This document shows, in pieces, positions 1 through 64,000 of a stretch of 64,000 bases of DNA. The notes under the pieces are model-generated. The model saw only the letters and a program-made list of their open reading frames with translations. It was not told where the DNA came from and ran no database searches. Source of the DNA: Candidatus Gastranaerophilales bacterium. Its GTDB lineage: Bacteria > Cyanobacteriota > Vampirovibrionia > Gastranaerophilales > Gastranaerophilaceae. Each line of letters opens with the position of its first letter. Positions within the stretch are counted from its first letter, which is position 1. The position numbers were made by a program, and so were the translations under genes. The stretch is taken from assembly GCA_944324945.1 (NCBI GenBank), contig CALUYE010000004.1, forward strand, positions 1 through 64,000. Reading direction: 5' to 3'.

Positions 1-250
1 TAATCGTACCCAAGGCGCCATGAGCTTAGAGCTTTGCTCTTAGCGAATGGCAATAACGGCAAAGGTGTATGAAGCACGCCGACAGCGCCTGAGTAGCCAG
101 CGGCAAGTGCGTAATCGTACCCAAGGCGCCATGAGCTTAGAGCTTTGCTCTTAGCGAATGGCAATAACGGCAAAGGTGTATGAAGCACAGTGAATAGCGC
201 CTGAGTAGCCAGCGGCAAGTGCGTAATCGTATCCGGCATGCCATGTAAAA
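1..250. repeat. Tandem repeat of about 111 bp, two full copies plus partial third
   Basis: The segment beginning TAATCGTACCCAAGGCGCC at position 1 recurs at 112, and its first bases recur again at 224 before the match decays. Unit lengths are 111 and 112 bp; the two copies differ mainly around 79-86 versus 189-197. Each unit contains a small palindrome (AGAGC, TTT, GCTCT). The repeat is visibly richer in G and C than the rest of the window and runs off the left edge, so more copies may lie upstream. One minus-strand frame is open through copy 1 with a 37-codon period, but copy 2 is shifted by one base. Positions 251-306 hold only the promoter of the next gene. Confidence 0.85.
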
Positions 251-270
251 ACGCCCGGCAAAGTTTATTA

Positions 271-300
271 TTGCAATAAAATAACCAACTGTAGTAAAAT
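271..300 (+). promoter_or_regulatory. Probable promoter of the YhaM-like gene, leaderless geometry
   Basis: TTGCAA at 271-276 and TAAAAT at 295-300 are separated by 18 bp. The -10 ends 6 nt before the ATG at 307 and there is no Shine-Dalgarno sequence, so transcription would be predicted to begin at or next to the start codon. Confidence 0.5.
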
Positions 301-306
301 TAAATT

Positions 307-1140
307 ATGCTAGATAAAAATGCAAAATATGAAATAATGTCTTTTTCTATAGGCGATACCAAAGCGGGTACCAAAATGGGAAAAATGCAGCTTAAAAATC
401 TTGAAAATTCTTCAATTTTAAACTGTGTGTTATGGGAAGAAACTCTTAATCGAACGGACGATATTTCAACAAGAACAGGAAACATAATAAAAATAATAAC
501 GGCAAGCTATAATGAAAAATACAACAATTGTCTTTTAAATAATTTTGAAGTTTGCGAGTATGCAACATTAGGAATTGATGAAGATAAAAGACAGGAGTGT
601 TTTAATAAAATTATCGATACAATAAATGAATTTAAAGACGAAAAGTTGAAAAGTTTTGTTTTAAATACGCTAAATCAAAATAAAGAAAAATTTATGACGT
701 CTCCTGCGGCAAAACAAATGCACCACAACTTTATCGGCGGACTTGTGCTTCATACTCTTGAATGTGTTGAAATTGCAAAAACAATTCTTCCGAAATTAAA
801 AAAAGAATTAAATACCGAAGAAGTTCTTGCGGCTGCAATTTTACATGATATAGGTAAAATTTTTGAATACGACATAAACTTAGAATCAGGAATGATTGAA
901 TACAACGAGCAATTTAGAAAAGATTGGCTTACGCATTCGCAATACGGTTATAGTTTATGCATGTCAAACGGTTTTTATAATATTGCAAAAATGATAGCTG
1001 CTCACCATGGAAGAGCCGATTGGGGTGCTATGATTGATTTAGGTGAAAGAGATTTAGAGCCTTTTTATTATATAATTCATCATATCGATGATTTGAGCGC
1101 TAAATTCGGTGCAACAAGCGTTAATGATATTAAAAATTAA
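307..1140 (+). CDS. YhaM-like 3'-5' exoribonuclease (OB fold + HD domain)
   Basis: The N-terminal ~85 residues look like an OB-fold nucleic-acid-binding domain, and the rest is an HD phosphohydrolase domain with His149, the His180-Asp181 pair in ILHDIGK, and His233-His234 in AAHHGRADWG. This order and the 277-residue length match the YhaM/CBF1 family, metal-dependent 3'-5' exonucleases acting on RNA and single-stranded DNA. The ATG at 307 lacks a ribosome binding site but sits 6 nt after a -10 hexamer. The secreted-protein gene follows 11 bp later and may be co-transcribed. The family assignment is firm; the preferred substrate here is not known. Confidence 0.85.
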   Translation: MLDKNAKYEIMSFSIGDTKAGTKMGKMQLKNLENSSILNCVLWEETLNRTDDISTRTGNIIKIITASYNEKYNNCLLNNFEVCEYATLGIDEDKRQECFNKIIDTINEFKDEKLKSFVLNTLNQNKEKFMTSPAAKQMHHNFIGGLVLHTLECVEIAKTILPKLKKELNTEEVLAAAILHDIGKIFEYDINLESGMIEYNEQFRKDWLTHSQYGYSLCMSNGFYNIAKMIAAHHGRADWGAMIDLGERDLEPFYYIIHHIDDLSAKFGATSVNDIKN

Positions 1141-1151
1141 AGGATAGTAAA

Positions 1152-1844
1152 ATGAGATTATTAAAATTATTTATTTTGGCTTTGTGCATGTTTTTGTTTC
1201 AAAATGCCCATGCAGCGCATCAACTTTATGCCGATAGAGACGGAGTTAACATTCCCTACGGTACTAAGCTTAATTTAACGCTGTCGCATGATTTAAAAAG
1301 CTCAAATGTTGTTGAAGGCGATATGTTTCAGGCGTATTTAAACCAGGATTTATATGTAAATTACAAGCTGATTCTTCCTTCAAAAACGATTTTCAGGGGA
1401 AGAATATCAAACGTTCAATACTCAAAAAGATTATCAAGAGCAGCGATTCTATATTTGACTCTTGATCATCTTGTAACAAAAGACGGTGAACAAATCCCGA
1501 TAAATTCAGGCTTAGCTACTCATTTTGATTACAAAATGAAAAAAGACGGAGGCTTAACTACAGGTGGAAATTACTTTACTGCTGTTAAGAAGGATTTAAA
1601 AAATGCAGGTGCAATCGTTCCAAGAACAATTGACTGGGGCGCAACCGCAGGAGATAATTTATTTACGGGTGCAAAAATCGTTTTCGTCCCTGTTGCAGCA
1701 CTTGGCGGGTGTATAGCTTGTGTCGGTTCGAGTGTATATAATACCGTTGCCGATTTATTCAGAAAAGGCGATGAAGTAATAATTAAAAAAGGTGAAGAAT
1801 TTGATATAATTCTTTTATCCAACCTTGAAATTCCGACTTATTAA
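1152..1844 (+). CDS. Secreted protein of unknown function
   Basis: 230 residues with a clear Sec signal peptide (MRLLKLFILALCMFLFQNAHA, cleavage near residue 21). The middle contains a beta-rich stretch with the pattern LPSKTIFRGRIS followed by LTLDHLVTKDGEQIPI. That pattern (an 'insoluble-by-design' surface, a GRI/GRV turn, then a D-G-x-x-I-P-I hairpin) recalls barrel-like domains of envelope proteins such as VirB10-type C-termini, but this is only a resemblance. A hydrophobic, glycine-rich segment lies near residues 175-195. The ATG at 1152 follows AAAGGATAG at a good distance. A bidirectional terminator follows the stop codon. I do not recognise the family. Confidence 0.6.
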   Translation: MRLLKLFILALCMFLFQNAHAAHQLYADRDGVNIPYGTKLNLTLSHDLKSSNVVEGDMFQAYLNQDLYVNYKLILPSKTIFRGRISNVQYSKRLSRAAILYLTLDHLVTKDGEQIPINSGLATHFDYKMKKDGGLTTGGNYFTAVKKDLKNAGAIVPRTIDWGATAGDNLFTGAKIVFVPVAALGGCIACVGSSVYNTVADLFRKGDEVIIKKGEEFDIILLSNLEIPTY

Positions 1845-1860
1845 AAATATTTATAATAAA

Positions 1861-1886
1861 AAAACGGCTTTTTAAAAAGCCGTTTT
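1861..1886. terminator. Bidirectional rho-independent terminator
   Basis: AAAACGGC at 1861-1868 pairs with GCCGTTTT at 1879-1886, flanked by A-rich and T-rich runs on both sides. It lies between two convergent genes and can serve both the secreted-protein gene (+) and fabG (-). Confidence 0.85.
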
Positions 1887-1902
1887 TTTATTGTTTCAAT
1901 AA

Positions 1903-2631
1903 TTATATTATCATCCCGCCATCAACTTCTAAAACTTGACCTGTCATGTATTGAGCATCAAGTGCTAAAAATTTAACGGCTTTTGCTATATCTTCAGGTG
2001 TTCCTAATCTTTTAAGCGGGATTAGTTTCAACATTTCATCGATATTAGGCAAATCTTTTGTCATATCTGTTTCAATGAATCCGGGAGCAACCGCATTTAC
2101 TCTTATTCCTCTTGAACCCAGTTCCTTTGCTAAGGATTTTGTAAATCCGATTAATCCTGCTTTAGCAGCGGAATAATTTGCCTGTCCTGCATTTCCGTAT
2201 AAACCCACAACGCTTGTTGTGTTAATAATGGCTCCGCTTCTTTGTTTCATCATGATTTTTGAAACGGGTTTTGTAACATAAAATGCGCTGTTTAAATTTG
2301 TGTTAATAACTGCTTCCCATTTTTCCTGCGTCATTCTGATAAATAAGTCATCTCTTGTAATACCTGCGTTATTAACAAGAACGTCAATTCTTTGGAATTT
2401 TTCAAATATTTTAGATATATTTTCTTCAACTTCCTGCATATTTGAAACATCAAATTTATAAATTTGCGCGTCAACCCCATGCGCTTTAACGTCTTCAAGG
2501 GTTTTTTGTGCTGCTTCGGTGTTGCCTGCGTAATTTAGCGCCAAGTCATATCCGCATTTTGCAAGCTCAAGAGCTATTGCTCTTCCGATACCTCTTGAAG
2601 CACCAGTTACCAATGCTAATTTTTCGCTCAT
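1903..2631 (-). CDS. fabG: 3-oxoacyl-[acyl-carrier-protein] reductase FabG
   Basis: Short-chain dehydrogenase of 242 residues that reduces beta-ketoacyl-ACP with NADPH in fatty acid elongation. The cofactor motif TGASRGIG is at 9-16, NNAG at 87-90, and the catalytic tetrad is Asn111, Ser140, Tyr153 and Lys157 (YSAAK). The C-terminus ends in the usual VDGG segment. GGAG six bases before the ATG supports the start. It is the last gene of a minus-strand operon rpmF-plsX-fabD-fabG, with 1 bp between the fabD stop and its start, and ends at a strong terminator. No acpP or fabF follows, unlike many fab clusters. Confidence 0.95.
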   Translation of the reverse strand: MSEKLALVTGASRGIGRAIALELAKCGYDLALNYAGNTEAAQKTLEDVKAHGVDAQIYKFDVSNMQEVEENISKIFEKFQRIDVLVNNAGITRDDLFIRMTQEKWEAVINTNLNSAFYVTKPVSKIMMKQRSGAIINTTSVVGLYGNAGQANYSAAKAGLIGFTKSLAKELGSRGIRVNAVAPGFIETDMTKDLPNIDEMLKLIPLKRLGTPEDIAKAVKFLALDAQYMTGQVLEVDGGMII

Positions 2632-2632
2632 T

Positions 2633-3577
2633 TTATACTCCTACCATTAATTCATCTATTACTGCTTTTAAGGTTATTGAATCCGAAACGTTATAGGTTT
2701 TAATTTCCGATGAAATTTTTCTGTTTAAACCTGCAAGAACTCTACCGTTTCCGAATTCTATAAATGTGTCAACGCCGTATTCGATAGCGTTTTGAATTGT
2801 TTGACACCACATAACCGATGAGTTTATCTGGTTTGGCATTTTTTCTTTAAAATCCTGTGCCTTTGTTGTCATTTTAGCGTCAACATTTGTAATAACGGGA
2901 ATTGATGCGTCTTTTAAATCAAGGGTTTGAACAAAATCAATAAACCCTTCTTTGGCGCTATCCATCAATTTTGAATGAAACCCTCCGGATACTGCAAGGG
3001 GAATCACTTTTCTTGCGCCTTTTTCTTTAATCAACTCGCATGCTTTTTGAACTGCTTCGATTTCTCCCGTTATAACAATTTGAGTCGGGTCGTTGTAATT
3101 TGCAATTTGTACACTTCCAAGGTTTGACGCTTCTTTAATTGAGGAATTGATATTTTCAATATCAGCTCCTAATATTGCAGCCATGGTGCCTTTTGTTGAT
3201 TTTGCCGCTATATCCATCAATTGTGATCTTTTTTGTATTGCTTTAATTGTGGTTTTTAAATCCATAACACCAGCGCAATACATAGCACAATATTCTCCTA
3301 ATGAATGCCCCATAACAACATCAGGCTTAATATCAGCCATTTTTCTAAAAGCTTCAAGAGCGGCAATTGAAGTAGTAACAATGGCACTTTGAGCATTAAT
3401 TGTTTCTTTTAATTCTTCATCAGGACCATCAAAACATAGTTTTGAGATTTTTTTACCTAGAACTTCATCTGCAATTTCATATACTTCTTTTGCCTGTGTA
3501 AAATTATTATATAAATCTAAGCCCATGCCCGCACTTTGCGAACCTTGACCAGGAAATATAAAAGCTGTTTTTTTCAT
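2633..3577 (-). CDS. fabD: Malonyl-CoA:ACP transacylase FabD
   Basis: 314 residues. Transfers malonyl groups from CoA to acyl carrier protein, providing the extender unit for fatty acid synthesis. The family motif GQGSQ is at 10-14 and the nucleophile Ser92 sits in GHSLGE; the catalytic histidine is in the GGFHSKLM segment near residue 200. AGGGG precedes the start. It follows plsX after 14 bp; in many genomes fabH occupies this position, and it is absent here. Confidence 0.95.
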   Translation of the reverse strand: MKKTAFIFPGQGSQSAGMGLDLYNNFTQAKEVYEIADEVLGKKISKLCFDGPDEELKETINAQSAIVTTSIAALEAFRKMADIKPDVVMGHSLGEYCAMYCAGVMDLKTTIKAIQKRSQLMDIAAKSTKGTMAAILGADIENINSSIKEASNLGSVQIANYNDPTQIVITGEIEAVQKACELIKEKGARKVIPLAVSGGFHSKLMDSAKEGFIDFVQTLDLKDASIPVITNVDAKMTTKAQDFKEKMPNQINSSVMWCQTIQNAIEYGVDTFIEFGNGRVLAGLNRKISSEIKTYNVSDSITLKAVIDELMVGV

Positions 3578-3591
3578 TTTTTCCCCTTTAT

Positions 3592-4644
3592 TTAATTTTG
3601 GATAAGTTCAAAAATCTTTTTATTAACGCCTGATTCAACCGCTTCTTTTGCAACGCGAACAGCGTTTTTAATGGCGTATGAAGAACTTCTTCCATGCGAA
3701 ATTACGGTTATTCCTTTAACGCCCAACAACAATGCGCCCCCGAATTCTTCATAGTTAATTCTTTTGTATATTCTTTTCATAAACGGTTTTGCAAGTAAGC
3801 CTACGATTTTTGAAGCAAAATCCGTCATAAATTCCTGTTGAATTAATTTAAACAGCATCATAGAGCAGCCTTCAATCGTTTTAAGGGCAACGTTTCCGAC
3901 AAACCCTTCACACACGACAACATCTACATCACCCTGGAAAAGTTCTTTTCCTTCCGTATTGCCGATAAAATTAAGTCCTACAGTATTTTCTTTTAGAAGT
4001 TTATAAGTTTCTTTTACGAGCTGGTTGCCTTTTTCTTCTTCTTCGCCTATATTTAAAACGCCGATTCTCGGGTTGTTTCTGTTGTAAACATTTTTGGCAA
4101 ATGTTGCACCCATCATTGCAAACTGCACAAGCATTTCAGGTGTTGAAGACGAATTTGCTCCGACGTCTATTAAAATAACGGGATCTTTTTTTGTGGGTAA
4201 AGCGGTAGCTATTGCAGGGCGCTCAATTCCTCTTATGCGTCCTAAGCCGAATAAAGCGCTTGCCATGGCGGCTCCTGTTGAGCCTGCTGCTACTATAGCA
4301 TCAGAGCTTCCTTTTGCAACCGCATCAACCGCTAAAACAATCGATGCGTTTCTTTTTTTGCGTATAGCAACACCCGGGGCCTCGCCCATTTCAATTATTT
4401 CGTCTGCTTGGGTTATTTTGATATCCAGCTTGGATAAATCGACTTTTATATTTTTGATAAAATATCCGCCTCGATTTGACCTGATGCCTTTTTTGGATAT
4501 TTCATCAAGAACTTTTTGGATTTTGTCGGTTTGTCCTACAAGCTCTATTCCAACGTTATAGTCTTGTGCTGCCCAGACTGCGCCTTTGACTATTTCACCG
4601 GGAGCGTAATCTCCTCCCATTGCATCTACTGCAATTCTTGTCAT
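3592..4644 (-). CDS. plsX: Phosphate acyltransferase PlsX
   Basis: 350 residues beginning MTRIAVDAMGGDYAPGEIV, the hallmark N-terminus of PlsX. The enzyme converts acyl-ACP to acyl-phosphate, the donor for glycerol-3-phosphate acylation by PlsY. Further family segments visible are VAAGSTGAAMA and LIDVGAN. The length is typical. It lies 38 bp downstream of rpmF, the conserved rpmF-plsX arrangement, and is presumably co-transcribed with fabD and fabG. Confidence 0.95.
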   Translation of the reverse strand: MTRIAVDAMGGDYAPGEIVKGAVWAAQDYNVGIELVGQTDKIQKVLDEISKKGIRSNRGGYFIKNIKVDLSKLDIKITQADEIIEMGEAPGVAIRKKRNASIVLAVDAVAKGSSDAIVAAGSTGAAMASALFGLGRIRGIERPAIATALPTKKDPVILIDVGANSSSTPEMLVQFAMMGATFAKNVYNRNNPRIGVLNIGEEEEKGNQLVKETYKLLKENTVGLNFIGNTEGKELFQGDVDVVVCEGFVGNVALKTIEGCSMMLFKLIQQEFMTDFASKIVGLLAKPFMKRIYKRINYEEFGGALLLGVKGITVISHGRSSSYAIKNAVRVAKEAVESGVNKKIFELIQN

Positions 4645-4682
4645 ACTAATTTCCCCAAAATGTTACCGGTTGTATATTAAAT

Positions 4683-5033
4683 TTATTCTTTTGTTTCTTC
4701 AACAGTTTCAACTGTTTTTTCTTCTTTAGCTTCAACTTTTTCTTCTTGAATGGTTTCAGCTTTTTTTGCTCTTGGTTTTCTTGTTGTTTTTTTGGTTTCT
4801 TTTTCTTCTTTAACTTCTTTTACTTCCTGATTTTTATTTTCTTCAACAGCAGCTTGTTGTTTTTTTATTGAAGCGAAACCGTTTTTATAATATCCGCATT
4901 TAGGACATACTGTGTGTGTCGGTATAATTTCTTTACAATTAGGGCAAGTAGTTGTAGCAGGAACGCTTCCTTTCCAATTTGCTCTTCTTGTTGCCTGACT
5001 TGCTTTTCCTGTTCTCTTTTTTGGTGTAGCCAT
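4683..5033 (-). CDS. rpmF: 50S ribosomal protein L32 with long charged C-terminal tail
   Basis: The N-terminal ~60 residues are a standard bL32: MATPKKRTGKASQATRRAN, then a zinc-binding pair CPNC...CPKC at about 33-49. Normal bL32 ends around residue 60. Here a further ~55 residues follow, rich in Lys and Glu with a KKTTRKPRAKK patch, giving 116 residues. AAGGA precedes the ATG. It leads the plsX-fabD-fabG operon, so ribosome production and lipid synthesis may be coupled at the transcript level. The tail is probably disordered; its role is unknown. Confidence 0.93.
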   Translation of the reverse strand: MATPKKRTGKASQATRRANWKGSVPATTTCPNCKEIIPTHTVCPKCGYYKNGFASIKKQQAAVEENKNQEVKEVKEEKETKKTTRKPRAKKAETIQEEKVEAKEEKTVETVEETKE

Positions 5034-5095
5034 TTTTATTTCCTTTTCTTAATATTTTATATAATTTATTCGATTAATTTCTATTGTCTAAAAAA

Positions 5096-5130
5096 AAGAA
5101 GTCCTTGTCAATAATTAACAAGGACTTCTT
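5096..5130. terminator. Strong bidirectional terminator
   Basis: A perfect 13-bp stem (AAGAAGTCCTTGT at 5096-5108 with ACAAGGACTTCTT at 5118-5130) and a 9-nt loop, followed by T-runs on both strands. It follows the winged-helix gene on the minus strand and isolates it from rpmF. Confidence 0.9.
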
Positions 5131-5152
5131 TAAATTTTTTTTCTTTGCTTAA

Positions 5153-5350
5153 TTATCTTAAGCTGATTTTTGTGTAAGAACCTTTTTTGCTGAAGTTAAC
5201 TTTGTCTTCACGAGCTAACCAGCCAAGACCCATGCTGGTGAAGTTTTCATTTAAGCCTAAATCTTTGTTCATCTTTTTTGTTGTTACTTCGCCGTTTTCA
5301 TTTAAGTATTCCCAAATTTTTCCAGCTGTTTCAATAATTGTTTCTTGCAT
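5153..5350 (-). CDS. Small winged-helix DNA-binding protein (DUF2582-like)
   Basis: About 65 residues from the ATG at 5350, which follows AAAAGGAGTACAACA. Eleven further codons are open upstream but lie across the ribosome binding site and are probably not translated. The sequence MQETIIETAGKIWEYLNENG, then MNKDLGLN and LGWLAREDKV, matches the compact winged helix-turn-helix family DUF2582, found in Bacteroidetes and other anaerobes. Target and effector are unknown. A perfect inverted repeat lies 47 bp upstream (5397-5423), a possible operator. It is transcribed alone and ends at the strong terminator. Confidence 0.75.
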   Translation of the reverse strand: MQETIIETAGKIWEYLNENGEVTTKKMNKDLGLNENFTSMGLGWLAREDKVNFSKKGSYTKISLR

Positions 5351-5396
5351 TGTTGTACTCCTTTTTAAATGCTTTGTATACAAGTTTACTACCGGT

Positions 5397-5423
5397 AATA
5401 TGAATTTGTTTGTTATTCATATT
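5397..5423. promoter_or_regulatory. Inverted repeat, possible operator
   Basis: AATATGAAT at 5397-5405 and ATTCATATT at 5415-5423 are perfect inverted copies separated by 9 bp, followed by another related half-site (ATATTCAT at 5426-5433). It sits in the divergent intergenic region between the winged-helix gene and leuD. Such AT-only palindromes can occur by chance in this base composition. Confidence 0.35.
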
Positions 5424-5483
5424 GCATATTCATGTTAATTTATAATATAGTTATTGTATATAGTTTAAATGGATGAAAAACAC

Positions 5484-5963
5484 ATGAATTGGATTTATGA
5501 AGATAACGTAGATACGGATGTTATAATCCCCGCAAGATATTTAAACACAAAGGATGCGGGGGAATTGGCTTTGCATTGTATGGAAGATATTGATAAAGAT
5601 TTTTCAAAAAACGTCAAAAAGGATGATTTTATTATAGCGGGCTATAATTTCGGCTGCGGATCATCCAGAGAGCACGCCCCGCTTGCAATTAAAGCTTCGG
5701 GGGTTAAAGCTGTCATTGCTAAAACTTTTGCAAGGATATTTTACAGAAATGCAATCAATATAGGTCTTATTATTATCGAAAACGATGAAATTCAAAACGA
5801 TATTAATAAAGATGATGAAATTTCAATAGATATTGATAACGGTAAAATAATAAACAAAACAAAAAAGAAAGAATATTCTTTTAAACCCTACCCCAAAGAA
5901 ATTCAAAAAATAATTGAAGCAGGCGGATTGGTAAACTATACAAAAATTAAAACAAGGAATTAA
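5484..5963 (+). CDS. leuD: 3-isopropylmalate dehydratase small subunit LeuD
   Basis: About 159 residues, the swivel domain of the isopropylmalate isomerase of leucine synthesis. Diagnostic segments are [17 protein letters not shown] near the N-terminus and [11 protein letters not shown]. The small size fits the LeuD type found with separate LeuC. The start is uncertain: an in-frame ATG at 5469 would add five residues, but the one at 5484 is better spaced from GGATG at 5470. leuC is not in the window. leuB follows after 2 bp, so the two are translationally linked. A -10-like TATAAT is at 5441-5446. Confidence 0.92.
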
Positions 5964-5965
5964 TT

Positions 5966-7057
5966 ATGTCAAAAAATATATGCGTTTTATTGGGCGATGG
6001 CGTCGGAGTGGAAATTGTTAAAAGTGCTGTCAGTGTTTTAGAAAAAATTGACAGTGTGTATAATTTAAACCTTAAATTTAACTACGCTCCAATCGGCGGA
6101 AGATGTTACGAAGAAACCGGAGTTCCTCTGAGTGAAAAAACGCTTAAATGTGCGCTTGAATCGGATGCTGTTTTATTGGGTGCAGTAGGTGATTGGAAGT
6201 ATGATAAACTTGCTCCAGAGCTAAGGCCTGAAAAAGCGCTTTTGGGTATCAGAAAAAAACTTAACCTTTTTGCAAATTTAAGACCCGTTAAGGTGTTTGA
6301 TGAATTGTTGTTTTCATCTCCCTTAAAATCGGAAATTGCTAAAAATACTGATATTATGATAGTAAGAGAATTAACAGGGGATGTGTATTTTGGAGAACCG
6401 AGAGGAATTGAAATTAAAAAAACTCTTGATAATCGTGAAATAAAAGTCGGTTTTAACAACATGATTTATGATGAAGATGAGATAAGAAGAATTGCCCATG
6501 TTGCGTTTAAATCGGCTCAAAAAAGAAAAAAGAGGGTCTGCTGCGTCGATAAAGCAAATGTTTTAGACGTTTCAAGGTTATTTAGGGAAGTTGCGGGGGA
6601 AGTTTCAAAAGAATATAAAGATGTGGAGTTGTCATACATGTATGTTGATAATTGCGCAATGCAGCTTGTTTTAAACCCGAGACAGTTTGATGTTATCTTA
6701 ACGGGAAATATTTTCGGGGATATCTTATCGGATGAAGCATCAACCATCTGCGGTTCGCTGGGTATGCTTCCATCGGCTTCCTTGTCCGATGGCAATACTC
6801 CTTTTATGTATGAACCGATACATGGCTCTGCTCCCGATTTGGCGGGCAAAAATGTCGTAAATCCGATAGCTACGATATTATCTGCGGCAATGATGCTTAA
6901 TTATTCTTTTGATAATATTTTAGCTTCGCAAAATATAACAAGAGCGGTAAAAGAAGTTTTAAAAGAGGGATACAGAACAAAAGACATTTATCAAAAGGGT
7001 GATGAATTGTGTACAACAACAAAAATCACCGAGCTTATTGTTGATAAAATAAGATAA
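5966..7057 (+). CDS. leuB: 3-isopropylmalate dehydrogenase LeuB
   Basis: 363 residues. Oxidises and decarboxylates 3-isopropylmalate to 2-oxoisocaproate using NAD. Visible features are the N-terminal [11 protein letters not shown], the substrate-binding [21 protein letters not shown] region, the [15 protein letters not shown] segment, the [13 protein letters not shown] metal-binding motif and the [13 protein letters not shown] cofactor loop. It is the second gene of a leuD-leuB pair; the next gene starts 39 bp downstream behind its own -10 element. Confidence 0.95.
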
Positions 7058-7096
7058 ACATTTTTCAAATTATCTAAAAATGTTATAATAATCTTG

Positions 7097-8443
7097 ATGA
7101 GAGAAGATTTAGAGTATAAAATCAATAACCTTAAAATAAAAACAGCTCAAACCCTTGAAAATACTAATCTTTATAAATATAAAGGTGTCGTTTCAAAGCT
7201 TTTGGGTTTGACCGTTGATGTTAAATTGCCGGGCTTGAAGATTGGCGATTTATGTTACATTCAAACCTATACGGGCGAAAAAAAGGCAGCTGAAGTTCAG
7301 GCTTTTAAGGGGGATGTTGCTCAATTACTGCTTTTGTATGACAGCGAAGGAATAGGACAGGGCTCTTTGGTTGAAACAACGGGAGGACCGATTTTACTTC
7401 CTGTCGGTGATTTTTTATTAGGCAGATTGATTAATCCGCTGGGTGAACCCATGGATTCAAAACCCCTTGATATAACGGGTGCTAAATACATGAATATAAA
7501 CGGTACAATCCCTGACGCTTTCCACAGACCCATAATTACGCAGCAAATGTCAACCGGAGTTCGCGTAATAGACGGACTTTTAACCATGGGTACAGGTCAG
7601 CGTATGGGCTTATTTGCAGGTTCAGGTGTTGGTAAATCGACTCTTCTTGGTATGATTGCAAGAAACTCTGATGCTGATGTTAATGTTGTGGCGCTTATCG
7701 GAGAACGCGGAAGAGAGGTTAGAGAATTTATCGTAGATGCGCTTAAAGAAGAAGGTATGAAAAGATCGGTTGTTGTTTGTGCAACGGGTGATCAGCCGCC
7801 TTTAATCAGAATGAAGTGTTTGCTTGCGGCAACTACGGTTTGCGAATATTTCAGAGATCAAGGTAAAAAAGTCTTTTTAATGACGGATACAATAACACGT
7901 TGCGCCATGGCAGGGCGTGAAGTAGGCTTATCTTTAGGAGAGCCTCCAACCATGAAAGGTTATCCTCCGAGCATTTTTTCATGGCTTCAAAGAGCTCTTG
8001 AGCGCACGGGAAATTCTGAAAAAGGCTCAGTAACCGCTCTTTATACGGTATTAATGGAGGGGGACGATATAACAGATCCTATTGTTGATATTGTGCGCGG
8101 TATTGTGGACGGTCATATTTTCTTATCAAGAAAAGTAGCGGAACAAAACCACTACCCTGCCATTGATCCTTTAGGCTCCATTTCAAGGTTATTTAGTTCA
8201 ATCTGTGATGAGGAACATAAAGAAGCGGCAGGAAAAATGAGAAATTTGCTTGCTTTATACCGTGAAAACAAAGATTTAATAGATGTTGGTATGTATCAAG
8301 GGGGAACTAACCCCAAACTTGATATAGCAATTGAATTAATGCCTCAAATAAACGCATTTTTGTGCCAGAAAACAACGGATATAGTTTCTATGGATACGAC
8401 AATTCAGGCTCTTAAAGATATGATGAGAAATGTTGAATTGTAG
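7097..8443 (+). CDS. fliI: FliI-type flagellar/type III export ATPase
   Basis: 448 residues related to the F1 beta subunit, with a Walker A GSGVGKST near 176-183, the Walker B segment KVFLMTDTITR, and the FliI/YscN-specific stretch PPTMKGYPPSIFSWLQRALERTG. The ATPase energises export of flagellar or injectisome substrates at the inner membrane. The ATG at 7097 lies 7 nt after a perfect TATAAT and has no Shine-Dalgarno; a TTG at 7094 is an alternative. No other flagellar gene is in the window, so whether it serves a flagellum or another export machine cannot be told from here. Confidence 0.85.
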   Translation: MREDLEYKINNLKIKTAQTLENTNLYKYKGVVSKLLGLTVDVKLPGLKIGDLCYIQTYTGEKKAAEVQAFKGDVAQLLLLYDSEGIGQGSLVETTGGPILLPVGDFLLGRLINPLGEPMDSKPLDITGAKYMNINGTIPDAFHRPIITQQMSTGVRVIDGLLTMGTGQRMGLFAGSGVGKSTLLGMIARNSDADVNVVALIGERGREVREFIVDALKEEGMKRSVVVCATGDQPPLIRMKCLLAATTVCEYFRDQGKKVFLMTDTITRCAMAGREVGLSLGEPPTMKGYPPSIFSWLQRALERTGNSEKGSVTALYTVLMEGDDITDPIVDIVRGIVDGHIFLSRKVAEQNHYPAIDPLGSISRLFSSICDEEHKEAAGKMRNLLALYRENKDLIDVGMYQGGTNPKLDIAIELMPQINAFLCQKTTDIVSMDTTIQALKDMMRNVEL

Positions 8444-8444
8444 C

Positions 8445-8999
8445 TTAATATTCAAAATTTTCAAAAAGAAAATCGCTTCTTTTTCTGTAATTATCGTATA
8501 ATTCAGGATTCATTAACCTTAAAAATCCGTCTATTAAGCCGACATTATCTTTTTCTCTTATGGGGATTGATTGATTTCGCATTCTTTTTGCGTTTCTTTT
8601 TGTACTTATGGAAGCAGGAAGTGCTGTACCTATAATCATTCTGTTTGATGAGGCTATTTCAAGCTTTTTTATTCTGTCGTTTTGCGGCGTAAATTCCCAT
8701 TTTCTTCCTAAAAGTTCATATTCAAGATTGGAAAGTCTTTCCCTGTCTTCTAATTCGTCATAGGTTCTTGGGAAATGCCTTTTTTCCATCATCCTTATTT
8801 TTTTTAAATCTTTTTGCGAAAATTGAACTTCATAAGGGGAAACAGGCTTTGCATTCATTATATCTTCTTTTGTTATGGTGATTGTCTGAACGGGTTCATA
8901 ACAATAACATGCTAAAGGCAGAACGAATATATAAAAAATAAACGCAAAAACCAAAGACAGCAAAAACTGTTGACAGACATGTTTTTTAATTCTTTTCAT
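8445..8999 (-). CDS. Secreted or membrane-anchored protein of unknown function
   Basis: 184 residues. A basic N-terminus (MKRIKKH) and a hydrophobic stretch at about 12-33 form a signal peptide or anchor ending near a CYCY sequence. The rest is basic and helix-forming, with a RLSNLEYELLGRKWEF segment followed by RIKKLE, suggesting short leucine/glutamate-rich helical repeats. It ends 1 bp from the convergent fliI-like gene with no visible terminator. I do not recognise the family. Confidence 0.55.
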   Translation of the reverse strand: MKRIKKHVCQQFLLSLVFAFIFYIFVLPLACYCYEPVQTITITKEDIMNAKPVSPYEVQFSQKDLKKIRMMEKRHFPRTYDELEDRERLSNLEYELLGRKWEFTPQNDRIKKLEIASSNRMIIGTALPASISTKRNAKRMRNQSIPIREKDNVGLIDGFLRLMNPELYDNYRKRSDFLFENFEY

Positions 9000-9175
9000 C
9001 TGTTCAGAATAAAGGATTTTTTTTCAATTAATAAGGAGCTTTTGGCTAATTAAAAAGAATAATATTAACTTTTGTAAAAAAAGAATACAAATTTAAAAAA
9101 TTATTTAAAGTTTTACTTCCATGCTTCCGTATGGTTTAAACATATAGTAAAAATAAGTTATAACGGTGTAAGTAA

Positions 9176-9742
9176 ATGAAAAGATTTTTATCGATACTGA
9201 TTATTGTATTTAGCCTTTTTATCGGTATTCAAGATACCTTTGCAATAGATTATTCAAGAATATCGACAAACGCCAAAATTGTTAAAGCCCTCACGGCTCT
9301 GGAATCAATAAACAGACGCGATGTTATAGCTATTTTATACGGAAGAAATGCAACAAAAAAACCGATACGTGTAATGTTTCGGGATTTAAACGTATATGGA
9401 GCGCAAGGATGCGAAGCAATGACCGTTAGAACAAAAAATAACGGGCTTGTTATATATATAAGTGCTGAGCACAAAGGTGCAAGCCCTGAATGTATCGCTT
9501 GTTTAATAGCGCATGAATCCCAACACCATACATTTACAAATTCAAAAACGGAAGAATTAAGAGCCTGGATATCTGAAGCCCATGCCTGGAACCAATTGAC
9601 AAAAAGAAATAAAGCTCTTTTAACATCAAATGAACCTCTCGCTAAAAGAGAAAACTATATAGCCAAATTAAGAACCAAAAACGGAATCTCCGGAATCCAA
9701 AAACTAATCGCCACAAACCCCGTTTATGCAGGGTTAAATTAA
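9176..9742 (+). CDS. Secreted putative metallopeptidase with HExxH motif
   Basis: 188 residues with a signal peptide (MKRFLSILIIVFSLFIGIQDTFA). The core holds LIAHESQHHTF, an exact HExxH zinc motif in a helical, hydrophobic setting, followed about 13 residues later by EELRAWISEAHAW, which could supply the third ligand glutamate of a gluzincin. Two cysteine pairs flank the motif (GCEAM, and CIAC just before it). It would act in the periplasm or outside the cell. The length suits a minimal peptidase domain. Function is inferred from the motif alone. Confidence 0.6.
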   Translation: MKRFLSILIIVFSLFIGIQDTFAIDYSRISTNAKIVKALTALESINRRDVIAILYGRNATKKPIRVMFRDLNVYGAQGCEAMTVRTKNNGLVIYISAEHKGASPECIACLIAHESQHHTFTNSKTEELRAWISEAHAWNQLTKRNKALLTSNEPLAKRENYIAKLRTKNGISGIQKLIATNPVYAGLN

Positions 9743-9761
9743 AGTTTGCTTCCGCATCTTT

Positions 9762-12209
9762 CTAAAAAGTTTTAAGATTCGACGATATGCTATCCAGAGT
9801 TTTTTTGCCGTGTTTTGTAAATTCTACAATATAGTTTGATTGGTTGATTTCGATAATTTTACCAACACCGAAATTTGAATGGAATACTCTTGTACCGACA
9901 GGGAACATTCTATCTTGTCTGTTTTGAGAATTTTGGTTATTATTTTGCGCTTTTTGTTTTGCTTTATTGATTAAATCTTGTATGTTTGTTTCTTTTGGTT
10001 TTATATCCTCTTTAACGGTTTCGATTTTTTGTGTTTTAGTTGTTTCTTTTACTTTTTGAGCACTTGCTTTTATTCTTGCAAGAGAGCTTGCAAAATTGTT
10101 TGTTGATGAAACTTTAAAATCGTTTACTTTTGGCGCTTTGTAATCATTTTTCTTTTCTTTTAATTTTGATATTGTCGATGAAAAACCTGATTTATGAGAA
10201 GAAATTATTTTTTGATTGTTTGATTCTTCTTCGATTAGTGAAGGCGGGATTTCTGTCAAAAATCTGCTTTTTGGGTTTGATTGAAAATTTCCCCAGACTT
10301 TTCTTTGCTTGGCACAGGTTAAATATAATTTTTCTTTGGCGCGTGTTATACCTACATACATCAACCTTCTTTCTTCCTCAAGTTCGGAATTTGTTGTGCC
10401 GAAGGCAATGCTTCTTCCGTGCGGGAAAATACCGTCTTCAAGCCCTGCAAGAAAAATTACGGGATATTCAAGCCCTTTTGCCGCATGGAGAGTCATTAAA
10501 GTAACGGCGTTTTCTTCATCTTTTATTTCATCAACATCGGATACTAAAGCAACCTGGGATAAAAAATTACCCAGTATTCCAAGGTCATCTTCATTGTTGG
10601 TATTGAATTCATCTTCTTCAAATTCTTTAACAACGTTAACAAATTCCTGTAAGTTTTCAAGACGGGATTGATTTTCGATATTGTCTTCTTTTCTTAATTC
10701 AATGCTATATCCTGTTGCTTCAAGGATATATGCGACATATTGCGATAAAACATAGTCATTTTGTTTTGATGTTATTTCTTCAATTGTTGCGTAAAAATTA
10801 TTCAACAAACCTTTTGTTCTTGAATTTATTTCATCAATTTTATCCAAATGCCTTAGTGCTTCATATAAACTTATATCGTTTTCATCCGCCCAGGTACTTA
10901 ATTTATTTAGGGTTGTATCCCCTATTCCTCTTTTTGGTTCGTTTATTATTCTTCTTAAGGCTTGGGAATCATTGTGGTTATAGATTAATTTTAAATAAGC
11001 GATTATATCTTTAATTTCTTTTCTTTCGTAGAATTTTAAACCCCCGACAATTTTATAAGGGATTGAATAACTCATAAGAGCTTCTTCAATCGAGCGGGAT
11101 TGGGCGTTTGTTCTGTATAAGATTGCAATGTCTTGTTTTTTAAAGTTTAAATTTTCGATTTTTTTTGCAATATATCTGCTCTCATCAAAATCATCCCTTG
11201 CTTCATAAAAGCTTATTTTATCTCCTTTGCCTTTGTTTGAATAAAGATTTTTTTCAAGGCGTTGTTCGTTATTTTTAATTACTTCATTGGCAGCTTCTAA
11301 AATATTGCCGCAAGAGCGGTAATTTTGCTCCAGCTTGATTAGTTTTGTATTTTTGTAATCGTTTTGAAAGTTTAAAATAATTTTAAAATCAGCGCCGCGC
11401 CATGAATAAATTGATTGATCAACATCCCCGACGGCACACAGGGAGCCTTTTAAATCTTTTTTGGAATCAGACGGATATAAAAGATTAATTAAATCATACT
11501 GTGCTTTGTTTGTATCTTGAAATTCGTCAACAAGAATGTGCTTAAATCTTTCTTCATATTTTTTTCTTACTTGCTCATTTTCTTTTAAAAGGTTGACGCT
11601 AAGCATGAGCATATCGTCAAAATCTATGGCGTTATTGAGTGCTAATTGTTTTTCGTATTCGTAATATACTTCGGATACTTTTTGGCTATAGTAATCACGC
11701 GCTAAAGTAGCGTATGCATAAGCATCCTGCATTTTATTTTTGGCGTTTGAAATCGCTGCTTTTATAGATTTTATTTCAAAAGATTTTTCATCAATGTTAA
11801 GTTTTTTAAGGGCGTTTTTAATAACCGTTTTTGTATCGGTATCATCATATATTACATAGTTATTATCCCAGTGTCTGCCATCTTTTGTTTTGTAGTTTTC
11901 TAAATCTTTTCTTAAAATTCTTCCGCAGATATTATGGAAAGTTCCGACCCACATTCTTTTAACAATATTTTCGCCGATATATGAAGATAATCTTTGCTGC
12001 ATTTCTTTTGCCGCTTTGTTTGTAAAAGTTACGGCAAGAATATCGTTTGGAGAAATACCTTGTGAAATTAAATATGCGATACGGGAAGTTAAAACTTTGG
12101 TTTTGCCCGAGCCTGCGCCTGCAAGAACTAAAATTGCACCGTTTTTTTCTTTAACGGCCTGCATTTGTTCATCATTTAACCCTTGTAAAAATTGTGCTTC
12201 TTGCACCAT
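9762..12209 (-). CDS. pcrA: UvrD/PcrA-type superfamily 1 DNA helicase
   Basis: About 815 residues. A 3'-5' DNA helicase for repair and replication restart. Visible motifs are LNDEQMQAV (Q motif), GAGSGKTKVL (Walker A), VDEFQDTN (Walker B), GDVDQSIYSWRGAD, EQNYRS, TLHAAKGLEYPVIF and VGITRAKEKLYLTCA. The C-terminal ~75 residues (GTRVFHSNFGVGKII...) form the Tudor-like RNA-polymerase-interacting module typical of PcrA. The ATG at 12209 follows GGGGGAAG at good spacing, better than the GTG one codon upstream. The linker before the C-terminal domain is long and rich in Lys, Gln and Asn. Confidence 0.95.
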   Translation of the reverse strand: MVQEAQFLQGLNDEQMQAVKEKNGAILVLAGAGSGKTKVLTSRIAYLISQGISPNDILAVTFTNKAAKEMQQRLSSYIGENIVKRMWVGTFHNICGRILRKDLENYKTKDGRHWDNNYVIYDDTDTKTVIKNALKKLNIDEKSFEIKSIKAAISNAKNKMQDAYAYATLARDYYSQKVSEVYYEYEKQLALNNAIDFDDMLMLSVNLLKENEQVRKKYEERFKHILVDEFQDTNKAQYDLINLLYPSDSKKDLKGSLCAVGDVDQSIYSWRGADFKIILNFQNDYKNTKLIKLEQNYRSCGNILEAANEVIKNNEQRLEKNLYSNKGKGDKISFYEARDDFDESRYIAKKIENLNFKKQDIAILYRTNAQSRSIEEALMSYSIPYKIVGGLKFYERKEIKDIIAYLKLIYNHNDSQALRRIINEPKRGIGDTTLNKLSTWADENDISLYEALRHLDKIDEINSRTKGLLNNFYATIEEITSKQNDYVLSQYVAYILEATGYSIELRKEDNIENQSRLENLQEFVNVVKEFEEDEFNTNNEDDLGILGNFLSQVALVSDVDEIKDEENAVTLMTLHAAKGLEYPVIFLAGLEDGIFPHGRSIAFGTTNSELEEERRLMYVGITRAKEKLYLTCAKQRKVWGNFQSNPKSRFLTEIPPSLIEEESNNQKIISSHKSGFSSTISKLKEKKNDYKAPKVNDFKVSSTNNFASSLARIKASAQKVKETTKTQKIETVKEDIKPKETNIQDLINKAKQKAQNNNQNSQNRQDRMFPVGTRVFHSNFGVGKIIEINQSNYIVEFTKHGKKTLDSISSNLKTF

Positions 12210-12310
12210 CACAATAAACTTCCCCCATAAATCATGTTATATATATTTTCAAAAATGTGGAAATATGTTATTATTATATAGCAAAAAAATTAAAGGAAAA
12301 AATCAAAAAT

Positions 12311-12874
12311 ATGGAAGAAAATTTCGACAAGCAGTCTCAACCCTCTATTATGGTTCCAGTCGGAGATTTAGATAAGGTTGAGCATGACCCTAACGACGTA
12401 GATACTCTTGCTCAGGAGCTTGCCACAATCAGACAGAGCGCAAAAAAAATCGCAATTATCGGTTCAAGAAATTTAACAATTACCCATCAGCAAATAATAG
12501 AAACTCTAACAACAAGCCTTGTTATGCAAGGTAATACAATAATAACTTCCGGAGGATCCTCTGGAACAAACGCCGCTGCAATAAGAGGAGCCTTAAAAGC
12601 AAATCCAGATAAATTAAAAATTATTCTTCCTCAAACAATAGGGCAGCAACCCTCTGATGTTCAAGATCAGTTAATAGGTGTTCCAAATATTGTAGAACAT
12701 CCAGACAGAGCCATGATGACTCTTGCGGATGCAAGCAGAATATGTAACAGAGAAATAATTTCACAATGTCAGCAGTTAATATGCTTTTTATCGCATTCTT
12801 CAAATACTTTGCATAAAGCTGTTGAATTTGCCGAAGAATCTCATAAAGTAGTTACGGTATTTTATTTAGATTAA
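12311..12874 (+). CDS. DprA/Smf-like Rossmann protein (cyanobacterial 'recombination-mediator protein A' family)
   Basis: 187 residues. The sequence KIAIIGSRNLTITHQQIIE, then IITSGGSSGTNAAAIRGAL, and later CNREIISQCQQLICF follows the small DprA-like family conserved across cyanobacteria. It shares the SGG..GTN..A nucleotide-fold signature of DprA and LOG proteins but lacks the extra domains of true DprA. The biochemical role is unproven. The ATG at 12311 was chosen because homologs start near here; the frame is open upstream to 12257. It is divergent from pcrA and overlaps the next, convergent, gene by 4 bp. Confidence 0.8.
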   Translation: MEENFDKQSQPSIMVPVGDLDKVEHDPNDVDTLAQELATIRQSAKKIAIIGSRNLTITHQQIIETLTTSLVMQGNTIITSGGSSGTNAAAIRGALKANPDKLKIILPQTIGQQPSDVQDQLIGVPNIVEHPDRAMMTLADASRICNREIISQCQQLICFLSHSSNTLHKAVEFAEESHKVVTVFYLD

Positions 12875-13191
12875 TATCCGTAAACGCTTTCATAGTATCT
12901 TGGCGAATAGCGCTGCCTTGCGCTTATATTGCCATAGTTTCGGTTTTGTTGAATGTTTGGATAAGGGTTGTTTGCACTCGGATATTTTATTCTTCTTAAA
13001 GGGTTTGAATAATAATTATATCTTTGGCGTGCAATCGCAGCGCGTCTTTTTTGGTTTTGAATTGTTTGCCCCAGTGCGTAAGAGCGGTAATCACCCCCGT
13101 ATAAACTATAGCTTCCAAAGTCGGCAAATGCGATATTTGCCGTATTAAAAAAAATAAAAGAAATTATTGATAAGGCATAAATTTTTTTCAT
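12871..13191 (-). CDS. Small secreted Tyr/Arg/Asn-rich protein
   Basis: 106 residues: a signal peptide (MKKIYALSIISFIFFNTANIAFA) followed by a low-complexity mature part rich in tyrosine, arginine, asparagine and glycine, with no cysteine. It starts 3 bp after the stop of the upstream gene and is presumably co-transcribed with it. No family recognised; the mature chain is probably disordered and may be a surface or matrix component. Confidence 0.55.
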   Translation of the reverse strand: MKKIYALSIISFIFFNTANIAFADFGSYSLYGGDYRSYALGQTIQNQKRRAAIARQRYNYYSNPLRRIKYPSANNPYPNIQQNRNYGNISARQRYSPRYYESVYGY

Positions 13192-13194
13192 AAA

Positions 13195-14013
13195 TTATGA
13201 CAATTCGTCTACAAGTTTTGAATCTGATTCCATATCTGATTTTAAAGTTTGTCTTACGATATCTGCCTGTGTATCGAGCATTTTACAAACGGTTTCTATG
13301 TTTCTTACTTTGTCTTCAAGGATAATATCGGCGTTGTTTGTAATATTTCCCGTTATATTTTGATATGCGGCTAAAGCAGCATTAGAAGTACCTTGCATTA
13401 AGTTACCCGCTACAATTGCACCCAAACCGAATTCGCCGCAATAAGGAGCTATTGATTGCAAAATACCGCCCCATCCCGATACAAGCCCTGCAATCGGCAT
13501 GACTATATTTTGTCCGAAACCAAAGCCTGATGTTCCGCCTGCAACATAAGAAGCTGTATTCATAGCGGCAATTCCCGCTGCGGATACGGCATATCCCGTT
13601 GCCATGCCTGCAGCACCTCCTGTCGGTGAACCTTCCGTTCCAAAGCCCATGGAAATGCTTGCGGCTCCTGATGGAAAGCCGGAGTAGCTTGAAAGCCCGG
13701 AAACCCCAAAAGCGCTTGTTCCTGAATCATAATAAGAATTTGTGGAATAGTTCGGAGACCAATATGAAGTACCCGGTATATTCATCATAGACGACCCCCC
13801 AAGGGTAGTCATAAATGTTGAAGGGGAAAATAAGCTTGCAAGCTGCCATAAAAATCCCCCTGCCTGCCCAAAACCTGAGCCTGATGCGGTTGAACCCGAT
13901 ACAGTTAAGTCTCTTAATCTGTCATAGGTTTCATAAAGCTCTGCTTTAGCAGCCGAGCTTGCTCCGCTATATCTGTTTGCAATTGTTAGGGCATGCTGAT
14001 TTTTATATGACAT
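13195..14013 (-). CDS. Gly/Ser/Ala-rich protein of unknown function
   Basis: 272 residues from the ATG at 14013, which follows TGAGGTATATT; an upstream ATG at 14025 would overlap this ribosome binding site. The protein has no signal peptide. A short charged N-terminus (about 1-35) precedes a long Gly/Ser/Ala/Phe-rich middle with several weakly hydrophobic, glycine-zipper-like stretches (about 100-220), and a charged helical C-terminus with KSDMESDSKLVDELS. The composition suggests a membrane-active or assembling protein, but nothing specific is recognised. Probably an operon with the small secreted protein downstream. Confidence 0.55.
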   Translation of the reverse strand: MSYKNQHALTIANRYSGASSAAKAELYETYDRLRDLTVSGSTASGSGFGQAGGFLWQLASLFSPSTFMTTLGGSSMMNIPGTSYWSPNYSTNSYYDSGTSAFGVSGLSSYSGFPSGAASISMGFGTEGSPTGGAAGMATGYAVSAAGIAAMNTASYVAGGTSGFGFGQNIVMPIAGLVSGWGGILQSIAPYCGEFGLGAIVAGNLMQGTSNAALAAYQNITGNITNNADIILEDKVRNIETVCKMLDTQADIVRQTLKSDMESDSKLVDELS

Positions 14014-14180
14014 AATATACCTCAATAATAGTTTATTAGATTAAAAGCATAATTTCTATAATATATTTTATTGATTTTTGTCTTTTATTTTTTAATGGTT
14101 TTTTAAAAAAAGTCAATTCCTTGCTAAATATTTTTGATTATGTTCTAATTAAATAAAGGATTACATTAAAGGAAACAAAT

Positions 14181-14975
14181 ATGTCAGGACACTCGAAGTG
14201 GGCAAACATTAAACACAAAAAAGCAAAAGCGGATGCTGCACGCGGAGTTAACTTTGCTAAATTTTCAAGAGAAATAATAATAGCGGCAAAAATAGGCGGC
14301 CCTGACATAAACGGAAATTTTCGCTTAAGAACGGCTGTTGAAAAAGCAAAAGCAGGCGGTCTTCCAAACGATACAATCAAACGCGCAATTGATAAAGGTG
14401 CGGGTAATTCTCAAGGCGATAACTTTGAAGAAATAACATACGAAGGATACGCTGCAGGCGGAGTTGCCGTTTTTATCGAAGCTGCAACCGATAACAGAAA
14501 CAGAACCGCAGGAGATATCAGAAGCTATTTTACGAAATTCGGCGGTAATTTAGGCGAAACAGGCTGTGTAGGCTGGATTTTTGAACCTTGCGGTTTAATT
14601 GCAATTGATAAACCTAAAGAAGTCGATAAGCGTTCAAAAGAACAGGTTAAGACTTTTGATTTTGATAAACTTCTTGAAGACTGTATGGAATTCGACCCTT
14701 TAGATGTTTATGAAGATGAAGATGATAATGATTATAAAATTAAAACAAAAGTAGAAAATCTTGAAGAAACGACAAAAAACCTTGAAAATCTGGGCTATAC
14801 AATAAAAAGCGCACAAAATACAAGAATTCCTTCAAATTCTTGTGAAATCACGGATGTTTCAATAGCAAAGAAAGTTATGCTTCTTTTGGAAAAATTGGAT
14901 GAGCATGATGATGTTCAAAATGTTTATTCAAATTTTGACGCACCCGATGAGGTTATGGAAGCTGTTGATATATAG
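14181..14975 (+). CDS. YebC/PmpR-family protein
   Basis: 264 residues beginning MSGHSKWANIKHKKAKAD, the family signature, with further conserved segments ANIKHKK, NDTIKRAIDKGAG and YEGYAAGGVA. Members are annotated as transcriptional regulators, and some have been linked to relief of ribosome stalling. A short acidic insert (VYEDEDDNDYK) is present in the C-terminal third. AAAGGAAAC precedes the ATG. The membrane-protein gene starts 17 bp downstream. Confidence 0.92.
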   Translation: MSGHSKWANIKHKKAKADAARGVNFAKFSREIIIAAKIGGPDINGNFRLRTAVEKAKAGGLPNDTIKRAIDKGAGNSQGDNFEEITYEGYAAGGVAVFIEAATDNRNRTAGDIRSYFTKFGGNLGETGCVGWIFEPCGLIAIDKPKEVDKRSKEQVKTFDFDKLLEDCMEFDPLDVYEDEDDNDYKIKTKVENLEETTKNLENLGYTIKSAQNTRIPSNSCEITDVSIAKKVMLLLEKLDEHDDVQNVYSNFDAPDEVMEAVDI

Positions 14976-14992
14976 ATAACTTAGAAGGAAGT

Positions 14993-15985
14993 ATGGATAT
15001 AATAACACCGAGTTTTATTTTTATGATTATAGGGTTTTTACTTTCCCTGTATGCTTGCATTTCAAACGATGTTATTCAAACCCTCGGCACTTTTTTATCA
15101 ACGACAAGACATCGCCCCGTATGGCAGATATGGATTTATACAAGTATCGTTCTTGTCATAACTTTTGTTGTAGGCTGGTATGTTAATGACGGGGATATGG
15201 CATTCGGGAGGCTTACTAAAATTCCTTTTCCGGAGCAATTTTACTGGTGGCATATTCTACCCCCGATTGTTTTAATCTGGCTTACAAGGCTTGGTGTTCC
15301 CGTTGCGACTTCTTTTTTAATAGTAAGCATATTTTCATCCAATACGGTAATCGGGATGATGATAGCAAAATCTTTTATAGGTTATGCGGCTGCCGTTATA
15401 TCATCTTTTATTTTATATTTCTTTATTGCAAGAAAAGTTGAAAAAGTCTTTTTATATAAGAAAAATAACATTTCAAAACGCTGGATAGCTGCTAAATGGA
15501 TATCGACCGCGTTTTTGTGGAGTGCTTGGCTTTTGCAGGACGGATGTGTTTTATATGTATTTTTGCCAAGAAAACTTACATTTATTCAAATGGTTTTAAC
15601 TCTTGTGATTTTTGTAGGGTATTTATATATAATATGTGCGCAGCGCGGAGGGGAAATACAAAACATTGTTAAATTAAAAACAAACACTCAGGATGTGCGC
15701 TCTGCAACCATAATTGATATTGTTTATGCTTCAATTTTGTTGTATTTTCAATTTGTCAATACAATTCCTATGTCTACCACCTGGGTATTTATAGGGGTTT
15801 TAGCGGGCAGAGAAATTGCTCTTTACAACAGATTGCGCTATATTACGCAAAAGAAAGTCTATAAACACATAATAAAAGATATTACAAAAGCAATTTTCGG
15901 ACTTGTTGTATCAATAAGCGTTGTTTTTGCGCTAAATCATCATCAGAGAATTTTTGAAGTCATTCAGCATTATTTAAGTTTGTAA
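14993..15985 (+). CDS. Polytopic membrane protein, distantly PiT permease-like
   Basis: 330 residues with about eight hydrophobic segments. The N-terminal part has SNDVIQTLGTF after the first membrane span and GVPVATSFLIVS further on; these resemble the GAND and G-x-PVSTTH motifs of inorganic phosphate/sulfate permeases (PiT). The second half is less similar. AGAAGGAAGT precedes the ATG. A transport role for an anion is inferred from the two motifs only. It may be co-transcribed with yebC and converges on the cyclase gene with a 1-bp gap. Confidence 0.55.
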   Translation: MDIITPSFIFMIIGFLLSLYACISNDVIQTLGTFLSTTRHRPVWQIWIYTSIVLVITFVVGWYVNDGDMAFGRLTKIPFPEQFYWWHILPPIVLIWLTRLGVPVATSFLIVSIFSSNTVIGMMIAKSFIGYAAAVISSFILYFFIARKVEKVFLYKKNNISKRWIAAKWISTAFLWSAWLLQDGCVLYVFLPRKLTFIQMVLTLVIFVGYLYIICAQRGGEIQNIVKLKTNTQDVRSATIIDIVYASILLYFQFVNTIPMSTTWVFIGVLAGREIALYNRLRYITQKKVYKHIIKDITKAIFGLVVSISVVFALNHHQRIFEVIQHYLSL

Positions 15986-15986
15986 T

Positions 15987-17780
15987 CTAAACTTCAAAAA
16001 CAACCTGATTTCTTCCGTTTTCTTTTGCTTTGTATAGGCATTTGTCGCAATATTCAATTAATTGCTGTGTTTTTTCAATCGAATCATTAACACTTGCAAC
16101 TCCGACGCTTATTGTAACTTTTACTTTTTCGTTATTTGCAAGAATGAAATCCGATTCTCTTACGGTGTTGCAGATTTTTTCGGCTGTTGTGATTGCATCT
16201 TTGTTGTTTGTATTTGTTAAAATAATGCTCATTTCTTCACCGCCATATCTGCAGGCAATGTCTGACGTTCTTGAGTTTCTTTTTAAGATGTTTGCAACCT
16301 GTTTTAAAACACAGTCTCCCGATTGGTGTCCGTATGTGTCGTTGAATTTTTTAAAGAAATCAATATCTATCATAATTAAAGAGAAGGGTGTTTTATATCT
16401 TTTATAGTTGTTTAATTGCGTTAACATTTGCTCCTGGAAGTACCTGTGGTTGTATAATTGCGTTAAACCGTCGGTTACGGCAAGTTTATAAGTTTGTTCG
16501 TAATCTTTTGATTTTAAAAGGTATTTTTCGCAATATACAAGTACAAAAGTGGCAATCGTTGATATATAAGGAATAACAATCGAAATCCATAAATTATATT
16601 TTTGCATGGCAAAAACGCTGATTGAAAAATATGTTAATAATGTAAGAAATAAAAATACAAATGTTTTAAGTACGGAATCAATTTTTAAAACAAAATAGCC
16701 GACAAAGAAAGATAGTAAAATTGTTATTAAAAGATCTATTTCAATATTTGTCTTTTTAATAAAATTGTTATCAAGAATATTATTTAAAAATGTGGCATTT
16801 AATTCAACGCCTGATAAATTTGAATCAACAGGAACACTCTTAACATCGGAAAGGCTTGTTGCGGTTGTTCCTATATAGATAATTTTATTTTCAAAATTAT
16901 CTTTTAAAAATTTTATATCCTCTTTTTTTATTGCATTTGTAACTTTCCATAAAGGAATGTGCAGATATGTATGAGAGCCTCCATACCAGTTAAGAATTGT
17001 TCTTTTTGTATTATCAAGGGGGATTGTGTGGTTATTATCAAGTATTAGTTTATTATTTTCATATTTTATTTCTTTTACTTTTAAATAATCCATCCCGACA
17101 AGCAAGGAAAGGTTTGGGTAAAAATCGTTTTGATATAAATAAACAGGTGTAACGTTTCTTATAATTCCGTCTTTATCGCGGTTGATGTTGATTGAGCCTA
17201 TTTTATTACTTACTTTGCTTAATTCATCCATCACCCCTCTTACGTTTGTAAAAAGAGTGTAGTCGTTATTTAGTATGTTCTTATCTTCGATTTTTATATT
17301 TACTTTAAATTTATCATCTAATTTTATTGGTGTTCTTACCTCTTTATCCGTATAGTCAAAATTCATTGAAAGATACACGTTATCATATTTTTTAACGGCA
17401 TCAACAAGGGCTTTGTCCGCTTTTATATCGTTTAAATTGGGTTTTACAAACAATAAATCGAATATTATTTTATTCGGGTTAACTTTTTCGATATTTTCAA
17501 TAACATCTGCCCATAGTTTTCTTGAAATGGGCCATTCGCCGTATTTATCCATGATGTATTCATAGGATTCATTGTCAACTGCAACAATTACAATATTTTT
17601 ATCGGGGGTTTTATATTTTGATGTTATATTTTGTCTTAAATCAAACGAAGTTTGTTCTATTTTGTTTATAAAATCGCGGTATATTTCAAAATGCCCAAGC
17701 CATAGCATTGATAATATAATAACGGCAACGATAATTGTGCTTATAAAATAAAGCAGGTATTTTTTAAAATCAATTTTCAT
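15987..17780 (-). CDS. CHASE2-GGDEF diguanylate cyclase
   Basis: 597 residues. One N-terminal transmembrane helix (about 8-29), an extracytoplasmic CHASE2 sensor (about 35-335), three closely spaced transmembrane helices (about 345-420), then a GGDEF domain (about 440-595). The active-site loop reads RYGGEEM, a GGEEF variant with Met in the last position. The preceding RTSD is correctly placed, five residues before GGEE, to be a product-inhibition I-site. The enzyme should make c-di-GMP in response to an envelope signal. AGGAAAAAAT precedes the ATG. A 62-codon gene lies 8 bp upstream. Confidence 0.9.
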   Translation of the reverse strand: MKIDFKKYLLYFISTIIVAVIILSMLWLGHFEIYRDFINKIEQTSFDLRQNITSKYKTPDKNIVIVAVDNESYEYIMDKYGEWPISRKLWADVIENIEKVNPNKIIFDLLFVKPNLNDIKADKALVDAVKKYDNVYLSMNFDYTDKEVRTPIKLDDKFKVNIKIEDKNILNNDYTLFTNVRGVMDELSKVSNKIGSININRDKDGIIRNVTPVYLYQNDFYPNLSLLVGMDYLKVKEIKYENNKLILDNNHTIPLDNTKRTILNWYGGSHTYLHIPLWKVTNAIKKEDIKFLKDNFENKIIYIGTTATSLSDVKSVPVDSNLSGVELNATFLNNILDNNFIKKTNIEIDLLITILLSFFVGYFVLKIDSVLKTFVFLFLTLLTYFSISVFAMQKYNLWISIVIPYISTIATFVLVYCEKYLLKSKDYEQTYKLAVTDGLTQLYNHRYFQEQMLTQLNNYKRYKTPFSLIMIDIDFFKKFNDTYGHQSGDCVLKQVANILKRNSRTSDIACRYGGEEMSIILTNTNNKDAITTAEKICNTVRESDFILANNEKVKVTISVGVASVNDSIEKTQQLIEYCDKCLYKAKENGRNQVVFEV

Positions 17781-17788
17781 ATTTTTTC

Positions 17789-17977
17789 CTAATTTAATGA
17801 GTCATAACAAGAAAAATTAAGCTCGTCAATAATTTGATAAACAGCGTTAAAATCGCTGAATTTCATTTTAATTCCAAACAATTTAATAAGATGAATTAGT
17901 TCATCTTTGTTTGTTTTTCTATCGTTCGTGTTTGAAATAAATTTAAGGAGATATTTTTCATTCTGATTAAGCATCAT
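17789..17977 (-). CDS. Possible small protein upstream of the diguanylate cyclase
   Basis: 62 codons, charged and helix-prone (NQNEKYLLKFISN, then ELIHLIKLFGIKMKF), no signal peptide. It ends 8 bp before the cyclase start, in the same direction, which is the main support. No clear ribosome binding site precedes its two adjacent ATG codons. It could be a real small partner or a chance frame in the leader of the cyclase transcript. Confidence 0.35.
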   Translation of the reverse strand: MMLNQNEKYLLKFISNTNDRKTNKDELIHLIKLFGIKMKFSDFNAVYQIIDELNFSCYDSLN

Positions 17978-18065
17978 AAGTTGATTGTCTTATATATTTT
18001 TTTAAATTAAATCAACCTAAAGAACAGTTTAGAATGAAAATCGCTAGTATAAACAGTTGATTTTA

Positions 18066-19349
18066 TTACAAATCAGCTATAACAACAGTTAAGTCTTTTC
18101 CTGCTCTGTTTACTCCGATAGGGTCATAGACTGTATGTTTGTCTTTTATTTCGGGGATTAATTTTTTAATTTCATTTACGGTTTCACCCGTGATACTTAA
18201 ATTATGAATTGCAATATAATCTTTTTTGCCCGATGTGGGTTTTAGAGTAACCTGTGCGCCTTCAAGCTCCAGCTTTTCTTGAAGCTCTTGTGCTTGCTGT
18301 TCTTTTGATTCAGCATATAAGATACCTATTGAAAGGTCTTGAAGCTCTATATCCTGTTTGTTTCGATAAACCATATTGTCAATTAATTCCTGGGTTTTCT
18401 CCGGATCAATTATCCAATAGCTTACAACGCTTCTTGTTGAAGGAGTTCCCGGGATTGTTGCTATTTGAATTGTTGAAGTATCTACATGTTTTGCTATTCC
18501 TGCATATTTTGCAAGTTCATAAGCCGACATATCCGTTTGAATATATTGCGGCATAATTTTTAACAATTCAGGAAGTTTTACGATAACCGTAGGGTCTTTA
18601 AGCCTTGCAAGCAGTGCATTAAAGAACCATTGTTGGCGTTTAATTCTTCCTATATCGCCAAAGGAATCATGTCTGAATCTTAAATATCCTTCAACTTCTT
18701 TACCTGATAAAATTTGATTTCCCTGTTTTAAGTTAATGTGAAGTTTGGCGGTGTAATCATCGTATTTCATGTTTTTTTCAATATAGATAGGAAGTCCGCC
18801 AAGAGCATCAATCATCTTAACAACGCCTTCGTTTGAAATTGCAAGGTAGTTGTTGATTTTAACGCCAAAAGTTTCTTCAACCGTTCTTTGAGCGAGCCTT
18901 GCTCCTCCAAAAGCAAATGCATGGTTAATTTTATCGGCTTTTGATTTACCTGCTATGAAAACTTTTGAATCCCTCGGAATAGAAATAACATTAACATCTT
19001 TTCCGTATGGCGCAATGCTTATTAAAAGCATGGTATCCGTTCTGTTGCCTTTAAAAGGGTCTTTTGTGTTTGTTGCAACATCTACACCCATCAAAAGAAT
19101 ATTTTGTCTTCTCGGGGAGAAATTAAAACTTAAATCAAGCTGCGAGCGGTTTTTATTATCGTCTGACGAGTCAAGATTAAAAGCAGGCAGATAATTTAAA
19201 AAGAAGTATGCCATCGCTCCGACAATTAAAAGCAATATAACAAACTTAAAAAAATTGTTGTTATTCTTCGGGCGTTTTCTTCTTTTTGCGTATTGCGCTC
19301 TTATGGGTATTCTATATACTTGAGTTCTGTCTTCTAAACTGCTGTTCAT
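18066..19349 (-). CDS. LytR-CpsA-Psr (LCP) family phosphotransferase
   Basis: 427 residues: a basic cytoplasmic N-terminus, one transmembrane helix near 33-50, the LCP catalytic domain (about 80-310) with RTDTMLLISI, the IPRDSKVFI segment and the RFRHDSFGDIGRIKRQQ motif, and a C-terminal LytR_C-like domain (about 345-427). LCP enzymes attach undecaprenyl-linked polymers to cell-wall glycan; cyanobacteria also carry them. The arginines and aspartates expected for pyrophosphate binding are present. The gene stands alone. Its acceptor polymer cannot be deduced here. Confidence 0.9.
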   Translation of the reverse strand: MNSSLEDRTQVYRIPIRAQYAKRRKRPKNNNNFFKFVILLLIVGAMAYFFLNYLPAFNLDSSDDNKNRSQLDLSFNFSPRRQNILLMGVDVATNTKDPFKGNRTDTMLLISIAPYGKDVNVISIPRDSKVFIAGKSKADKINHAFAFGGARLAQRTVEETFGVKINNYLAISNEGVVKMIDALGGLPIYIEKNMKYDDYTAKLHINLKQGNQILSGKEVEGYLRFRHDSFGDIGRIKRQQWFFNALLARLKDPTVIVKLPELLKIMPQYIQTDMSAYELAKYAGIAKHVDTSTIQIATIPGTPSTRSVVSYWIIDPEKTQELIDNMVYRNKQDIELQDLSIGILYAESKEQQAQELQEKLELEGAQVTLKPTSGKKDYIAIHNLSITGETVNEIKKLIPEIKDKHTVYDPIGVNRAGKDLTVVIADL

Positions 19350-19408
19350 TTTTAATCATTCATATTTAACATTCATTATTATACTATATAAAAAATAAAA
19401 ATACACAA

Positions 19409-19425
19409 ACACTATTTTTTAGTGT
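19409..19425. repeat. Short inverted repeat between divergent LCP and TPR genes
   Basis: ACACTA at 19409-19414 and TAGTGT at 19420-19425 with a 5-nt T-rich spacer. It lies in the shared promoter region and could be an operator or a small RNA hairpin; the arms are short. Confidence 0.25.
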
Positions 19426-19452
19426 ATTATTTTATAAAGTGCGGAGGATAAT

Positions 19453-20040
19453 TTGAAAAACAATTTTAAAAATTTAATAAAAGCGTTTTTTGTTTTTTTA
19501 TTTTTAAATACCTCCTTTTTATGTGCACAAGAGCAAAATTACGACGAAATAATACAAAATGCCATGGCTTTATATGCTACGGGAAATTATTCGCAATCAT
19601 ATAATTTACTTGACAACCTTCCCGTTGATAAAAAAAACGAAAACGTATTTTTAATTTTATCCAATATAGCTCAAGAACAAAATGACGATAATGCGGCAAT
19701 TTCAAATTTAAATAAAGCACTTGATATAAATTATGAATTTTATAAGGCTTATTATAACTTAGGTTGTATTTTTGCTTCAAAAGAGTCTTATCTTCTTGCA
19801 CTTAATAATTTCGAACTTGCTTCAAAATACAATAAAGAATTTGCCCCCGCGTATTATAATCTTGCATATTGTCAGATGAAATTAAAAAATTTTAAAGGTG
19901 CAAAGAAAAATTTAATAAAAGCTCTTGAACTGGAACCTGATAATAAGGATATATTATACAATCTAATTTACTGTTATAAAGAATTAAACGAAGAAAAAAG
20001 AGCCAAAAAATTAATTGATGTTTATAATAAATTAACTTAA
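19453..20040 (+). CDS. Secreted TPR-repeat protein
   Basis: 195 residues with a signal peptide (about 1-25, ending SFLCAQ). The mature part consists of at least four tetratricopeptide-like helical repeats; clear units are KAYYNLGCIFASKESYLLAL and APAYYNLAYCQMKLKNFKGA, followed by DNKDILYNLIYCYKEL. The start codon is TTG at 19453, supported by GCGGAGGAT eight bases upstream. TPR proteins of this kind are periplasmic scaffolds; the partner is unknown. Confidence 0.75.
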   Translation: MKNNFKNLIKAFFVFLFLNTSFLCAQEQNYDEIIQNAMALYATGNYSQSYNLLDNLPVDKKNENVFLILSNIAQEQNDDNAAISNLNKALDINYEFYKAYYNLGCIFASKESYLLALNNFELASKYNKEFAPAYYNLAYCQMKLKNFKGAKKNLIKALELEPDNKDILYNLIYCYKELNEEKRAKKLIDVYNKLT

Positions 20041-20042
20041 TC

Positions 20043-20071
20043 TTGAAAAACTGCCTTTATTTAATTATACT
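20043..20071 (+). promoter_or_regulatory. Promoter with leaderless geometry
   Basis: TTGAAA at 20043-20048, a 17-bp spacer, and TATACT at 20066-20071. The -10 ends 6 nt before the ATG at 20078, and no Shine-Dalgarno is present between them. Confidence 0.6.
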
Positions 20072-20077
20072 CAATTT

Positions 20078-20704
20078 ATGCAGAGTTTATCCACTAGAGA
20101 AAATTTTTTTATAGGTCTTTCGTTATCAAATTCTTCAAATTACGATAGTTCAATTTGTGTTCTTGACAGAAATTCTAAAATTGTATTAATGGATAAATTT
20201 TATTTTGCACAGGATATTGATTATTTTTTTGAAAGTTCTCCATATATAAAAAATTCAATTATCTGCGCTTCGGTTCCTTATGATAATAAAATCTTAGAAG
20301 GAAAATGGAGAATACATTCCAAAAATTATCGGGTGCTTGGCGATTATTTTAAGGTAAATAAAGACAACTGGACTAACAGAATCTCAAGAAGATGCTGTGA
20401 TACGTTTAAAAAAATAAAAGAAAAAAATATTAAAATTATAAGATGTGATATTAATCAATTAAGACAATCCTATGGTTTATATCCGCATTTTCAAACAAGA
20501 ACAAGTCTTGATTGTAAAAATCTTCAAACGTCTCTTAAAATTAAATACAATTTTTCTCAATTGCCCGATAATATGCTTCCTGCTTCAAACCTTGAAGCGA
20601 TAATAATTGCAATGTTTGCGCTTGAATATGTAAATAATATAAAAACAAATGAAATGTTTAATATAGATAATATTCCCGTTCTGGCGCGTGCCGTTTACGA
20701 TTAA
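20078..20704 (+). CDS. Unknown protein, weak resemblance to RNase H-fold (DUF429-like) proteins
   Basis: 208 residues, cytoplasmic. The N-terminal part FFIGLSLSNSSNYDSSICVLD resembles the first strand-turn-strand of an RNase H fold, and the C-terminal LPASNLEAIIIAMFALEY resembles the A-x-DA-helix of DUF429 proteins, but the acidic residues of an active nuclease are not all obvious. The ATG at 20078 has a well-formed promoter ending 6 nt upstream. It lies 37 bp after the TPR gene and 13 bp before waaA, so it probably heads a transcript that includes waaA. Confidence 0.5.
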   Translation: MQSLSTRENFFIGLSLSNSSNYDSSICVLDRNSKIVLMDKFYFAQDIDYFFESSPYIKNSIICASVPYDNKILEGKWRIHSKNYRVLGDYFKVNKDNWTNRISRRCCDTFKKIKEKNIKIIRCDINQLRQSYGLYPHFQTRTSLDCKNLQTSLKIKYNFSQLPDNMLPASNLEAIIIAMFALEYVNNIKTNEMFNIDNIPVLARAVYD

Positions 20705-20717
20705 AATTGGAGAAGGT

Positions 20718-21986
20718 ATGGAAATAGAAAAAAAGATTTTAGATTTATATAAATCAGTAAATATAAATACTATGAAAAAAATAATTCCTTTTATAGATTT
20801 TACAAGGAAATTAAATAAAAAACCGCCTATTCCCTTAAAAGAGAAGCTATGCCTTATACCGATTGAAGACTTTTCTTCAGATAAAGTCATAATGCTTCAT
20901 GGGGTTTCTGTCGGAGAGGTTTTGTCTTTGGATAATTTAATTAAAAAAATAAAAGAAAATTTCCCTTCTCATAAACTGGTTTTAACAACAGGAACTCTTA
21001 CAGGGCAAGAATTGGCGCATAAAAAATACGATAAATTGTGCGATTATATAACTTATTTTCCGCTTGATATTTATGAAGCGGTTGATAAATTTTTATCAAA
21101 AATTAACCCTAGGGTAATTTTAATTGCAGAAACCGAATTATGGCCCAATTTTGCACTTTGCGCAAAAGAAAAAAACATTCCTCTTTATATTATAAACGGA
21201 AGAATTTCGGATAAATCATATCCTTCTTATTTAAAATTCAGAAAATTTTTTGAAATGATTTTAAATTTTTACACGGGCATTTTTTGCCAGAGTGAACTCG
21301 ATAAAAAGCGTTTTATTGATTTAGGCGCAAGAAAAGAATCAGTTGAAGTAATGAAAAATTTAAAATTTGAAATAGAAAAAAAATCTTCAGATATTGATTT
21401 ATTTTCTCAAAATTCCAAGGTTTTAATCGCGGCTTCTACCCACAAAGGCGAAGATGAAATTGTTTTAAAGGCTTATAAAAAATTAAAATCAAAAATAAAA
21501 AACCTGAAATTAATCATCGCTCCAAGACATTTAACAAGGGTTGATGATGTTTATAAATTAACAAAAAACTATAATTTTAAAACAGGTTTCAGGACGAAAA
21601 ACGATAACTTTTCTCTTAACGATATTATAATTTTAGATACTTTAGGAGAATTATCCAAAGTGTATTCAATAGCGGATGTTGCATTTATCGGCGGAAGCTT
21701 CAATAAAACGGGCGGTCATAATCCTCTTGAAGCTACTATTTATTCAAAACCTGCGGTATCAGGGCCTTCAATTAAAAATTTCAGAGATATTTATTCTCTT
21801 TTAGAGCGCGATAAGGCGGCTTTTGTTGTTAAAAACGAACGCGAATTTTATGAAATACTTGAAAAATTGTTAAGCGATGATGTATTTTATAAAACCATAA
21901 CCCACAACTGCTTAAACAGTTTTAAATCTCAACAGGGAGCTGTTGATTTTGTAATTAATAAACTTGGTGATATTTTAAATAATTAA
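20718..21986 (+). CDS. waaA: 3-deoxy-D-manno-octulosonic acid transferase (Kdo transferase)
   Basis: 422 residues from the ATG at 20718, preceded by GGAG at ideal spacing; the frame is open 30 bp further into the upstream gene. GT30-family motifs are visible: HGVSVGEVLS near the N-terminus, AETELWPNF in the middle (catalytic glutamate region), and FIGGSFNKTGGHNPLEA near the C-terminus. The enzyme adds Kdo to lipid IVA at the inner membrane. The N-terminal anchor is weak. Together with the lpx cluster further on it supports a Kdo-lipid A outer membrane. Confidence 0.92.
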   Translation: MEIEKKILDLYKSVNINTMKKIIPFIDFTRKLNKKPPIPLKEKLCLIPIEDFSSDKVIMLHGVSVGEVLSLDNLIKKIKENFPSHKLVLTTGTLTGQELAHKKYDKLCDYITYFPLDIYEAVDKFLSKINPRVILIAETELWPNFALCAKEKNIPLYIINGRISDKSYPSYLKFRKFFEMILNFYTGIFCQSELDKKRFIDLGARKESVEVMKNLKFEIEKKSSDIDLFSQNSKVLIAASTHKGEDEIVLKAYKKLKSKIKNLKLIIAPRHLTRVDDVYKLTKNYNFKTGFRTKNDNFSLNDIIILDTLGELSKVYSIADVAFIGGSFNKTGGHNPLEATIYSKPAVSGPSIKNFRDIYSLLERDKAAFVVKNEREFYEILEKLLSDDVFYKTITHNCLNSFKSQQGAVDFVINKLGDILNN

Positions 21987-21995
21987 AATTCGTAG

Positions 21996-22001
21996 TAAAA
22001 T
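21996..22001 (+). promoter_or_regulatory. -10 element of cysS, leaderless geometry
   Basis: GTAGTAAAAT followed 6 nt later by the cysS ATG. The ten bases are identical to those at the same place before the YhaM-like gene (291-300). No good -35 is visible. Confidence 0.4.
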
Positions 22002-22007
22002 AAATTT

Positions 22008-23405
22008 ATGCTTAAAATATATAATACGTTAACAAATAAAATTGAAGAATTTAAACCTCTTGAAGATAACAAAGTAAAAATGTATGTCTGCGGGCCTACG
22101 GTTTATGATAACGCTCATTTAGGACATGCAAGATGTTATATAACTTGGGATGTTTTATACAGATATCTTAAATTTTCAGGCTATGAAGTTACATATTGCA
22201 GAAATGTAACCGATGTTGACGATAAAATATTAAAAAAAGCGGATGAAAATAACGTTTCAAGTGAAGTTATAACGGATAAATATTATAAATCTTTTATAAA
22301 TTCCATGAATAATTTAAATGTCTTAAAGCCAGATATAGAGCCCCGTGCAACAAAAACGCTCGGTGAAATGATTGCAATGATAAAGACTCTGGAAAAAGAA
22401 GGCTATGCTTATGCGACTTGCGGGGATGTTTATTTCAGAGTAGAAAAATATAAAAAATACGGCGAATTATCCTCTCAACCCATAAAAGATCTTCTAAACG
22501 GAGCAAGGGTTGATGTTGATGATAAAAAAGAATCCCCGCTTGATTTTGCACTGTGGAAAAAAGATGAACTTCACGGATATCCTTCTCCCTGGGGCAAAGG
22601 ACGTCCCGGGTGGCATATAGAGTGCTCTGCAATGAACAGGAAATATTTAGGCAAAACCATAGATATCCACGCAGGCGGTGCAGATTTAGCGTTTCCTCAC
22701 CATGAAAACGAAAGAGCACAATCCGAATGTGCAAACGGTTGCACGTTTGCAAACTATTGGATGCATAACGGTTTTGTTACGATAAATAAAGAAAAGATGT
22801 CAAAATCTTTGAATAATTTTTTAACAATAGATGATGTTTTAAAAAATTATGATACAAATGCAATAAGACTGTTTATTTTAACAAACCATTACAGAATGCC
22901 CGTTGAATTTAACGATGTCGCACTGACAAGCGCTAAAAACGGCGCAAAAAGATTAATAAATTCAATTGCGGGTATTGAATTAACAAATGAATACGATACA
23001 AGTGCCATAGAAGAATTTAAATGCGCAATGGATGATGATTTAAATACTTCAAAAGCGCTTGCGGTTTTATTTTCTCTGGTTGATAAAATTAAAAAAGGAA
23101 TAAATAAACAAATAAACGCAAATACCCTGAATTATTTAGGCTCTGTTTTGGGTTTTGATTTTTCTCTTGCTAAAAAAGAACTGTCAAACGAAGAATTAAA
23201 AGAACTCACAGAGCCCTTATATGAAGAATTTAATCTTGATAAAAATATACAATTCGATAAAGTGATTGATGAAATTATTAAAATAAGAAAAACGGCACGT
23301 GATAATAAGGACTGGCAAAAGTCGGATGAAATAAGAGATAAACTTTTAAAACATAAAATCCAACTTAAAGACTCTAAAGAAGGGACAAGTTGGACGTGTC
23401 TTTAG
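22008..23405 (+). CDS. cysS: Cysteine--tRNA ligase
   Basis: 465 residues. Class I synthetase with the HIGH-type motif in YDNAHLGHAR, zinc ligands in MYVCGPTVYD and the WHIECSAM and HHENERAQSE segments, and KMSKSLNNF. Charges tRNA-Cys in the cytoplasm. The length is normal. No ribosome binding site precedes the ATG, which lies 6 nt after a TAAAAT hexamer. It overlaps the start of rsmI. Confidence 0.95.
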   Translation: MLKIYNTLTNKIEEFKPLEDNKVKMYVCGPTVYDNAHLGHARCYITWDVLYRYLKFSGYEVTYCRNVTDVDDKILKKADENNVSSEVITDKYYKSFINSMNNLNVLKPDIEPRATKTLGEMIAMIKTLEKEGYAYATCGDVYFRVEKYKKYGELSSQPIKDLLNGARVDVDDKKESPLDFALWKKDELHGYPSPWGKGRPGWHIECSAMNRKYLGKTIDIHAGGADLAFPHHENERAQSECANGCTFANYWMHNGFVTINKEKMSKSLNNFLTIDDVLKNYDTNAIRLFILTNHYRMPVEFNDVALTSAKNGAKRLINSIAGIELTNEYDTSAIEEFKCAMDDDLNTSKALAVLFSLVDKIKKGINKQINANTLNYLGSVLGFDFSLAKKELSNEELKELTEPLYEEFNLDKNIQFDKVIDEIIKIRKTARDNKDWQKSDEIRDKLLKHKIQLKDSKEGTSWTCL

Positions 23406-24208
23406 AAAATGCACTTTATGTTGTTGCAACTCCTATCGGGAATCTTGATGATATAACATATCGCGCAGTGGATGTTTTAAAAAATGTTGATATTATTGCA
23501 GCAGAAGATACAAGAACAACAAGTGTGCTTCTTGAAAAATATAACATTTCAACAAAATTAATAAGCTATCATAAATTTAGCGAAAAGTCGCGTCTGGAAC
23601 TATTTTTAACTTATTTATCCGAAGGTAAATCAATAGCGCTTGTATCAGATGCAGGGACTCCTTTGATTTCCGATCCCGGGAATATTTTAGTTAAAGAAGT
23701 AATAAATAATAACCATAAAGTAATACCGATAGTCGGTGCAAGCGCAGTTTCGGCTTTATTGCAATCGGTATATCGCAAGGATGAAGATTTTAAATTTGTC
23801 GGATTTTTACCGAGAACAAAAGAAAAAATTGAAAAATTAATCAAAGATAACGAATTTGAAAATCTTGTTTTTTATGAAAGCCCTCAAAGATTAATTGAAA
23901 CACTTAATATAATTAAAAATATTTATCCCGATAAAAAAATAACAATAGGAAGAGAACTAACCAAAAAATTTGAACAAATAATAACGGATAGTGTTAATAA
24001 TGTGATTGAATTTTATAAAAATAATATTTTAAAAGGCGAAATAGCAGCGCTCCTTCATAAAAGCGAAAAAATAAGCAATGAAATTAATCTTGAAGATAAA
24101 ATAGAAAAATTAAAAAAATTAAATTTTAAAGATAAAGAGATTTCTCTGATTTTATCCTCTCTATACGATATAAACAAAAATATTATTTACAAAAAATGTC
24201 TTAAATAA
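23396..24208 (+). CDS. rsmI: 16S rRNA 2'-O-ribose C1402 methyltransferase RsmI
   Basis: About 270 residues beginning LYVVATPIGNLDDITYRAVD, with DTRTTSVLLEKY, ALVSDAGTPLISDPG and VGFLPRT, all hallmarks of RsmI (tetrapyrrole-methylase fold). It methylates C1402 of 16S rRNA. The GTG at 23396 is preferred; a TTG at 23390 is possible, both behind AAGGGA. The start lies inside the cysS 3' end, so translation is probably coupled. The C-terminal third is rich in Lys and Ile and diverged. Confidence 0.93.
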   Translation: MSLENALYVVATPIGNLDDITYRAVDVLKNVDIIAAEDTRTTSVLLEKYNISTKLISYHKFSEKSRLELFLTYLSEGKSIALVSDAGTPLISDPGNILVKEVINNNHKVIPIVGASAVSALLQSVYRKDEDFKFVGFLPRTKEKIEKLIKDNEFENLVFYESPQRLIETLNIIKNIYPDKKITIGRELTKKFEQIITDSVNNVIEFYKNNILKGEIAALLHKSEKISNEINLEDKIEKLKKLNFKDKEISLILSSLYDINKNIIYKKCLK

Positions 24209-24209
24209 T

Positions 24210-26333
24210 TTAAGCCCCCGGAAGCGGAACATTTTGAGGAATTAATTTTTCATCATCATATTCAATTAAATCCGTATTTGTTGTATCAAACTGTTTTTTG
24301 GGCTGCTGAAGTTTTTGTTTTTCGCTTTTTATTTTTGTTGTATTTTGTTGTTTTGATGTAGCGCTTGGTATAACTTGCGGTGTCGGTGCCTGTTGTTTTA
24401 TATCAGCATTTTTTTCTTCCGTTTCATCAACCGTTTCATCTATATCATTATCCTCGATTTTAACCGGGCTTAAGCCTTCGGAGCCGTTCATTTTCGGATA
24501 ATCAAACACGCTTTTCGGGAAATTTTGAATTGCTGTTTTCATAAACTGTGCAAAAATTCTCGCAGGCCATGAGCCTCCCGTTATTCCCGGTAATTTTGCA
24601 TTATTGTCGTTTCCAAGCCAAACACCCGTTACAATATCAGGAGTATATCCGACAAACCAGGCGTCTCGGTAATCGTTTGTTGTTCCTGTTTTGCCTGCAA
24701 TATTTTCCGCAATATTTGCAGCGCGCCCCGTTCCTATTTCAACAACTTTTCTTAGCATATATGTCATGCCTGCAGCTGTTTCAAAATTAATTACTTTAAC
24801 AATTTTAGGGCCTGAATTTTCATAAATTGTAATTCCTCTTGAATTTTCTACCCTTTCAACGCTGTATGGTCTTACTTTAAAACCACCGTTTGCAAAAGCG
24901 CCGTACGCTACAACCATATCATATAATTTCACGCCGTTTGACCCGAGAGCAATCGTCATATCGTTTGCAAGAGGTGTTGTTATGCCCATTTCGCGTGCCG
25001 TTTGTATAACGGCATCAACTCCCGATTTTTTAATTAAACGAACGGCAGCAACGTTTGATGAAATTGCAAGAGCTTTCCAAAGAGGGATTTTTCCTCTGTA
25101 TTTTTTACCGTAGTTTTTAGGAGACCAGTCTTTAATTGTTAAAGGAGTGTCTTCAATTTGTTCGTCAATACTTATACCCTGTTGAAGTGCCGTTGCATAA
25201 ACAAAAGGCTTAAAAGAAGATCCGGACGGTCTTATAGCTTTTGTTACGCGGTCATACTGGCTTTGTTCGTAATTTTTACCGCCAAGATAAGCATATATTC
25301 TTCCTGTTGTAGGGCTGAACGAAAACAGTGCAATTTGATTAGAAGCTTTATTTAACCCTGCTTTTGCCATGGTTGATGTTGCAAGATTTTGAGCCGTATT
25401 TTGAGCTTTATAATCAAGCGTTGTATATATTTTTAATCCGCCCTGAGAAATTTCCTGTTCTTCAAAACCGATATTTTTTAATTCATTTAAAACAAAGTCT
25501 ATAAAATAAGGTGCTTTGTTGTATGAATATATTCTCGGCTTATTTGACAGTCGGAGCCCCTCCTTTTGAGCTTGCTGCATTTGCTCAAGAGTTATGTATT
25601 TGTTGCGGTACATTCTTTTTAAAACCTGATTGCGGCGCCTTAACCCAGCTTCTTTATTGGCAAAAGGAGAATAAATCGAAGGAGCCTGCGGAAGCCCTGC
25701 AATAAGAGCCTGTTCGGCAAGGGTTAATTGGGATAAATCTTTATCAAAAAACGTTTTTGCGGCACTCGATACCCCGTAAACCCCAGAGCCTAAATAAACG
25801 GAATTAAGATACATTTCTAAGATTTCGTCTTTTGAAATGGTTTTTTCAATTCTGTGGGCAATGATTAATTCTTTTATTTTTCTGTCGAATGTTCTTTCGT
25901 TTGATAAGAATAAAATTCTTGCAAGCTGCTGGGTTATCGTTGAAGCCCCTTGTTTTACCTGTCCTGAGGCTATGTTTGTTATGGTAGAGCGAATCATACC
26001 CATGGTATCAAAGCCTCTGTGTTTGTAAAAATTCTTATCTTCCGTTGCAATTACCGCCTTTTTAAGGTAATCGGGGATTTTATCAATGGATACTTTTTCG
26101 AATTTGAAAGCTGTAAAAGTTTTGATTACTTCTCCGTTTGAAGCATAGACAGTTGTAACGGGGTTGGGTTTAATATCTTCAAAGTTTGATATAGGAGGTA
26201 AACTTGCAAGATAGATATTAAACGCTGCAATGGCAGCTAAAAATGCCGATATACCCATTGAAAATAAGCATAAGAAAATATTGCTTTTTTTTGGTCCTCT
26301 TTTTATAACCCGTTTTCTTCTAACGCTGTTCAT
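24210..26333 (-). CDS. Bifunctional penicillin-binding protein 1A-type
   Basis: 707 residues. A basic N-terminus and one transmembrane helix (about 20-42), a GT51 glycosyltransferase domain with EDKNFYKHRGFD and GASTITQQLAR, and a transpeptidase domain with the nucleophile in SGSSFKPF, an SSN motif and KTGTTND. It polymerises and crosslinks peptidoglycan in the periplasm. The last ~90 residues form a low-complexity tail rich in Gln, Lys, Asp and Pro, probably disordered. The gene converges on rsmI with a 1-bp gap. Confidence 0.93.
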   Translation of the reverse strand: MNSVRRKRVIKRGPKKSNIFLCLFSMGISAFLAAIAAFNIYLASLPPISNFEDIKPNPVTTVYASNGEVIKTFTAFKFEKVSIDKIPDYLKKAVIATEDKNFYKHRGFDTMGMIRSTITNIASGQVKQGASTITQQLARILFLSNERTFDRKIKELIIAHRIEKTISKDEILEMYLNSVYLGSGVYGVSSAAKTFFDKDLSQLTLAEQALIAGLPQAPSIYSPFANKEAGLRRRNQVLKRMYRNKYITLEQMQQAQKEGLRLSNKPRIYSYNKAPYFIDFVLNELKNIGFEEQEISQGGLKIYTTLDYKAQNTAQNLATSTMAKAGLNKASNQIALFSFSPTTGRIYAYLGGKNYEQSQYDRVTKAIRPSGSSFKPFVYATALQQGISIDEQIEDTPLTIKDWSPKNYGKKYRGKIPLWKALAISSNVAAVRLIKKSGVDAVIQTAREMGITTPLANDMTIALGSNGVKLYDMVVAYGAFANGGFKVRPYSVERVENSRGITIYENSGPKIVKVINFETAAGMTYMLRKVVEIGTGRAANIAENIAGKTGTTNDYRDAWFVGYTPDIVTGVWLGNDNNAKLPGITGGSWPARIFAQFMKTAIQNFPKSVFDYPKMNGSEGLSPVKIEDNDIDETVDETEEKNADIKQQAPTPQVIPSATSKQQNTTKIKSEKQKLQQPKKQFDTTNTDLIEYDDEKLIPQNVPLPGA

Positions 26334-26427
26334 GGCTTTAATTTTAGCGCAAAAAACAAATAATACAAAAGATAATATATTATATTAACAATTTTTAATA
26401 TTTTTAATAAGGCTTTATACAGTGTTT

Positions 26428-27435
26428 TTAATTAAAAATACCGTCGCAGATGCTTTGACAGAATTTGCATTTATTTGAACCAATGAGATTGTTTTTTAAA
26501 ACTTCAAAACCGTTTCTTTCAATAATTAAATTTTTACAGTTTTTGCAATAAGTTGATGAAGTTTCAATATTGACTATATTTCCGCAATAAACGTAATTTA
26601 ACCCTTCTTTTAGTGCTATATCGCGCGCTTTTAAGAGGGTGTTTATATTTGTTCTTTTTCTGTCCATGAATTTATACGCAGGATGAAAAGCACTGAAATG
26701 CAGCGGTGTATCGCATCCTAAATTATTTTTTATCCAGGCACATTCGTTTTTTATCATTTCCTCATCATCGTTTTCGCCTTCAATTAAAAGGGTTGTAATT
26801 TCAAGATGGGTGTTTGTTTTTTGTTTTATGTATTTTAGGGTTTCAAGAACGGGTTTTAAGGAAGCAAGACAGTTTTTTTGATAGAATTTTTCGCTAAAAC
26901 CTTTAAGATCAATATTAGCGGCATCAATATATTTGAATAATTCTTCTCTCGGGGCTTTATTTATATAGCCTGCACTTACAAGAATTGTTTTAATGTTTAG
27001 TTTATGCGCAAAAATGGCGCTATCAATTGCAAATTCAAGAAAAATAACAGGATCGTTATATGTAAAAGCAATGCTTTTACAGTCATATTTTTTGGCACAT
27101 TGCGCTATTTCAAGAGGAGTTATATATTCAAGAGGGTAATTGTTTGTATCTTTTATTTTGGTTATATGTTCATTCTGGCAAAATAAACACCCCATATTGC
27201 AACCCAATGTCCCAAAGGATAAAACTTTAGAAGAAGGTAAAAAATGATAAAGGGGCTTTTTTTCAACAGGATCAATCGCAAGCCCTGTTGTTTTTGAATA
27301 TGTTGTTAAAACAATATCTCCTTCGATATTTTTTCTTACCTTGCAAAAGCCTTCCTGATTATTCTTGAGTTTGCAATATCTCGGGCAAATGTCGCATCTT
27401 GTAATATTATTATTTAATACTGTTTGATATTTCAT
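26428..27435 (-). CDS. amrS: AmmeMemoRadiSam system radical SAM enzyme AmrS
   Basis: 335 residues. The radical SAM cluster motif is CNMGCLFC (C-x3-C-x2-C), preceded by a family-specific N-terminal cysteine group (CDICPRYCKL...FC) and followed by a C-terminal cluster-like group (YCKNCKN, then NKCKFCQSIC). These match the AmrS family, related to pyruvate-formate-lyase activating enzymes. Its substrate is, to my knowledge, not established. The gene is divergent from the Memo-AMMECR1 fusion, and the two share overlapping -10 hexamers; the ATG lies 7 nt after its -10 with no Shine-Dalgarno. Confidence 0.9.
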   Translation of the reverse strand: MKYQTVLNNNITRCDICPRYCKLKNNQEGFCKVRKNIEGDIVLTTYSKTTGLAIDPVEKKPLYHFLPSSKVLSFGTLGCNMGCLFCQNEHITKIKDTNNYPLEYITPLEIAQCAKKYDCKSIAFTYNDPVIFLEFAIDSAIFAHKLNIKTILVSAGYINKAPREELFKYIDAANIDLKGFSEKFYQKNCLASLKPVLETLKYIKQKTNTHLEITTLLIEGENDDEEMIKNECAWIKNNLGCDTPLHFSAFHPAYKFMDRKRTNINTLLKARDIALKEGLNYVYCGNIVNIETSSTYCKNCKNLIIERNGFEVLKNNLIGSNKCKFCQSICDGIFN

Positions 27436-27442
27436 AAAATAT

Positions 27443-27450
27443 ATTATAAT
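27443..27450. promoter_or_regulatory. Overlapping divergent -10 elements
   Basis: ATTATAAT reads as TATAAT on both strands (27448-27443 minus, 27445-27450 plus). It would drive amrS as a near-leaderless transcript and the Memo-AMMECR1 gene with a leader of about 44 nt that carries a GGGGGTG ribosome binding site. Confidence 0.45.
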
Positions 27451-27500
27451 TGTTTTTAAGATTAAATAAAATCTCTGATAAATTTTTTTTGGGGGTGTTT

Positions 27501-28835
27501 ATGCAAAATGTAAAAAAATCAAGTGTTGACGGGATGTTTTATCCTAAAGCAAAAGAAGAAATAATTGAATTATTGGATAGTTTTAAAAAGAATCTGAAAC
27601 CTCAAAAAGCTTTTTCAAGGGCTTTAATTGTTCCCCATGCGGGATATATTTTTTCGGGTGAATTAGCTCTTTTTGGTTTGTCGCATCTTGATTGTGATGT
27701 TGAAAATATTTTTATTTTTGCTCCCGCTCACAGGTGTTTTGTTCAAGAAGCGGTTATTTCTTCTTATGATGCGTTTTGTGCTCCTTTTGGCGAAATTGAA
27801 CAAAATAAGGACATTTTAAACGAATTAAACAAGAATTTTAATATCGAATACAATAACGATGCTTTTGATAATGAACATGCAATCGAAGTAGAGCTTCCGA
27901 TTTTGCAATATTTAAAAAAAGATAAGCCTTTTAAAATAATACCTTTACTTGTGGGTCTTGAAGGAATTGAAAAAATAAAAGAAATAATTTCTTATTATTA
28001 TCCCGATAAGAAAAATGCTTTTATAATTTCATCCGATTTAAGCCATTTTCATACACTTGAAGACGCTAAAAAAATTGATGAAACAACCGCTTTGATGATT
28101 GAAGAAAATAATATCAAATCTTTCCATCATCAAAGAGCCTGCAATGCAGGGGGTATTTTTGCGCTGATGAAATTTGCAAAAGAAAATAATTACTCCTTAA
28201 TAAGACTTTCTTTATCAGATTCTTCAAAAGGAAACGGTGATAAAAAGCGCGTTGTGGGCTATGGTTCCTGGATGCTTGTTGAAAGCGTGAAAAATGAATT
28301 TATTAAAAAATACTACAGTGATTTTATTTTAGATGTCTGTAGAAAAGTAATTATTAATAAAGGAAAATATTTCCCGAAAAACTATGATGCTGTTTTTGAC
28401 GAAAAGGGGGCATGTTTTGTAACGCTTGAAATTGAAGGATTTTTAAGAGGCTGCATAGGCTCAATAATTGCCTGGGAGCCTTTAATTGATAACCTTGTTA
28501 AAAATGCATATAATGCTGCTTATAAGGATTCAAGATTTATGCCTCTTGATGAAAACGAGATAAATAAAATCGATATAAAAGTTTCGCTTCTTTCTCATCT
28601 TGAAAAAATAGAATTTGAAAACGAAGAAGATTTACTTAATAAAATCGTTCCTTTTAAAGACGGTATTGTAATAAAAGACGGCGTTTACCAGGGAGTATAT
28701 CTGCCAAGCGTATGGGAAGAGTTGAACGATAAAAAAATATTTTTAAATTCACTGAAGAAAAAGGCAGGTCTGGCTGAAAACCATTTTTCTAATACTTTTG
28801 AAGCATACAGGTTTGAAGTTTCATACATCCAATAA
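27501..28835 (+). CDS. Memo-AMMECR1 fusion (AmmeMemoRadiSam proteins B and A)
   Basis: 444 residues from the ATG at 27501 behind GGGGGTG; the 17 upstream codons of the open frame cover this site and are probably untranslated. The first ~265 residues are a Memo (AmrB) domain, related to non-haem iron dioxygenases, with VPHAGYIFSG, EHAIEVELPILQYL and SSDLSHFH as candidate metal-site segments. The last ~170 are an AMMECR1 (AmrA) domain with LRGCIGSI. In many organisms these are separate proteins next to amrS; here B and A are one chain. Function of the system is unknown. Confidence 0.9.
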   Translation: MQNVKKSSVDGMFYPKAKEEIIELLDSFKKNLKPQKAFSRALIVPHAGYIFSGELALFGLSHLDCDVENIFIFAPAHRCFVQEAVISSYDAFCAPFGEIEQNKDILNELNKNFNIEYNNDAFDNEHAIEVELPILQYLKKDKPFKIIPLLVGLEGIEKIKEIISYYYPDKKNAFIISSDLSHFHTLEDAKKIDETTALMIEENNIKSFHHQRACNAGGIFALMKFAKENNYSLIRLSLSDSSKGNGDKKRVVGYGSWMLVESVKNEFIKKYYSDFILDVCRKVIINKGKYFPKNYDAVFDEKGACFVTLEIEGFLRGCIGSIIAWEPLIDNLVKNAYNAAYKDSRFMPLDENEINKIDIKVSLLSHLEKIEFENEEDLLNKIVPFKDGIVIKDGVYQGVYLPSVWEELNDKKIFLNSLKKKAGLAENHFSNTFEAYRFEVSYIQ

Positions 28836-28862
28836 AATAAAGATATAGGAGTGATAAAATAT

Positions 28863-29444
28863 ATGAAAAAAACATTATTAATATTATTTACAGGACTCAT
28901 ATTTTTAGGGTGTTTAGCTTTATTGGCAGGTTTTAGCGCAAAAGAAAAGGATGAAAAAATTATGACAAATAAAAAAATATTAGTTTCTTATTTTAGTGCA
29001 ACGGGAACAACAAAAAACGTAGCACAAAAATTGGCATTGGTTACAGGTGCGGATTTATTTGAAATTAAACCCTTAAAACCATACACAAACGCCGATTTAG
29101 ATTGGAGAGACGAGCAAAGCAGAAGCTCTCTTGAAATGAAAGATAGTACTTCGCGTCCGCAGATTGCTTCAAAAATTGAAGATATTTCAAAATACGATAT
29201 AGTTTTTGTGGGTTTTCCGATCTGGTGGTATAGAGAACCTTCAATTATAGATACATTTATTGAATCTTATGATTTTTCAAATAAAATCATAATTCCTTTT
29301 GCAACATCAGGTACAAGTCTTATGGGAGATTCCGCACAAAATATTCAAAAACTGGCACCCAATGCTAAAGTATTTGAAGGAAAACGTTTTCCTTCAAATG
29401 TATCTGAAGAAGTGCTTAAAGATTGGGCTTTTGAACAATTTTAA
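28863..29444 (+). CDS. Exported or membrane-anchored flavodoxin
   Basis: 193 residues from the ATG at 28863. A hydrophobic leader (MKKTLLILFTGLIFLGCLALLAG) suggests export; FLGC is a poor lipobox. The rest is a flavodoxin-like domain with the FMN phosphate loop SYFSATGTTKNVA and FVGFPIWWYREP, similar to the flavodoxins of anaerobes that act as quinone or redox partners. An internal ATG at 28962, just before the flavodoxin fold and 12 nt after AAAGG, could give a cytoplasmic form. It follows the Memo-AMMECR1 gene by 27 bp. Confidence 0.75.
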   Translation: MKKTLLILFTGLIFLGCLALLAGFSAKEKDEKIMTNKKILVSYFSATGTTKNVAQKLALVTGADLFEIKPLKPYTNADLDWRDEQSRSSLEMKDSTSRPQIASKIEDISKYDIVFVGFPIWWYREPSIIDTFIESYDFSNKIIIPFATSGTSLMGDSAQNIQKLAPNAKVFEGKRFPSNVSEEVLKDWAFEQF

Positions 29445-29469
29445 AATTTTATAAAACCAAATTGTCATA

Positions 29470-29494
29470 AAAACCGCACCTTTTAAGCGGTTTT
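29470..29494 (+). terminator. Rho-independent terminator after the flavodoxin gene
   Basis: AAAACCGC at 29470-29477 pairs with GCGGTTTT at 29487-29494, followed by a T-rich run to about 29503. Confidence 0.85.
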
Positions 29495-29545
29495 TATTTT
29501 TTTATTACAAAAATTAACAAAAATAAAATATTTTGGCAATTTTTT

Positions 29546-29573
29546 TTGTTTATTGTTTTACTGTTAATATAAA
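29546..29573 (+). promoter_or_regulatory. Possible promoter of the EF-hand-like protein gene
   Basis: TTGTTT at 29546-29551 and TATAAA at 29568-29573 are 16 bp apart; an AAGGAAG ribosome binding site follows at 29583-29589, before the ATG at 29594. Confidence 0.4.
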
Positions 29574-29593
29574 AGTTTTTATAAGGAAGATTT

Positions 29594-30262
29594 ATGATTA
29601 ACAGTATTCAATATATTAACGGCGAAACGGGAAGATATGATTCAACCGTAGAAGATAAATCAATAAGATACGGCAGAAATGCGGTTGATAATTTTAAAAA
29701 TTATCTTAAAAGTTATCAAATGCCGAAATTGGAACTTCCTGATTTATCTAACTTAGCCGAGCTTGATGATGATGTTTTTGAAAAAACCATGGCTGAATTA
29801 GATTCCGCGCTTGAAAAGACAAATAAAAATGTTTCTTTAGATTTTGAATACACTTATTCACCTCAAAAAGACGGAAAAATTGATAAAATGTCTCTATTAG
29901 GTGCATCTTATGAAGAACTTGGCTGTAAAACCTCAGTTAAAACGCAAGATTTAACAAAAACGCTTCAAGACACTTTTGGCGCCAATGTAACTGCGCAAGC
30001 ACTTGATTTAAATAAAGATAAAAAAGTTGATGTAGCTGAATATGCAACTTCAATTCTTCTTGAAGATTCGCTAAGCAGCGAAAACGGCGAAATAAACGGA
30101 AAAGTTACAAACAAAGGCCAAAATGAATCAGTAAAATATATAAGAAAAGATTATTTAAGCGATGCTTATATAAAATATAAGACGCTATATTATTCTTACG
30201 GTTTAGATAAAGCAAAAACGGAATTTTTATCAAAATTAAACGGAATAAAAACCCTAAATTAA
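29594..30262 (+). CDS. Unknown protein with one EF-hand-like calcium loop
   Basis: 222 residues, no signal peptide, no cysteine pair. The only recognisable element is ALDLNKDKKVDVAEYA near residues 137-152, which fits the D-x-N-x-D-x-x-x-D-x-x-E pattern of an EF-hand or dockerin-type calcium loop. Upstream is a repetitive Leu/Asp/Glu helical region (LPDLSNLAELDDDVF). AAGGAAG precedes the ATG. Neighbouring genes are also lineage-specific. Extracellular use of calcium would be usual for such loops, but no export signal is visible. Confidence 0.6.
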   Translation: MINSIQYINGETGRYDSTVEDKSIRYGRNAVDNFKNYLKSYQMPKLELPDLSNLAELDDDVFEKTMAELDSALEKTNKNVSLDFEYTYSPQKDGKIDKMSLLGASYEELGCKTSVKTQDLTKTLQDTFGANVTAQALDLNKDKKVDVAEYATSILLEDSLSSENGEINGKVTNKGQNESVKYIRKDYLSDAYIKYKTLYYSYGLDKAKTEFLSKLNGIKTLN

Positions 30263-30404
30263 AATATAAAAACTGTTATTAATATTTTAATTGTTAACTT
30301 TTCTAAACAGAAATAACATTTTTCTTGTAAAAATGTATAATTTTATTTTATACTTTTTACATAAAAATGTTGTGAACAGTAAAATATTAACGAGGTTGTA
30401 AATT

Positions 30405-30968
30405 ATGAAAGTAACAGGTGTATCTTCTTTTAACTATAACAGATACAAAAATGTAAAGAACAATTCTGCAAATTCTAAAAAGAATGTAAACTTTGGTACA
30501 TACACAAGTGAAGAAGCAAGAAAGAGAGTGATAAAACAAGCATTTAAAGAAGATAAAAAATATGTTAAAACGTATGATGACGCACAATTCCGCTACGGGC
30601 AATGGTTTGAACGTGATTTTGTTGAAGTTTATATCGATGAAAATAATGTTTTAAAAGCAAAATTTCTCCCCGAAAAAGTACAAGGAACTCCTGCTGTAAG
30701 ACTGTATAAATATTTTAACACACCCGAATACTATAAAGAAGAATATGTGGATGGCCGGAATAAAACTTTTACAAATCTAAATTATGATTTTTGTTTTGAC
30801 AATTTGGAAGCTCCGGGAGCTTTATATAAAGCCGCTTCAGGCTGTAGTTCCGTATGGGAGCTATCACTTCCTGAAAAACCCAGAGAGGTTGAATACAAAG
30901 AACCGGAAAATTTCTGGGAGATTGACGAAGAAACCAGATACAAAATAGAGAACTGGTACGCTCAGTAA
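30405..30968 (+). CDS. Unknown protein with N-terminal MKV...NFG motif
   Basis: 187 residues. The N-terminus (MKVTGVSSFNYNRYKN, low-complexity Asn/Lys, then NVNFGTY) resembles that of the next gene and of the gene at 59964. The remainder is a compact charged and aromatic domain with RYGQWFERDFVEVYIDENN, which I cannot assign. There is no hydrophobic leader. GAGG about 11 nt before the ATG supports the start. An inverted repeat lies just downstream. Confidence 0.55.
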   Translation: MKVTGVSSFNYNRYKNVKNNSANSKKNVNFGTYTSEEARKRVIKQAFKEDKKYVKTYDDAQFRYGQWFERDFVEVYIDENNVLKAKFLPEKVQGTPAVRLYKYFNTPEYYKEEYVDGRNKTFTNLNYDFCFDNLEAPGALYKAASGCSSVWELSLPEKPREVEYKEPENFWEIDEETRYKIENWYAQ

Positions 30969-30975
30969 AATACTG

Positions 30976-31016
30976 TTTGATTCTTTGTAGATTGAATTTT
31001 TGAGTGAAGAATCAAA
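30976..31016 (+). repeat. Long-loop inverted repeat downstream of the 30405 gene
   Basis: TTTGATTCTT at 30976-30985 and AAGAATCAAA at 31007-31016 are perfect inverted copies around a 21-nt loop. It starts 7 bp after the stop codon. There is no T-run directly after, so it is not a canonical terminator; it may stabilise the 3' end or be a regulatory hairpin. Confidence 0.45.
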
Positions 31017-31170
31017 GTATTTAAAATATTTATAGTTAAATGATTATACTAAAGGCAAAACAGAAGAAGTATAGCGTTAGTTTTGTAATTTAATATTTAT
31101 TAACAAATGGGCAATTTTTATTAATCACTTGTTTTATAAAATATGATTGTATTATAAGAAAAGTGTGAAA

Positions 31171-33333
31171 ATGAAAATTGCCCATTTTAATAATTTGAAT
31201 AACATAGGGCAGGATGTATCTTTTAAAGCAATAAAGACATCCGATTTTACGGATCTTTGTAGACATGTTAAAGCGGCGCAAAAGTTTGCGGATTGCCGAT
31301 TTGGCAATATTTACACTACTCTTGTGAATGAATTATGGCAAAAAAACCCGGAACTTTTTGATATTTGTGATTTTGACGGTTCAAAACTTAAAATTGTCCG
31401 CGATGATTCCATTAAAAGAAGGGCAATAGTGAGTTTTAAAACTTTTATTTCTATGCCGTTGGATTTAGTTAATGCGATTGCTGAAAAATTTCCGAATTCA
31501 AAATTTTACAATCTTGAAATATTAAAAAAACACAGAGAAGCCGCTCAATTTGAAGACCATCTAAAAGCGCTGCAAGGGCTTCAAAATAAGGGAATAGAAA
31601 TTGCTAAAAAATCATTGAGAAAAAATAATGTAACGGCATATCCGGCTGATTCACCCTCTTGCAATGATTATTGTGAAAACTTATGCAGTTTTTTCGGAGA
31701 AGAATTTAATAAAGTTCTTAATAATAAAATGGCTGATGATGTTGCTATGTATGATACAAAAAAAGAAAGGTTTGTAACAAGGCTTGTATCAGGTTTCACG
31801 GCAGCGTTATTTTTAGGAAACGATTTTTATAATAAAGCAATTGAAAAAGGCAAGACCGAAAAAGAAGCTAAAAAAGAACAATATCTTAAACAAGGACAGG
31901 AAGTAAGGGAAAATATATGCGAAGCAATAACGCAGTTTGCCGTGTTTGCGTGTTTTTCAAAATTTGTTAATTCATCTCCCTGGGCTCCTGCTATTGTAGG
32001 TGCTGCAATAGGTTTTGTATCGCGTATTGTATCAAGATTAAGTTCCAATATGCCGATTAGAAGAATAACAGCTCCAAAAAGAACTGCGCTTGAAACACCT
32101 TCCTTAGAACAGTATAAAAATTATACAAAAGAAGGTAAAAGTGAAAATATAGTTACAAATACAAAATTTGAAAATGATAAAAAAGAAACCAAAAAACCCG
32201 TTTTGAATGCAAAGAACATAATCCTATTCTGCTTATTCAGTATTGCAGGCGGTTATAGCGCAAGATTCATTAAAAATAATACAAAAATCGGCAGAGAATT
32301 TGCACAATTTATACAAAAACGCAAAGATATAATGCAAGATGTAACACATGAAAATTTATATGCACGCAAAAATACCGTATATGGTATGCAACAAATTGCA
32401 AATGTTATAGGAGAGAAGGCTTTAAAAGCAAAAGCAGATAAAATTTTAAACGAATTTGAAAAAATCAATGACAGTAAGATTTTAATCGGCAGAGAATGCA
32501 AAAAAACAAAAATATTTGGTGTTGAAGTTAAAACAAAAGACCTATTTTCTTTGGCAACGGCTCCTTTTGAGTTTGTAAAAGAATTTTTATTCTATCCTTA
32601 TAAAATAGCTGATAAATTAGAAAAAGGAATAAGGTCAAAATTGAATAATGATACTCCTTTGGATGAATTATCCGCCCCAATGAGAATTGTGCGCAGATTA
32701 ACGGATAAAATAAAAGAAAGATTCCCCGATAAATTCGCTTCAAATGCTTTAAATACAAAAGATAAAATTAATCATGACGATATATATGAATTTAAAAATA
32801 TATATAAGAAATTTGCCGAATTTGAAGAAAAATACAAACATCATCCCGAACAACTTAAAGAAGAATTCACTAAATATCTAAGAAAGACAAGGCTTATGTC
32901 TTTCAATGAAATTACACAGTCAAAAGGCGATAATTCTCAAATTGCGGTACTAGCTCAAACTTTAGGTACGCTTACAGGCATGTGGTTTAATATGAATGAT
33001 GAATACAACGCTTCAATAAGAAACGGAAGCACAAAAACCCAAGCAGAAAAAGAAGCAAGACTAAGAGGTATTAATAAATTCTTTAGAATGACGGTACAGG
33101 TTATCATATCGGCTAATTTGAACAGACTATTTAAAGCACAATACAACAGCTCTATTGCAAAATCAGCCTTAATTGTTGCCGCAAGCACAATTTTAACCGA
33201 CGCCGCTTCAAGAATAATGTCAGGCATGCCGACACATAAAATGACCAAAGAAGAACTTGAAGAATACAGAGAAAAACACAAAGAAGGCGTTATGAAGTGG
33301 TACTACGATGTAATCGACAAATTGGCTTCATAA
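31171..33333 (+). CDS. Large membrane protein with an internal duplication, unknown function
   Basis: 720 residues from the ATG at 31171; the frame is open from a TTG at 31147. The N-terminus (MKIAHFNNLNNIGQDVSFKAI) carries the same short motif as the preceding gene. Two related modules of about 93 residues lie at 31792-32070 and 32961-33246: each has ND-x-YN-x2-I-x2-G-x-T, a charged A-x-KE helix, a hydrophobic stretch and a final SR-x2-S-x-MP-x3-T. A further hydrophobic segment (about residues 355-372) and Lys-rich helices lie between them. It resembles no characterised family known to me. Confidence 0.65.
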   Translation: MKIAHFNNLNNIGQDVSFKAIKTSDFTDLCRHVKAAQKFADCRFGNIYTTLVNELWQKNPELFDICDFDGSKLKIVRDDSIKRRAIVSFKTFISMPLDLVNAIAEKFPNSKFYNLEILKKHREAAQFEDHLKALQGLQNKGIEIAKKSLRKNNVTAYPADSPSCNDYCENLCSFFGEEFNKVLNNKMADDVAMYDTKKERFVTRLVSGFTAALFLGNDFYNKAIEKGKTEKEAKKEQYLKQGQEVRENICEAITQFAVFACFSKFVNSSPWAPAIVGAAIGFVSRIVSRLSSNMPIRRITAPKRTALETPSLEQYKNYTKEGKSENIVTNTKFENDKKETKKPVLNAKNIILFCLFSIAGGYSARFIKNNTKIGREFAQFIQKRKDIMQDVTHENLYARKNTVYGMQQIANVIGEKALKAKADKILNEFEKINDSKILIGRECKKTKIFGVEVKTKDLFSLATAPFEFVKEFLFYPYKIADKLEKGIRSKLNNDTPLDELSAPMRIVRRLTDKIKERFPDKFASNALNTKDKINHDDIYEFKNIYKKFAEFEEKYKHHPEQLKEEFTKYLRKTRLMSFNEITQSKGDNSQIAVLAQTLGTLTGMWFNMNDEYNASIRNGSTKTQAEKEARLRGINKFFRMTVQVIISANLNRLFKAQYNSSIAKSALIVAASTILTDAASRIMSGMPTHKMTKEELEEYREKHKEGVMKWYYDVIDKLAS

Positions 33334-33351
33334 ATAAAGTTTACTATACAA

Positions 33352-33378
33352 AAAAAGAGCCTTTTAAAGGCTCTTTTT
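33352..33378. terminator. Bidirectional rho-independent terminator
   Basis: AAAAAGAGCC at 33352-33361 pairs with GGCTCTTTTT at 33369-33378 around a 7-nt loop. It follows the large membrane-protein gene by 18 bp and could also stop transcription from the Fic gene. Confidence 0.9.
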
Positions 33379-33491
33379 ATATTATACGGCAGGTTTGATA
33401 CTTCCCGGGTTCGAACTTTTAGTTCAAAGATACGTATACAATCTCGATACCCAAAATACAGATAAAATCTGCTATTTAATAAATTATTTAA

Positions 33492-34574
33492 TTACAAAAT
33501 AGCCTCGTATTTGTCATTCAATCTGTATTTTCGCTTTCTCCCCTCACCTTGGGCAATAATAAATCCTGCTTCTGCCCACTCAGAAGCAATCAGCCTTGCA
33601 GTACGTGGTGCAAATTTGAAGAAATCGGCAATTTCTTTTGCCGTAACATACTTCTGTGTTTCAAACAGATTAAGTATTTGACGCTGCTTAGAGTCAAGCT
33701 CTCTTAATACTTTAACTTCATCCTTAGAACTTTCATTGTCCTTAGCCTTTTTATAGACTGATTTAAATGCAACTGCCATTCCTTCAATAAAGTATTCTAC
33801 CCACTTTGTAATATCCGCTTCAGCACGTCCCATATAGTAGTTATGAGAAGTCCCGATAGTTATTGCGTCATAATATCCCTGCAAATCCTTTGCATAATAT
33901 TCTTCAAGTGAATAAATACCTTTAAGGTCATACCCTTCTTTATGCAGAGCAAGGGTTGTTAAAAGTCTTGCCGTTCTTCCGTTACCGTCAAAGTAAGGGT
34001 GTATTGTTACAAACTGGTAATGAATAATCCCTGCTTTTATCGGTATCGGAATATCATTAGTATTATTAATCCATTTAACAAATTCTTTCATTAATTCTGG
34101 TACGTCATTTGCTTCAGGAGGCATATAGACAATATTACCGGTTAATGAGTCCGTAATTACATTTTGCCCTTCTCTGTATTCATTAGGTTTTACTTTTGTG
34201 TTTCCGCCTCCGGTTACATAGGCATGGATAAGTTTAATATTATCCTCTGTTATAGGTGATTTACTCTTCGCAAGTTTTTCAATGTAATCAAGAGCTATAT
34301 AGTAACCTCTAATTTCCTTCTCATCACGTATTCTTCCGGTGTTTGAAATAACCTTATTTTTCTTAATGACCTCAAAAACTTCTTCTCTAGAAAGTCTGTT
34401 GCCTTCAATCTGCGTTGAATAATGAATAGTTGCAACTTTAGCCGTTTCTCTTAAGGAACTTAAAAGTTTAGGGTTAATCGGCAGAGCCTTAATCCCCTCT
34501 TTAACTCTTTCGATTTCAAGAAGGTTATTTGCAATAGAATTAGTAATTGAGTATATCGGATTAAACTTTGCCAT
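33492..34574 (-). CDS. Fic family protein (probable AMP-transferase) with C-terminal winged helix
   Basis: 360 residues. The Fic core has HPYFDGNGRTAR near residues 193-204, an exact HPFx(D/E)GN(G/K)R-type motif with Tyr in the third position. STQIEGN near residue 53 fits the inhibitory S/T-x3-E-G/N helix, placed N-terminally as in class II Fic proteins. The C-terminal ~75 residues form a winged helix (KYVTAKEIADFF...TARLIASEWAEAGFI). Such proteins adenylylate target proteins or act as regulators. It sits directly 3' of a tRNA-Asp gene, a common integration site, and its codon use looks less AT-biased than its neighbours. Confidence 0.88.
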   Translation of the reverse strand: MAKFNPIYSITNSIANNLLEIERVKEGIKALPINPKLLSSLRETAKVATIHYSTQIEGNRLSREEVFEVIKKNKVISNTGRIRDEKEIRGYYIALDYIEKLAKSKSPITEDNIKLIHAYVTGGGNTKVKPNEYREGQNVITDSLTGNIVYMPPEANDVPELMKEFVKWINNTNDIPIPIKAGIIHYQFVTIHPYFDGNGRTARLLTTLALHKEGYDLKGIYSLEEYYAKDLQGYYDAITIGTSHNYYMGRAEADITKWVEYFIEGMAVAFKSVYKKAKDNESSKDEVKVLRELDSKQRQILNLFETQKYVTAKEIADFFKFAPRTARLIASEWAEAGFIIAQGEGRKRKYRLNDKYEAIL

Positions 34575-34668
34575 AAAAATACCACATTATTGCCATTATT
34601 TTGCCATATTCTTGCCGGAAAGTCAAGTTTTATACATCATCAAAACATGCTGAAATACAATCAAGACA

Positions 34669-34696
34669 ACAAAAAAGAGCCTCTTGAAAAGACTCT
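34669..34696 (-). terminator. Terminator of the rplU-rpmA-tRNA-Asp transcript
   Basis: On the minus strand AAGAGTCTT and AAGAGGCTCTT form a GC-poor hairpin with wobble pairs, followed directly by a run of T. It lies 10 bp beyond the tRNA 3' end. Confidence 0.7.
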
Positions 34697-34705
34697 TAAT
34701 TTAAA

Positions 34706-34783
34706 TGGCGGGAACGACGGGGCTCGAACCCGCGACCTCTTGCGTGACAGGCAAGCGCTCTAACCAAACTGAGCTACGCTCCC
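34706..34783 (-). tRNA. tRNA-Asp (GUC)
   Basis: 78 nt including an encoded 3' CCA. Read on the minus strand, the acceptor GGGAGCG pairs with CGTTCCC with one wobble; the D arm is GCTC...GAGC; the anticodon arm CTTGC-CTGTCAC-GCAAG gives GTC; the T arm is GCGGG-TTCGAGC-CCCGT. It starts 29 bp after the rpmA stop and shares its direction, so it is probably processed from the ribosomal-protein transcript. Confidence 0.96.
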
Positions 34784-34812
34784 AAACCATATTTAATTTT
34801 TAATTTACGAAT

Positions 34813-35070
34813 TTATTGCTGCGCGTAAACGCTTACTTGTTTTCTTGTTCTTCTGTAAGGTTCGAATTTAACAACGCCGTCAATTAAAGCAAATAAAGTA
34901 TCGTCTTTACCTCTGCCTACATTGTTACCTGCGTGAAATTTTGTACCTTTTTGTCTTACAAGTATATTTCCTGCGCTAACTGTTTCGTTTGCAAATTTTT
35001 TAACGCCTAATCTCTTACTTTCGGAGTCGCGTCCGTTCTTTGATGAACCTACACCCTTCTTATGTGCCAT
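34813..35070 (-). CDS. rpmA: 50S ribosomal protein L27
   Basis: 85 residues, [20 protein letters not shown], the conserved N-terminus that reaches the peptidyl transferase centre. There is no N-terminal extension of the kind that is proteolytically removed in some Firmicutes. It follows rplU by 2 bp, the standard rplU-rpmA pair. Confidence 0.97.
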
Positions 35071-35072
35071 TT

Positions 35073-35426
35073 TTATTCTTCTCCTGTTGTTTCTTCACTT
35101 TTTGCGCTTTTTGCTTTTGTGTTGATTTTGTTAATCATAACGCGTGTGAATTGTTGTCTGTGACCTTGTTTAACTCTTGTGCCCTTTTTAGGACGTTGTT
35201 TGTAAACAATAATTTTTTTAGCTTTGTCATTTTTAACAACGGTACCGTCAACAGTAGCAGAAGCTACATAGGGTCTTCCGACTTTTGATTTTTTGCCGTT
35301 AACAAGCATAACGACTTTATCAAAAGTAACTTTTTCATCGGCTTGAGCGTCAAGTAATTCGATATCTACATATCGACCTTCTTCAAGTTTATATTGCTTT
35401 CCGCCTGTTTCAACAATTGCGTACAT
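35073..35426 (-). CDS. rplU: 50S ribosomal protein L21
   Basis: 117 residues with the family start [18 protein letters not shown] and the [14 protein letters not shown] segment. A short Lys/Glu-rich C-terminal tail extends past the usual end. AAGGATAC precedes the ATG. The gene is driven by a near-consensus promoter and a structured leader of about 75 nt. Confidence 0.97.
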
Positions 35427-35449
35427 TTTGTATCCTTTCTTTTAAGGGA

Positions 35450-35488
35450 TCGTAGCAGGAGTACGTAAATCCTGACATTTAGTTACGA
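35450..35488 (-). promoter_or_regulatory. Structured leader upstream of rplU, candidate autoregulatory element
   Basis: On the minus strand TCGTA pairs with TACGA, enclosing a second stem CAGGA/TCCTG with a 9-nt loop; a competing pairing CGTAA/TTACG overlaps both. It lies between the predicted transcription start (about 35502) and the ribosome binding site. L21 leaders that control this operon are known in Firmicutes (Rfam L21 leader); identity with that family is not claimed. Confidence 0.5.
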
Positions 35489-35508
35489 CCAACCTATCTG
35501 CATTTTTT

Positions 35509-35537
35509 ACTATATCCGAGACAAAATTTTATGTCAA
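35509..35537 (-). promoter_or_regulatory. Near-consensus sigma70 promoter for rplU-rpmA-tRNA-Asp
   Basis: Minus strand: TTGACA (35537-35532), a 17-bp spacer, TATAGT (35514-35509). This is the best promoter seen in the window and fits a highly expressed ribosomal operon. Confidence 0.8.
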
Positions 35538-35564
35538 GCATAATAATAAAAAGTTTAAGTTTGA

Positions 35565-36350
35565 TTAATCTTTATTCTGAATTGACTTATCCAGCCATTC
35601 ATTAACTCTTGCTCCGTTATATATTTTACCGTCAGCCCGAATGCCGATTCCAAAAGGAGCTTCACCGCTATCAACCCCATCAACATCAAAACAAAAAACT
35701 TTATATATTGAATCAAAAGGAGTACTTTCACTCCAATACCCCGGATTATTAAACAATCTTTTGCCTGAAATAAATTCTTTTTCTTCTTCGGTAAATTTGT
35801 TCGCATTTTTTACGTTTTCCCTTGTTATACCGTATGTACATTCAGGTTCAAGCTGATAAAACGCAACTCCGTCAACAAAAATTATTTCGGGATCAATTTT
35901 TGAATTTAAACACATGGTATCAAGTGCGCTGGATGAACTTGAATTTCCTTCAAAGGAAGATTCTATTCTATCGCCCCAGGAGCTCATTTGTCCATCCGTA
36001 TTAATATTTAAATATCCGTCATAACTTATGGAAGAACTTTCATGGCAATTAATCGATTTAGCAGACACAACATCCGCAAAAGATTCGCAAAAATAAGTAT
36101 TATCACCATCATGCTTTCCGTCAATCATTTGTCCGTCTTTTCTTATTCCCAAGTCTCCATCCTGATAATATTCATCTGACGAAACAAGCTCTCTTATAAC
36201 CGTACCTATGGTGTTATAGGCTTTTTTAAATTTCATGACATTTTCATCGGGCGAGCTTTGAAAAGCTATGGGCAAAAGTATGGCGGTTAAGATTCCTATG
36301 ATTACCAGTACGATTAAAATTTCAGCCAGAGTAAATCCTTTTTTAAACAT
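35565..36350 (-). CDS. Type IV pilin-like / pseudopilin
   Basis: 261 residues from the ATG at 36350, which follows AAAGGTTGTT; six upstream codons are probably untranslated. The short leader MFKKG is followed by the class III prepilin site G-FTLAE and a hydrophobic helix ILIVLVIIGILTAILLPIAF. The C-terminal domain is Ser/Asp-rich with a pair of cysteines around YFCES...NCHE and another CTYG, then CFDVDG. It would be processed by prepilin peptidase and assembled into a pilus or type II secretion pseudopilus. No assembly genes are nearby, so it may be an orphan minor pilin. Confidence 0.85.
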   Translation of the reverse strand: MFKKGFTLAEILIVLVIIGILTAILLPIAFQSSPDENVMKFKKAYNTIGTVIRELVSSDEYYQDGDLGIRKDGQMIDGKHDGDNTYFCESFADVVSAKSINCHESSSISYDGYLNINTDGQMSSWGDRIESSFEGNSSSSSALDTMCLNSKIDPEIIFVDGVAFYQLEPECTYGITRENVKNANKFTEEEKEFISGKRLFNNPGYWSESTPFDSIYKVFCFDVDGVDSGEAPFGIGIRADGKIYNGARVNEWLDKSIQNKD

Positions 36351-36526
36351 AACAACCTTTCTAAACATGAATTTAAATCATTTTTTTCATATTTTATTAA
36401 TTTGAAATCGTTTTTTATATAATATATGAATTGGTCTCATTTTTTAATCAATTAAATGATTTAAATTCTATTATTTTATTTTTATTTAGAAATTAATGTA
36501 ATAAAAGAGACAATACGGGGTGTAAA

Positions 36527-36841
36527 TTGAATAAAAAAGTACTCTTAGGCAAAAGAATAAGAGAATTAAGAAAAAGAAAAGGTCTGAGCCAGGAAAAATT
36601 ATCCGAGCTTGTTAACGTTGACCCCACAACGATAAGCAACATTGAAAACGGTAAAAACTACCCTTCTTTAATAAATCTCGAAAATATATTAAATGTTCTT
36701 AACTGCAGCTTTTTGGATGTTTTTGATTTTGAACACAAAAATAATATTTCGGATTTAATTCTTGAAATTAATCAAAAAATGAAAGATAATCCGAATAAAA
36801 TCGAAGATTTTTATAAAATTATAGTTGCCTTAACAAAATAA
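36527..36841 (+). CDS. XRE-family helix-turn-helix regulator
   Basis: 104 residues. The N-terminal ~65 residues are a Cro/C1-type HTH (RIRELRKRKGLSQEKLSELV, TISNIENGKNYPS). The C-terminal part is short and helical, perhaps for dimerisation. It starts at TTG 36527, supported by GGGGTG four bases upstream. It is divergent from the pilin gene with a 176-bp gap, so the pilin is a candidate target. It abuts pdxJ convergently. Confidence 0.85.
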   Translation: MNKKVLLGKRIRELRKRKGLSQEKLSELVNVDPTTISNIENGKNYPSLINLENILNVLNCSFLDVFDFEHKNNISDLILEINQKMKDNPNKIEDFYKIIVALTK

Positions 36842-37549
36842 TTATTTAATTAATAAAAGCATTTCTTTAATTGCCTTTTGAAGCCCTGTAAACACTGCTT
36901 TTGAAATTATGCTGTGCCCGATGTTTAATTCGCAAATTCCTTTTATTTCTTTCATTAAATAAACATTTTCATAATTTAAGCCGTGTCCTGCGTTAACTTT
37001 AAGCCCTAAGCTTTGTGCAAGAGAAGAGGCTGCTTTTAATTTTTCAAGTTCTTTATTATAATCCCCTTTTTCAAAAGCAAGAGAAAATTTTCCCGTGTGC
37101 ATTTCAATATAATCCGCGTTTATATATTTTGAAGCTTTAACCTGATTTTCATCAGCATCAATAAACATGCTGACTAATATCCCTTTTTCTTTCAGGGGTT
37201 TTATAAATTCTTTTAAATATTCTTTTTGCCCTTCAACATCAAGCCCGCCTTCAGTTGTAATTTCCTGTCTGCGCTCGGGAACAATACAGACGCTATAAGG
37301 CATTAAATCGAGAGCAATTTTTTGAATTTCTTTTGTTGCCGCCATTTCAAGATTTATTTTTGCGCCCAGTTCTTTAACATCATATAAATCTTTATCTTTT
37401 ATGTGGCGTCTGTCTTCTCTTAAATGCATTGTAAGAGCTAGAATGTCTTCTAAAAGTGCAACTTTAGCCGCTTCAACAAGGCTCGGTTCCTTGCCTTGGC
37501 GTGCGTTTCTCAGTGTTGCTATATGATCTATGTTAACTCCCAATTTCAT
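36842..37549 (-). CDS. pdxJ: Pyridoxine 5'-phosphate synthase PdxJ
   Basis: 235 residues, starting MKLGVNIDHIATLRNARQG, the family N-terminus, with LTMHLREDRRHI, CIVPERRQEITTEGGLD and VNAGHGLNYENV. It condenses 1-deoxyxylulose 5-phosphate with 3-amino-2-oxopropyl phosphate to form pyridoxine 5'-phosphate, implying the DXP-dependent vitamin B6 route. It is a single gene. Confidence 0.95.
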   Translation of the reverse strand: MKLGVNIDHIATLRNARQGKEPSLVEAAKVALLEDILALTMHLREDRRHIKDKDLYDVKELGAKINLEMAATKEIQKIALDLMPYSVCIVPERRQEITTEGGLDVEGQKEYLKEFIKPLKEKGILVSMFIDADENQVKASKYINADYIEMHTGKFSLAFEKGDYNKELEKLKAASSLAQSLGLKVNAGHGLNYENVYLMKEIKGICELNIGHSIISKAVFTGLQKAIKEMLLLIK

Positions 37550-37666
37550 AATTCAAATATACATCAAAAAATAAGAAAAATAAAATGTTTACAAACGTTA
37601 CAATTTTATTTATGATGATTTTTGTATTATAATTTGAAATGTCATAGTTCTAACGGGTTAATAAAA

Positions 37667-40600
37667 TTGATTTGTCCAAAATGTAAGACTGAAGTGTCTG
37701 ATGATGACGTTTTTTGTCCGAACTGTAATTTAAAATTAATTTTCACATGTCCTAAATGTAAATCCCCTACTCATATAGGGCCTATAAGATGTGAAAATTG
37801 CGGATATCAATTAATTAAATTATGCCCGAAGTGCGATACAAAAAATTTCTCCTGGAGCGATAAATGCAGAAAATGCGGCTATGAATTTAAAAAAGATAAC
37901 AATAAAAATTCCCTAAAAGACAGGCTTGATAAAATAACAAAAAGCGCACAAAAAACAACGGCAAAAATAAAATTAGAAAATGATGATGAAGAAAAAAGCA
38001 AAAAGCAAATAACTTTTGAATCTTCAAAAACAACAAAAAATGAAAAAGATAAAGAAAAAAACGAACAAACGGATTTAATTAAACCTTTTATAATATATAT
38101 TGATTTTATTAACCTTGATAAGACATTTGAAAAATATGACAAAGACGAATTTAAACAAAAAGTAATTCAAAACATTAAAACTAACGTTAAAATAGCTTTT
38201 GATGCGGATTGTAACTTTGTAAGTTCAAGATGCGTTATGTTTAAATTTAACTACTTGAAATCGATGAATATTTTAGAAATTATTCATCAATTCGATGTTG
38301 AATTTGCAAAATTTAATGAAATTTTAGAAAAAACTCTTGATAGAGGCTTAACTTATAAGTTTGCAATTACAACAATAGATGAAGTAAGAAAATCCAAAGA
38401 AGTAAACCAATTGAAATTCGGCTCCGATAAAGACATTATTGTTTCAAGCGGCGCGTATTCAAGACTTAACAACGATTTATCATTAATTAAGATAGCATCC
38501 GATTCATACAAAATGGTATTTTTGGATCAAAAACCCGTTTTTGAACAAAGTGAAGAACAAAAGTACGATAAATGTCTTGAAACAATTATCGATAACATTT
38601 CAAACATAAGTTCACAAACAAGAATAATTGCCCTGAATGCCCCGAGAGGTACAGGCAAAACTCATCTTTTAAACGATTTGAGTTTTAATCTTTTAAAAGC
38701 GGATTTTAAAAATCTTCTTGTTTTCCATGCGCAATGCAGCGCCCTGACACAGGTAAGCCCTTACGGTTTAATTCAGAGTTTCTTTATTTCGTTTTTTGAA
38801 TGCCCTTGTGTTTTGCAAGGTGAATTTAATATAAAAACATTTGAAAAAAAAGTTTTGGATAAATTAAAACTTGAAAAAATTGATGAAGAAAAGCTTGAAA
38901 CAATAGCAAACATTATCTATCCCCTAAAAAAAGACGACTATGAAAACATTTTAATAAATAAAGAAATTACATTCAGCCATTTAAGAGATGTTTTTGATTA
39001 TTTAAAAAGAAAGAAAAACATTGTCTTTATAATAGATGATTTTGATTTAATCGATGAATCGTCTTACGGATTTTTGAAATTCCTTGTTGAAGAAGGATTT
39101 TTTGATAATGACGCGAAGATGGTTTTAAGTTATAAAAACCAGCACAGCGTTTCAATGTATTTTCAAACAAACAAATTAACAAACCAAAATTGCTTAAATA
39201 TCTCTCTAAGAACTCTGAATACTTCAGAAAGCAAGACATTTATCAAAAAAATCTTAGGAGATGAAGCGCAAATTCCTAATGAAATATTGTCTCAAATTGC
39301 CTATAACTCTCAAGGCAATATTGCCTATATTGAACAAATGATGCAGTATTTGTTCGAGCGTAAATTGTTATATGTTCAGGATAAAATCGTAAAATTTAAA
39401 AAAGAATTTATTGACGCTGAAATTCCTCAAACTTTAGAAAAATGTTTTAATTTAAGATTGGATTTCTTAAAAGAAAACAATATAAACGATTACATTTTTT
39501 TAAACGTTGCATCTTTATTGGGCGATAAATTGGATTATCGTGTTTTGGGTCAGGTTTTTGAATTAAGCGAAAATGATTTTTATGATTGCGTTATGCGCCT
39601 TGAAAAGAAAGGTTTCCTGAAAAGAAAATCGGATGATATTTATGGTTTTCGCAATTCTCTAATCTGGTCATATTGCTATATTCGCTCAAAAGAAGAAGAA
39701 TGCACAAAAAAATATGTCCAAAAACTTTTAGTTGAATTGAATAACAAAATAACCACAACGCCTTTAATCTGCCCAATACTGGCTCAAATTATCGGCAATA
39801 AAGAACTTGCATTCAGTCTTTGGACAAACAGTTTAAGATATTCAAATTATATAGGCGATGTTAATTTATACGCAATGGCTCAAAAACAAAGTTTAATATT
39901 ACTTGAGAGCGTAAAGGTTGATAAGCTTGAATATACAAAAAACAATATCTGTGAAAGACTCGGTAAATTAATTTATCTTAAAAACCCGCAAGAAGCAAAA
40001 GATTATTTAACAAACGTGATTGTTTCTCTTCAAAAAGATGATGAAAACATGGATGAAGATGAAATCAAATACAGAATTAATAAAATAATCGATATATCGG
40101 GCTATTTAATAAGAAGCACATATTTAACGCAGGATTATACGGGATGTATTGAAATTGTCGACAACGTTTTAAAATATTTTAATTTAAAAGATGCGCAGGA
40201 TAAAAAATATGTCCATGAGCTAAAAGTTACCATGATTAAAACAAGAAAGCTTGAAGCTTTACTTCAGCTGGGTTCTTGGGAAGAACTTGCAAGTCTTGTT
40301 AACAGTGAAATAAACCCTGTATTACAAAAAAATCTTAATATTTTTTCAAAACACAAATGGATTAGCCAGAATGAAATTTATTATGCCTGGATAGAAGCAA
40401 ATATAATTTTAGCTCAAAGCTACAGCCAACAAGGCTCTCCACTGGCACTGGAATTAATATCCGAAATTGATAAAGTATTATCAAAAGAAAAAGGCTCCCG
40501 TGCGGAATATCTAAAAATTCGCCTTGCTTATGCAAATGCAATGGCAAACACATCAAAAGGAAAATTGGATGAATCGGATATAATATTACAAGAAATCGTA

Positions 40601-41347
40601 ACCGATTATTCTTATGTAATTGATACTCCTTCAATGGTTTGCGAGTGGAACATAATAAGTTTGATTAATAAAATTTTAAGATACGATTTTGAAACAATTA
40701 AAAATGAACTCTTTGAGGCAACGGCTTATGCTAATAATTCGGGGGATGAAGTAGCTAAAAATCTTTTAAAAACCCTGCTTGCTTATGTTCTTTTGGAAGA
40801 AAAGTCTTATCTTAAAGCAATAGAAATAGCAACAGCTCAAATGCAGTATTTTTCAAGTAAGAAAATCGCCTTCGGAGCTTTATTATCCTGGTATATAAGC
40901 GCTGCAGCCACAGCGTATAACAAGGCGGATTTATATTGCATTGAAATTTGCGAAAAAGCGGTTAAAATCTGCGAAAATGCGCAAAATAACAACAGTTACT
41001 TTAAAATTTTATTTCAGGAACTTTTATCAAAAGCTTATTTAAAATTAAATGATAAAGAAAATGCTAAAATGTATTGCGATTTAGCTTTGAATTGTGCAAA
41101 CGAAAACGAACTTTTATATCTTCAAGTAAGGCTAAATTGGCTTAAGACAACAATTGCAAGAGAAAATTTATCAATCCAGCCTGATAATAAAAAATTTGAA
41201 TATGCTCAAAATATAATTAAAATGTATAATAAAACTATAGAGTCCGCACAAAGATTAAATTTAGGTAATATAATAAAGAAAATAGAAAAAGAACTAACGT
41301 CATTTCGGGCGCATTGCCAATTGAACAGAATAATAGAGGATAAATAA
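37667..41347 (+). CDS. Giant multidomain protein: zinc ribbons, cyclase-like domain, AAA/STAND ATPase, TPR
   Basis: 1226 residues from TTG 37667; an in-frame TTG at 37622 is less likely because a TATAAT at 37627-37632 overlaps it. Order: three double-CxxC zinc ribbons (CPKC/CPNC, CPKC/CENC, CPKC/CRKC) within the first ~75 residues; a Lys-rich linker; a domain of about 150 residues whose layout recalls class III nucleotidyl cyclases but lacks the second metal-site GD motif; an ATPase with NAPRGTGKTHLL and IVFIIDDFDLID; a winged-helix region; then ~550 residues of TPR-like helices. It is probably a signalling scaffold or regulator. Signal and output unknown. Confidence 0.7.
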   Translation: MICPKCKTEVSDDDVFCPNCNLKLIFTCPKCKSPTHIGPIRCENCGYQLIKLCPKCDTKNFSWSDKCRKCGYEFKKDNNKNSLKDRLDKITKSAQKTTAKIKLENDDEEKSKKQITFESSKTTKNEKDKEKNEQTDLIKPFIIYIDFINLDKTFEKYDKDEFKQKVIQNIKTNVKIAFDADCNFVSSRCVMFKFNYLKSMNILEIIHQFDVEFAKFNEILEKTLDRGLTYKFAITTIDEVRKSKEVNQLKFGSDKDIIVSSGAYSRLNNDLSLIKIASDSYKMVFLDQKPVFEQSEEQKYDKCLETIIDNISNISSQTRIIALNAPRGTGKTHLLNDLSFNLLKADFKNLLVFHAQCSALTQVSPYGLIQSFFISFFECPCVLQGEFNIKTFEKKVLDKLKLEKIDEEKLETIANIIYPLKKDDYENILINKEITFSHLRDVFDYLKRKKNIVFIIDDFDLIDESSYGFLKFLVEEGFFDNDAKMVLSYKNQHSVSMYFQTNKLTNQNCLNISLRTLNTSESKTFIKKILGDEAQIPNEILSQIAYNSQGNIAYIEQMMQYLFERKLLYVQDKIVKFKKEFIDAEIPQTLEKCFNLRLDFLKENNINDYIFLNVASLLGDKLDYRVLGQVFELSENDFYDCVMRLEKKGFLKRKSDDIYGFRNSLIWSYCYIRSKEEECTKKYVQKLLVELNNKITTTPLICPILAQIIGNKELAFSLWTNSLRYSNYIGDVNLYAMAQKQSLILLESVKVDKLEYTKNNICERLGKLIYLKNPQEAKDYLTNVIVSLQKDDENMDEDEIKYRINKIIDISGYLIRSTYLTQDYTGCIEIVDNVLKYFNLKDAQDKKYVHELKVTMIKTRKLEALLQLGSWEELASLVNSEINPVLQKNLNIFSKHKWISQNEIYYAWIEANIILAQSYSQQGSPLALELISEIDKVLSKEKGSRAEYLKIRLAYANAMANTSKGKLDESDIILQEIVTDYSYVIDTPSMVCEWNIISLINKILRYDFETIKNELFEATAYANNSGDEVAKNLLKTLLAYVLLEEKSYLKAIEIATAQMQYFSSKKIAFGALLSWYISAAATAYNKADLYCIEICEKAVKICENAQNNNSYFKILFQELLSKAYLKLNDKENAKMYCDLALNCANENELLYLQVRLNWLKTTIARENLSIQPDNKKFEYAQNIIKMYNKTIESAQRLNLGNIIKKIEKELTSFRAHCQLNRIIEDK

Positions 41348-41358
41348 GGTTATTTATT

Positions 41359-42186
41359 ATGATGGTTAAAACTCCGCAACATCTATACTGTGATACACCG
41401 CCTACTATTTTAAGAAACAGGGAAGAAAAATTCAGAACGGCAAAAGATAACCCTTTTTGGTATTTTGTTGCCGATATAGTTTTTCCTGCCATGATTGAAA
41501 AAAGATTCCATGCCTTAATGTATAAAGGGTTTGAAAATTTTGAAAAAAGAGATAAATCAAAAGCAACGGTTTTTTACACAAACCACAATAACTGGTGGGA
41601 CGGTATTTTGGGGTACAACATTGTAAGAAGATTAACAAAAGGAAGATTCAGATTAATGATTGAAGAAATGAATCGTTTTCCTTTGTTTCAATATATCGGT
41701 TGTTTTCCCGTGAACAAAAGAAGCGCGCAGGAAGCGGTTAAAACTCTTAAATACGCGGCAGGCATGCTTAATAATAAAGATATAAATTTCTGGTTTTTCC
41801 CTCAAGGGATTATAAGACCGCCTCACTATAGACCCGAAGTTTTCCAATCAGGGCTTGCTTATCTGGTACAAACCGCAGTTAAAAATGCGGGCGGAATAAA
41901 TTTATGTCCTGTTTCTGTTAATTATACGTTTTTAAGACAGGATAAGCCTGAAATTGTTTTAGAATTCGGTGAAGTTAAAATATACCATGAATTCAAGGAA
42001 GACAGAAAAGAATTCTGCCACAAACTTGAGCGTGAATTTGAACAGTTGTGCGATAATCAGCAGGCACAAATTTCAAAAGGCAATTTTGAAGGATATCAAT
42101 ATCTTTTCAAAGAGCGTTTGAGCTGGTGGCGTGAAATTGAGCGAAGGCTTAAAAATATAGGAATGAAAGACAGTAATAAACAGTAA
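41359..42186 (+). CDS. PlsC-type 1-acyl-glycerol-3-phosphate acyltransferase family protein
   Basis: 275 residues. The acyltransferase motif H-x4-D appears as NHNNWWDG (motif I), with a second motif FPQGIIRPP in place of the usual FPEGTRS and the substrate-binding CFPVNKRS. These assign it to the lysophospholipid acyltransferase superfamily; substrate unknown. No strong transmembrane helix, but hydrophobic stretches could bind the membrane surface. It lies 11 bp after the giant protein gene and overlaps the ROK kinase gene by 1 bp (TAATG). Confidence 0.8.
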   Translation: MMVKTPQHLYCDTPPTILRNREEKFRTAKDNPFWYFVADIVFPAMIEKRFHALMYKGFENFEKRDKSKATVFYTNHNNWWDGILGYNIVRRLTKGRFRLMIEEMNRFPLFQYIGCFPVNKRSAQEAVKTLKYAAGMLNNKDINFWFFPQGIIRPPHYRPEVFQSGLAYLVQTAVKNAGGINLCPVSVNYTFLRQDKPEIVLEFGEVKIYHEFKEDRKEFCHKLEREFEQLCDNQQAQISKGNFEGYQYLFKERLSWWREIERRLKNIGMKDSNKQ

Positions 42187-43148
42187 TGAAAAAATATGAT
42201 ATAGGAATTGATTTAGGAGGAACAAAAGTACTTTGTGCGATTGTTGAAAAAGAAAGTCATAAAGTACTTTTTGAGGTTAAAAAAAAGACAAAAAAAGAAA
42301 AGGGCAACAAAAAAATAATCCAAAAATTATTTGAAGCGCTTGATGAACTGTTTGATATTTCAAACATTAAAAAAGAGGATATTGAAAGTATCTCAATAGC
42401 TGCAGCAGGTCAAATCAACAGAAAAGAAGGGATTTTATTAAACGGCTGCAATTCAGGTGTTAAGGATTTAAATTTAAAAGAAATTTTTGAAGAAAAATAC
42501 AATATTAAAACAAATTTATTTAACGATGTTGAAGCAGCTTCAATTGCAGAATTGATGCTTGGCGCTGGGGTTGATAATAAAAATATTCTATGCATTTTTA
42601 TAGGTACCGGAATCGGCTCTTCTATTGTAATAGACAGAAAAATATACCATGGCTCAACAGGCTGCGCGGGCGAAATCGGACACACCATAATTGATAAAAA
42701 CGGAAGGGCATGCGCATGCGGGGGTTTTGGGTGTTTGGAAGCTTACGCATCAAGAAGCGCTATTGAAGCGCGTATTCAGGGTTTAGTCAAAAAAGGCAAA
42801 AAAACAATAATTACCGAACTTAACGATAAGCAAAACATCTCGACAAAGCATATAAAAACTGCACTGGATGCGCATGATGAAGTTACAATGATGTGTGTCG
42901 GTGAAGCAATTGAGTATTTAAGCTGCGCTATTGCAAGTGCTTTAAATTTTTTAAACCCTGATCTTGTAATATTGGGGGGCGGTTTAATTCAAGGAATTGA
43001 TGAATTTTATTTAAAAACCGTGAAATTGACAAAAACAAAGGCTCTGCCTTTGGCTGTTGAACATGTTGAATTTAAAAAAGCTCTTTTGGGAGATTATAGC
43101 GGCGTTGTGGGTGCTGTTTTAGCGAAAGATTATTATAATGTCAAATAA
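42186..43148 (+). CDS. ROK family sugar kinase (glucokinase-like)
   Basis: 320 residues. The N-terminal phosphate loop is IGIDLGGTKVLCAIV, then the ROK zinc motif GHTIIDKNGRACACGG with FGCLEAYAS, and LVILGGGL near the C-terminus. Glucokinases and N-acetylhexosamine kinases share this fold; the sequence alone does not separate them. It overlaps mfd by 11 bp, and both are probably translated from one message. Confidence 0.88.
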   Translation: MKKYDIGIDLGGTKVLCAIVEKESHKVLFEVKKKTKKEKGNKKIIQKLFEALDELFDISNIKKEDIESISIAAAGQINRKEGILLNGCNSGVKDLNLKEIFEEKYNIKTNLFNDVEAASIAELMLGAGVDNKNILCIFIGTGIGSSIVIDRKIYHGSTGCAGEIGHTIIDKNGRACACGGFGCLEAYASRSAIEARIQGLVKKGKKTIITELNDKQNISTKHIKTALDAHDEVTMMCVGEAIEYLSCAIASALNFLNPDLVILGGGLIQGIDEFYLKTVKLTKTKALPLAVEHVEFKKALLGDYSGVVGAVLAKDYYNVK

Positions 43149-46100
43149 TGATATTTTTTCAAACATAAGTTTTGATTTTTTGAGCGGTTTTATTAACTCC
43201 CCCGTTAAAAATAACCTTGTTTTAAGCGGGCTTATGGCTCCTTTTGATTTATTTTTAATTGATAAAATAATAAAATTAAATAAAAAAGTTATATATATAA
43301 CACCTGACGAACAATCAAGCTTAAAAGCACAGAAAAATCTTGAAACACTGCTTAAGCTTGAATCAAAAGTTTTTCCTTTTCAGGAAATAAATTTATACAG
43401 CGATCTTGATAAAAATCGTTATATCTATCAGGAGCAGATAAATATTTTATTATCAAAGCCGGATATTATTTTTGTGCCTGTTAAATCTTTGTTTGAAAAA
43501 TTCAGCGACATTTCTTTTTATAAAGAAAATGTAATCACTTTAAAAAAAGGAGAAAACATAGATTATTCTTTAATAGCTGAAAAATTAACCAATTTTGGTT
43601 ATAAAAGAACAACATCTGTTTCAGACATTGGCGAATTTGCTTTAAGGGGAGATATTTTAGACATTTTTACGCTTGATGAAAATCCTGTAAGAATTGAATT
43701 TTTTGCGGATGAAATTGAAGATATAAGATATTTTAACCCGATAAGTCAAAAAAGTTTTGAACATATTGAAGAAATTAATATAAGACCTTTGTATAAGTTT
43801 ATTTTAAATGATGAAAATAAAAACAATTTTAAAAAGAAAATAAACGAACAACTAAAAAATATCAAAGACGAATTTAAAATAAAAATCAAAGACGAATTAA
43901 TTGAATCCGTTGATGAAATCGGATATTTCGAAGGAATTGAATATTATATTAATTATTTTGAAAATAATATGAAATCTTTTCTTGATTTTTTTGATGATTA
44001 TGTAATTCTTCTTAAGGAATCAAGCCAGATTTATTCAAAATATAAAAATCTTGATGAATCCTATATTCAAAATTATCTTGACGGAATAAATTCCAATTTT
44101 AAACTGGAACTTGAAGAATTAAACCATACAAAATATGAGGAATTTATAAGTAAATTAAAAACTTTTAAAACAATTTCAATCGATAATTTTTTATCGGATG
44201 ATTGCGATAAAATTCTTGAATTTAACACAGGGCTTCCTCCTGTTTTTTCATCCAACATTGAAAATATTTCAAAATATATTAAAAAGTCTCTTTCGCAGCA
44301 TTTTAAAATATATATCTGCACAAATTACCCTTCAAGATTAAAAGAAATTTTTAACGAGCTTGAAATTTTCGCGCAGGATATTTTTTATTTAGGCGATATT
44401 TCAACAGGAGGCGCCATTGCGCAGGATGATAAAATATCAAAAGATAAGATAATTTTTTTGACGGATAAAGAGCTTTTTAACAAGCAGCAGCGCGATATTA
44501 CAACTAAAAAATATTATTCAAACAAACAAACGGGCGAATTTATCGAATCAACAAACGATATAAAACAGGGCGAATATGTCGTACATGCAATCCATGGGAT
44601 AGGAATTTATAACGGAATTACAAAGCAGGTAATTGACGGAAATCAAAAAGATTATCTTGAAATTCAGTTTCAAGGATCAGATAAGCTTTTTATGCCTGCA
44701 GAACAAATAAACCTTCTGTATCGTTACAGGGGTACAAACTCAATAAAACCGAAGCTTTCAAAGATGGGCGGAAGCGCCTGGGAAAATACAAAAGCAAAAG
44801 CCAAAAAAGAACTTGAAACAATAGCTTACGATTTATTGGATTTATATGCAAAAAGAAAAATGGCTCAAGGAATTTCATTTGATGAAGATACAACCTGGCA
44901 GTATGAAATGGAAGATAATTTTGAATACACGGAAACCCCTGATCAAATGAAAGCAATAGTTGATACCAAAAAAGATATGGAATCCGATAAACCCATGGAT
45001 AGGTTGTTGTGTGCCGATGTCGGTTTCGGCAAAACCGAAGTTGCAATAAGAGCAATGTTTAAAGCGGTTATGAGCGGCTATCAGGCAGCATTAATCGCGC
45101 CCACGACTATTCTTACCATGCAGCATTATGAAATAATTAAAGAACGTTTTGAGCCTTACGGGGTTAATGTCGGGTTATTGAATCGTTTTTGTTCCAAAAA
45201 AGAACAAAAAGAAACAGTCGAAAAAATAAACAACGGTGAATTAAATGTTGTAATAGCAACACACAGGCTTTTATCCGATGACATTGAATTTAAAAATTTA
45301 GGACTTCTTGTAATTGATGAAGAACACAAGTTTGGCGTAAGACATAAGGAAAAATTAAAGAAATTCAGAGAAAATATTGATGTTTTATCTTTAAGTGCCA
45401 CTCCGATACCGAGAACTTTAAATATGGCATTGTCAGGACTCAAGGATTTATCCGTTATAAATACTCCTCCCAAAAACAGGCTTCCTGTTAAAACTTATGT
45501 CGGAGAATACAGTGAAACCTATGTTAAAAACGCAATAAATCAGGAAATTCAAAGAGAAGGACAGGTTTATTACCTTTACAATCGGGTTGAGACAATTGAT
45601 TTATTTAAAGAAAAATTACAAAAAATTGTCCCTAATGCAAGAATAGCCGTTGCGCACGGGCAAATGAGCGAAAAAATCCTTGAAGATGTTATATATAAAT
45701 TTGCAAATAAAGAATATGATGTTTTATTGTGTACAACAATAATTGAATCAGGTATTGATATTCCAAACGCAAATACCATGATTATCCACAATGCTCCGTC
45801 TTTCGGGCTTGCGCAGTTGTATCAGTTAAGAGGCAGAGTAGGAAGGTCTGACAGGCAGGCGTATTGTTTTTGTTTTTATAAAAAATCAACCGAACTTAAC
45901 GAACAGGCAAGAAAAAGGCTTGAATCCATTAAAGAATTTACAAACCTTGGAAGCGGGTATCAAATTGCACTGAGAGACGTTGAAATAAGAGGTGTCGGAA
46001 GCATTTTAGGCACCCATCAGCACGGTCAGATGGTAAATGTAGGGTTTGATACTTATTGTAATTTATTGGCGGAATGCATTGAAGATATTAAACAAAAAGA

Positions 46101-46626
46101 AAACAAAAATCCTTATGAAAAAAATATTAAAAAGAAAAGAAATCCTGCAATTATAGATATTAATGCCGACGCTTATATCCCTGATGAATGGGCACAGACA
46201 TACGAACAGAAAATACTTGAATATAAAAGAATATCCGATGTTTCAAATTTATCCGAGCTTGAGAGCATGAAGCTTAATTTTAAAGACAGATTTTCAAGAA
46301 TTCCCGAAAGCGTTGAAAATTTAATAAAACTTGTAAAATTGAGAATTTTAGCAACTGAAGCACATATTTCTCTTGTAAGACAGATGGGTAAAACAATAAG
46401 AATAAATACACCATATTCCATGCAGGAGTGGAATATATTAAAATCAAAAATTGACAGAAAAATAACAAGATATTTTACATATTCTCAACCTCCTAAAAGC
46501 CTTGCGGGAGTAAAAGGAATACTTCTTATGAATAAAGATGAAGATGATTTTGATGAAATATTTAACAAACTGGCGGATTTGTTTTATTATATTTCTGAGG
46601 TAGTTTTAAATTTTAAGGTTGATTAA
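43138..46626 (+). CDS. mfd: Transcription-repair coupling factor Mfd
   Basis: 1162 residues. Removes stalled RNA polymerase and recruits UvrA. The N-terminal third is the UvrB-homology region, followed by the RNA-polymerase-interacting domain (QGEYVVHAIHGIGIYNG), the RecG-like translocase with ADVGFGKTEVA (Walker A), VIDEEHKFGV (motif II), LSATPIPRTL (III) and QLRGRVGR (VI), and the C-terminal TRCF domain. Length is typical. Confidence 0.96.
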   Translation: MSNNDIFSNISFDFLSGFINSPVKNNLVLSGLMAPFDLFLIDKIIKLNKKVIYITPDEQSSLKAQKNLETLLKLESKVFPFQEINLYSDLDKNRYIYQEQINILLSKPDIIFVPVKSLFEKFSDISFYKENVITLKKGENIDYSLIAEKLTNFGYKRTTSVSDIGEFALRGDILDIFTLDENPVRIEFFADEIEDIRYFNPISQKSFEHIEEINIRPLYKFILNDENKNNFKKKINEQLKNIKDEFKIKIKDELIESVDEIGYFEGIEYYINYFENNMKSFLDFFDDYVILLKESSQIYSKYKNLDESYIQNYLDGINSNFKLELEELNHTKYEEFISKLKTFKTISIDNFLSDDCDKILEFNTGLPPVFSSNIENISKYIKKSLSQHFKIYICTNYPSRLKEIFNELEIFAQDIFYLGDISTGGAIAQDDKISKDKIIFLTDKELFNKQQRDITTKKYYSNKQTGEFIESTNDIKQGEYVVHAIHGIGIYNGITKQVIDGNQKDYLEIQFQGSDKLFMPAEQINLLYRYRGTNSIKPKLSKMGGSAWENTKAKAKKELETIAYDLLDLYAKRKMAQGISFDEDTTWQYEMEDNFEYTETPDQMKAIVDTKKDMESDKPMDRLLCADVGFGKTEVAIRAMFKAVMSGYQAALIAPTTILTMQHYEIIKERFEPYGVNVGLLNRFCSKKEQKETVEKINNGELNVVIATHRLLSDDIEFKNLGLLVIDEEHKFGVRHKEKLKKFRENIDVLSLSATPIPRTLNMALSGLKDLSVINTPPKNRLPVKTYVGEYSETYVKNAINQEIQREGQVYYLYNRVETIDLFKEKLQKIVPNARIAVAHGQMSEKILEDVIYKFANKEYDVLLCTTIIESGIDIPNANTMIIHNAPSFGLAQLYQLRGRVGRSDRQAYCFCFYKKSTELNEQARKRLESIKEFTNLGSGYQIALRDVEIRGVGSILGTHQHGQMVNVGFDTYCNLLAECIEDIKQKENKNPYEKNIKKKRNPAIIDINADAYIPDEWAQTYEQKILEYKRISDVSNLSELESMKLNFKDRFSRIPESVENLIKLVKLRILATEAHISLVRQMGKTIRINTPYSMQEWNILKSKIDRKITRYFTYSQPPKSLAGVKGILLMNKDEDDFDEIFNKLADLFYYISEVVLNFKVD

Positions 46627-46642
46627 AGCAACAGGAGGAAAA

Positions 46643-47806
46643 ATGAAGTTTGCAAAAATTATGTCGCTATTGCTTTGTACGACGGTTTTGTTTTGCGGTT
46701 GTATTAAAGATAACAGAGCCGCAATTAAAATAAACGATAAAGTAATTACAAGAGCTGAATTTTATGATGATTTTAATAAAATGAAAGACGCTCAATTTAA
46801 AAATTTATCAAAAGATTTACAGGCTCCTGACAGTTATCTTGTATTGAGTTTAAAAAACAAGTTTGTAAATGATGTAATTTTTCGCGAACTTTTAGCTCAA
46901 GAATTTGAAAAAAGAAAAATTGAAGCAACCCAAAAAGAAATTGATGCTAAAAAAGCGGAAATAATTTCTCAAATGGGTTCTGAAGAAAATTTAAACAAAA
47001 TTCTGAAAGAAAACGCAATCACACCCGAGCGCCTTCAAAAGGATTTGGCAAGCGAAGTAAAAACAATAAAATTGCTTGATCAACTTAACGTTACAAAAGT
47101 ATCCGATAAAGATGCTCAAAAATATTACAATAACAATAAAGAAAAGTTTAATTTCCCCGATAGAATCCTGGTATCTCATATTTTAATCGACACAAGTGCT
47201 GAAAATATCAGAAGAAAAGTAATTGATGCCGATAAAGACGCTAAATTATCCAACGCTCAAATTGATGAAAAAGTTAAACAGGAAGTTCAAAAGCAAAAGG
47301 ATTTATTAAATAAAGCCTTAAAAGAAGCAAGATTGAATCCTAAAAACTTTGCTCAGGTAGCGGCTAAATATTCTCAAGATGAAGCAAGTGCTAAAAACGG
47401 AGGAAATTTAGGTTTTGTTGCGCGCGGACAATTAGTCCCCGAGTTTGAAAAAGCGGCATTTGACGAATTAAAACCGGGCGTTGTATCTGACCCTGTTAAG
47501 ACGCAATTCGGTGAACATATTATTTTGGTTATGGATAAAGCAAAAGGCGGTATTCAACCATATTCAAAAGTTAAAGAAGATTTAAAGAAATTTTTGGATC
47601 AACAAAATAAAATTGCCGCCCTTCAAAAATTTGCTACAGGTTTAAAAGATAAATCAAAAATCGAATTTGTTGATGAAGATTTAAATCCCGTAAATATTCA
47701 AAAACAAATAGATGAAGCGTTCAAAAGACAAATTGAATCAAACAACAAAAAAGAAACTAAACCTTTATCTAAACTTTTAGATAACAAAAAAGAAGATAAA
47801 AAATAA
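46643..47806 (+). CDS. PpiC-type peptidylprolyl isomerase / periplasmic foldase (SurA/PrsA-like)
   Basis: 387 residues from the ATG at 46643 behind AGGAGG; the open frame extends 24 bp upstream into mfd. A signal peptide ends near FCGCIKD, a possible but imperfect lipoprotein site. A SurA_N-like helical region precedes a parvulin domain (ILVSHILIDT...GNLGFVARGQLVPEFEKAAF...TQFGEHIILV). A long helical insertion splits the parvulin start. The C-terminal ~45 residues are Lys-rich. It should assist folding of exported proteins. A strong terminator follows at the stop. Confidence 0.88.
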   Translation: MKFAKIMSLLLCTTVLFCGCIKDNRAAIKINDKVITRAEFYDDFNKMKDAQFKNLSKDLQAPDSYLVLSLKNKFVNDVIFRELLAQEFEKRKIEATQKEIDAKKAEIISQMGSEENLNKILKENAITPERLQKDLASEVKTIKLLDQLNVTKVSDKDAQKYYNNNKEKFNFPDRILVSHILIDTSAENIRRKVIDADKDAKLSNAQIDEKVKQEVQKQKDLLNKALKEARLNPKNFAQVAAKYSQDEASAKNGGNLGFVARGQLVPEFEKAAFDELKPGVVSDPVKTQFGEHIILVMDKAKGGIQPYSKVKEDLKKFLDQQNKIAALQKFATGLKDKSKIEFVDEDLNPVNIQKQIDEAFKRQIESNNKKETKPLSKLLDNKKEDKK

Positions 47807-47830
47807 AAAGCTGCCTTTTGGCAGCTTTTT
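47805..47830 (+). terminator. Rho-independent terminator after the foldase gene
   Basis: AAAAAGCTGCC at 47805-47815 and GGCAGCTTTTT at 47820-47830, an 11-bp stem with a TTTT loop. It overlaps the stop codon of the foldase gene and separates it from the heptose gene. Confidence 0.93.
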
Positions 47831-47845
47831 TAAAAAGGAATGATT

Positions 47846-48313
47846 ATGGGAAAAATAATAAAAAAAGAAGAAGCAAAAGAAATTATCGACAAATTAAAAA
47901 AGCAAAATAAAAAAACGGTTTTCACAAACGGCTGTTTCGATATTTTACATGTGGGGCATGTAAGATATCTTAGAGAATCTTCAAAATACGGAGATATTTT
48001 AATAGTTGGATTAAACTCGGATATTTCGGTTAAAAAAATAAAAGGCGACAGCCGCCCGATTAACAATGAAAACGATAGAGCCGAAATATTAGCGGAGCTT
48101 GAATGCGTTGATTTTGTCGTTATTTTTGATGAAGAATCCCCGTCAAAATTAATTGATGAATTAAAACCCGATATTTATACCAAAGGCGCGGATTACAGCC
48201 TTGAAACACTGCCTGAAAGAGATATTGTTTTAAAAAACAATATAGAAGTTAAATTTATTAAATTTGTCGAAGGAAAATCAACAACAAACATTATAAAAAC
48301 AATTCAAAAATAA
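47846..48313 (+). CDS. D-glycero-beta-D-manno-heptose 1-phosphate adenylyltransferase (HldE C-terminal/RfaE2 type)
   Basis: 155 residues from the ATG at 47846 (AAGG at a good distance; an ATG at 47840 is too close). The cytidylyltransferase motif TNGCFDILHVGHVRYL, then GLNSDISVKKIKGDSRPI, and KGADY identify the RfaE2 family, which makes ADP-heptose for the LPS inner core. In E. coli this is the C-terminal half of HldE; here it stands alone, so the kinase must be elsewhere. It lies upstream of the lpx cluster. Confidence 0.88.
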   Translation: MGKIIKKEEAKEIIDKLKKQNKKTVFTNGCFDILHVGHVRYLRESSKYGDILIVGLNSDISVKKIKGDSRPINNENDRAEILAELECVDFVVIFDEESPSKLIDELKPDIYTKGADYSLETLPERDIVLKNNIEVKFIKFVEGKSTTNIIKTIQK

Positions 48314-48409
48314 ACTTTAACTTATATAAAGCTTTTGTTAAAAAAATGGCATTTTTTATTTTGTTGTAATAAAATAAATTTACAAACTAGTATACATGGG
48401 AGTGTCAAA

Positions 48410-49519
48410 ATGGGTGATAAAAAGTTTAGCCTTGAAGAATTATCTCAGATTGTGGGAGGTATTTTAACAAAAGCTCAGGATGTTACAATAACAAAAGTAG
48501 CGCCTCCGATGCTTGCGGATGAAAATACTCTGGCTTTAGCTTTAAAAGAAGAAGAAATTGAAAACATAGAAAAATCAAACGCAAAAGCAGCCTTAGTTCC
48601 TCTTGGCGTAAATATCGACGGAATTTCAACAATTGAAGTCGAAAGACCCAGATTGGCATTTATGAAACTTTTAAACGTTTTTTATGTTCCGCCGCAAACT
48701 CCAAGAACAATTCACCCGAGCGCTGTTATAGATGAAAGCGCTCAACTGGGCAAAAACGTTTCAATAGGGGCAAATGTATTTATCGGTAAAAATGCGGTTA
48801 TAGGTGATAATACCGCATTAATGCCCAATGTATACATTGGAAGCGATGCAAAAATAGGCTCGGATTGTTTATTCCACCCTGGTGTAAACATAGGAGACAG
48901 GGTTGTTGTAGGTTCAAGATGTATAATTCATCATGGCGCAAGTTTGGGTGCCGATGGTTTTTCTTTTGTAACCGAAGCTCCGAGCAACATTGAACAAGCG
49001 CGCGAGCAAGGGACAATTAAAGAAACAAACAAAGAAGTAAAAGTCTTTAAAATACCTTCACTTGGCTCGGTTGTTATAGGAGATGATGTTGAAATCGGTG
49101 CAAATACGACAATAGACAGAGGCACGCTTGAAAATACAACAATAGGTTCTCAAACAAAAATTGATAACCTTGTTATGATTGGTCATAACTGCAAAATCGG
49201 GAAAGCATGTACAATTGTTTCTCAAGTCGGAATTGCAGGTTCATGTATAATCGGAGACAGAGTAGTTATAGCAGGTCAGGCAGGTTTAAAAGACCATGTT
49301 GAAATCGGCGAAGATTCAATTATCCTTGCAAAAACAGGCATTACAAAATCTTTCCCGAAAAAATCCGTTATTATGGGTGCTCCCGGGGTTTTGAGAAAAG
49401 ATTTCATAAAGAGATTAAAATATCTTGACGAAGCCGAAGTTATGGTTCAAAAATATAAAAAATATCAACATTTATTAGAGGATTATGAGAAATTTTTAAA
49501 TGAAGACGGTAAAATCTAG
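48410..49519 (+). CDS. lpxD: UDP-3-O-(3-hydroxyacyl)glucosamine N-acyltransferase LpxD
   Basis: 369 residues from the ATG at 48410, behind GGGAGTG; the frame is open upstream to 48335 without a site. The N-terminal uridine-binding domain is followed by left-handed beta-helix hexapeptide repeats ([16 protein letters not shown] and on) and the active-site region [12 protein letters not shown]. It is the third enzyme of lipid A synthesis. It overlaps lpxC by 20 bp. Confidence 0.95.
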
Positions 49520-50330
49520 TTTTAAAGTAAGCGGAGCAGGTTTGATGTTTGCTGCTCCCGTTGAGGTTGAAATACAACCATCAAATAAAAAAGGAATAAG
49601 ATTCCATATAAATAACGCAACAATTGAAGCAAATGTTGATAATGTCGTATCAACGGAGCACTGCGTTGTTGTTGCCGATGTTAAAGAAGGGGCTAAAAAT
49701 AAAATTGCTCTTATAGAACATTTTATGGCGTCATGCGCAATTTGTTCCATTGATGCTCTTGATGTATATTTTTCATCTTTGGGTTTTGAAATGCCCATTT
49801 TTGACGGAAGTGCAAAAATGTGGGTTGAAAAATTCAACGAAGTCGGTATTGAAGGCGATGAAGAAGAAATAAAAACATTGAATGATACAATTGTTTTCCA
49901 AAAAGATAATTCTTCAATTGTTTTAATTCCTTCAAAAGACAATGAAACAACAATAACATACAGTGTTAATTTCAAACACAAAGATTTAAAAAACAGATGG
50001 GTGTCATTAAATCAAAAAGAAAATTTAAATGAAATAATTGAAGCAAGAACATTTGGCTACCTGTCGGATTTAGAAAAGTTTCAGGCTATGGGATATTCAA
50101 AAGGTGTTACCATTGATAACACGGTAGGTTTAAAAGATGATGGCACATACACAGTTCCTTTAAGAAGCGAATTTGAGCCTGTAAAACATAAAATTTTAGA
50201 TATTATAGGAGATTTATATTTAACAGGATACAATCCTTTAAAAATGCGCGCAAATATTTTAGTTAAAGAAGCAGGACATGGCTATCATATCCAATGCGCT
50301 AAATTATTAAAACAGGCTTTAAATAAATAA
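49500..50330 (+). CDS. lpxC: UDP-3-O-acyl-N-acetylglucosamine deacetylase LpxC
   Basis: 276 residues. The committed zinc-dependent step of lipid A synthesis. The first zinc histidine is in the IEHFMAS segment, and the second zinc site in [15 protein letters not shown] (His and Asp four residues apart). The [11 protein letters not shown] segment carries the family Phe-Gly, and the catalytic glutamate is in STEHCVV-adjacent or IEHF segments. Somewhat shorter than the ~300-residue norm. The start overlaps lpxD, so translation is probably coupled. Confidence 0.94.
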
Positions 50331-50340
50331 AGGAGATAAA

Positions 50341-50784
50341 ATGGATACAATAACACCAATTTCATTGGATTATCAACAAATACTGGAAATGCTTCCGCAT
50401 AGATACCCGTTTTTACTGGTAGATAGAATAACAGAATGCATCCCCGGCAAATATTCAAAAGGTTATAAAAATGTTACTTTTAACGAACCCTTTTTCCAAG
50501 GACATTTTCCTTCAAATCCGATAATGCCCGGGGTATTGCAAATTGAGGCGCTTGCTCAAACTTCGGCTCCTATTTTAATGACCATGGAGCAATACAAAGG
50601 TAAATTAACTTTATTTGCGGGCGTTGAAAATGCTAAATTCAAAAATATCGTACGCCCCGGAGATAAGCTTGAAATGGAAACAGAATGCCTAAAAGTCAAA
50701 GGGCCGATAGCTAAGTGTCTGGGACGTTCTTATGTTGATGGTAAATTATGTACCGAAGCTACTTTAACCGTTGCACTAAAATAA
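50341..50784 (+). CDS. fabZ: 3-hydroxyacyl-ACP dehydratase FabZ
   Basis: 147 residues. [13 protein letters not shown] with the catalytic His, then [20 protein letters not shown] with the catalytic glutamate. It dehydrates hydroxyacyl-ACP and so competes with LpxA/LpxD for the same substrate, which explains its position in the lpx operon. AGGAGATAAA precedes the ATG. Confidence 0.96.
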
Positions 50785-50800
50785 CAATAGAGGATAAAAA

Positions 50801-51634
50801 ATGATAACTTCCAATAAAATTCATAAAACAGCAATAATAAATGAAAATGCAAAAATAGCTCCCGATGTTGAAATCGGCGCTTATGCCGTTATAGGAGAAG
50901 ATGTTGAAATTGAAAGCGGATGTAAAATCGGCGAGAGCGCCAATATTCAATTTGCAAAAATAGGTAAAAATACAAAAATTTCTCCCTTTGCTTCAATCGG
51001 AGGCGAGCCGCAGGACTTAGGGTACAAAGGCGAAAAAACGGGAGTTATCATAGGCGAAAACTGCTGGATTAGGGAATTTGCAACTGTAAACAGAGCCTCA
51101 GGCGAAGGAACCAATACTATTGTGGGTAATAATTGTTTGCTTATGGCATATAGCCATGTTGCTCACAATTGCGTTTTAGGGGATAACGTAATTATGGCAA
51201 ATGCCGCTACGATAGGCGGTCATTGCCATGTCGGATTCGGCGCATTTTTAGGCGGCATGAGCGTATTTCATCAAAATCTTAGAATCGGTGATATGGCAAT
51301 TATATCAGGAGCTTCAGCAGCAAGATTGGATATTATTCCTTATTGTAAAGCGGAAGGTATTCCCTGTTTACCCATAGGACTTAACGCTATAGGCTTGAGA
51401 AGAAAAGGCGTGGATAAAGAATCAAGAGATGCAATTCATAAAGCAATAAGAATTCTAAGAAACGAACAATATAATACAACTCAGGCGCTGGAATTAATCG
51501 AATCGGAATTTAAAGGAAATAAATACGTTGATAATCTTGTAAATTTTGTAAGAACATCAAAAAGAGGATGTACTTTAAGATATAAAGCGGCATACCACGG
51601 TGCAATGGAAGAGGGTGAAGGCGATAATGTTTAA
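50801..51634 (+). CDS. lpxA: UDP-N-acetylglucosamine acyltransferase LpxA
   Basis: 277 residues, the first step of lipid A synthesis. N-terminal hexapeptide repeats (VEIGAYAVIGEDVEIE), the catalytic His in the AYSHVAHNCVLGD region, and the C-terminal GLNAIGLRRKGVDKE helix are diagnostic. It completes the lpxD-lpxC-fabZ-lpxA cluster. The end overlaps the peptidase start by 8 bp. Confidence 0.96.
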   Translation: MITSNKIHKTAIINENAKIAPDVEIGAYAVIGEDVEIESGCKIGESANIQFAKIGKNTKISPFASIGGEPQDLGYKGEKTGVIIGENCWIREFATVNRASGEGTNTIVGNNCLLMAYSHVAHNCVLGDNVIMANAATIGGHCHVGFGAFLGGMSVFHQNLRIGDMAIISGASAARLDIIPYCKAEGIPCLPIGLNAIGLRRKGVDKESRDAIHKAIRILRNEQYNTTQALELIESEFKGNKYVDNLVNFVRTSKRGCTLRYKAAYHGAMEEGEGDNV

Positions 51635-52733
51635 TCCTTTAATTCATAAATATGCACAGGTTCTTGTTAATTATTCGACAAAAGTTCAAAAAAATGACCT
51701 TGTCATAATTTATGCAAGAGGTTATAGCGCACAGCCGCTTGTTAGAGAAATTTATGAATTGTGCTTAAAAAACGGTGCTAATCCGATAGTAAGAACATCT
51801 ATGGATGAAATAGCCGAAACATTTATTAAATACGCATCTGATGAACAGCTTGAATATATTGATGAGATGTCTAAAATTGAAGTTGAAACGGCAGATGTAA
51901 TGATATTTATCGGAGCACCTTCAAATATTAAAAATATGGCAGGAGCCTCTCCTTCAAAAATTGCAAAAAGATCAAAAGCAACCCATCCGATTTTATCTAA
52001 AAGACTTGAGCGCTCAGCGAATGGGGATATGAGATGGGTAATAGCGGACTATCCTACTAACGCTCTTGCTCAGGAAGCAAATATGAGCCTTGGAGAGTAT
52101 AGCGAATTTTTGGTAAAATCCTGTTATCTTGATTTGGATAATCCTGTTGAAAAATGGGAAGAAATTGATAAAGAGCAAAAACGAATAGCGGATATTTTAA
52201 ATAAAACCTCATCTTTAAGAATTTTAGGTGATAAAACAGATATTACTTTTTCAACAAAAGGAAGAACCTGGGTTCCATGTTCGGGGAATTTAAATTTCCC
52301 TGACGGTGAAATTTTTACTTCTCCGATTGAAGATTCAGCCTGCGGCAAGATATATTTTGATTTTCCTCAAAATTACCATGGTTCAACCGCGCGCGAAGTC
52401 TATTTAACGCTTGAAAAAGGAAAAGTGGTTGAAGCATGTGCTCAAGTCGGTAATGAATTTTTACAGAGCATGTTAAATATGGATGAGGGTTCGCGTTTTG
52501 TAGGTGAAATTGCAATAGGAACAAACGATAGAATTCAAGATGTTACCGGAAATATACTGTTTGATGAAAAAATCGGCGGATCGATTCATATGGCGCTCGG
52601 TTCAAGCTATCCTGAAGCAGGGGGCAAAAATCAATCGGGGCTTCATTGGGATTTAATTAAGAACATGAAAAATAATTCAAAAATTTATGCCGATGATAAA
52701 TTAATTTATGAAAACGGCAAATTTGTAATATAA
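51627..52733 (+). CDS. M29-family aminopeptidase
   Basis: 368 residues from the ATG at 51627, preceded by GGTGAAGGCG within the lpxA 3' end. It matches thermophilic-type metallo-aminopeptidases (AmpS/AmpT): the two-metal site residues are visible in IHMALGSSYPEAGGKN and GLHWDLI near the C-terminus, with the glutamate-containing segment DEGSRFVGEIAIG upstream. It cleaves N-terminal residues from peptides in the cytoplasm. Its place in an lpx transcript has no obvious logic. Confidence 0.9.
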   Translation: MFNPLIHKYAQVLVNYSTKVQKNDLVIIYARGYSAQPLVREIYELCLKNGANPIVRTSMDEIAETFIKYASDEQLEYIDEMSKIEVETADVMIFIGAPSNIKNMAGASPSKIAKRSKATHPILSKRLERSANGDMRWVIADYPTNALAQEANMSLGEYSEFLVKSCYLDLDNPVEKWEEIDKEQKRIADILNKTSSLRILGDKTDITFSTKGRTWVPCSGNLNFPDGEIFTSPIEDSACGKIYFDFPQNYHGSTAREVYLTLEKGKVVEACAQVGNEFLQSMLNMDEGSRFVGEIAIGTNDRIQDVTGNILFDEKIGGSIHMALGSSYPEAGGKNQSGLHWDLIKNMKNNSKIYADDKLIYENGKFVI

Positions 52734-52734
52734 A

Positions 52735-53604
52735 ATGAATCAAATTGATGAAATAAAAAAATGCTGCACTTCAATTGAAGACAATATAGAGCATTTTGAA
52801 AACACATTAAAAAAAATTGTAAATAAAGATAAAAATTTTTTAACGCCTGATTTAAATAAATTTTTATTTACAAACCCCAAAAGACTGCGTCCGAGGTTTG
52901 TTTTTTTGTTTGCAAGGGTTTTAAACTGTAATTCTTCTCTTGTTTATAATATCGCTCTTGCGCTTGAATTAATACATAGCGCTTCTTTAATCCATGATGA
53001 TATTTTGGATTTTGAGGATACAAGAAGAAATAATTTAACTTTTTATAAAAAATACGGCTCGCGTTTAGCGGTTTTAGAGGGGGATTATCTTTTGAGCCTT
53101 GCAAATGTGGAACTTGCAAAAACAAACAATAAAATATTAAATATTTTTTCCCTAAGAATCAAAAAAACAATTTTAGGCGAGATATTGCAAAATGAAAATT
53201 TAAATAAGATTTTAGATTATGATAATTATATTAAAAAAACTTTTAACAAAACGGGAAATCTTTTTATGGCGGGATTGGAAGCGTTGTTTGAGGTGTGTGA
53301 TATTGATTTTGAAATTCAGAATAATTTATTTGAATTTTTAAAAAATTATTCAATTGCATTTCAAATTAAAAACGATATAGACAATTTTAATAAAAATAAA
53401 TCCGATTTTAAAAATGGCAACTATACTTTGCCTATGATATACTTTGAAAAAGACAAAAAAAAGACGGATTTTGACGAATGCTTAAAAAAAGCACAAAATG
53501 AAGTTTTAAAATATAAAAATACAGCGCTTGATTATTTATCAAAAATTCAAAATCAAAACATAAATCCTGTAATTAATTTAAGCGAAATAACCCTGAGGAG
53601 CTAA
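52735..53604 (+). CDS. Polyprenyl diphosphate synthase family protein, second Asp motif degenerate
   Basis: 289 residues of the trans-prenyltransferase fold. The KRLRPRFV segment and the first aspartate-rich motif (LIHDDILDFEDTRRN) are intact. The second, normally DDxxD in a FQIxDDILD context, reads FQIKNDIDNF, with Asn at the first and fifth positions. It could still be active with altered metal binding, or be a non-catalytic subunit. The usual role is making the chain for quinones or carrier lipids. It follows the peptidase by 1 bp and precedes lepB by 2 bp. Confidence 0.82.
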   Translation: MNQIDEIKKCCTSIEDNIEHFENTLKKIVNKDKNFLTPDLNKFLFTNPKRLRPRFVFLFARVLNCNSSLVYNIALALELIHSASLIHDDILDFEDTRRNNLTFYKKYGSRLAVLEGDYLLSLANVELAKTNNKILNIFSLRIKKTILGEILQNENLNKILDYDNYIKKTFNKTGNLFMAGLEALFEVCDIDFEIQNNLFEFLKNYSIAFQIKNDIDNFNKNKSDFKNGNYTLPMIYFEKDKKKTDFDECLKKAQNEVLKYKNTALDYLSKIQNQNINPVINLSEITLRS

Positions 53605-53606
53605 AA

Positions 53607-54962
53607 GTGGATACATTGCAAAACAATTTAAAAGATAAAATAATAAACTTTTTTAAAAAACATGCTAAGCTGTTTTTGTTTTTTATAATTTTTTCAATTG
53701 TTTGTTTTGTATACAATCTCAATTTTCAAACAATTAACTATATTTTAAAAAGAGGATGCGTTTTAGAATATTCCATAAATAAAAATGCTTCTTTTAATAA
53801 AAAAGAGCTTGATAATAAATTATTGGATTTAAATATAAAATATTCTTTTTCGGATTCCAAAAAGCTTGATGTTCCTTATTATGATTCTGATTTAGAGCAG
53901 GTTGAGAGAGTTTTATATGTCGCTATTCCATATAAACTTGATAAGAACAATAAAAGTTTAGCGGATAAAATATCCGAATTTGTTTTTGAAAAATACCCTT
54001 TATCAAAATTAATCGATGTTAAAACGCTGGATGATGTTTATTCTTCTCCATACAGCGCTTTTATAAAGTTTTTAAGCGTGTTTATATTTTCGCTTATTTT
54101 ACAATATGCGATTTTATACGTATTTTCAGACGGTAAAAAATTAAATCAAAATTTAAAAGAAGGAATATTGAACTTTTTCAAAAAACAAAAAGAAGCAATT
54201 ATAAATCTTTTGAAAAAAACAAAAGAAAAAGGTTTTTTATATTTAATTAAAAGAATACTACTTGATGAAAACGAAAGCGAAAAAGAAACAAATTACACAA
54301 AAGAAATTATTTCCACAATTCTTTTTGTTTTAATTTGCGTAATTTTAATACGTTATTTTATAGGGGAATTAAGATGGATTCCTTCAGGCTCCATGCGCCC
54401 TACAATATTGGAACATGACAGGGTTTTTGTTGAAAAAACAGACTTTTTCCCGAAAAAAGAAATAAAAAGAGGGGATATTTTAGTGTTCTATCCTCCCGAG
54501 GTTCAATTATCAAACTCTCCTTTTGCTGTTTTATCAAGGCTGTCGGGGATATTTTGCAAAGATATAGCATTCATTAAAAGAACAATAGGTTTGCCCGGGG
54601 AAAAATTTGAAGTTAAATACGATGAAGCTAAAGATGAATACAGAGTCTTTATTAACGATAAAGCTTTAAATGAACCTTATATAATTTCAAAAAATAACTG
54701 GAGTCCTTGTAATAAGCAAATGTTTTGCGGGCCTTTTATAATTCCCAAAGGACATTATTTTATGATGGGGGATAACAGGGGCAATTCTCAAGACAGCCGT
54801 TTTTGGGGATTTTTGGGTGAAAAAAGAATTATAGGAAGAGCAAACTTTATGTTTTTCCCGATAAAAAGAATTAATTTTTTGAGAGATAAATATATTGAAC
54901 TGTTAAAGCAAAATAAAAACGGAAAATATATAAAAGAAATTTATATCATCAATAGGTATTAA
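53607..54962 (+). CDS. lepB: Signal peptidase I with SecF-like N-terminal membrane half
   Basis: 451 residues, about twice the usual length. The C-terminal half is signal peptidase I: SGSMRPTI with the nucleophile Ser, IAFIKRTIGLPGE with the general-base Lys, and MGDNRGNSQDSR. The N-terminal ~235 residues have a transmembrane helix (about 17-38), an extracytoplasmic domain (about 45-145) with RGCVLEYSI and a helix-forming KKELDNKLLDLNI, and a second helix (about 150-175) after SSPYSAF; this layout recalls TM1-P1-TM2 of SecF. A third helix leads into the peptidase. GTG start, AGGAGC upstream. Confidence 0.88.
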   Translation: MDTLQNNLKDKIINFFKKHAKLFLFFIIFSIVCFVYNLNFQTINYILKRGCVLEYSINKNASFNKKELDNKLLDLNIKYSFSDSKKLDVPYYDSDLEQVERVLYVAIPYKLDKNNKSLADKISEFVFEKYPLSKLIDVKTLDDVYSSPYSAFIKFLSVFIFSLILQYAILYVFSDGKKLNQNLKEGILNFFKKQKEAIINLLKKTKEKGFLYLIKRILLDENESEKETNYTKEIISTILFVLICVILIRYFIGELRWIPSGSMRPTILEHDRVFVEKTDFFPKKEIKRGDILVFYPPEVQLSNSPFAVLSRLSGIFCKDIAFIKRTIGLPGEKFEVKYDEAKDEYRVFINDKALNEPYIISKNNWSPCNKQMFCGPFIIPKGHYFMMGDNRGNSQDSRFWGFLGEKRIIGRANFMFFPIKRINFLRDKYIELLKQNKNGKYIKEIYIINRY

Positions 54963-54976
54963 TTTTCTTGTAAAAT

Positions 54977-55006
54977 TTGACAGCATGTTCAATTTTATAG
55001 TGTAAT
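54977..55006 (+). promoter_or_regulatory. Possible smc promoter
   Basis: TTGACA at 54977-54982 and TGTAAT at 55001-55006, 18 bp apart. A TATAAT at 55012-55017, 19 nt before the ATG, is an alternative -10. No Shine-Dalgarno is clear before the ATG at 55037. Confidence 0.5.
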
Positions 55007-55036
55007 TAATATATAATCTGAACCTGAAGTATTTAA

Positions 55037-58000
55037 ATGTATATTAAAGAAATCGAAATAGACAATTTTAAATCTTTTGCCTCAAAGGTTGTCGTTCCTT
55101 TGATGCCCGGTTTTACTGCGATTTCAGGGCCAAACGGTTCAGGTAAAAGCAATATTATAGACAGTATTCTTTTTGCACTCGGTTTAACAACAGCCCGCTC
55201 TTTGCGCTCAGAGCAAGGGGTAGCTGATTTAATTACAAACCACAATAAAAGAAACGAAGCAAGCGTTAAAGTTACCTTTGCGGATGAAAAACAAGACGAA
55301 AACCAAAGCGAATTTTCAATTAAAAGATATATCAAAAAAGGCAAAAACGGCGTTCAATCAACTTATTATTATAACGATAAACCCGCAACCTTAACGCAAA
55401 TTCATTTGGAACTTGAAAAATATAATATAACCCCAAACGGCTACAATGTTATGATGCAGGGGGATGTTACCGAAATTACAAACTGTTCTGCAACAGAGAG
55501 AAGAAAAATAATAGATGAAATAGCGGGTACTGCTGATTTTGACAGAAAAATTGCCCTTGCAAGCGAACAGATTCAAGGGGTTGAAGATGAAATTGCAAAT
55601 AAAAAAATACTGATGGATGAGATTGATTCAAGAATTGAACAGTTAAAAGAAGAAAGAGAAGTTGCGCTAAAGTATAAAAAGTATAAAGATGAAAAAATTT
55701 CTCTTGAAAATAAAATTCAGAGCGCTAAATATTTTGATGTTAAAAAATCGCTTGAACTTGTACATCAAAACATTCTTCTTGCGACAAAACAAAGAAAAAG
55801 TTTATCGGAAGAATTAAAAGAACTTCAATCAAAAATTGAAGATACAAAATTAAAATATGACGAAATAAATGCAAAAGTAAGAGCGCAAGGGGAAGAAAAA
55901 CAGCTTGAAGTTAAAAAAACCGCAGAAGAACAAAAAGGTATTCTTGAGCGCAAAAACTCGGCAATTGCTCTTGCAAACAAAACCATAATCGATAATTTAA
56001 AATCAATTGAAAGCTATAAAAACGGTATTGAAGTTCAAAAAAATAAAATTGAAGAATATAAAAAAGCAATAGAATTTAAAAATAAAGAACTTGAAGATTT
56101 AAACAATCAATTAAATGATAAAAAAGAACAACTAAACTCAATAATTCTTGAAATGACGGGGCTAAATAAGTCTGCTGATGAACACATTCAAAACAGAAAC
56201 AAAATAAAAAAAGAACTTGACGATATAAAAGATGAAGAAACCTCTCTTTTAAAAGAGCAATTGCCGAAAGAAAGCGAATATAACAATTCAAAAGATAAAA
56301 TTAAAGAAATTAAAGAAAATATTGATAAATTATTAAATTCAAGAAAAGTTTTTGAAGATGAAAAAGATAAATTAAATCTTCAAATTGAAACTCTGCAAAA
56401 AGAAGTTGAAGATTTTAAGCTTATTCAAACAAAAAGTTTTGAAGAGCTTGATAAAACAAAAGCTCAAAAAGAAGATACATTTTATAAAATACAAAAAACG
56501 CAGCAAAAAATAGCAATCCTTGATGCCAATAAAAACGCTTATAAATCAGCAGGCCAGGGTTCAGGTGTTGAAACGGTATTAAATGCTCACATTAAAGGTG
56601 TCCATGAACCTCTTGCAAAATTAGCCGATGTTGATGAAGAATATATTGATGCAATCAATGTTGCAATGGGCGCAAGAGCGTATTCAATCGTAGTTGATAG
56701 TCAGGATGTTGCATACAGAGCAATTCAGGTTCTTCGCTCTCAAGGCCGCGATAGAGCATCTTTTATTCCTTTGGATATAATTAAAAAAGCGCCAAGCCGC
56801 ATGGTATTGCCTAAATCAATAGGAGTTATTGATTTTGCAATTAATTTAATTGATTTTGATGACGAATATCTTGATGCGTTTTATTTTGCGCTTGGTGAAA
56901 CAATAGTTGTCGAAAATGAAGCGGCCGCAAAAAAACTTGCAGGTAAATACAGAGTAGTAACTCTTGAAGGAGATATAACCGAAAAAAGCGGGTTAATTAC
57001 AGGCGGTGCCAAGAAAAAAACAATGGGATTGTTTGATAAAACCCAAGAGCGCGAGCTTGAAAAGCATAAAAAATTACTTACGGAGCTTCAAAAACAAGCA
57101 CAGGATTTAAACACAAAAGAAAAAGATTTAGAGCGCAGATTAAACGATACGCGGCAAAAATATTTGAATTCAACAAATGTATTAAATTCAGCTAAACTGG
57201 AGTTAAAAAATCTTATCTCAAACAATGAACAAGCTCAAAGTGTTATAGAACAAGGTGAAAGCCAGTTAAAAGAATTAAATGAAATAATTAAAAAATTAAA
57301 TCGTGAGCTTGATTTAATTGAAGCAAAAAGAATAAAATTAAACGATAAATTCCAGCAAAAACAAGAAGAACTTGTAGAAGTTGAAAAATTAATCGATGAA
57401 GGCGAACTAAAAAAATTAAAAGAAAAAACAAACGCAGTTGAAGAAGATATCAAAAATATCGAAAAAAATATAATGACAAAAGAAAATGAAATTGAAAAAG
57501 ATGAAAATCAAATTAAATTTCAACAAAGTCAAATTACAACGCGCGAAACCGATATTAAAAAGCTTGAAAAAGATAACGAAATTTTAAACAGCGATATTGA
57601 ACAATTTAAAAAAGAAACAGAAGAAGTAAAAAAAGTTATTGAAGAATTAGAAGAAGAAATAAAGGAACTCGGAAAAAATCTTGTTGAATTCCAATCAAAA
57701 AGGGATGAAATTCAAGAACAGCTTTTGAATTTAAAAAATTCCAAAAATAAAACGGAAAACGAACTTGAAAGACTATCCGAGCAGGATGAAGCAAATAAAA
57801 CAAGAAGAAGAGAATTAGAACCTATCTTAGAATCAATTCTAAAGACTTTTGAAGAAAACGGAATTAAGGTATCCGAACTTGAACAAAGTGAAATTTCGCT
57901 TGATGAAATCAATTCAAAAATTGCAAAACTTCAAAAGAAAATGGATGATCTAGAGCCTGTTAATATGAGAGCGCTAACCGAATATGATGAAGTAGTTGAG

Positions 58001-58546
58001 CGCCAGAATTCAAATAAAGAAAAAGTTTCAACCCTTGAAAACGAAAAAGACGAAATCAAAACAAGAATGAACGGTTATCAGGGGCTTAAAAAAGAAACGT
58101 TTTTGGATGCATACCATGCAATAAATAAGAATTTTAAAGAAGTTTTTGCGCAAATTTCGCAAGGCGAAGGCACTTTATATCTTGAAAACGAAGATGATCC
58201 TTTCTCGGGCGGCTTGACTTTCAGAGCGAATATAAGAGATAAGGTAAATCAAAAATTAGCGGGCATGTCGGGGGGAGAAAAGTCTTTAACGGCACTTGCT
58301 TTTGTTTTTGCAATTCAAAAATACATGCCTTCGCCATTTTATGCTTTTGATGAGGTTGATATGCACCTGGATGGGCCAAACGTTGAAAGATTAGCGGAAA
58401 TTATAACCAACCAGTCAAAAACAGCGCAATTTGTTGTAGTGTCATTAAGAAAGCCGATGTTAGATAATGCCGACAGGATGATTGGCGTAACGCAAAAAGA
58501 TAAAGGCGTTACAAAAATCTCGGGCGTTAAGTTAAGGGAAGAATGA
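55037..58546 (+). CDS. smc: Chromosome segregation protein SMC
   Basis: 1169 residues. N-terminal ATPase half with GPNGSGKSNIID (Walker A), long coiled coils on either side of a hinge (about 500-660, with GVETVLNAHIKGVHEP and GLITGGAKKKTMG), and a C-terminal ATPase half with LAGMSGGEKSLTALAFVFA (signature) and FYAFDEVDMHLDG (Walker B). It forms the bacterial condensin with ScpA and ScpB, which follow directly. The end overlaps scpA by 4 bp (ATGA). Confidence 0.97.
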   Translation: MYIKEIEIDNFKSFASKVVVPLMPGFTAISGPNGSGKSNIIDSILFALGLTTARSLRSEQGVADLITNHNKRNEASVKVTFADEKQDENQSEFSIKRYIKKGKNGVQSTYYYNDKPATLTQIHLELEKYNITPNGYNVMMQGDVTEITNCSATERRKIIDEIAGTADFDRKIALASEQIQGVEDEIANKKILMDEIDSRIEQLKEEREVALKYKKYKDEKISLENKIQSAKYFDVKKSLELVHQNILLATKQRKSLSEELKELQSKIEDTKLKYDEINAKVRAQGEEKQLEVKKTAEEQKGILERKNSAIALANKTIIDNLKSIESYKNGIEVQKNKIEEYKKAIEFKNKELEDLNNQLNDKKEQLNSIILEMTGLNKSADEHIQNRNKIKKELDDIKDEETSLLKEQLPKESEYNNSKDKIKEIKENIDKLLNSRKVFEDEKDKLNLQIETLQKEVEDFKLIQTKSFEELDKTKAQKEDTFYKIQKTQQKIAILDANKNAYKSAGQGSGVETVLNAHIKGVHEPLAKLADVDEEYIDAINVAMGARAYSIVVDSQDVAYRAIQVLRSQGRDRASFIPLDIIKKAPSRMVLPKSIGVIDFAINLIDFDDEYLDAFYFALGETIVVENEAAAKKLAGKYRVVTLEGDITEKSGLITGGAKKKTMGLFDKTQERELEKHKKLLTELQKQAQDLNTKEKDLERRLNDTRQKYLNSTNVLNSAKLELKNLISNNEQAQSVIEQGESQLKELNEIIKKLNRELDLIEAKRIKLNDKFQQKQEELVEVEKLIDEGELKKLKEKTNAVEEDIKNIEKNIMTKENEIEKDENQIKFQQSQITTRETDIKKLEKDNEILNSDIEQFKKETEEVKKVIEELEEEIKELGKNLVEFQSKRDEIQEQLLNLKNSKNKTENELERLSEQDEANKTRRRELEPILESILKTFEENGIKVSELEQSEISLDEINSKIAKLQKKMDDLEPVNMRALTEYDEVVERQNSNKEKVSTLENEKDEIKTRMNGYQGLKKETFLDAYHAINKNFKEVFAQISQGEGTLYLENEDDPFSGGLTFRANIRDKVNQKLAGMSGGEKSLTALAFVFAIQKYMPSPFYAFDEVDMHLDGPNVERLAEIITNQSKTAQFVVVSLRKPMLDNADRMIGVTQKDKGVTKISGVKLREE

Positions 58547-59445
58547 TGAGTAGTGCGGTAAATGAATTTTATACAAATAACAACGAATTATATAATGAAA
58601 TAAAAGTGCTTGACAGCACAATTGATTTTGATGTTCAGGATTCAAAGTATATTTCAAAATCGGGAATAAAAAAAGACATTCAAACGGATGCCATTGAAAT
58701 TATTTTAGATCTTGTAAAGATGGGAAAAATTGACCCGTGGAATATTGATATTGTTGATTTATACGATAAATATATAGCGCGCATCAAGGAATTAAAGCTT
58801 GATAATCTTCGCTCTGTCGGAAAAGCGATTTATTTTTCATCCACCCTTTTAAAAATTAAATCAGACATTCTTCAAGGGATTACAATTGATGATTTTAATA
58901 TTGAACCTGAAGAATATTTTGAAGATGATGAATTTGATTCCGATAATTACGAGCAGCTTCAATTTTCAACAAACAATGTTGTTTCTTTTGATGAAGTATT
59001 GCAGCGAAGAACGTCTGTGCGCTTAAATCGTAAAAGAACGGTAACATTGAAAGATTTAATACGCCATATCCAATTTTATGAAGATTTGGATAAAAAATAT
59101 GCAATTAAAAACGCATTAATCAAAAAAGAACAAAAAGTAAGAAACTATTCAAAACTAAAAGCATCGCAAATTAAAGAACTTGCACATGATGAGTATGTTG
59201 AAGAAGTTGTTGAAAAGATGAGACAAAATCTTGCGCAGATTTTATCCCGCGAAGAAAAAATTGAATTAAGAGAATTGTGTCTTTTAGGGTTTGATAAAAG
59301 TTCCGCTTTTATTGCATTGTTGTTTTTATCAAGAGATAATGAATATGATATTTATCAAAAGGAATTTTACGGAAAATTGTATGCAATAAAAAGTCAAAAA
59401 AACGAAGAAAATATAGAGACCGAACAAGAAAAGCAGGTAGTATAA
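58543..59445 (+). CDS. scpA: Segregation and condensation protein A
   Basis: 300 residues, the kleisin that bridges SMC heads. The segment DAIEIILDLVKMGKIDPWNIDIVDLYDKY is the N-terminal kleisin signature, and the YFSSTLLKIKSDIL region follows. The middle is acidic. The C-terminal winged helix is longer than usual. It starts in the smc stop codon and ends 3 bp before scpB. Confidence 0.92.
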   Translation: MMSSAVNEFYTNNNELYNEIKVLDSTIDFDVQDSKYISKSGIKKDIQTDAIEIILDLVKMGKIDPWNIDIVDLYDKYIARIKELKLDNLRSVGKAIYFSSTLLKIKSDILQGITIDDFNIEPEEYFEDDEFDSDNYEQLQFSTNNVVSFDEVLQRRTSVRLNRKRTVTLKDLIRHIQFYEDLDKKYAIKNALIKKEQKVRNYSKLKASQIKELAHDEYVEEVVEKMRQNLAQILSREEKIELRELCLLGFDKSSAFIALLFLSRDNEYDIYQKEFYGKLYAIKSQKNEENIETEQEKQVV

Positions 59446-59448
59446 AAA

Positions 59449-59961
59449 GTGGAAATTGAAGAAATAAAATCAAAAGTTGAAGCGGTATTATTCATCACAT
59501 CAAGAGCAATGAAGCCGATTGAGATTGCTCAAATTCTGGATTTAGATGAAGAGGTTGTTGAAAATGCACTTCTTGATTTAATGTTTGATTATTCTTCAAG
59601 AAGCGGCGCGCTTGAAATCGATGATGAGGACGGATATATAATCCAGGTTAAGGCGCAACACATGGATATAGTTGAAAAATTGTGTCCTGTGGAGCTTCCT
59701 GCGGCTGTTTTAAAAACGCTTACCGTTATTGCCCTTAAAGAACCGATCCGCCAATCAGCCCTTAAGGAGCTTCGCTCAAGCGCTTATGAACATATAGCGC
59801 TTTTGCTTGAACAGGGGTTGATTTCAAAAACAAAAGATAAAAACGGAAGAAGTTTTAACATTAGGACAACAAAAAAGTTTCAGGAGTATTTTAAATTAAA
59901 AGGAGATATAAAAGCACTTGTTAAAAGGCTTGATGCAACCCAAGATTTAAAAAACCTGTAA
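59449..59961 (+). CDS. scpB: Segregation and condensation protein B
   Basis: 170 residues with two winged-helix domains: EIKSKVEAVLFITSRAMKPIEIAQIL at the N-terminus and KTLTVIALKEPIRQSALKELRS in the middle, both typical of ScpB. GTG start. The next gene starts 2 bp after its stop, so all four genes smc-scpA-scpB-59964 form one tight operon. Confidence 0.92.
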   Translation: MEIEEIKSKVEAVLFITSRAMKPIEIAQILDLDEEVVENALLDLMFDYSSRSGALEIDDEDGYIIQVKAQHMDIVEKLCPVELPAAVLKTLTVIALKEPIRQSALKELRSSAYEHIALLLEQGLISKTKDKNGRSFNIRTTKKFQEYFKLKGDIKALVKRLDATQDLKNL

Positions 59962-59963
59962 AA

Positions 59964-61232
59964 ATGAAAATAGTACCTGTTATAAATTTAAAAAATAATA
60001 TTTATAAGCCATCGGTTATTTCTTTTAAGAATGATAAAATTGATTCTTTTGAGTTTCAAAATGCAAATTTTGATAAAAATGTTTTAATTTCAAGGGGAAT
60101 TATTTCAAAAGACGAAGATTTAAACGCTTTTTTTAACAAAACAGCGTATAGTATTTTTAATTATGATAAAGAAAAATTAAACTTGTTTTCTTCTTATTTA
60201 AAACAGGGTAAAATAAGCCTCTCATCAAACGCATATAAAAATTTATCAGACCCTTCAAGCGCGCTTGCAGTGAAATTAAATCCTTTAAATTTATTTATTC
60301 AAAATTGTTTTTATCTTGACAGATATATTAAAAAAGGCAAAGGAATAGGGATTAATTTTTCTAAGTTTGATAATCCTTCAAGTGAAGTTAAAAAATTTAA
60401 CTCTTATTTTAAATTCAGGGAATCTTCATCTTTTCGCCCTGCTTCCGGGATTGCACTTCTTGATATATATAATAAAGATATTTTAAATTTTATAACTTTA
60501 AAAGATAATGCCTGTTATAAAGATTGGTGTTTTGATTTATCGGTTATAATTGATGATAAATTTTTATCTTTGGTTGATGGTAATAAAGACGTGGTTTTAT
60601 CTGACGGGAATAAAATAAACGCTAAAAAAATATACGATACGCTTTTAAATTCAATGTATAAAAAAGGAGAACCCGGGATTATTTTTTCTTCAAATAAAGA
60701 TTATATCTGCGATTGCTGCGCTGCTGCGCAATTAAAAGAAGGGGAGTTTTTAACTTTAGCTCAGATTAATTTATCAAAATTTGTAAAAGATAATAAATTT
60801 GATTTTGAAGATTTATCCAAAGCTTCATTAATTTTAAATGAAGCAATAAAAAAACTTGATAAAAACGCTTATGTTTCAATTTTAGGTTATCAGGATATGC
60901 TTGATAAAATGAATTTAAAATACGGTTCTGATGAATCGCTTGATTTATTAAAAACGATAATCAAAACTATTAAATCAAACAATATTAAAATGGCAATTTC
61001 GCCATCAGGAACAATTTCGCGATTTTTAAAAACAACTCCATCGATTGAAGAAAATACCAAAGTTAATTATATTGATAAAATAAACACGCTTTCTTTGATT
61101 CAAAATTTAATTGAAGGGCAAATATCAAACACAATAAAATTAGACCAAAATTCAACAATATCGGATGTTGATAAAATAATAAGATATTCAAATAAAAAAG
61201 GTTTAAAAGGAATAAGTGTATTTAGAATCTAA
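59964..61232 (+). CDS. Shortened, apparently inactive ribonucleotide-reductase-like protein
   Basis: 422 residues. In order it shows GIGINFSKF, DILNFITLKDN, CFDLSVIIDDKFL, YDTLLNSMYKKGEPGIIFS, AQINLSKFV, MAISPSGTISRFLKTTP and a final KKGLKGISVFRI. Each matches a landmark of class I/II RNR large subunits, in the right order. The catalytic NPCGE region reads DCCAA, so the Cys may remain but the Glu is lost; the downstream redox Cys of CNLGSINL is replaced (LTLAQINL), and the N-terminal Cys region reads SSALAV. No ATP-cone. The N-terminus carries the MKI...ISF motif of nearby unknown proteins. Probably a non-reductase paralog. Confidence 0.7.
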   Translation: MKIVPVINLKNNIYKPSVISFKNDKIDSFEFQNANFDKNVLISRGIISKDEDLNAFFNKTAYSIFNYDKEKLNLFSSYLKQGKISLSSNAYKNLSDPSSALAVKLNPLNLFIQNCFYLDRYIKKGKGIGINFSKFDNPSSEVKKFNSYFKFRESSSFRPASGIALLDIYNKDILNFITLKDNACYKDWCFDLSVIIDDKFLSLVDGNKDVVLSDGNKINAKKIYDTLLNSMYKKGEPGIIFSSNKDYICDCCAAAQLKEGEFLTLAQINLSKFVKDNKFDFEDLSKASLILNEAIKKLDKNAYVSILGYQDMLDKMNLKYGSDESLDLLKTIIKTIKSNNIKMAISPSGTISRFLKTTPSIEENTKVNYIDKINTLSLIQNLIEGQISNTIKLDQNSTISDVDKIIRYSNKKGLKGISVFRI

Positions 61233-61837
61233 TCATCTTCTAAAAGTTCGCCTACTTTTTCTTGAAGATTATTATAAACATCAATTGTTTTCGGGCAGAT
61301 ATAGAGTTTTCTTTTAACAAGGCTTTTGATTGTTTCGCTAAAGCATTTTAATAAAGCGATATCAAGCCCTATAACGCCTTTATTTTTTTCTATTATTTTC
61401 CATATTTTTTTTGAATATTTTTCATCTCTTGTATTGGGTTCAATTTTGTCTGCAAGAAAGATGACTTTATCAAAAGTTGTCATATCAACATCACCTATTG
61501 TGTGGTTTCTGATTGATTGGATTATTTCTTTATCTTCAATTTCAAAATCTTTTTTTGCTAAATACGCTCCTGCAATAGCATGGTATGTTTTGGGGTTTTT
61601 GAGTTCGGTTTTATCAAAACCTTCTTTAATTTCGTTATTTATAATATCCAGCAATTTTTCATCTTCAAAATTTTTGGCGCAATCATGTACAAGTCCTGCT
61701 AAATAAGCTTTATCTTTATCTAAATTGTACATTTTTGCTAATTCATAAGCTGTTTTGGCACATCCCAGGGAATGGTTGTAGCGCTTAGATGACAGGTTTT
61801 TTTTCAGTTGACTTTCTATATAATCCGTTGTTTTCAA
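61229..61837 (-). CDS. yqeK: YqeK-family HD hydrolase (bis(5'-nucleosyl)-tetraphosphatase, symmetrical)
   Basis: 202 residues. HD-domain metal ligands are visible in YNHSLGCAKT, LAGLVHDCAKN, YHAIAGAYLA and VIFLADKIEPNTRD. YqeK enzymes hydrolyse Ap4A, and the gene is commonly next to nadD, as here. Its start overlaps the nadD 3' end by 53 bp, an unusually long overlap. The stop overlaps the convergent RNR-like gene by 4 bp. Confidence 0.9.
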   Translation of the reverse strand: MKTTDYIESQLKKNLSSKRYNHSLGCAKTAYELAKMYNLDKDKAYLAGLVHDCAKNFEDEKLLDIINNEIKEGFDKTELKNPKTYHAIAGAYLAKKDFEIEDKEIIQSIRNHTIGDVDMTTFDKVIFLADKIEPNTRDEKYSKKIWKIIEKNKGVIGLDIALLKCFSETIKSLVKRKLYICPKTIDVYNNLQEKVGELLEDD

Positions 61838-62390
61838 TATATTCTCTCACTTCTTTTGTTGTAAGACCCGTAATATCTTTTCCTTTTTGGATATATTCTC
61901 TTATCATTTCGGATGAAATATCCAAAAAATCCATGTTAATTATTTCAAAATCATAGCCTTTGTTTTTTAAATAGTCAAAAGCTTTTGTGCTTAATGTTTG
62001 TCCGTTTTTAAATTTTCTCGGGTAGACGATGAATTTTAATTTTTCTTTTAAAATTTCAGGCTCCCGCCAGTTTTCAATTTGAAAAAACTGGTCATATCCG
62101 ATTATAAAATTGATTTTATCCGTTTTGTCGATTTTTAAAAGTTGTTCAATTGTGCGGTAAGTGTAGCTTGGAGGCTTTAATTTTGATTCTATATCCAATG
62201 CATCGCAAACGGCAAGCTGCACCATATTAAATCTGTCTTTAAAGCTTGCAAGCTCAAGAAATTTATGCGGAGGCATAAAGGAAGGAACAAAAATAACCTT
62301 ATCAAAGTTGAATTTTTCTTTGATTCTTTTTGCAATTTCTACATGACCCAGATGAATCGGGTTAAATGTACCAAAAAAATAGCAATTCAT
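61785..62390 (-). CDS. nadD: Nicotinate-nucleotide adenylyltransferase NadD
   Basis: 201 residues. NAD synthesis. GTFNPIHLGHVEIA carries the nucleotidyltransferase GxFxPxHxGH motif, with PHK after it, and DISSEMIREYI is the C-terminal ISSTxIR-type motif. The ATG at 62390 lies 6 nt after a TAAAAT -10 and lacks a Shine-Dalgarno. The last residues (after NNGLY) extend into yqeK. Confidence 0.94.
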   Translation of the reverse strand: MNCYFFGTFNPIHLGHVEIAKRIKEKFNFDKVIFVPSFMPPHKFLELASFKDRFNMVQLAVCDALDIESKLKPPSYTYRTIEQLLKIDKTDKINFIIGYDQFFQIENWREPEILKEKLKFIVYPRKFKNGQTLSTKAFDYLKNKGYDFEIINMDFLDISSEMIREYIQKGKDITGLTTKEVREYIENNGLYRKSTEKKPVI

Positions 62391-62514
62391 ATAATTATTT
62401 TACAATAAAATTTTGTTAACTAATGTAAATAAACAAAATAAATTCATAAAGTTTTAAATTTCAAATGCCGATATTATTTGTGTGAGGTTAGTTAATATAA
62501 GGATGAAAAACACT

Positions 62515-62676
62515 ATGGATTACGAAAAAGATTTGGAATTGTGTGAATATAACCCTGTTAGTCTGCAATATGAAAAAGAAATAAGAATGCTTGCAGCAAT
62601 AGTTGAAGCTCCGGCTATGAGTTTTTTTCAAAAATTAATGAAAAAAATCGTTTTAGCTAAGGGTGTTGGTGTTTAG
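62515..62676 (+). CDS. Small protein of unknown function
   Basis: 53 residues from the ATG at 62515; ATG codons at 62503 and a GTG-type start at 62482 are alternatives, and AAGGATG at 62499-62505 fits 62515 best. The sequence is MDYEKDLELCEYNPVSLQYE, followed by a helical stretch ending MKKIVLAKGVGV. No signal peptide. It converges with the next gene and overlaps its stop by 4 bp. Support is modest. Confidence 0.45.
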   Translation: MDYEKDLELCEYNPVSLQYEKEIRMLAAIVEAPAMSFFQKLMKKIVLAKGVGV

Positions 62677-63320
62677 AAAATAAATCCTGTTTTTTTGGTA
62701 TTTTGTTTGTGGAATTCTCCGCCGGCACATACAATTTCAATAACTTTTAACAAGAACTCTCGAGGGGCATCTAATTGGCTTATAAAGAGTTCTTGATTGT
62801 CTTTATGGCGAATTGTCATAATTGTTCCCTGATTTTTTTCGGCAGGTATATAAAGAGATGCTATTTCGTTTGCAAGAAGAATATCCATTTGTTTTTCATA
62901 GTCGTCTTCTTCTTTGATTAATTGCGAGAAATCTCCGTTTATTGCAAAAATTCTGCCGCAAAACATAGGGGAAGAATTTTTCCTCGGGAGCGCTTTAGGG
63001 GAGATGTTGAATCTTGAAGTAAAGCTTATTTTATGCCATAAAATATTAACAATAGCAAGAGTTTTGGCGCTGTCTGTTTGATATGTAACGTTTTGAGTGG
63101 GCACATTTCTGATATTAAGTGATTGTTTTAAATATTCCAGAACCTGAGAAAGGTTTTCAAGAATTTTATTAAACATATCGTTAGTATTAACGGTTGCTTG
63201 ATGAAACTCGATGAATTGTTTGTACATATAAACGGCGACTAAGCCCGCTCTTTGCTGTACTACCGAAGATTGTTGAGATCTTACTTCCAAATTATCAAGG
63301 CTGTCGAAATTGTTTTGCAA
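62673..63320 (-). CDS. Cytoplasmic protein of unknown function
   Basis: 215 residues, no signal peptide or membrane helix. The N-terminal half is helical and Gln/Asn-rich (SQQSSVVQQRAGLVAVYMYKQ), and the C-terminal half is mixed with KISFTSRFNISPKALPRKN and a final cysteine in CAGGEFHKQN. I do not recognise it. No Shine-Dalgarno precedes the ATG. It is divergent from the PadR gene across 153 bp. Confidence 0.55.
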   Translation of the reverse strand: MQNNFDSLDNLEVRSQQSSVVQQRAGLVAVYMYKQFIEFHQATVNTNDMFNKILENLSQVLEYLKQSLNIRNVPTQNVTYQTDSAKTLAIVNILWHKISFTSRFNISPKALPRKNSSPMFCGRIFAINGDFSQLIKEEDDYEKQMDILLANEIASLYIPAEKNQGTIMTIRHKDNQELFISQLDAPREFLLKVIEIVCAGGEFHKQNTKKTGFIF

Positions 63321-63456
63321 TTTACACTAATTCCTTATATTGGGGATATCCATCAAAATAATATAATAAAAGGGAAATATTTTATATAATATTATAACTT
63401 TTCTTTACAAATTTACATACAAAATTAAAGTTATTTATTTTTATTATGATTTTAAA

Positions 63457-63465
63457 TGTGATAAT
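63457..63465 (+). promoter_or_regulatory. Extended -10 of the PadR gene
   Basis: TGTGATAAT: an extended -10 (TG-n-GATAAT) ending 8 nt before the ATG at 63474, with no Shine-Dalgarno in between. Confidence 0.4.
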
Positions 63466-63473
63466 ATAGCAAT

Positions 63474-63965
63474 ATGATAGAAATTGTTATTCTTTATATT
63501 CTTAATAAATACGATGCTACAATATATAAAATAGCAAAAATAACGGACGAATTATTTTTTGCGTATTTAAAATCAAGCCAAGGGACAATCAACCCTGCCC
63601 TAAAAAGATTGGAAAAAATAGGATGTGTTGAATACAGAGCAAAAATGTCCGATGGCGGTATGATGTCTAAAACTTATTCAATTACGCAAACAGGAAAAAA
63701 ACACTTAAGCGATTTAATGTTATCATTTAGTGATAAAAATCCTTATCATATAATAAACGAAGTAAAAATCCTTCTTTATTGTTCTGATGTTTTAAGCGTG
63801 AATGAGTTAATTGAATTTAAGCAAAATCTTTCAAATCTTTTACAATTGCATAAAATTAAACTTGAAAAAGGTTTGAATAACGAATATATTTCTCTAAATC
63901 CAATTCAAAAACAAACCGTTGAAATCACCCTTTATGAACTGGAAAAATTAATTCAATTGCTATGA
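63474..63965 (+). CDS. PadR-family transcriptional regulator
   Basis: 163 residues. The N-terminal winged helix (ILYILNKYDATIYKIAKI, then SSQGTINPALKRLEKIGCVEY and TYSITQTGKKHL) is typical of PadR regulators; the C-terminal helices would mediate dimerisation. These usually repress an adjacent transporter or efflux operon. The stop overlaps the start of the following gene (ATGA), so that gene is a likely regulatory partner. Confidence 0.85.
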   Translation: MIEIVILYILNKYDATIYKIAKITDELFFAYLKSSQGTINPALKRLEKIGCVEYRAKMSDGGMMSKTYSITQTGKKHLSDLMLSFSDKNPYHIINEVKILLYCSDVLSVNELIEFKQNLSNLLQLHKIKLEKGLNNEYISLNPIQKQTVEITLYELEKLIQLL

Positions 63966-64000
63966 ATAAAATTAATATGATTGTTGATAATGTGGTAAAA
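63962..64000 (+). CDS. Start of a further gene, cut by the window edge
   Basis: The ATG at 63962 overlaps the PadR stop and opens MNKINMIVDNVVK. Only 13 codons are visible; the product cannot be told. By position it is probably co-transcribed with the PadR gene. Confidence 0.4.
   Translation, partial: MNKINMIVDNVVK

Follow-up and report, generated by a model that had tools for sequence, protein, structure and literature searches.

Few enzymes are as strictly conserved as ribonucleotide reductase (RNR). What, then, is the product of a short RNR-like gene that closes an smc-scpA-scpB operon, and can it still be a reductase? The question is raised by a 64,000-nucleotide stretch of contig CALUYE010000004.1 (hereafter, the window) from a Candidatus Gastranaerophilales bacterium, an uncultured gut-dwelling relative of the cyanobacteria. 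In this stretch an earlier note, made from the letters alone, had described a shrunken RNR large-subunit homolog of 422 residues starting 2 bp after scpB. The coordinates agreed with this placement within the operon. The smc stop overlaps the scpA start, the three condensin genes are closely packed upstream, and the gap between the scpB stop (59961) and the RNR-like start (59964) is 2 bp; the downstream neighbor in the window is a convergent gene. The features used in this study are as follows.

55037..58546, + strand: smc (TIGR02169, 948 bits, above cut-off)
58543..59445, + strand: scpA (PF02616, E 5e-15)
59449..59961, + strand: scpB (PF04079, E 3e-30)
59964..61232, + strand: RNR-like gene, 422 aa, final gene of the smc-scpA-scpB operon
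59964..60059, + strand: N-terminal residues 1-32, predicted disordered (pLDDT <50), variable within the genus
60261..60263, + strand: A100 codon, at the first redox Cys position of class I/II RNRs
60363..60377, + strand: loop 1 gap, residues about 134-138
60525..60542, + strand: W188-C189-F190-D191-L192-S193
60711..60725, + strand: finger loop D250-C251-C252-A253-A254, in place of N-P-C-G-E
60750..60752, + strand: L263 codon, at the second redox Cys position
60999..61019, + strand: S346-P-S-G-T-I-S352, counterpart of the substrate-phosphate loop A-P-T-G-T-I-S of NrdJ

Two side observations were made at the ends of the gene. At 61229-61232, its stop codon overlaps that of the convergent gene, which encodes an HD-domain protein, by 4 bp. 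Lys/Asn-rich N-termini (e.g., MKIxxIxxxN...VSFK/VNFG) were seen in the window at 59964-60059, 30405-30968, and 31147-33333, and may represent an extension typical of the lineage; an FxG N-terminal tag as a lineage-wide feature was rare by strict regex.

Homology to RNR was clear. In profile searches the window protein matched PF02867 above the cut-off (E 1e-19) and TIGR02504 (NrdJ_Z) with an E value of 8e-25, but scored only 87.4 bits, far short of the equivalog cut-off of 399.95; NCBIfam NF005401 (ribonucleotide reductase-like protein) was matched weakly (E 4e-7, 29 bits versus 906). A sequence search of the PDB with the window protein retrieved Thermotoga maritima NrdJ, and the class I/II landmarks listed previously (GIGINFS, DI-x-FI-x-LK, GEPGIIF, INLSKFV, SPSGTISRF, and KGISVFR) were all present in order. 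These results indicate a class II RNR (NrdJ) as the ancestor of the RNR-like gene. An AF2 model of the window protein, computed from this protein aligned with 28 viral NrdJ sequences and two other members of the genus, had a pLDDT of 88.4 and a pTM of 0.85. DSSP assigned about ten barrel strands in order to this predicted model, with a short betaH. The top Foldseek and VIA-align matches were all RNRs, with NrdJ first, and comparison with 1xje (T. maritima NrdJ) gave a TMq of 0.76 and a Z score of 35.6 over 387 residues with an rmsd of 2.2. Because the alignment consisted mostly of NrdJ rows, the model was biased towards an RNR-like answer, and the fold call therefore rests on homology and the model together, not on the model alone. 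On this basis, the protein is predicted to keep the RNR barrel.

Residues were assigned by aligning the protein with 28 viral NrdJ sequences as well as 19 full-length relatives, and their conservation was then followed over 26 members of the genus. We take the T. maritima counterparts to be C134, N320, C322, E324, and C333, a map that rests in part on sequence alignment. The earlier suggestion that both redox cysteines had been replaced was borne out: the first position is Ala in 26/26 proteins, and the second is Leu in 23 and Phe in 3. The C-x-E segment had likewise been said to lack its Glu, and position 254 is indeed Ala or Thr in all 26 (A254 in the window protein). The finger-loop Asn is also replaced, by Asp (D250), in every member, giving a consensus of D-C/S/P-C-A/G-A/T. 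RNRs of classes O, I, and II share the NxCxE finger-loop motif (PMC9669993), so the Asn and Glu changes fall outside the described range. The thiyl-radical Cys, C252, had not been singled out before; it is invariant in 26/26 members and aligns with the Cys of the 28 viral NrdJ proteins, so the proposed loss of catalytic residues holds for the redox cysteines and the Glu but not for this position. Either a failure to find any RNR match or conservation of all three Cys and the Glu had been named as speaking against the proposal; RNR matches were found, and of these residues C252 is the one retained.

Other parts of the reductase are missing as well. Between betaB and alphaB, about 14 residues are absent relative to NrdJ at loop 1, which is the specificity-effector binding site of RNR (PMC9669993). 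The C-terminal Cys-rich domain (Zn-finger) of NrdJ, which delivers electrons in NrdJd (PMC5704485), is absent from all 26 genus proteins. The phosphate loop has been kept in the form S-P-T/S-G-T-I-S across the members, and W188, C189, F190, and S193 are invariant in 26/26 where NrdJ has N-F-N-I-S. Forty-three residues are invariant in total, including C252, D250, W188, C189, F190, R158, and E236, in proteins that are only ~50% identical; many of them belong to what were once active-site motifs (finger loop, phosphate loop, and GEP).

The gene content of the genus points the same way. No second PF02867 gene and no other class I/II RNR was found in the window genome (99.85% complete), nor was a second PF02867 gene found elsewhere in the genus; in every genome that carries it, the short protein is the sole PF02867 product. 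The search for a full-length RNR elsewhere in the window genome, proposed as a check, thus returned none and revealed adjacent class III NrdD and NrdG genes instead, both above equivalog cut-offs, so that dNTP supply is independent of the shrunken gene. NrdD was detected in 27/28 genus genomes. In the exception, G007 (91% complete), neither NrdD nor a full-length RNR was detected, probably owing to an assembly gap. As a further observation, the genus NrdD (G000:C1:458760-460535, L002) scored ~380 bits to PF13597 versus ~690 for the second of the two NrdD types that occur side by side in this family. The class I small subunit NrdB was found in 0 of 27 genus genomes and BtuR/CobA in 0 of 28, and no PduO-type adenosyltransferase scored above cut-off anywhere in the sample, indicating that the genus has no known route to make AdoCbl. 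In other genera of the same family, BtuR was present in 31/33 genomes with a full-length PF02867 protein versus 2/9 without one; G036 and G039 have the full-length protein and no BtuR/CobA match. Judged by residues and genome content, known ribonucleotide reduction is not possible for the short protein, and the view that it is probably non-catalytic is well supported.

The gene is intact in 26/28 species of the genus, where it encodes 368-448 aa with 43-59% identity to the window protein, and all 26 products matched PF02867 (E up to 1e-3). All 26 frames are open and lie directly behind scpB, with starts from -4 to +6 bp relative to the scpB stop, so the expected position behind scpB in related genomes was recovered. 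The downstream neighbor is the same convergent gene in 18/26 and one of ~7 kinds of gene in the other eight; the linkage to scpB was therefore maintained through downstream rearrangements. The two species without the gene, G015 and G027, are nested within the genus on an ScpA+ScpB tree (moderate support), which implies two losses. In G015, scpB adjoins the same neighbor that lies behind the RNR-like gene in 18 relatives, and this is a clean loss. We conclude that the gene already lay behind scpB in the common ancestor of the genus. Pairwise dN/dS was 0.13-0.3 for the RNR-like gene and about 0.01-0.07 for scpB, and dN was several to about ten times that of ScpB. The protein is thus functional, fast-evolving, and kept by selection; a decayed nrdJ pseudogene was rejected on the 26/26 open frames and the dN/dS values.

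Profile searches outside the genus covered two overlapping samples, of 239 genomes from the family and 383 from the order, and yielded two further degenerate NrdJ homologs, one in G278 (L121:2375-4063, 562 aa), which also has a full-length NrdJ, and one in G154 (L120:1333-2379, 348 aa). Like the genus protein, and in the same bacterial family, they keep the thiyl Cys and have lost the redox Cys near C333 and the Zn-finger; unlike it, they have other lengths and genomic positions and carry Glu or Asp at position 254. No scpB was found beside either copy on the available flanking DNA. In a quick tree, the genus copies formed one clade (support 100) grouped with G154 and G278, apart from full-length proteins. 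The degenerate forms may have arisen only once, although the branches are long and long-branch attraction could explain the grouping. Sister genera have a full-length NrdJ elsewhere in the genome, and the nrdJ genes examined there are not beside scpB, so shrinkage of an nrdJ locus in place is unsupported. A recent phage origin was also rejected, since no close viral or phage relative was found and the best phage match had ~25% identity over half the protein.

Very probably, then, the protein is a non-reductase kept under selection, and its best explanation overall, although a tentative one, is a domesticated pseudo-reductase. The old pocket probably still binds a nucleotide or a similar phosphorylated ligand, which is plausible given that the protein retains the phosphate loop and the Cys of the finger loop; with loop 1 deleted, classical allosteric sensing at the specificity site is unlikely. 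A functional link to condensin, suggested by gene linkage, is conceivable. In the mechanism we propose, a nucleotide or similar phosphorylated ligand would bind in the old RNR pocket, and the co-expressed accessory protein would tie nucleotide or redox state to chromosome organization or replication, possibly by contacting Smc-ScpAB or components of the replication machinery. As a combination, this is somewhat doubtful. The more specific version, in which the barrel is a condensin accessory factor (or an enzyme serving condensin) that reads a nucleotide bound in the former catalytic pocket and thereby makes chromosome organization follow dNTP supply or replication speed, is unlikely. Several findings weigh against the proposed explanation as a whole: two genus species lack the gene, which is dispensable there; the protein's rate of evolution is far above that of ScpB, which is not the behavior of a tightly constrained condensin subunit; and the degenerate homologs in G154 and G278 are not beside scpB. 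Co-location with scpB may reflect only co-expression.

The same evidence bears on other explanations. A neofunctionalized enzyme, whose barrel would use the invariant D250-x-C252 and C189 to run a different reaction on a nucleotide-like substrate, by thiol chemistry or by a thiyl radical from an unknown activator, would account for the invariant residues listed above at such low overall identity, as well as for the thiyl-position Cys in the G278 and G154 homologs. We consider it improbable, because there is no known radical source (neither NrdB nor a cobalamin adenosyltransferase), several active-site segments are deleted, and a buried Cys can stay conserved for packing. A structural or scaffold protein that works solely through the surface of its folded barrel, for instance as an additional subunit bound to ScpB or Smc, would fit the strict linkage to scpB and the near-overlap with it in 26/26 genomes, kept despite the downstream rearrangements; the many invariants in former active-site motifs and the fast evolution beside a slow ScpB make this equally improbable. 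That the protein is still a ribonucleotide reductase with unusual chemistry is far less probable again. The RNR fold and the thiyl Cys are retained, but all 26 members lack both redox Cys, the Asn and Glu of the finger loop, and the Cys-rich C-terminal domain, neither a known AdoCbl synthesis route nor NrdB was found, and a complete NrdDG is present; a functional RNR was rejected on these residues and this genome content. A functionless, decaying nrdJ relic would explain the two losses and the high dN, and is the least probable reading of all, given open frames in 26/26 genomes at ~50% identity, dN/dS of 0.13-0.3, 43 invariant residues, and a position behind scpB that differs from that of nrdJ in the sister genera examined.

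A domesticated pseudo-reductase would mean that an old enzyme, here an RNR-barrel protein lacking most catalytic residues and under selection across a genus, seems to have been reassigned to another job. In Bacillus subtilis, hydroxyurea lowers dNTPs through RNR inhibition and relieves the need for Smc (PMC3919155; also PMC4634966), which makes a nucleotide-condensin link biologically sensible without proving it here. The operon partner of the gene is condensin, whose connection to dNTP supply and fork speed is established in B. subtilis (PMC3919155), and the gene gives a direct handle on that connection. In addition, annotation pipelines could mistake such a gene for a functional B12-dependent RNR.

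Searches of the open literature yielded no paper dealing with RNR in Gastranaerophilales, and for Melainabacteria a single irrelevant match. As the earlier note had supposed, no described case was found; provisionally, a genus-wide, selected cellular RNR-barrel protein without most catalytic residues seems undescribed in the searched, non-subscription literature. Compared with T. maritima NrdJ (1XJE; TIGR02504), the genus protein shares the barrel fold, finger-loop Cys, phosphate loop, and motif order. It has 422 residues versus 644 in NrdJ, lacks the redox Cys pair, the NxCxE Asn and Glu, and loop 1, and belongs to a genus without known cobalamin adenosylation. The class O RNRs of cyanophages (PMC9531940, PMC9669993) also have a very small RNR barrel; in contrast, they still have NVCLE in the finger loop and both cysteines of the active-site pair. 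Betaherpesviruses offer the nearest precedent, an inactive R1 homolog known from HCMV UL45 and MCMV M45 (PMC5469499), in which the RNR large-subunit fold is likewise kept for a non-reductase job. Those proteins are viral and act in host cell-death and NF-kappaB signaling, whereas the genus protein is bacterial, derived from class II, and encoded in the smc-scpA-scpB operon.
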